From positions 1 to 23,721 of IMG/VR virus record IMGVR_UViG_3300032236_002080: a stretch of 23,721 nucleotides of DNA; one strand, written 5' to 3'. Position numbers and translations under genes: made by a program. The stretch comes from a virus. Below, piece by piece: positions 1 to 23,721 of the stretch; position 1 is the stretch's first letter, and the number at the start of each line of letters is the position of its first letter. The notes under the pieces were generated by a model. That model was not told the origin of the DNA. It searched no databases and worked only from the letters and a program-made list of their open reading frames with translations.

Positions 1-151
1 CATAGTCCAGCTGGTCCCATATCAGGTCCTCGTGTAGGTCACATGCAGGCGTCAAGCCTTGCGTGACAAAGCCGTGTTTGTTTATCCACAACAAGAACCA
101 CCGCCAATCTTCCAAGGGCACGTTATCCGGGCATTGGTGTAGATTTCGCAT
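1..151 (-). CDS. 5' part of an unrecognised leftward gene (cut by window edge)
   Basis: Reading leftward from ATG at 151, 50 codons stay open to the window edge. The peptide begins MRNLHQCPDN and continues with Trp- and Asp-rich sequence (EDWRWFLLWINKHGF, then DLIWDQLDY). An AAGGA ribosome-binding site (160-164) lies 8 nt before the ATG, which supports a real start. I do not recognise the family. It is divergent from gp25, and its leader overlaps the late-promoter motif of the rightward block. The open frame, good RBS and protein-like composition favour a real gene. The C-terminus is outside the window. Confidence 0.6.
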   Translation of the reverse strand, partial: MRNLHQCPDNVPLEDWRWFLLWINKHGFVTQGLTPACDLHEDLIWDQLDY

Positions 152-159
152 GATAAATA
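152..159 (+). promoter_or_regulatory. Candidate T4-type late promoter for gp25 onwards
   Basis: GATAAATA matches the T4 late consensus TATAAATA at 7 of 8 positions. It ends 24 nt before the gp25 ATG. The same octamer lies 26 nt before the gene at 19391. It would drive the baseplate block. The motif and spacing are seen; promoter activity is inferred. Confidence 0.6.
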
Positions 160-183
160 TCCTTATACAACATTGAGACCCAC

Positions 184-573
184 ATGGCCCAACAGCTTTA
201 TCAAAGACTTTTCTATGGTTACTCTACAGTAGATACCAATGTCAAGAATCAGCAATTTGCCGACGTTGAGCTCATACAGCGCGATTTGATCAACGCCTTC
301 TATACCCGCCCTGGCGAGCGTGTAATGATGCCCGCATGGGGCTGCGCCATATGGAATCTGTTATATGAACCATTTGATACATTTACCAAGCAAAGCGTGA
401 TAGACGAAGTAAATCGTGTTGTGGCAACCGATCCCCGCGTGCAAGCCAACAACGTCACAGTAACTGTATACGATCAGGGCATGCAGATCCAGATGGATCT
501 CTACTATGTGCCGCTCAATGTATATCAGACTTTCAGTTTAGATTTTGACAAACGTACGGCAGAAGCCTACTAA
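184..573 (+). CDS. 25: Baseplate wedge protein gp25
   Basis: This 129-residue protein belongs to the GPW/gp25 lysozyme-like baseplate family; T4 gp25 is about 132 residues. Family landmarks are visible: an N-terminal segment ending DLINAFYTRPGERVMMP, the start of the conserved core, then WGCAIWNLLYEPFD, and a C-terminal beta strand region. gp25 joins gp6 and gp53 at the inner baseplate and helps link wedges to the sheath. It is the first gene of the rightward late block. The next gene, gp6, follows after 14 nt, which is its structural partner and a common order in marine T4-like phages. The ATG at 184 is preceded by a weak GAG-type ribosome site. Confidence 0.92.
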   Translation: MAQQLYQRLFYGYSTVDTNVKNQQFADVELIQRDLINAFYTRPGERVMMPAWGCAIWNLLYEPFDTFTKQSVIDEVNRVVATDPRVQANNVTVTVYDQGMQIQMDLYYVPLNVYQTFSLDFDKRTAEAY

Positions 574-587
574 CCCAAGAGAATACC

Positions 588-3500
588 ATGGCAGTAACAC
601 AGCAACAAAGACAGAGTCAGTTATTTTATGGCGAGGATTGGAGAGTCATCTACACTGCATTCACTCAGGTGAATTTTGCAGCGTATGATTTTGACACTAT
701 CCGTGCTGCCATGATCGATTACATACGCCTTAACTATCCCGAAGATTTCAACGACTGGATCGAAAGTAGCGAATTTGTAGCAATTATCGATCTATTGGCT
801 TATCTGGGCCAGAGTCTGGCATTCCGCATGGATCTAAACACACGCGAAAACTTTCTGGACACTGCCACACGACGTGAAAGCGTTATTCGCCTGGCACGCA
901 TGCTAAACTACAATGCTCCTCGAGCCATGCCCAGCCAGGGACTTTTAAAAATAACCACAGTAATAAGCAGTCAGGATCTATATGACAGCAATGGCAATAA
1001 CATCAAAAATGTTCCTGTAATTTGGAACGATCAAAACAATGCAGATTGGTTAGAACAATTCATTTTAATAATCAACAACAGTCTCAACAGCAACAACTAT
1101 TTTGGCAATCCCTACAAAAGCGGCGTCGTAAATGGTGTAGATACTGAACTGTATGAAATGAATACCACAGCAAATGGGACTACTATATTTCCTTTCACTA
1201 CAACAGTGGCAGGAAATACCATGAATTTTGAATTGATTAATCCTGATTTCACCACAGCAGACACCACAGCAATCAATGCCAGCACAAGCGGCGTGTTCTT
1301 TGAGCGTAGCCCTGATCCTGCCAACAGTTGGTTTTTGATTTATCGCACTGATGGATTGGGAAACAGCAGCGCAAACACCGGTTTCTTCTTGATGTTCAAG
1401 GAAGGAACCCAGGGCTTTACAGACTATCAGCTTGATTATCCCATCGCTAACAGAGTAATAGATGTCAATGTTGACAATATCAACAACATTGATGTATGGG
1501 TGCAAAACATTGATAGTGCAGGTAATTTGCTTAAAACATGGGATCGTGTCAGCAGTGTAAATGGCTACAATGTAATCTATAATAGTCTGAACAGAAACCA
1601 ACGCAATATATACAGTGTTTACACCAGAGATGCAAATGGAGTGGATCAAATTAGCCTGAGGTTTGCCGACGGAAATTTTGGTCTTGTGCCACTGGGGATT
1701 TTGAGAGTTTGGTATAGAGTCAGCAATGGATTGGCATATCAAATCCGTCCCACTGACATGCAAAATTTAAGTTTTGCATACAACTATAGTGATAATTTAA
1801 ACAACACCTACAGTATTGTTTTTACTGCCAGTTTGCAGTATACAGTTGCCAACAGCCAGACTCGAGCTACAAATCAACAAATTAAACTGGCAGCAAGTCA
1901 AACATATTATACTCAGGACCGCATGGTTACAGGGGAAGATTACAATATCTATCCACTTGTCAACACACAGGCACTAAAAGTCAAAGCTGTCAACAGAGTC
2001 TACAGCGGACAAAGCAGATACCTAGACATAAATGATCCCACTGGCACCTATCAGAACGCAAAAATTGTCAGCACAGATGGCATTCTGTATCAGGAAACTG
2101 ATCAAAATAGGGTGGAAGTCAGTGTAACAAATAACCAAAATAGCAGTTCCCTGGTAATTGGCACAATTCAACCCATGATGAATGGCATGCAGGGACAAAC
2201 CAGGATATCCCAAGAACTGGCGGATTTTTACTATTACAATTACCCACGCAGCAATATTCAGGCCAGCACATCAGCAGTGTGGAAAACAGTGACAACCAGC
2301 ACACAGAGTTGCACAGGCGCGTTTTTTGTGGGTAATATTGCCCAGGATGTAGGCAGCACTGCCAATATAAACAGTGCCATGCGCAACATAACACCAGGAG
2401 CATTGGTCAACATAAACGGGCAATGGGTAGAGGTAACTGGTGTCAACAACAATGGCCTGGGAGTCGACAGCACTGGAATACAAAGCAATGGGCAAGGGGC
2501 TATAACCATTACTCCGCCATTGGCCATCAACAGTCAGGGCTATATCCCACAGACTGTAATCAGTGCCTGGGATCCTGTGCTGAACAGCAGTGAACAAAGC
2601 AGTGTTGCCTCGGCACTGGACCGCCGCACCACCTTTGGAATTCGATATGTCTGGCAAACACAAAGTTGGTCAGTTATTACGCATGCGAATATCAATACTG
2701 GTGCCTGGAGTTTGGTTAACAGCGGAGACTCAACCAACACAAATAAAGACAGCAGTTGGTTGATTTTGTGCGTTTTCCGAGGCAGCAGTTGGCAGTTTTA
2801 TAGTCGTGCAACAAGATACATTTACGAAAGCGTTCGTGATGTGCGATTCTTGTATAACACAGAATACAAGACAATTGACATAGCTACTGGTCAAGTAAAG
2901 CAGGACTCTGTCACAGTATTGGATATCAATCCAGCGCCACAGGATCCTGCTGTAACAACACCACCCGTGGGACTGGGCATCAATTACGCCTGGAAAATTC
3001 TAGGGCAAGATATCTATCCCGACGGATACAGTGACCCCACTAAGGTCTATGTGACTCCTCAGCAAACCGCACTAGGTGCCCCTGTAAGTCCAGATCAATA
3101 CAACATCATAGTTGATCCACAGAATATTGCACAACGTATGGTATTTTGGACCCTGGTAATCAGCAGTGACGGTTATCAATATTGGCAGCCCCGTGTGATA
3201 CCTTTGAATAGAATATACACATATAGTAACCAAGTGCCGCCTGCAAGTGATGCTGGTTGGAATACCGGCGATGTTGCATATGTCATAAGCAATGGCAAGT
3301 TTTATGGCTACAGCAAAATAGGAGTTCGTGGGGTTTTAACAGATGTAACCAATGTGTGGCGCATGAGACTGGGGCGCAATAAACTGCGCTGGATCTATGA
3401 ACATTTCGCCCCCAACGATCAGAGAATTGATCCTGCTATCATGAATATTATTGACGTCTATGTGCTTACCAGCACCTACGACACTGATATACGTAATTGG

Positions 3501-4004
3501 ATCAGCATAAACGGTGTAGCACAAAATCAACCTGTGGCCCCCACTGCCCAACAGTTGCGTGAAACTTTCCAAAATTTGGAAGCCTACAAAACTCTCACAG
3601 ATCAAATTATTTGGCATCCTGTTACCTACAAGATTATTTTTGGCAGCCAAGCACCCAGCGAATTGCAAGTGCGATTCAAAGTAGTTAAGGCAGCAGGCAC
3701 AACTGTCACCGACAATGAAGTCAAAAGTCGTGTAATTGCCGCAGTAAATGCATACTTCAGTTTGGTCAATTGGGACTTTGGACAGAGTTTCTTCTTTACC
3801 GAGCTAGCAGCATATATTCACATTCAGCTTGCCACAGTGGTGGCTACTGTGGTGATAACACCGGTAAATGCTCAGGCGCAGTTTGGGGATTTATTTGAGA
3901 TCAAATGCGCTGCGGATGAAATTTTCATTAGTTGCGCTCGCGTCAGTGACGTGGACATAGTAACAGATTTGACAGAAATGACTTTGGGGATAACGAATGG
4001 CTGA
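588..4004 (+). CDS. 6: Baseplate wedge protein gp6 (enlarged)
   Basis: This 1,138-residue protein is clearly gp6-like. Near residues 60-110 it carries the diagnostic core, with LLAYLGQSLAFRMDLN followed by RENFLDTATRRESVIRLARM. The C-terminal part has the gp6-type stretch NWDFGQSFFFTELAAYIH and then FGDLFEI and DEIFIS. gp6 forms the inner iris-like ring of the baseplate and contacts gp25, gp53 and gp7. T4 gp6 is about 660 residues, so this one carries several hundred extra residues, mainly in the middle, with Asn-, Ser- and Thr-rich beta-type sequence and a Trp motif (SSWLILCVFRGSSWQF, about 2748-2800). The last 8 nt overlap the start of the giant gene (ATGGCTGA), indicating translational coupling. 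Confidence 0.93.
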   Translation: MAVTQQQRQSQLFYGEDWRVIYTAFTQVNFAAYDFDTIRAAMIDYIRLNYPEDFNDWIESSEFVAIIDLLAYLGQSLAFRMDLNTRENFLDTATRRESVIRLARMLNYNAPRAMPSQGLLKITTVISSQDLYDSNGNNIKNVPVIWNDQNNADWLEQFILIINNSLNSNNYFGNPYKSGVVNGVDTELYEMNTTANGTTIFPFTTTVAGNTMNFELINPDFTTADTTAINASTSGVFFERSPDPANSWFLIYRTDGLGNSSANTGFFLMFKEGTQGFTDYQLDYPIANRVIDVNVDNINNIDVWVQNIDSAGNLLKTWDRVSSVNGYNVIYNSLNRNQRNIYSVYTRDANGVDQISLRFADGNFGLVPLGILRVWYRVSNGLAYQIRPTDMQNLSFAYNYSDNLNNTYSIVFTASLQYTVANSQTRATNQQIKLAASQTYYTQDRMVTGEDYNIYPLVNTQALKVKAVNRVYSGQSRYLDINDPTGTYQNAKIVSTDGILYQETDQNRVEVSVTNNQNSSSLVIGTIQPMMNGMQGQTRISQELADFYYYNYPRSNIQASTSAVWKTVTTSTQSCTGAFFVGNIAQDVGSTANINSAMRNITPGALVNINGQWVEVTGVNNNGLGVDSTGIQSNGQGAITITPPLAINSQGYIPQTVISAWDPVLNSSEQSSVASALDRRTTFGIRYVWQTQSWSVITHANINTGAWSLVNSGDSTNTNKDSSWLILCVFRGSSWQFYSRATRYIYESVRDVRFLYNTEYKTIDIATGQVKQDSVTVLDINPAPQDPAVTTPPVGLGINYAWKILGQDIYPDGYSDPTKVYVTPQQTALGAPVSPDQYNIIVDPQNIAQRMVFWTLVISSDGYQYWQPRVIPLNRIYTYSNQVPPASDAGWNTGDVAYVISNGKFYGYSKIGVRGVLTDVTNVWRMRLGRNKLRWIYEHFAPNDQRIDPAIMNIIDVYVLTSTYDTDIRNWISINGVAQNQPVAPTAQQLRETFQNLEAYKTLTDQIIWHPVTYKIIFGSQAPSELQVRFKVVKAAGTTVTDNEVKSRVIAAVNAYFSLVNWDFGQSFFFTELAAYIHIQLATVVATVVITPVNAQAQFGDLFEIKCAADEIFISCARVSDVDIVTDLTEMTLGITNG

Positions 4005-7000
4005 TCAGCGCAAAACCATAAACTTACTACCTGCTGCCAATCAAACAGCAACACTGAGTAAGTTCTTTAATGCCACGGTGGACCATTTGTTCCAACCGGA
4101 AAACATTGAGTTTCTGGCAGGATATATTGGAGATCATCCCGCATGGTATAATGCCAACACGGATTTTTATATTCAAGAGCCCACAACAGATAGAGAAAAT
4201 TACCAATTAACACCTGCTGCCATCAGTCAAGACCCCCTCAGTGGCCATGTCAACAACATACTTTTCTATGATGATTTGCTGAATAAATTGCGTCTGCAGG
4301 GAGCCAATGTCAGCAAGCCCGAACGTTTGTTTAGTGCCCAATACTATAGTTGGTCACCACCAGTTGATTTGGACATGCTTGTCAACTGGACCAACTATTA
4401 CTGGGTTCCAGCTGGTCCCTGCCGCATTGATCTTTTGGACACCACTGACTTTGCGCGAGACATTCAAGGTCAAAGTCAATACAAATACACTGGCCGCTAT
4501 GTTGTAGCAGATGCACTGGGCAACACCAGTGTGCAGAATATACAGACGGGCACTTTGCAGTTCACCACTGGATTGAAAATACGATTTACCAGTGACGCTC
4601 GCACTGAATATAATGGCCCTGACTGGCTGGTGTGCAACGTGGGACGAGGTATTATCTTGCAAGACGACAGTTGGTCAGCCTCGGCCAACAGTGCGTTGAG
4701 TCAAGCAGCCAACATGGGGCCTGATTACTGGACCATGGAGCGCGGCAGTGCCAACAACAACAGCTATAGCGTAACCAATCGCTGGTTCCACATTGATGTG
4801 CTGAGCACCGTGAGCAAAACCGTGATAGCAGCTTCAGTTACAGACCCTGCAACACAGACTTTGGCTATTCAGGCCAATAGGCCCATTTTGCAGTATCTGC
4901 GCAACTTGGAATTATTGGACCAGGGCACAGTTTCTCGAGGATTTGTCAACCACATCAGCACAGACACCACACTGCTCAACAATTATGTAGGGCAATCCAA
5001 TCCTGTAATGAATGGCACAGCCCTGGCAGATGGGGATTTGATTTTAGCCACGGCGGATCTGGACCCCCTTGTGCGAGATAGAATTTACCAGGTTAGCGGG
5101 TTGACAACTTTATCTCAATGTGTTCTAACGGCACTGCCAAGATCCAGCACTGATGCCAATACTGCTGCGCTGCCGGGAGATCAAACATTGCTTGTCCATG
5201 CCAACGGCGTTATAGATACTTGGAGATACACCGGATCCACTTGGATCAAAAGCACCATGAGCCGGGGCACACAGCCATTGTTTGTTCTTTATGACGCAGA
5301 TGGCAATGCTTTGACCGATGCCGGCGTGTATCCAGCAAGCACCTTCACAGGAAGTCAGCTCTTTAGCTATAATTTGTCAGACAACAGTGTGGTCGATCCA
5401 GTTTTGGGAATTCCGGCACAGCAAAATCAATTTGGAGACTGGGTATTCTGTAATTACCAAACCACAGATACTTGGACCTGGATACGAGATGGGCAGGATG
5501 CCACTATAACAGGTTATCTATTTGCTCGGGTATTGCCTGACAGCGTGCAGGCTCTGGAATATACAAACAACTGGCACCTTAGTGCTACCCCCAGTCGTCA
5601 ATATTACAATTATCAATACGAAGTAGTTGGTCAAACACTGGTAAACACCGCGGAAAAAAATGAGCGTGTAACGGAAGAATCACTGGAGCCTGGGCAAAAT
5701 GATCTCTACACATTGGAAACTTACGCCTATCCCAGCGCCACGCCAGCCAATACTTTGCCTAATTTGTATGTAAGCCTGGCACGCGGTGGACAAACCACCA
5801 CGCTAATCCAGGGTCAAGATTACACTGTGCAGGACAACGGGCAAATCAAACTGGTTTCTCCAGCACAAACACTTGATCGATATTTGGTAAAAATCTGGCT
5901 GGGCAATCAAACCTTGAGTGATCAGGATGGTTATTGGGATTTGCCCTGGAACTTGACCAATAATCCCAACAATCAAGATATAACTTTGACCAGTCGAGGA
6001 GAATATCTGCAACATGTACTCAGTGTAATTGCCAACCAAACCGGCATCACAGGCAATCCCGATGGTGTAAACAACTGGCGGGACACACCCAGAAACCCCA
6101 GTTTGGGCATATACATCATGCAGCACACAGCAAGCATGTTGAAATTGTCTCTGCTAAACAGCACACCGCAAAATGACATCAACAGTGTAGTGGGGGCAAC
6201 GGATCCTCAAGTGGTCTTGATGTGGGTGGAACAACAATACCTCACATGGTATAGCCGGTTCGTCAACAGCTTGTTTAATCTCTATAATAAACAGGGCTAC
6301 AATCTAGGGCAGCCTCCCCAAACTTGGATAACCAGTGCATTGAGCACTGTGAATTTGGGAAAAAATAGTCGCAGTGCCTGGGCCAATAGTGGTTACGATC
6401 AAAGTCTCTATGCTGGTAGCTATTGTGAAATACCTTTGCAAAATCCCACTTGGATTCCTGCAACTGGCGCCCGCTTGGGTTTGACAGGCGCCTATTATCC
6501 CGAAGTTTTCCTGGATTACACACAACCCAACACCCCGTTGGTGCTTTTGACTCATGACGGTGCTCAAATAGTCTTAACTGATGGCCAGGAAGCCATACTG
6601 GGTGAAATCACCAACGGCAGTGTCAAAACCAGTGACCCGGCTATGCTAAGTCATCCTGTGGCTGCTGCATGGCTGCAATTTGAACTCAACCAATACAACA
6701 ACTTGCCTGCACAATATAAAGATCCCGACAATCAAGTGAGATTCAACATCCGCGGGGTTGTTCCGGGCAAATGGCGCACAGAAGAATATACACGAGACGA
6801 GTATGTGCAACTTCAACGTGGCCTGTTTGACAAATGGTTGATTACTACCCAGGCCGATGCCACAACCAATGCGTCGTTTGATCTCAATGACCAATTTAGT
6901 TTCAATTATCGCACCATAAATGATCTAGACAATCAGCCTGTTCCTGGTTATTGGCGCGGAATGTATCAGTGGTTTTATGACACTGATAGACCTGACCTGC

Positions 7001-10000
7001 GCCCCTGGGAAATGTTGGGATTCACTCAGCAGCCCAGCTGGTGGGCCAGTGAATACGGCGCCAGTCCCTACACAAATGGCAACGGAAAACTCTGGACAGA
7101 CCTCAGCCAAGGTCTTATTCGACAGGGCCCGCTGGCTGGTGTTCATGCTGTCTGGACTAGACCGGGTCTGCTGAACTGCATACCCGTTGACAGTCAGGGA
7201 TTCTTGGTTCCTCCCTTGGCGGCAGGAATTGTCAAGAGCTTGCCCAGCGCCGCCGCAGCTCGCAGCGACTGGACATTTGGAGATGGTTCTCCTACTGAAC
7301 AAGCCTGGAGAAAAAGTCAAAGTATCAGCTTCACACAAAGCTGGACTGGATACCTGCTCAAGCCTGCGCAATTTGTGGAATTGAATTGGGATATTTTGCG
7401 CACAAAACAAATATTCAGCGAAACTGCACAACCACAATGGATCTACACTGACGTGGGAACTCGCAAAAGCAGCGACCAATTTGTCATGCACAGAGAAAAT
7501 CCCAGCACGTTGACATTGCCCAGCAGTTTGTCAAACCTTGCCGCTGACACATATTATGGTAGCTGTGGATTGCAACACTGGTTTAGTGAATATCTTGTTT
7601 ACAACAGCAAAAGTGTGTCATTATATCTGGGTAATATCCTGCGCGGCGGCACAGTGAACCTGGGCCATAAATTTGCTGGATATGTCAAAAGCGACAGCAT
7701 GAGAGTGTTGGTAGACAGTTTTGGTCAATTGGATTATCAAAGTCGCATAATACCACGGGAAAATCAACACGTATATCTCTATCGCAGTGGCAGCATTGGT
7801 GAGTATTTCTACAGTGGTGTTGTTGTGCAAAAGGTACGTAATGGTTACAAAGTATTTGGTTACGATGCAATTACACCACAATTTAGCATCATTCCAGTAA
7901 ACACTGCGGGTATACGTCATATAGACACCCTGGGCAATCTCAAAGTTACTTTTTATCAACAGGGCCGATCTGTTGTGGAAACCATAGCTTACGGGCATGT
8001 ATTTGCCACACCACAACAGGTGGTGGATTTCTTGTTGGGCTGGGGCATGTGGCTGGAAAGTCAAGGTTGGACCTTTGACTCTGTCAATGCCGACAACGGG
8101 GAAATCATCAACTGGCAATACAGCGCTAGAGAATTTATTTTTTGGTGTCAGGGAAGCTGGGGAGTAGACAATTTCATTGCTCTAAGTCCAGCCAGCACAG
8201 GAATAACATTTCAGAAAGACACTGGCCAAATACAATATCTCAACGGGCAACAAACGGGAATCTATCCAGTAGTCAACAAAACCGGAAGTCCTATTTTGCC
8301 TGGCAATCTTGAGACTCTGCGCGAAGATAACCAATTAACACTGAACCCCACAAACACCGACACAGTATACGGTGCCAGATTGTTTGTAACTACACTGGAA
8401 CATGTGTTGCTTTTGGACAACATCACACAATTCAATGACACTGTGTATCAGCCCCTGTATGCTCAGATGCAGCCGCGTGTGAAAATCTTCACATACCGCA
8501 CACTGGATTGGAACGGACGTCTCACGGCTCCGGGATTCTTCTTGCAACGCCAGACCAATAACACATATATTATGACTGACAACTTTGAAAAAACCAGTAG
8601 TGACATGCGAAAGTATTTCAATATTGATCAGCCTACTGTCTACACCAAGGTAACAAAAACATCTTTGACTTTACAACAGTCTATAAGCAGTAATGATACT
8701 GCTGCTTTAAGCAAGCAAGTCAATGATCAAAGTGTCACCAGCAACAAAACCATCAGCGATTTGGCCAAGCACAACTATGGGTATCAAAATCGCGACTACT
8801 TGCAAAACCTGGTTCTGGAAGATGCAACGGAGTTTGAATTTTATCAGGGATACATTAGGCAAAAAGGCACCTTTAACAGCATAAATGCTATTTTACGCAA
8901 TACAGGCATATTGCCTGCCAATGCAACATTTGAATACTTTGAAGAATTTGCCCTGAGACTGGGGCGCTATGGCGGCATAGATGTTAATAATCAGATAGAA
9001 TTTGAACTTAATAAATCCGACGTTGTTAATAATCCTCAGTGGATAAATTTGTTCAGCCGAGCCGAAACAGACAATCCCGACGACGATGTGATTAATTTGG
9101 TTCCCGGTGACGCAAGAATTGTCACAGCACCTGCCAGTTACGGCACATCTAGATTCCGTGTTCGTGACAGCTATCTAGCCAATCCTCTCACAGATGTGCC
9201 CACAGCCGGCTATGTGCAATTGGCAGAAACAACTTGGCAAATTATGACTGCCAGTGATTTGCTTACACTGTGGGACAACGCTCAGGGGTCTGTTGCTCCA
9301 GTAAACGCCGGCGACACAGTGTGGCAATTCTACACAGATATTGGAAGCTGGACTGCCTGGGTGTTGCTTGATACTCAAATAACCATTAAGCAAACCCTGA
9401 CCAGTACAACCACCAGCGGCCCCACAACAATCGTGTGCCAGGGATTTGTGGATTTGGCCAATGGCGACGTTGTGGTAATACAAAATGTCACTGGGGTAGC
9501 CAGTCTCACAGGCACATTTGTTGTAAGCAACGTTGATGTAACAACCAACAGTTTCACAGTGCCTGTAAGCACTTTTGAAACTGGCACAGGTGGCACAATC
9601 TGGAAATACTACACAACTCGCTTTAGTGACACCACAGCCCGAGACAAAATGACACCCACGGCAGGATGGCCCCAGGCACTGCATGTGTATGTGGATCAAG
9701 GTGATCAAATTAGCGGAGCCTGGACGGTCTATAGCCGCCTGGGTAATAGTTGGTTACCCCTGCGCAATCAACCACTGCAAGTTGAAGGCAGTTTGCTGCC
9801 AAATGCCACCTTATATGACAGTACCTATCAAACCAGCAGTGTTGTTTTGCAATATTTTGATCCAGTGCAGGGCTATATCCCCAGCATAGCCGAAGTAGAT
9901 CTCATCTACAAAAGAGAAACAGATCCTGCCAAATACAATTACGGCAACACCGTAAATCCTGATTTCCTGGCAGAGCAGGCTTGGGGAGACAGTCATGTGG

Positions 10001-13000
10001 GAGAAACATGGTGGGATCTCAATGCAGTACGCTATGTGGACTATCACCAGGGAGATTTGCGTTACCGTGTGGCAAATTGGGGCAAGCTGGCTCCTGGAAC
10101 AACGGTAGACATATACGAATGGGTCAAAAGTCCTGTTAGTCCCACAACTTGGGCTACCTATGTAAGCAATGGACAAGATCTCAGCCAATTTGGTGTAAGT
10201 TATACTCCTCAGGGCGTTGTATACAACAGCACTGACCCCAGTTGGACCCAAACAACTGCCACAAAGGTCGATGGTTCCACGCAAATTTGGTATTATTTCT
10301 GGGTAAAAAACAGTGCAATGACTCCGGCAGCAAGCTGGAGAAAATTAACCACACAGGAAATCAGCAATGCCATTGTAAATCCACCCAGTCAAGGCCAGAG
10401 TTGGTGGGCTGCAATTGATCCGCAAAACATTTTGATAGCCAACGTGAACAAGTATCTTGCTGGCACACAAAAGATTTTGCAAATCAACTGGCAAAACCAT
10501 GCAAGTGATGCAACACCCCACAGTCAATGGCAGCTAGTTCGTCCAGGCGATGTGCGCAGTGTAATTGACGATCAGTTTTGGCAGAGGCTCACAGCCAGCC
10601 TTGTGGGCTGGGATAGTCTGGGCCAAGATGTTCCCGACTATCGCTTGCATGCCTCAGCTCAATTGGGCAATCAAACTCGCCCCAGACAAACTTGGTTCCG
10701 CAATGCAGTGGTGGCTGGTGAAACTTTTGTTTACGTGACAAATAAATTGATTGCAGCATTGATAGATCCTCTGGTTGTGGATCCCAATAAAACCACATGG
10801 ATCAATTATTTTGGATCCAGTGAGCCTGAGCCTTTGAGCCAGGGAAATTGGAATTATCATGTGGCCAGTATCAGCGCACGTGATGCACTACTGCCGGGAA
10901 TACCAGTTGACTCAGAGGTGTTGGTGGACGCCACTGTGCAAACCAACAACAAGTGGGTAATTTATCAGTATAAAGGAAATGACGTCTGGATCACAGTGCA
11001 ACAGCAGGCATGGGACACCAATCAACATTGGCAATATGTGGATTGGTATGCCACTGGCTACAGCAGCACAACATTCATTGACCAAGTTGTTCCTGACAGC
11101 AACAGCTTGGCATTGCTGACTCCAGTGACTGGGCAAGTGGTCAAAGTATTGAACAATGGTCAGGCACAGTGGCAATTGTTCCACTGGACAGGCACACAGT
11201 GGCAACTGGCGGGTCAACAAAATGCCAGTATTGAAATCCTCAGCACACTGTATAACAACAGCATCAACATGCTGAATTGGGATCAAGCACCATTTGATAC
11301 CACATTGTATGATGAAAATTCCAGCATTCCTTTTTACAACATCATACAGGGCCTGAGAAACATTGTTTTGGATACCTTGGATTTAAACACCCTCATGATG
11401 AGCATGATCAATTACGTCATGAGCGAGCAGACATTTGTAGATTGGGCAACCAAAACCAGCTACATTACTCTACGTGGGTTTAATTTACCCTTGAGCCAAA
11501 GTCAGCTTTACGAAGTAGACAACATAGAAAGTCTGTTGCGATATATCAATGAAGTAAAGCCCTATCGCAGTAAAGTGCGAGAATTTATCAATGCACGCAC
11601 GCAGCAAGATGTTGCAGGCATGCGTCCCACAGACTTTGATAAACCCCCTTATGTCTACAGCAACGGAGAAGTTGTGATTTTAGATCCCAACAATGCTCAG
11701 GATGCTGCCTACATGAGCACAGATAAAAGTTATCAGGACTGGTATGCCAACTATCAGACAAGTCCAGACAGCCACCTGGTGCGCGAAATTAAAACAACCA
11801 TCTATATTGACAGAATCAGCAGCGACACTTACGGCTGGGATTATGTTTGGGAAGACACAACAGGTTACAGCACCACAAGCAGTAGCGAAGTGTGGGGAGC
11901 AGCCACCCGCATTCGTGATGATTATCAACCCAGGGCAGACATGCCACCTGTAAGTGACATTGCAGTGTTGCTACAGAGCGAATACAAAGGCCAAATTATA
12001 GATACCCTGCCTCTCAACTACACCGCCGGCTGGAACGGCACAGAGTGGAATGGTTTTGCTGGCTGGGATCCCGATGCCAGCAGCCTGTATGAGTACCTGG
12101 ACATGATCATTCAGGGCGGCGAAATACCCGAATATGACATCTTCACTCCAGAGTCTGCAGGAAGTCAAAGTTTCACTCTGAGTTACATTCCACAAGCTGT
12201 GGCTGAGACTGTGATTTGGATCAACAGCGAGATTGGTGTATATGGAGTAGACTGGATTATACCCAACTGGCTAACCAATGCCGCAGTGGTAAACCCCGGA
12301 CAGGGATACCAGGTAGGGGACGTGCTGGAAATTTATGGCGGTGACAATTTGATTCCTGCTCGCATACAAGTAACTGCGGTGGCATCAGGCGGCGCCATCG
12401 TCGACGTCATGGTTGTAGAACCCGGCAGTTGGGATATTGTGCCAAGTGGTGCATTGGCCACTCAACCCAAGCCCTATCCAGTGCCCAGTCAGGGCACTGG
12501 GGCGACTATTTGGCCCACTTGGGGAGGCAGAAGCCTTAAACTCAGTGCCACAACCGCAAACAAAGTATATGTGCTGTATCATGGCCAAACCTTCCATGCT
12601 GCTCCCAGCGGCGATTGGGACAGTGTATATGACGGATATCGTTTCGTGCAGCCTGATGTAAATGACAACCGCCCTCCGGAATTGGTTGCATTGCGTGTGC
12701 CGCAAAGTCTGCTGTGGACCGTTACAAGCACAGAAATGTCAGGCACCATAATAAACAAAGTGCTGATAAGAGACAACCAGCAATGGACACAGACCTTGCC
12801 AGATACAAATACACAGTTGTTGCAAGATGTCTATGCCACAAGTGATGCCCTGGATATTGCCGATATAACATGTTTGGTTGCTCCCACAGCAGGCACACCG
12901 GGTTTGATATGGATAGGCGATGAATTAATTGCTTGGTGGAAAATGTCCCTAGCACCCACAGCTCTGCATCCCAACAGAGTTATCTTGAGAAACCTCTGGA

Positions 13001-13317
13001 GAAATTATCAAGTCACCGCTGGCAATCCTCGACAAACATTCAACAGCTATTTTGCCGTGGGTGATGGCACCACAACCACATACACAGTGGCTTGGAGTGC
13101 ATCGTTGCAGAGTGTTTGGGTCAACAATCGCATACAGACAGCAGGAGCAGGCAAGGATTACACTGTGTCGGGATCCACTGTGGTTTTCCACACAGCACCT
13201 GTGACAGGAAGTGCTTTGAGATTCAGTTGGTTGGGCAGCACACAACTTGCGTCACAACTGAGTCATGTCGCAGGCACATCAGTGTATGACGCCCACAGCA
13301 AACTGGAGATCATTTAA
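3997..13317 (+). CDS. Giant virion structural protein, probably baseplate-associated (gp7-position)
   Basis: This 3,106-residue open frame has no interruption. Its N-terminus (about residues 20-140: DHLFQPENIEFLAGYIGDHP, then FYIQEPTTDRENYQL and ILFYDDLLNKL) matches, from memory, very large structural proteins that follow gp6 in T4-like cyanophages and related marine phages. Other conserved-looking stretches are YGHVFATPQQVVDFLLGWG (about residue 1330), ATEFEFYQGYIRQKGTFNS (about 1607) and NYVMSEQTFVDWATKTSYI (about 2470), followed by NEVKPYRSKVREFI. The rest is Trp- and Tyr-rich beta-type sequence with repeated aromatic motifs. No signal peptide or membrane segment is seen. It overlaps gp6 by 8 nt and touches the next small gene by 1 nt. 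In T4 the gene after 6 is 7 (about 1,030 residues), so a gp7-like wedge or outer-baseplate role is inferred from position. Assignment to gp7 rather than gp10 or a phage-specific protein is uncertain. Confidence 0.85.
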   Translation: MADQRKTINLLPAANQTATLSKFFNATVDHLFQPENIEFLAGYIGDHPAWYNANTDFYIQEPTTDRENYQLTPAAISQDPLSGHVNNILFYDDLLNKLRLQGANVSKPERLFSAQYYSWSPPVDLDMLVNWTNYYWVPAGPCRIDLLDTTDFARDIQGQSQYKYTGRYVVADALGNTSVQNIQTGTLQFTTGLKIRFTSDARTEYNGPDWLVCNVGRGIILQDDSWSASANSALSQAANMGPDYWTMERGSANNNSYSVTNRWFHIDVLSTVSKTVIAASVTDPATQTLAIQANRPILQYLRNLELLDQGTVSRGFVNHISTDTTLLNNYVGQSNPVMNGTALADGDLILATADLDPLVRDRIYQVSGLTTLSQCVLTALPRSSTDANTAALPGDQTLLVHANGVIDTWRYTGSTWIKSTMSRGTQPLFVLYDADGNALTDAGVYPASTFTGSQLFSYNLSDNSVVDPVLGIPAQQNQFGDWVFCNYQTTDTWTWIRDGQDATITGYLFARVLPDSVQALEYTNNWHLSATPSRQYYNYQYEVVGQTLVNTAEKNERVTEESLEPGQNDLYTLETYAYPSATPANTLPNLYVSLARGGQTTTLIQGQDYTVQDNGQIKLVSPAQTLDRYLVKIWLGNQTLSDQDGYWDLPWNLTNNPNNQDITLTSRGEYLQHVLSVIANQTGITGNPDGVNNWRDTPRNPSLGIYIMQHTASMLKLSLLNSTPQNDINSVVGATDPQVVLMWVEQQYLTWYSRFVNSLFNLYNKQGYNLGQPPQTWITSALSTVNLGKNSRSAWANSGYDQSLYAGSYCEIPLQNPTWIPATGARLGLTGAYYPEVFLDYTQPNTPLVLLTHDGAQIVLTDGQEAILGEITNGSVKTSDPAMLSHPVAAAWLQFELNQYNNLPAQYKDPDNQVRFNIRGVVPGKWRTEEYTRDEYVQLQRGLFDKWLITTQADATTNASFDLNDQFSFNYRTINDLDNQPVPGYWRGMYQWFYDTDRPDLRPWEMLGFTQQPSWWASEYGASPYTNGNGKLWTDLSQGLIRQGPLAGVHAVWTRPGLLNCIPVDSQGFLVPPLAAGIVKSLPSAAAARSDWTFGDGSPTEQAWRKSQSISFTQSWTGYLLKPAQFVELNWDILRTKQIFSETAQPQWIYTDVGTRKSSDQFVMHRENPSTLTLPSSLSNLAADTYYGSCGLQHWFSEYLVYNSKSVSLYLGNILRGGTVNLGHKFAGYVKSDSMRVLVDSFGQLDYQSRIIPRENQHVYLYRSGSIGEYFYSGVVVQKVRNGYKVFGYDAITPQFSIIPVNTAGIRHIDTLGNLKVTFYQQGRSVVETIAYGHVFATPQQVVDFLLGWGMWLESQGWTFDSVNADNGEIINWQYSAREFIFWCQGSWGVDNFIALSPASTGITFQKDTGQIQYLNGQQTGIYPVVNKTGSPILPGNLETLREDNQLTLNPTNTDTVYGARLFVTTLEHVLLLDNITQFNDTVYQPLYAQMQPRVKIFTYRTLDWNGRLTAPGFFLQRQTNNTYIMTDNFEKTSSDMRKYFNIDQPTVYTKVTKTSLTLQQSISSNDTAALSKQVNDQSVTSNKTISDLAKHNYGYQNRDYLQNLVLEDATEFEFYQGYIRQKGTFNSINAILRNTGILPANATFEYFEEFALRLGRYGGIDVNNQIEFELNKSDVVNNPQWINLFSRAETDNPDDDVINLVPGDARIVTAPASYGTSRFRVRDSYLANPLTDVPTAGYVQLAETTWQIMTASDLLTLWDNAQGSVAPVNAGDTVWQFYTDIGSWTAWVLLDTQITIKQTLTSTTTSGPTTIVCQGFVDLANGDVVVIQNVTGVASLTGTFVVSNVDVTTNSFTVPVSTFETGTGGTIWKYYTTRFSDTTARDKMTPTAGWPQALHVYVDQGDQISGAWTVYSRLGNSWLPLRNQPLQVEGSLLPNATLYDSTYQTSSVVLQYFDPVQGYIPSIAEVDLIYKRETDPAKYNYGNTVNPDFLAEQAWGDSHVGETWWDLNAVRYVDYHQGDLRYRVANWGKLAPGTTVDIYEWVKSPVSPTTWATYVSNGQDLSQFGVSYTPQGVVYNSTDPSWTQTTATKVDGSTQIWYYFWVKNSAMTPAASWRKLTTQEISNAIVNPPSQGQSWWAAIDPQNILIANVNKYLAGTQKILQINWQNHASDATPHSQWQLVRPGDVRSVIDDQFWQRLTASLVGWDSLGQDVPDYRLHASAQLGNQTRPRQTWFRNAVVAGETFVYVTNKLIAALIDPLVVDPNKTTWINYFGSSEPEPLSQGNWNYHVASISARDALLPGIPVDSEVLVDATVQTNNKWVIYQYKGNDVWITVQQQAWDTNQHWQYVDWYATGYSSTTFIDQVVPDSNSLALLTPVTGQVVKVLNNGQAQWQLFHWTGTQWQLAGQQNASIEILSTLYNNSINMLNWDQAPFDTTLYDENSSIPFYNIIQGLRNIVLDTLDLNTLMMSMINYVMSEQTFVDWATKTSYITLRGFNLPLSQSQLYEVDNIESLLRYINEVKPYRSKVREFINARTQQDVAGMRPTDFDKPPYVYSNGEVVILDPNNAQDAAYMSTDKSYQDWYANYQTSPDSHLVREIKTTIYIDRISSDTYGWDYVWEDTTGYSTTSSSEVWGAATRIRDDYQPRADMPPVSDIAVLLQSEYKGQIIDTLPLNYTAGWNGTEWNGFAGWDPDASSLYEYLDMIIQGGEIPEYDIFTPESAGSQSFTLSYIPQAVAETVIWINSEIGVYGVDWIIPNWLTNAAVVNPGQGYQVGDVLEIYGGDNLIPARIQVTAVASGGAIVDVMVVEPGSWDIVPSGALATQPKPYPVPSQGTGATIWPTWGGRSLKLSATTANKVYVLYHGQTFHAAPSGDWDSVYDGYRFVQPDVNDNRPPELVALRVPQSLLWTVTSTEMSGTIINKVLIRDNQQWTQTLPDTNTQLLQDVYATSDALDIADITCLVAPTAGTPGLIWIGDELIAWWKMSLAPTALHPNRVILRNLWRNYQVTAGNPRQTFNSYFAVGDGTTTTYTVAWSASLQSVWVNNRIQTAGAGKDYTVSGSTVVFHTAPVTGSALRFSWLGSTQLASQLSHVAGTSVYDAHSKLEII

Positions 13318-13472
13318 TGGAATCTACTACAGAAACACCACTAAATAACATCATGAGCAACCCAGAAACAAAAACACCCAGTCCAGATGAGCATTGCAGC
13401 TTGTTTGTGTATGGTAGTTTGACAATACGCGATCCTGACAGTCAGGTTGAGTTGTTAAAGACACAAGCTTGA
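13317..13472 (+). CDS. 51-residue mini-protein between baseplate and fibre genes
   Basis: ATG at 13317 overlaps the giant gene's stop as TAATG, with GGAGAT about 7 nt upstream, so the start looks coupled. The product has a Thr/Pro-rich N-half (MESTTETPLNN, then NPETKTPSPDEH) and ends LFVYGSLTIRDPDSQVELL plus KTQA. That tail resembles the N-terminus of the next protein (HILIRDLDTDQVLLETHNA), so it may be a shortened paralogue or a detached N-terminal module. The next gene's RBS (GAGGT, 13471-13475) overlaps this gene's TGA, continuing the tight packing. Function unknown. An internal ATG at 13353 is a weaker alternative start. Confidence 0.62.
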   Translation: MESTTETPLNNIMSNPETKTPSPDEHCSLFVYGSLTIRDPDSQVELLKTQA

Positions 13473-13482
13473 GGTATTTACA

Positions 13483-14073
13483 ATGCACGAAAACGTTCCT
13501 GGCCAAATAACAGGCCATATTTTAATTAGAGACCTTGACACTGACCAGGTGTTGTTGGAAACACACAATGCCATAAACTGGGAAAATTTCAGTTTGAGTT
13601 TGGCCAATGTATTGGCCAATGAAAGTCATGGCTGGATACAAGAGATGGTTTTTGGCAATGGTGGAGCAACAGTAAGTGGCACAGGTGTGATAAGTTACAA
13701 GCCACCAAACATAATTGGTCAAAGCGCTAACCTTTACAATCAAACCTATTACAAGACTGTCAACAACAAAAGCAGCCTAGACACGGATCCTGTAAACAAC
13801 AAAACACAAGTGGCACATGTTACCGGCACAACTTACAGTGACGTAGTGGTCACATGCACTTTGACTCTGGGAGAGCCTGCTGGTCAAGAGGCTTTTGACA
13901 GCGCAACAACGCTGACTGGTGAATTTGTGTTCAATGAAGTGGGATTGCGCGCCTACAGTGAAAGCGGCGCCAATACAGGTTTACTACTGACCCACGCTGT
14001 TTTCAGCCCCATACAAAAAAGCCTCAACCGTCAAATTGAAATTGTCTATACCTTGAGACTTCAAACAGCGTAA
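13483..14073 (+). CDS. Virion structural protein (T4-like marine phage type), 196 aa
   Basis: This 196-residue, beta-rich protein resembles (from memory of the family) conserved structural proteins encoded next to fibre genes in T4-like marine phages. Recognisable parts are the N-terminal ILIRDLDTDQVLLETHNAIN, the central WIQEMVFGNGGATVSGTG and SANLYNQTYYKTV, and the C-terminal LLTHAVFSPIQKSLNRQIEI followed by VYTLRLQ. It has no signal peptide or transmembrane segment. The ATG has GAGGT 7 nt upstream. Position between the giant baseplate protein and the fibres suggests a baseplate-fibre connector or fibre-base role, which is inference. The exact function is not known to me. Confidence 0.8.
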   Translation: MHENVPGQITGHILIRDLDTDQVLLETHNAINWENFSLSLANVLANESHGWIQEMVFGNGGATVSGTGVISYKPPNIIGQSANLYNQTYYKTVNNKSSLDTDPVNNKTQVAHVTGTTYSDVVVTCTLTLGEPAGQEAFDSATTLTGEFVFNEVGLRAYSESGANTGLLLTHAVFSPIQKSLNRQIEIVYTLRLQTA

Positions 14074-14076
14074 ATA
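14069..14076 (+). promoter_or_regulatory. Candidate late promoter for the fibre block
   Basis: CGTAAATA keeps the TAAATA core of the T4 late consensus (6 of 8 positions). It ends 25 nt before the ATG of the 475-residue fibre. That spacing matches the better matches at 152 (24 nt) and 19357 (26 nt). It overlaps the stop codon of the preceding gene. It would separate the baseplate and fibre transcripts. Confidence 0.4.
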
Positions 14077-14101
14077 TTGAAAGCAGAGGAAACAGGCAAG
14101 C

Positions 14102-15529
14102 ATGTCTACACAAATTAAAAATTACGATGGCACAGTATTAACAGAACTGGCAACCGGCATCCTGGATATCACAAGCACCAGCTTGAACTTGCCAGGCACA
14201 GGTGTTCTCAATTATGGTGGACCAGTGCTGGATGACCTAGTGTGGATCATGCAGCATTTTTCTCGCAGCACAGCACCAGATCACGCTGTAAAAGGCCAAA
14301 TATGGTACGACACCACAGGCGGCATCCTGAAATTATATAACGGCACCAACTGGGTGGCCAGCGGCAGTATAATCAGTGCTGCCACAGAACCTGCAGGTCC
14401 TGTAAACGGAACCCTGTGGTGGGACGTGGGCAACAAACTGTTGAAATTGTGGAATGGCATTGGCTGGACGGTGATTGGACCTGCTGGCGCCGGGTTCTGG
14501 ACTGGTGCTGCAAACAATGCACCCGATGGCAATAATGTCCATAATCTGGGAAATATCACTAATAGATTCAACACGGTATACACTGTAAATACAGATAGCA
14601 CAGGAATCAGCAACCTGGCTGTGTTAAATTCGTCTGCCGTTAATGTTGCTTCTTTGACCACAACTGCCACAGCCACGTTGGCCAGCGCTGTGGTGCAAGG
14701 CTCGTTGAATTCCGGCAATATCATTGTACTGGGCAACATCAGTGTCACAAGTGACGTAATAGCTAGTGGCAATGGAAATTTTGGTGGAGCAGTGCTGGTA
14801 AATGGTAATTTCACTGCTGCAACTGTGGGCGTGGGTACAGCAGCAAACGGATTTTACAAACTAGATGTGGCAGGACCAGCACGCTTTACCAATGACATCA
14901 TAAACGAATACAATGGGCCTGTTTATCAATTCATGAGGGATGATGCTGCACCTCTGGACAGTAAAATGTGGGTTAAAGCTGTAGATGACAACGGAACTTA
15001 CAGTGAATACATTATTGATGATGCAAACAATCCTCTGCACATAAATTATGTAACACAGACAACAAGAACCGGCATTGTTGTGGGTAACACCACAGTTTAT
15101 GGATCCAATAACATCCCAGCATTGGTTATACAAGGAAACGGCAATATATCCATTCCAGTAGCCAATCGTGGCATTGTGTTTCAAGATGGCAGTTTCCAAA
15201 AATCAGCAGGTTCCGCAAGCATAGGGCAAAATGGCTGGCAAATATTGCCTAGCGGATTAATGCTGCAATGGGGTGTTGTGCAGATAACGGTGCCGGGAAC
15301 TTCTAGCACCTACAGTGGTAGTATTACATTTGCTCGTGCTTTTAGTTCTGCACCTTTTATTGTTACAGGAACACCACAAACTACAGCTAGTGGAGCCTGG
15401 ACAGAGTTAACCTGTCAGATTGCCTCATACACAACTACCGGAGCCAGTGTTTTTGGAGGCACTGCCAGTAGTGGCCAAGATGTAACAAATAATCCGGAAA
15501 TAAGCTGGTACGCGATTGGACAGGCATAA
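14102..15529 (+). CDS. Tail fibre protein with gp53-like C-terminal tip
   Basis: This is a 475-residue fibre. Residues 1-125 form the fibre-base module seen in marine T4-like phages: NYDGTVLTEL, then DLVWIMQHFSRSTAPDHAVK, GQIWYDTT, KLYNGTNWVASG, GTLWWD and LWNGIGWTVIGP. The middle is Ser/Thr/Val-rich shaft-like sequence, followed by YNGPVYQFMRDDAAPLDSK and a VFQDGSFQ segment. The last 100 residues begin GWQILPSGLMLQWGVV and continue ITFARAFSSAPFIV, the pattern of the gp53-like C-terminal domain of tail fibres. The next gene shares the N-terminal and middle modules but has a different tip. Likely role: host recognition, or a fibre on the baseplate. GAGGAA upstream serves as a slightly distant RBS. 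Confidence 0.85.
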   Translation: MSTQIKNYDGTVLTELATGILDITSTSLNLPGTGVLNYGGPVLDDLVWIMQHFSRSTAPDHAVKGQIWYDTTGGILKLYNGTNWVASGSIISAATEPAGPVNGTLWWDVGNKLLKLWNGIGWTVIGPAGAGFWTGAANNAPDGNNVHNLGNITNRFNTVYTVNTDSTGISNLAVLNSSAVNVASLTTTATATLASAVVQGSLNSGNIIVLGNISVTSDVIASGNGNFGGAVLVNGNFTAATVGVGTAANGFYKLDVAGPARFTNDIINEYNGPVYQFMRDDAAPLDSKMWVKAVDDNGTYSEYIIDDANNPLHINYVTQTTRTGIVVGNTTVYGSNNIPALVIQGNGNISIPVANRGIVFQDGSFQKSAGSASIGQNGWQILPSGLMLQWGVVQITVPGTSSTYSGSITFARAFSSAPFIVTGTPQTTASGAWTELTCQIASYTTTGASVFGGTASSGQDVTNNPEISWYAIGQA

Positions 15530-15538
15530 GGGTAAATC

Positions 15539-16999
15539 ATGACACTCAATATAAGAAATTACGATGGTAGCACTTTTATAACCATTCCCGATCAAACGCT
15601 TAATACCACAGCAGCCAGCATAGAACTGCCGGGTCGTGGATTACAGGCATACGGCACCGCAGTCAATCAAGATCTATTGTGGCTCATGCAGCATTTTGCA
15701 CGCAGCACACCACCTGATGCGCCGGTTGCAGGACAAGCCTGGTGGGACACCAGTTGTAATGTATGGAAAATATACACTGGATCAGAATGGATAGCAAGTA
15801 CAACAGTGACCAACGCCGGCAACGCGCCAATTGCTCCTGTTGAAGGCACATTGTGGTGGAATACCAGCCACGCACCTGCGCAATTGAACATTTATATAAA
15901 CGGTCAATGGCAATGGATGGGTCCACCGGGTTATGAATGGTGGAACAGCACTCAAAACAATATACCCTACACCAATCAATTTTATACCATTGGCAATGCC
16001 ACAGCGCAAATGCGAGAGGTGCACACCCAGGATCAGTTCACATATCGCAACAGCACAGTGGGTGGCATGCTGAGTGTAACTAATAGCAGCACTTTTGGCG
16101 GCAATGTATATCTGCAAAATAACGGACCCGTTTATCTTGGCTTGAGCAACAACAGCGCACCGCTAGACAGTAAAAAATGGTGGCGCAGTATTACCTCAAC
16201 TCGCTTAAATGAATATGTCACAACAGACGCCAATAGCAATCCAAATAATTGGCTGGCTGTGAATAGGATAGGCAATGTTGTCAGCAGCATTGAATTGGTA
16301 ACAAACACCAACAATGTTGCTGTGGTAGTGGATCAGGCTGGCAACGTAAACATTGTCAGTCCCGGTGCTTCATTGGTATTTCCCGATGGAAGTCATCAAC
16401 CTTATGCTGCATTTCACAGGACCTTGACCTATTATCAAAGCAATGTGTTTGTGGTTCCTCCTGACTGCACCCGTGCCCGTGTGAGAGTTTGGGGAGGCGG
16501 TGCCGGTGGCGGCGGCAACAACAGTTTTGGCAGCGCTGGCGGTGGTGGAGGCGGAGGATACGCAGAAACCACTGTGGTTTTGGTACCCGGAGCAAGCATT
16601 CCTGTAACAGTGGGCCAGGGAGGCTATGGTGGTGGCAACAGTGCTGTGAGCCTTAACGACGGTGGCAGCGGTGGCACCAGCAGTTTTGGTGTTTACATAA
16701 GCGCCACAGGCGGACTGGGCGGGCTGGGCACAGTAGCCGGCGGCGCAGGGAGTGGCGGCGGTGGCGGCGCTGGATATGGAGCCTTTGTGTTTGGTGCAGG
16801 CGGAAACGGTGGCGGTGGATTTACTGTGGGCCTCAGTAGTATTGGCGGACATGGTGGCAGTGGTGCCATGGGCGGCGGTGGCGGAAGCAATGGACTCTAC
16901 GCTGGTCCAGGAAGCTTTCCAGGAGGCGGCGGTGCAGGTGCCGCAAACGATGGACTAGGTGGATCAGGAGCCAGCGGCATGGTAGTGGTGGAATATTAA
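15539..16999 (+). CDS. Tail fibre/adhesin with glycine-rich tip
   Basis: This 486-residue paralogue of the preceding fibre has the same N-terminal module (NYDGSTFITIP, then DLLWLMQHFARSTPPDAPVA, GQAWWDT, YTGSEWIAS, GTLWWNT, YINGQWQWMGPPG) and the same middle module (NNGPVYLGLSNNSAPLDSK, then LVFPDGSHQPY). From about residue 300 (FVVPPDCTRARVRVWGGG) to the end it becomes a glycine-rich domain with many GGGGG runs, closing GASGMVVVEY. Glycine-rich tips of this kind occur in phage fibres. In phage S16 gp38, polyglycine helices form the receptor-binding tip, so direct host binding is inferred here. AAGGG precedes the ATG by 6 nt. The 3' half of the gene is GC-rich because of the Gly codons, which also produces spurious open frames on other strands. 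Confidence 0.88.
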   Translation: MTLNIRNYDGSTFITIPDQTLNTTAASIELPGRGLQAYGTAVNQDLLWLMQHFARSTPPDAPVAGQAWWDTSCNVWKIYTGSEWIASTTVTNAGNAPIAPVEGTLWWNTSHAPAQLNIYINGQWQWMGPPGYEWWNSTQNNIPYTNQFYTIGNATAQMREVHTQDQFTYRNSTVGGMLSVTNSSTFGGNVYLQNNGPVYLGLSNNSAPLDSKKWWRSITSTRLNEYVTTDANSNPNNWLAVNRIGNVVSSIELVTNTNNVAVVVDQAGNVNIVSPGASLVFPDGSHQPYAAFHRTLTYYQSNVFVVPPDCTRARVRVWGGGAGGGGNNSFGSAGGGGGGGYAETTVVLVPGASIPVTVGQGGYGGGNSAVSLNDGGSGGTSSFGVYISATGGLGGLGTVAGGAGSGGGGGAGYGAFVFGAGGNGGGGFTVGLSSIGGHGGSGAMGGGGGSNGLYAGPGSFPGGGGAGAANDGLGGSGASGMVVVEY

Positions 17000-17000
17000 A

Positions 17001-18032
17001 ATGGCAACGTGGGCAAGAGTAAGCAATGTGGAAGTTCGTGAAATAACGAACACAGATCCTGCAGGCAGGTTTATCAGCGATATCACTTGGATATCTGTTG
17101 TGCCAGGCAACGTTTTTGGTGGTGATCCTGCGGCAGTGTCCCCTAGATGGAGTTATACCAATAATATATTTTATCCGCCGCAGGGTGGAAATGCTGTGGT
17201 GTATGTGCAAAGCGGAGCACAACTGAGTAATATTGTCTCTTTTACTGGCAATGCATTTGTCAATGCAGGAACTGGACAAATTGATGACAGTTGCTGGTAT
17301 CCCCTGGCCACAGTAAATGTCAGCAGCACAAACGCCACCGCTCACTTTGTCAGCTACAGCAGTCATATTTTTGACCTTGCACTAAACATACCACCTCCCG
17401 GTGCTGGTGTTGTATATATCAGTAGTCCCATAAACAATTCATACGATGGTAGAGATTATGTCGGCGGAGCAGAAGCCACAAGTGAGCATAACGGAGCCTC
17501 TGATCCTGGTGGCAATAGCGGCGGTGGCAATAGCGGCGGGGGTGGCGGTACCGGTGGCGGAGGATGTTTTATAGCATCTACTCCTGTATTAATGATTGAT
17601 GGTAGTACAAAACCAATATCCAATATTTTACCTGGCGATATTCTCCAAGGCGATCAGGGACCTGTTACAGTGCTGTCTGTTCACAATCGCACCAACAATT
17701 ATGCCATGGTTGATTTTAATGGACTGGGGTATTGGATTACAGCTGAACAGGCTATGCTTACAGACCAAGGCTGGGGAGCATTTGATGTCGCACTACTACA
17801 ACAGCTTGAACCCCTTACATATCAGCAGTTGGTAATCCAAAACAATGGCAAACCTTTGGTCACTATTAGTGAAGGAATGACTTTGGCTACATGGAAAAAC
17901 CACAATATGGTATTTGAACAAGTAATTGGCAACGTCAATTATGCAACGATCCCTGTGGAAGTTTGGTGGCTTAGAGTGTCCAATGATGAACATTTCATTG
18001 CTAACGGAATAGTTGTTCATAACGCCAAATAG
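17001..18032 (+). CDS. Tail protein with C-terminal Hint domain, TxxH histidine replaced by Gln
   Basis: This 343-residue, two-part protein starts with a short tail-associated module (ARVSNVEVREI, then PRWSYTNNIFYPP, residues 5-60), followed by beta-rich sequence to about 160. A Gly/Ser linker (165-188) leads to a Hint (intein/hedgehog-type) domain at 189-341. Hint landmarks: catalytic-position Cys189 in CFIASTPVLMIDGS, PGD at 211-213, block-B region WITAEQAMLTDQGW at 245-258, and C-terminal FIANGIVVHN ending at His340-Asn341. Only Ala-Lys follows, so there is no C-extein nucleophile. The block-B histidine expected in TxxH is Gln250 (CAG, 17748-17750). Known Hint domains cleave or splice peptide bonds at their N-terminal Cys. 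Whether this one is active is open. It starts one base after the fibre stop and is followed by a paralogue. Confidence 0.85.
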   Translation: MATWARVSNVEVREITNTDPAGRFISDITWISVVPGNVFGGDPAAVSPRWSYTNNIFYPPQGGNAVVYVQSGAQLSNIVSFTGNAFVNAGTGQIDDSCWYPLATVNVSSTNATAHFVSYSSHIFDLALNIPPPGAGVVYISSPINNSYDGRDYVGGAEATSEHNGASDPGGNSGGGNSGGGGGTGGGGCFIASTPVLMIDGSTKPISNILPGDILQGDQGPVTVLSVHNRTNNYAMVDFNGLGYWITAEQAMLTDQGWGAFDVALLQQLEPLTYQQLVIQNNGKPLVTISEGMTLATWKNHNMVFEQVIGNVNYATIPVEVWWLRVSNDEHFIANGIVVHNAK

Positions 18033-18042
18033 GAATAGAATT

Positions 18043-19125
18043 GTGAACGTATATGCAAGAGTAAGTAACGGATTTGTGCGAGAAGTCATTTACAATGATC
18101 CTCAAGGGGACTATGTGCCTACATTGAATTGGGTGCAAGTAAGCAACAGTATTACCACAGGAGCAAACGTGTCCGGGGGCAATGTCTATGTTGTTCAGCC
18201 TCGTTGGTCTTATGATGGAGTAATGTTTCGTCCACCTCCACCTCCTATACCACTTCCCAAACCTTCAGGGCAGGCCACATACGTGGATAAATTCAGCTTT
18301 ACCGGACAAGGCAGTAATGTTTGGACAGAAATAGGCAACGTTGGCATCTTTGCTGATTTGAAAACAGTACACTTTATAAATTATAGCCTGGATATCTTTG
18401 ATGCAAGTTTAGTTGCCTACACACCTCAAAATACTCCACCTAACGGAAACACCAATGGAGGCACAGGTTATGGTCCTAATAGCGGTGGGGGCGGATCAGA
18501 AACAGCAGGAAATGCTGGTGATGCTGCACAAGCTGCACAAGCTGCACTCGATGTGTTAGGTGCGGTTGCTGCTAGTGTAGCAGGACAAGATGGTGAAACC
18601 GGCGGTAGTCCTGATATAGCGGGAGGTGGCACAGATGCCGGAGCAGGAGCAAGTGGCAAGTGTTTTATTGCAACCACTCAAATTACCATGGGGGATGGTC
18701 AACTTAAAGCCATATCTGATATATCTCCAGGCGAAATGATTAAAACAGATACAAATGAGACCGTTTCTGTTGTAAATGTCCTTGTGGATAAAGGAAATTT
18801 CAATTTGGTAAGTGTTAATAACACTGAAAGTTTTGTCACTGACGATCACGTTGTTCTAACAGAAAAGGGCTGGGGCACTGTTAATCCCACTGGGCTAGCT
18901 GCCAAAAATCCCGGTAGTTATCAAACTGTGTTGCAGGACAATGGATATAGGCCCCTCGTCCAAATTCAACAAGGTGTCTCCATAGCATTTTGGAAAAATA
19001 ATCAAATATCTTATGAGCCTATTGGACAAATCTCTGTTACACCGCATCGTGACATTACTGTATATTATCTAGTATTGGAAAAATCCAATAATTACATAGC
19101 CAACAATATCGTTGTTCATTCTTAA
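18043..19125 (+). CDS. Paralogous tail protein with C-terminal Hint domain lacking terminal Asn
   Basis: This 360-residue paralogue of the preceding protein starts at GTG 18043, with AGGAA (18031-18035) 7 nt upstream. Alignment with the paralogue (VYARVSNGFVREV against TWARVSNVEVREI) supports this start over an in-frame TTG at 18013. Modules: tail-associated head with PRWSYDGVMFRPP (53-65), a proline run (64-73), beta-rich sequence, a Gly- then Ala-rich linker (about 138-205), and a Hint domain at 207-360. Hint landmarks: Cys207 in KCFIATTQITMGDG, SPGE instead of PGD (228-231), intact TxxH as TDDH (266-269) followed by VVLTEKGWG, and C-terminal YIANNIVVHS. The usual final Asn is Ser360, immediately before the stop. 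N-terminal cleavage chemistry could remain; Asn cyclisation could not. Role in the fibre is inferred. Confidence 0.83.
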   Translation: MNVYARVSNGFVREVIYNDPQGDYVPTLNWVQVSNSITTGANVSGGNVYVVQPRWSYDGVMFRPPPPPIPLPKPSGQATYVDKFSFTGQGSNVWTEIGNVGIFADLKTVHFINYSLDIFDASLVAYTPQNTPPNGNTNGGTGYGPNSGGGGSETAGNAGDAAQAAQAALDVLGAVAASVAGQDGETGGSPDIAGGGTDAGAGASGKCFIATTQITMGDGQLKAISDISPGEMIKTDTNETVSVVNVLVDKGNFNLVSVNNTESFVTDDHVVLTEKGWGTVNPTGLAAKNPGSYQTVLQDNGYRPLVQIQQGVSIAFWKNNQISYEPIGQISVTPHRDITVYYLVLEKSNNYIANNIVVHS

Positions 19126-19134
19126 GGAAAACAC

Positions 19135-19350
19135 ATGGCCTACTATATCAGAATTAGAAAACTCGACCCAATGACCAGCACAGTGGTGCAACAAGTCAGC
19201 AACATCACCATAAATGGCTGCCAAGCGGGCACAGTTTTGGGAGTTCAGGGAACTGGACTGTTTAGTTATTCCTTGGAAATTGCAGCAGATCCCGGAGAGC
19301 AGGTTACCTGTGCAGGAACAAGTTTGGTTGCTTTTAGCACCCGACTGTGA
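19135..19350 (+). CDS. 71-residue protein ending the Hint cassette
   Basis: ATG at 19135 is 9 nt after the Hint protein's stop, with AAGGA 6 nt upstream, so it is well placed for translation. The product starts MAYYIRIRKLDPMTSTVV and is probably beta-rich. It has two cysteines (Cys29, Cys59) and no obvious membrane segment. I do not recognise the family. The position makes it the last gene of the fibre/adhesin block, because a late-promoter motif follows directly. It may be a small accessory or chaperone of the preceding tail proteins, which is inference from location only. Confidence 0.7.
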   Translation: MAYYIRIRKLDPMTSTVVQQVSNITINGCQAGTVLGVQGTGLFSYSLEIAADPGEQVTCAGTSLVAFSTRL

Positions 19351-19356
19351 CTGCCA

Positions 19357-19364
19357 GATAAATA
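19357..19364 (+). promoter_or_regulatory. Candidate T4-type late promoter before the 100-aa gene and thyX
   Basis: GATAAATA, identical to the motif at 152-159, ends 26 nt before the ATG at 19391. It lies in the 40-nt gap after the fibre block and is followed by a strong RBS (GGAGGG). It would start a transcript covering the 100-residue gene and thyX. Confidence 0.6.
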
Positions 19365-19390
19365 CTATGACAATCGAATAGGAGGGTGCT

Positions 19391-19693
19391 ATGGCCAAGA
19401 CCAACGACGCCGTGTGGGACAACATATTTGAAAGTGTTGTTATGGCGGAGCAACCACCAGCAAAATATATAATCGAAGCATTTGTCACAACCAAAAGCGG
19501 AACCACCTACAAAGTTTCCGGTAAGGACTTCCTGGATTTGTGGCGCACCGAGCAGCAGAAAGGAAGCGAGGAAAGCCTCATGGTCTACTGCAAAGTCAGC
19601 TTGGATTTTACTCGCATCAAGAGAGACGTCAGTCGCTGGGCCAACAGCCTGGTCAAACAGATTGAGTCAGAGTTCCCCAAACAAGTTGACTGA
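19391..19693 (+). CDS. Conserved hypothetical T4-like phage protein, 100 aa
   Basis: This small protein begins MAKTNDAVWDNIFESVV, then PPAKYIIEAFVTTKSGTTYK and SGKDFLDLW. It has a charged helical C-half containing LDFTRIKRDVSRWANSLVKQ. It resembles a small conserved protein of T4-like cyanophages (my recollection, not a search). No catalytic motif is visible. GGAGGG lies 6 nt before the ATG, the best RBS in the window, and a late-promoter motif lies just upstream, so strong late expression is likely. thyX follows after a 44-nt gap containing a hairpin. Function unknown. Confidence 0.82.
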   Translation: MAKTNDAVWDNIFESVVMAEQPPAKYIIEAFVTTKSGTTYKVSGKDFLDLWRTEQQKGSEESLMVYCKVSLDFTRIKRDVSRWANSLVKQIESEFPKQVD

Positions 19694-19702
19694 CCGTCTG
19701 CC

Positions 19703-19729
19703 CTGAGTTATCATTAGTGATAAACTCAG
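19703..19729 (+). promoter_or_regulatory. Hairpin overlapping the thyX ribosome-binding site
   Basis: CTGAGTTATCA (19703-19713) pairs with TGATAAACTCAG (19718-19729), giving 11 pairs with one bulged A and loop TTAG. The 3' arm covers the first two bases of the thyX Shine-Dalgarno AGAGGT (19728-19733). There is no U-tract, so it is not a classical terminator. RNA processing or translational control of thyX is possible. Confidence 0.5.
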
Positions 19730-19737
19730 AGGTAAGT

Positions 19738-20658
19738 ATGACAACTCAAGACCAAATACGAAACGATCAGCGATACAGACCAGTCTTGGATTCGGGCTTT
19801 ATTGGCCTAATTGATGCCATGGGTGATGATGCCAGCATCGCCCGAGCGGCCCGAGTAAGCTATGGCGAAGGCACCAAGACAGTGAGAGAAGACACTGGAT
19901 TGTTGAGATACCTCATGAAGCATGATCATACCAGTCCTTTTGAGATGGTGGAGTTTTTGTTTCACATCAAAATGCCCATCTTCCTGGCACGGCAGCATGT
20001 GCGGCATCGCACAGCCAGCATGAATGAATACAGCGGCCGTTACAGTGAAATGAGTGCAGAGTTCTATATTCCCGAAAAGAAACGCATGCAGGGACAAGAC
20101 ACTGTCAACAACAAACAGGGCAGTGCAGATCCTCTCAGCAATTTTGATGCAACGGAGGTTTGGGAAACCATACAACATGCCAATGTGGAAAGTCTGCATG
20201 CCTACAAAGATCTCTTGAAGGCCCGGCCCCACAGCGGCAACATCAGCCTGAGTCGAGAATTGGCACGTATTGTGTTGCCAGTCAGCAACTATACGGAAAT
20301 GTATTGGAAGATGGATCTCAAGAATCTGCTGCACTACATTGGTTTGAGAATGGACTCACACGCACAGTGGGAAATTCAACAGTATGCCCAATACATGGCA
20401 GAGTTTGTCAAGCAGAGATGCCCCATCACTTGGCAGGCTTTTATGGATTACAAATATCAAAGCATCAAGATCAGCCGTGGAGAAAGTGCTCTCTTGGTTG
20501 ATGCTGTGGCTCACAGCAACGTAAATGAATGCTCAGTAAAAGCCAGTATGCGAGCACTTGTGGAGCAGCATGGTGATGAAAAAACATTGTGTTCTCATTA
20601 TGGTATATCACCCAAAGAGCTGCTGGAATTTGTCAGCAAACTGAAATTCCGTATGTGA
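19738..20658 (+). CDS. thyX: Flavin-dependent thymidylate synthase ThyX
   Basis: This 306-residue enzyme methylates dUMP to dTMP using methylenetetrahydrofolate, FAD and NADPH, feeding phage DNA synthesis. The ThyX signature RHRTASMNEYSGRYS is at residues 89-103, preceded by KHDHTSPFEMVEFLFHIKMP (61-80), which belongs to the fold. The C-terminal half has the family's SRELARIVLP and WKMDLKNLLHYIGLRM. The ATG at 19738 is chosen because AGAGGT sits 4 nt before it; an in-frame GTG at 19717 lies inside the upstream hairpin. Length is at the long end for the family. It shares the late-type transcript of the 100-residue gene and ends at a strong terminator. Confidence 0.96.
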   Translation: MTTQDQIRNDQRYRPVLDSGFIGLIDAMGDDASIARAARVSYGEGTKTVREDTGLLRYLMKHDHTSPFEMVEFLFHIKMPIFLARQHVRHRTASMNEYSGRYSEMSAEFYIPEKKRMQGQDTVNNKQGSADPLSNFDATEVWETIQHANVESLHAYKDLLKARPHSGNISLSRELARIVLPVSNYTEMYWKMDLKNLLHYIGLRMDSHAQWEIQQYAQYMAEFVKQRCPITWQAFMDYKYQSIKISRGESALLVDAVAHSNVNECSVKASMRALVEQHGDEKTLCSHYGISPKELLEFVSKLKFRM

Positions 20659-20660
20659 TG

Positions 20661-20687
20661 AAAAAGCCCGGCAATGCCGGGCTTTTT
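20661..20687. terminator. Bidirectional Rho-independent terminator
   Basis: AAAAAGCCCGGC (20661-20672) and GCCGGGCTTTTT (20676-20687) form a perfect 12-bp stem with loop AAT. The A-run and T-run give U-tracts on both strands. It lies exactly between convergent stops: thyX ends at 20658 and the leftward 208-residue gene ends at 20689. Confidence 0.95.
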
Positions 20688-20688
20688 A

Positions 20689-21315
20689 TTAGGCTGTTTG
20701 TTTTGTGGATTTTTTGGTTTTCTTGGGCGCCAAATCCGGCATCAATTGATATGCCTGCTGCCGGCGTGCGGCGGCATCAGCCTCCAACATTTCTGCCATG
20801 ACAATCAAATCACGGGCCTTGCTGGCTCGAGTTTCTTCGTTCATGACTTCGGCGTTGTGAGCATGTGGATTGAAGTTGCTCATGGCCTGTTGTGCAATGC
20901 GTGCTTCGTCGGGGTCCATGTCGGCAAGGTCGCTGATGTTGGTTTCGTTGCGGCTGGCCCGGATGGCGTTGAGAACGTCCTTGAGTGGCCACTTGGTGCC
21001 CTTGTTGGGAGTCAGTGTGACCAAATCAACAGGAACCTTTTGCAGGCGCCCGCTTTGATGGAATTTGGTCAGCAAGCTGGTGTTGCTGCCGTCGGGGCTT
21101 ACTCGGCGATCCAGGATGTCTGCCAGGTTTTCGCTTTGTTGTGCATCATCGCTGTCTATCAGTCGGCGCATGGTTTGTTGGAACATGTCAGGCAAGCTGT
21201 CGGTGTCAATTACCAAACAGTTGCCCTCGTCTCCCGGCAAGCTCATGAAAACCACAGCCACCTTGTTGCCGGTGTTGTTCATTACGCCTATGTGGCGTGT
21301 CATTCCTTCAAACAT
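20689..21315 (-). CDS. Conserved phage protein of unknown function, 208 aa
   Basis: The start is ATG at 21315 with AGGAG 7 nt upstream; it overlaps the preceding gene by 8 nt (ATGTTTGA). A longer in-frame start at 21393 would overlap that gene further and has no comparable support. The N-terminal part (MTRHIGVMNNTGNKVAVVFM, then DTDSLPDMFQQTM, LADILDRRVSPDG and VPVDLVTLTP) resembles a protein often seen in uncultured T4-like phages, to my memory without an assigned function. The C-terminal third is helical and charged (MDPDEARIAQQAM, then RDLIVMAEMLEADAAARRQQ) and ends in a lysine-rich tail, APKKTKKSTKQTA. No enzyme motif is visible. It is the last gene of the leftward operon, right before the terminator. 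Confidence 0.85.
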   Translation of the reverse strand: MFEGMTRHIGVMNNTGNKVAVVFMSLPGDEGNCLVIDTDSLPDMFQQTMRRLIDSDDAQQSENLADILDRRVSPDGSNTSLLTKFHQSGRLQKVPVDLVTLTPNKGTKWPLKDVLNAIRASRNETNISDLADMDPDEARIAQQAMSNFNPHAHNAEVMNEETRASKARDLIVMAEMLEADAAARRQQAYQLMPDLAPKKTKKSTKQTA

Positions 21316-21589
21316 TTTGTGCTCCTTGCTGTTCCTTTGTGGCTGCATCTGCACCCTGCAAAAATTTGTTGATCCGATCCCAGCAGTTACCAATGGCAGC
21401 CAGCTCTGATGCTCGGAAGGCTCCTCGGGTGGTAGCCAAATCTATAATATGGCTTGCCATGCGAATATCATCAAGTGTAATGGTGGGCTGTGGTTCAGCG
21501 GGCTGTGGTGGTTGCGCTGCTGATTCAAACGTGTTTAACCCCACCGGTCCCGCAGGACCAAATGGGGATTGTGCTGTAAATGTGTTCAT
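21308..21589 (-). CDS. Small conserved T4-like phage protein, 93 aa
   Basis: ATG at 21589 has GGAGGA 6 nt upstream, a strong RBS; longer in-frame starts would run back through the HNH gene. The N-terminal 40 residues are Pro/Ala/Gln-rich and probably flexible. The rest is a compact helical part, TLDDIRMASHIIDLATTRGA then FRASELAAIGNCWDRINKFL. This DL...IDLA..RGAF...E...G..Y/W..I..FL pattern is familiar from small conserved proteins of cyanophage-type genomes; function unknown. It is translationally coupled to the 208-residue gene by an 8-nt overlap and separated from the HNH gene by a 53-nt gap holding an inverted repeat. Confidence 0.83.
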   Translation of the reverse strand: MNTFTAQSPFGPAGPVGLNTFESAAQPPQPAEPQPTITLDDIRMASHIIDLATTRGAFRASELAAIGNCWDRINKFLQGADAATKEQQGAQNV

Positions 21590-21604
21590 TTTGATCCTCC
21601 GACC

Positions 21605-21644
21605 AAATACTAATGATCTCTCGGGGAGATGTCTATTAGTATTT
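21605..21644 (-). repeat. Two-tier inverted repeat between HNH gene and 93-aa gene
   Basis: AAATACTAAT (21605-21614) and ATTAGTATTT (21635-21644) are perfect 10-bp reverse complements. Nested inside, ATCTC (21616-21620) and GAGAT (21626-21630) form a second stem around TCGGG. The outer arm overlaps the TAA of the HNH gene. There is no U-tract afterwards, so processing, transcript stabilisation or a binding site is as likely as termination. Confidence 0.6.
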
Positions 21645-22197
21645 AATCGTGGGATCCCTGTACGGTCAATAATTCTGCAGGCCAGGGCAAATACGGTGTC
21701 CAGGAACGATGCGGAATCACCATGGGCCTCTGACAAGCCACTGATACCAAACCATAATAATCGGGTTTTACTGGCTTGATGCGCGGCTTGAGTGTGGTGC
21801 GATGCCCTTTGGCACTGTTGCACTTTGTGCAGCAACTCACCACATTCTCCCAGCGAGTCACACCGCCCTTGACACGCGGAACAACATGGTCCACAGTCAC
21901 AGTGTTGAGGTCCAGATCGCATGAACAATACTGGCAACGGAAATGGTCACGCAACAGCAGGTTATATCTGCTGTATCTGATGTTGTTCTTCTTTTTTACA
22001 TAGCGATTGCACACCATGACACTGGGCACAGGCCAACTTTGACGGCTGCTGCGGACACTCCACTCGCTGTAATATTCCACAGGGCGTGCCTCGTCATTGA
22101 ACCACGCCTTCATGCTGTCTTGCCAGTTGTAGCTGCTGATGGGAATCAGACTGAGAGGGGAATAATCCTGATTTAAAATCAGTGTGTGTCCAGCCAT
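21643..22197 (-). CDS. HNH endonuclease
   Basis: This 184-residue protein has the HNH/McrA-type beta-beta-alpha metal nuclease core. A zinc ribbon pair Cys88/Cys91 (RCQYC) comes first, then VDHVVPRVKGG with Asp103-His104, then RWENVVSCCTKCNSAKG with Asn118, Cys123/Cys126, Asn127 and Lys130. The N-terminus (HTLILNQDYSPLSLIPISS, residues 4-22) is the usual pre-domain of the bacterial and phage HNH subfamily with this layout. Such proteins nick or cut DNA and may be free-standing homing-type or degradative nucleases. It is free-standing here, with no intron or intein around it. The RBS is weak. A sigma70-like promoter lies about 35 nt upstream. Confidence 0.92.
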   Translation of the reverse strand: MAGHTLILNQDYSPLSLIPISSYNWQDSMKAWFNDEARPVEYYSEWSVRSSRQSWPVPSVMVCNRYVKKKNNIRYSRYNLLLRDHFRCQYCSCDLDLNTVTVDHVVPRVKGGVTRWENVVSCCTKCNSAKGHRTTLKPRIKPVKPDYYGLVSVACQRPMVIPHRSWTPYLPWPAELLTVQGSHD

Positions 22198-22211
22198 AAT
22201 ACACCGTGGGG

Positions 22212-22403
22212 TTAATGTTGTTGTGAGTACATTATACTATAGGTCGTCATATAGCACAACGACAAACTTGCCCAAAAAACAGTCTGAAACACTGCTAAAC
22301 TCAGGGTAAAACTATCATGAATCTGGAAGCACAGATTAGCACAGTTTCCAGCAACTGGAAGGCTAATAACAAGACTCAACAGTATCCAAAAATACCCGGG
22401 CAT
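22212..22403 (-). CDS. 63-residue hydrophobic protein, possible late membrane protein
   Basis: The open frame fits between the MazG-like gene (stop ends at 22422, gap 18 nt) and the HNH gene (gap 14 nt) in the same direction. AAAGG is 6 nt before the ATG, and a perfect late consensus TATAAATA lies 26 nt before it. Two hydrophobic segments are visible: GYFWILLSLVISLPVAG (3-19) and TLSLAVFQTVFWASLSLCY (33-51). The N-terminus could also be a signal peptide, with Cys21 after LPVAGN. A holin-like or other small membrane role would fit late expression but is inference. No family is recognised. The codon range also holds an antisense 30-codon frame (22317-22409, plus strand) with a poorer start. Confidence 0.5.
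   Translation of the reverse strand: MPGYFWILLSLVISLPVAGNCANLCFQIHDSFTLSLAVFQTVFWASLSLCYMTTYSIMYSQQH
22231..22259 (-). promoter_or_regulatory. Candidate host-type or middle promoter for the HNH gene
   Basis: On the minus strand TATAAT (22231-22236) is a perfect -10. A partial -35 TTGTGC (22254-22259) lies at 17-nt spacing. TGTGCTATA (22250-22258) also matches 7 of 9 positions of the T4 MotA box, 13 nt from the -10. Transcription would start roughly 25-30 nt before the HNH ATG. Confidence 0.45.
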
Positions 22404-22421
22404 GGCTAACCTTTGTTGCGA

Positions 22422-22715
22422 CTAGCAATTATTTATACCATAATGTGTCAAAAACCAGGAGTATTTCAGTAACTTGGATTTCTTGCGTGTGGCAGCCTCT
22501 TGCACAACCTTGGGGTCAATACCCAGCTGGTCCACTGCAATGTCAATAATTGCCAAGACATCACCCAGCTCTGTTGCCAGGTGTTCCAGATTGCTGTGAT
22601 CTGAGTTATACCAGGAGTCTGGACCCCAGCGGTGGATTTTGGCCACCGCTTGAATCACCTCGCTGCATTCCTCTGCCAGGATAACCAGGGCCTCGTCTGT
22701 GCCATTGCTTATCAT
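22422..22715 (-). CDS. MazG-like nucleotide pyrophosphohydrolase
   Basis: This 97-residue, single-domain MazG-type protein has the metal-binding helices: residues 14-25 carry AEECSEVIQAVA (the EExxE pattern) and residues 47-60 carry ATELGDVLAIIDIA (ExxD). These enzymes hydrolyse (d)NTPs to monophosphate and pyrophosphate. Phage versions are thought to adjust nucleotide pools or alarmone-like signals, which is known for the family but not shown here. The ATG overlaps the kinase stop by 4 nt (ATGA), so the two are co-translated. The last codons contain the late-promoter motif of the downstream 63-residue gene. The C-terminal tail, about 25 residues after the domain, is not distinctive. Confidence 0.88.
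   Translation of the reverse strand: MISNGTDEALVILAEECSEVIQAVAKIHRWGPDSWYNSDHSNLEHLATELGDVLAIIDIAVDQLGIDPKVVQEAATRKKSKLLKYSWFLTHYGINNC
22430..22437 (-). promoter_or_regulatory. Perfect late promoter consensus upstream of the 63-aa gene
   Basis: The minus strand reads TATAAATA, an exact T4 late consensus, inside the last codons of the MazG-like gene. It ends 26 nt before the ATG at 22403. This is the only exact copy noticed in the window, and its spacing is close to that of the three plus-strand candidates. Confidence 0.6.
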
Positions 22716-23182
22716 GCCACAATGATCCTGTCAAAGCCTTCAGCCTCTGTGGGAGGCTCAAGCTGGCTGGCCATGCCCTGAACAATGTGCGCCGGGATGG
22801 TTTTGCCGGGTCGGCTTGCCAGTCGACGCTGGAGTTCAGCTGGTTCGGGAGTGGCAAAGAACACTGCCACCTTGGTGTAGGTATCAGGAACCTGGGCCAG
22901 CTTGCTCGCTCGGCTCTTGGCCGTTACATTTGTTTGGTCCCATATAATATCCCGGTCTGTCTTGATCGCGACCCGCAGTTTGTCGTGCATTTCGGCTGTG
23001 GCGCTCTTGATCTCTTTGGAGAACACTTCACTGTAGGTCTTGCCTTGTGATTCAGCGCGGCGATCGATAATTGCATCAGTGCTAATCACCACAGTGTTTG
23101 ACCAGTCAAACACTGAATGCTGGGCAATCCAAGTGCTCTTGCCGCTTGCGGGCACGCCTATAAGCATATACAGGGTGGGCAT
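22712..23182 (-). CDS. P-loop kinase, polynucleotide-kinase-like
   Basis: This 156-residue P-loop protein has Walker A GVPASGKST (residues 9-17, with Lys15 and Ser16 as in T4 Pnk), Asp36 in STDAIID as the likely counterpart of the T4 Pnk general base Asp35, WDQTNV as a later motif, and a C-terminal arginine-rich lid RRLASRPGKTIP. It corresponds to the kinase half of T4 polynucleotide kinase. The phosphatase half is absent, giving about half the length. It may phosphorylate 5'-OH ends of nucleic acid or a small substrate; the AAA_33-type family is broad. The gene starts 2 nt after the aldolase stop with a GAGAG-type RBS and overlaps the MazG gene by 4 nt. A 10-bp perfect hairpin lies in its early codons. 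Confidence 0.85.
   Translation of the reverse strand: MPTLYMLIGVPASGKSTWIAQHSVFDWSNTVVISTDAIIDRRAESQGKTYSEVFSKEIKSATAEMHDKLRVAIKTDRDIIWDQTNVTAKSRASKLAQVPDTYTKVAVFFATPEPAELQRRLASRPGKTIPAHIVQGMASQLEPPTEAEGFDRIIVA
23092..23115. repeat. 10-bp perfect inverted repeat inside the kinase gene
   Basis: CAGTGTTTGA (23092-23101) and TCAAACACTG (23106-23115) are perfect reverse complements around CCAG. In the kinase mRNA the stem falls around codons 23-30. It may be a chance result of coding sequence or an mRNA structure near the start of the gene. Confidence 0.5.
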
Positions 23183-23184
23183 GA

Positions 23185-23721
23185 TTATTCTCTCGCTGTG
23201 GGGTTTATGAATACCTTGGCATTATAGCACAACAACACAACTTCGCAACAGTGATTTAGCCTTTCAATGTGACTCCAGGCCGTCCAGGGGTCGTCTGCCA
23301 TGGCCACAACACCGTGTTGTTTGATACCCACAATATCAAAATCCGAACTGCCATCATTATAAATCTGCATGCATTGTGCCACTTTGATGCCCAGTTCGTT
23401 TGTCTGGGCTGGCAACACAGGAACACTGGGGCCCACACGGGTATAGATCAGTTCACCAAACTCTGCTGCAATGCGCTGTAGATCGAAACCAGCCATCATG
23501 GCAGCCACAATGTGAGTGGCATGCACATGGATAACCCAGCGCTCGGCGGTATTGATGGTTCTCTGCAATGCATAATGCAGGGGCAGTTCGCCGCTGGGTC
23601 GCAACTCTTGACCCTGGAACCCCTGCATGATCTGGGCACAGGAGTCCACAATACCCAGGGACATGGGCTGAATAGGCACGTTGATGAGATGATCCTCAGT
23701 CATGATGTTTTTCCGCACCCC
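23185..23721 (-). CDS. Class II aldolase/adducin family protein (5' end outside window)
   Basis: The frame runs open to the right edge. The visible 179 codons start within the family pattern after the usual TP(S/T)G (GVRKNIMTEDHL). The GTG at 23718 and ATG at 23703 are therefore probably internal, with roughly 40 N-terminal residues missing. Active-site landmarks of FucA-type enzymes are present: Glu in RPSGELPLH (E73-like), the zinc pair HVH in VIHVHATH, and the third His in GIKQHGVVAM, followed by the helix DPWTAWSHIERL. Fuculose-phosphate aldolases and relatives split or dehydrate sugar phosphates. The retained Glu favours an aldolase-like rather than AraD-epimerase-like site; the substrate is unknown. 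It heads the visible leftward operon, 2 nt before the kinase, and is uncommon in T4-like phages. Confidence 0.87.
   Translation of the reverse strand, partial: GVRKNIMTEDHLINVPIQPMSLGIVDSCAQIMQGFQGQELRPSGELPLHYALQRTINTAERWVIHVHATHIVAAMMAGFDLQRIAAEFGELIYTRVGPSVPVLPAQTNELGIKVAQCMQIYNDGSSDFDIVGIKQHGVVAMADDPWTAWSHIERLNHCCEVVLLCYNAKVFINPTARE

Follow-up and report, generated by a model that had tools for sequence, protein, structure and literature searches.

C-terminal Hint domains related to bacterial intein-like domains on two paralogous proteins of a phage tail-fibre cluster

Two adjoining genes behind a phage tail-fibre cluster each encode a protein that ends in a Hint domain, and each of these domains has lost a different catalytic residue. 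This raises the question whether the pair forms a matched device or represents two differently degraded copies of an optional module, and whether either copy can still process its own protein.

Layout of the two proteins and their genomic setting

The window is the whole 23,721-nt stretch of IMG/VR record IMGVR_UViG_3300032236_002080 and represents a fragment of a tail phage. It carries a gp25 baseplate gene, a gene for a 3,106-aa protein and a tail-fibre cluster (13483..16999, plus strand) with a phrog_11259 protein and two fibre proteins, which was recognized by profile matches and synteny and sets the gene slot of the two Hint-encoding genes, termed p1 and p2 here. A gp6-like protein of the window is related to counterparts in RaK2-like jumbo phages and cyanophages. 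The tail association that the sequence-only reading had assigned to p1 and p2 has their gene position behind the two fibre genes as its sole basis; this position suggests that both proteins would be located at the virion tail. Downstream of p2, positions 19135-19350 encode a 71-aa protein of unknown family, which is 65-83% identical to proteins downstream of the head genes in two related loci (L098, L099). The remaining part of the window (19717-23718) carries the gene for the thymidylate synthase ThyX, followed by minus-strand genes for an HNH endonuclease, MazG, an AAA_33 kinase and a class II aldolase-like protein.

The p1 gene (17001..18032, plus strand) encodes 343 aa, and its extent is supported by the open reading frame and by the full-length homology of p2. 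A head of about 143 residues (17001..17430) is followed by a Gly/Ser/Asn-rich linker (17431..17564), which ends in GGGG and is predicted to be disordered (pLDDT < 50), and by the Hint domain (residues 189-343, 17565..18029), which was identified by sequence, family profile and model. Cys189 (codon 17565-17567) opens the domain, Gln250 (codon CAG, 17748-17750) stands at the position of the block B His, and His340-Asn341 (18018-18023) is followed by Ala-Lys and the stop codon.

The p2 gene (18043..19125, plus strand) encodes 360 aa and starts with GTG. This start is preceded by an AGGA site and is also backed by the orthologue in L098; it is preferred over TTG 18013 of the open reading frame list, which overlaps p1. 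Here the head (18043..18450) is followed by an Ala/Gly-rich linker (18451..18660), in which residues 158-180 are predicted from sequence and model to form an Ala-rich helix, and by the Hint domain (residues 207-360, 18661..19122), recognized by the same three lines of evidence as in p1. It retains Cys207 (codon 18661-18663) and His269 (codon 18847-18849) within the motif TDDH (266-269) and ends with His359-Ser360 (19117-19122), with the Ser codon TCT at the Asn position directly before the stop codon. Thus, the twin architecture of head, Gly/Ala-rich linker and C-terminal Hint domain, as well as all residues named in the sequence-only reading, were found as described there.

The two proteins are homologous from end to end (29% identity, E 3e-39), and therefore the heads are paralogues too; identity is about 35% for the heads and about 35% for the Hint domains. 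Furthermore, a full-length viral homologue of p1 (A0A6J5KSY2, 48% identical) is named 'Hint domain containing protein'. As it stems from another phage, the combination of head and Hint domain appears, from sequence comparison, to have persisted.

The Hint fold and its class

AlphaFold predicted both Hint domains (residues 189-343 and 207-360) with a pLDDT of about 97, a confidence that reflects an alignment in which most relatives are intact, and most of head and linker with a pLDDT below 50. The top structural match of both Hint models was BIL2 of T. thermophila BUBL1 (6Y75; Z 19.1), which superimposes with an rmsd of 1.9 over 138-139 residues (VIA). Next matches (Foldseek, VIA) were the gp41-1 and DnaB inteins, the solved BIL (bacterial intein-like) domain 2LWY (Z 16.2 for p1 and 16.8 for p2) and the hedgehog domain (1AT0; Z 14.9 and 15.2). 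The proposed Hint fold was thus borne out by the comparison with intein, BIL and hedgehog structures, since both models match all three with Z of about 15-19; as judged from these models, its presence in p1 and p2 is beyond chance. At the sequence level the Hint-family profile matched 2LWY with an E of 8e-24. Single-sequence Pfam searches with p1 and p2 gave Hint matches that fell short of the curated cut-offs, the best with an E of 1e-3 to 1e-4, and p1 exceeded the model cut-off of TIGR01443 (intein_Cterm).

The assignment of both domains as degenerate derivatives of A-type BILs is well supported. A-type BILs, represented by 2LWY from Clostridium thermocellum and 6Y75 from Tetrahymena, are the best match of p1 and p2 in structure and profile and share with them the Hint fold, the N-terminal Cys nucleophile (Cys189 and Cys207), the absence of a nucleophile at +1 and a location on variable accessory host proteins. 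They end in His-Asn (PMC4031507), which is present in p1 (within the block G motif VHN) but not in p2, so that p2 as such is not filed as an A-type BIL. At the +1 position p1 carries Ala342, and the Hint domain of p2 coincides with the protein end and has no +1 residue. Unlike A-type BILs, p1 lacks the block B His (TAEQ instead of the TxxH motif that is kept in p2), p2 lacks the Asn, and neither has a meaningful C-terminal flank or, at block F position 4, the polar residue that is usual there. B-type BILs show no likeness to intein block G (PMC4031507), and p2 was rejected as a member because its block G is kept (IANNIVVH) apart from the last residue.

Class 1 inteins such as gp41-1 and DnaB share the fold and blocks A, B, F and G with p1 and p2. 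In contrast to them, the two Hint domains lie at the extreme C-terminus instead of interrupting an essential enzyme at a conserved site, and there is neither a Cys, Ser or Thr at +1 nor a C-extein (HNAK-stop and HS-stop); this assignment was rejected, and the absence of a splicing nucleophile noted earlier for both proteins holds. A search for Pfam-type domains found no homing endonuclease domain in p1 or p2, and recent seeding by a mobile intein was rejected on this ground. The Hedgehog autoprocessing domain (1AT0) resembles p2 as a C-terminal Hint domain which needs only the N-terminal thioester step, for which p2 retains Cys and TxxH. Nevertheless, p1 and p2 stop at the Hint domain and thus have no sterol-recognition region, no acceptor is known for them, and their sequences are nearer to BILs, so a Hedgehog Hog domain was rejected as well. 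Phage Hint domains ending in '..VHNK' (L005, L010, L013, L036, L060; A0A6J5KSY2) share the Gly-rich linker, the CFIAxT start and the position at the C-terminus or in tandem on tail-type proteins with p1 and p2. They are mostly intact, however, and often occur several times per polypeptide, unlike the arrangement of one Hint domain on each of two adjoining genes.

Relatives with and without a Hint domain

Syntenic loci (80) were collected with the neighbouring phrog_11259 protein as query. The closest, L098, has the same gene order as the window and a phrog_11259-type gene with 87% identity. It encodes both heads as adjoining 160-aa proteins without a Hint domain, one matching p1 (L098:13502-13981, 56%) and the other p2 (L098:13981-14460, 50%); the latter shares with p2 a 5-residue insertion and a 10-residue deletion relative to p1. 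A single 160-aa head without a Hint domain is present in L099/L100, and a p1-type head in L102 is 69% identical, the loci L101 and L102 stopping at contig ends. No Hint remnants were found behind the Hint-less heads of L098 and L099, and no further Hint domains in the contigs of the closest relatives (G001-G005); among 37 syntenic records, many of them fragmentary, there was one further match. Since the nearest head orthologues (L098, L099/L100) lack it, the Hint domain is an optional add-on to heads of this type in this phage line. By the same comparison the head duplication predates the split from L098, with heads persisting without Hint domains; as p1 and p2 are about equally similar in their heads and in their Hint domains, the latter may have been gained after the duplication or lost in the relatives. 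The heads of L098b and L099 carry Gly-rich tails at their C-terminus, and in sequence these closely resemble the product that cleavage of p1 or p2 ahead of the Cys would leave.

Homologues with both residues in each copy, which the sequence-only reading had considered a sign of a local artefact, exist in part: intact Hint domains occupy the same gene slot in related fibre clusters (L012, L013, L028, L035), and the nearest head orthologues are Hint-less. Neither a Pfam family nor a PHROG match better than E 0.039 was obtained for the heads. Single-sequence searches of IMG/VR with p1 or p2 gave no confirmed relatives, searches of phage GenBank entries weak Hint matches only, and the pair as query against genome contigs nothing.

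Profile scans of IMG/VR yielded 78 unique near-complete Hint domains. These scans preferentially picked up CFIA or ..VH(N/S) motifs, and domains whose C-terminal end is incomplete were not counted, which biases the residue numbers towards intact domains: Cys1 is present in 75/78, the block B His in 71/78, the penultimate His in all 78 and the Asn in 77/78, p2 being its sole loss in this set. The residue after the Asn is Lys in 54 domains and Arg in seven; these 61 of 78 include cases in which it is the last residue of the protein. In about 12 other open reading frames the stop codon comes only a few residues after the Asn, and most of these end precisely in '..VHNK'.

Two to four Hint domains within one polypeptide were found in L010, L013, L017, L036, L060, L062, L066, L074 and L079. 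Hint domains on phage tail proteins are thus common, as single copies, as pairs or in rows of up to four, and the supposed novelty of a tandem arrangement on phage structural proteins was not upheld, since tandems within a polypeptide are frequent in IMG/VR. The search of metagenomic phages for the same split of residues revealed one other array resembling p1 and p2, namely L033 (copy 1: Cys, TDSN, HNK; copy 2: Cys, DH motif, no HN). HN is likewise missing from the final copy in L071/L072/L081; terminal copies can apparently lose the Asn, though most retain it. Losses in these tandems (L033:847-1941, L071, L072, L081) are unequal, the first copy lacking the block B His (L033) or Cys1 (L071 group).

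Some further arrangements were noted. One to four Hint domains lie within very large tail-type proteins (L060:523-9579, L017/L018, L079, L082/L083), with a DPL(A/S)QTF extein motif 0-2 residues behind the last or only Hint domain, as if there were one fixed insertion site. A second Hint-like type at the C-terminus (L006, L008, L010, L013, L035, L063) has a CFIAGT-like start, mostly an SG(T/S)HMVKE-like motif and no C-terminal HN, and is sometimes located directly behind an intact VHNK Hint domain. In L059:3-953, VHNK and a Gly run are followed by a different C-terminal module starting with CVIATHAVNSGAF; here, too, C(F/V)IA comes directly behind a Gly-rich stretch. The comparison of the Hint family with genome contigs detected the '..VHNK' type in bacteria, on proteins of secreted or surface type; among these, L185, L186 and L189 (Proteobacteria MAG, Pelagibius, Oligoflexia MAG) are apparently secreted or pilin-like.

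Self-processing Hint domains would thus be an optional, repeatedly used module on phage tail proteins. No treatment of Hint domains in phage tail proteins was found among open papers, and those searched do not address what a phage adhesin gains from such a domain; as some sequenced relatives carry it and others lack it, they offer a natural comparison for its role. This pattern of presence and absence is a useful new fact, while the tandem arrangement and the 'complementarity' have turned out less remarkable than they seemed at first.

Residue losses and possible self-processing

Both copies have departed from the family at more than the two positions noticed originally. Block F position 4, which is Asn in 61/78 members, is Trp323 in p1 and Tyr342 in p2, each unique among the 78, so that the polar residue is gone in both. 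The two Hint domains are sisters in the tree (support 100/98) on branches of 2.1 and 2.4, about four times as long as that of the nearest relative L010 (0.54). With equal odds assumed for five catalytic positions, two independent single losses would hit different positions about 80% of the time. Due to the long sister branches and the common loss in block F, the losses look like overlapping, accelerated decay, and 'complementary' describes no more than chance would give. The idea of a designed split was not supported; that of differently degraded modules stood, with the block B His gone in p1 and the Asn in p2.

We lean, cautiously, towards the reading that p1 and p2 are duplicated tail-cluster proteins with an optional, BIL-derived and partly decayed Hint domain, of which p2 is the likelier to cleave itself and p1 is largely inert at its N-junction. 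On our analysis, at most one of them, namely p2, probably still cuts itself free. BILs without a +1 nucleophile yield mainly cleavage products (PMC7664689). In p2, Cys207 and the TxxH His would still allow a thioester to form at the Lys206-Cys207 bond. Hydrolysis of this thioester, or its attack by an external nucleophile as happens in Hedgehog, would release head and linker as a 206-residue product. The loss of the Asn would cost nothing because nothing lies beyond the C-terminus of p2. In p1 the thioester step would be slow or absent because the block B His is lost and the small Gly188 precedes Cys189; at most, Asn341 might cyclize and drop Ala-Lys. With Lys at -1 and TDDH, p2 is therefore the likelier thioester former and head releaser. 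Nevertheless, p2 may be inactive as well, since block F position 4, a helper of N-terminal reactions, is altered.

That both domains are catalytically dead and retained as folded C-terminal domains, for instance as a linker-borne cap or binding module, is rather unlikely. In favour of it, the fold is predicted with very high confidence although two usual catalytic positions are lost per copy, but Cys1, the Thr and the penultimate His are retained in both proteins, the Hint-less orthologues need no cap, and among the Hint domains collected none is known as one. We also consider it unlikely that both are active through compensation, the Hint domain being a removable C-terminal propeptide and the heads maturing to the Hint-less form of the relatives. 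Inteins can do without the block B His or the penultimate His when other changes compensate (PMC7664689), the Tko CDC21-1 case, as far as it is cited in PMC4031507, points the same way, and L027, L030 and L033 of another clade have Asn at the block B His position. However, a bulky -1 residue is what is able to compensate (PMC6333167) and p1 has the small Gly there, and the polar block F residue is lost in both copies.

A cooperation by transfer of the thioester from one protein to its partner or the cell surface, with covalent linkage as the outcome, would fit adjoining paralogues of one cluster with losses at different steps and the similar split in the L033 tandem. It is very improbable, as different loss positions are expected by chance, no acceptor was identified and the heads of close relatives manage without any Hint domain. 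Hardly any weight is given to a sequencing or assembly error in the metagenomic contig as the source of one or both losses: Gln250 (CAG) is one base away from His (CAC), but Ser360 (TCT) is two bases away from Asn (AAT) and thus not explained by a single read error, the exchanges to Trp323 and Tyr342 come independently on top of these, neither reading frame is broken, and the long branches indicate general divergence. A wider proposal, that the C-terminal '..VHNK' Hint domain is a general device of tail phages which releases or covalently hands over adhesin-like heads via a thioester, with p1 and p2 as a specialized pair of non-cleaving partner and reactive donor, respectively, appears quite doubtful to us. 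Against the favoured reading of optional, partly decayed domains stand the p1 homologue A0A6J5KSY2 with its Hint domain and the modelled fold: both copies evolve fast and yet seem to have preserved it completely, which points to a role that it still has and not to simple decay.
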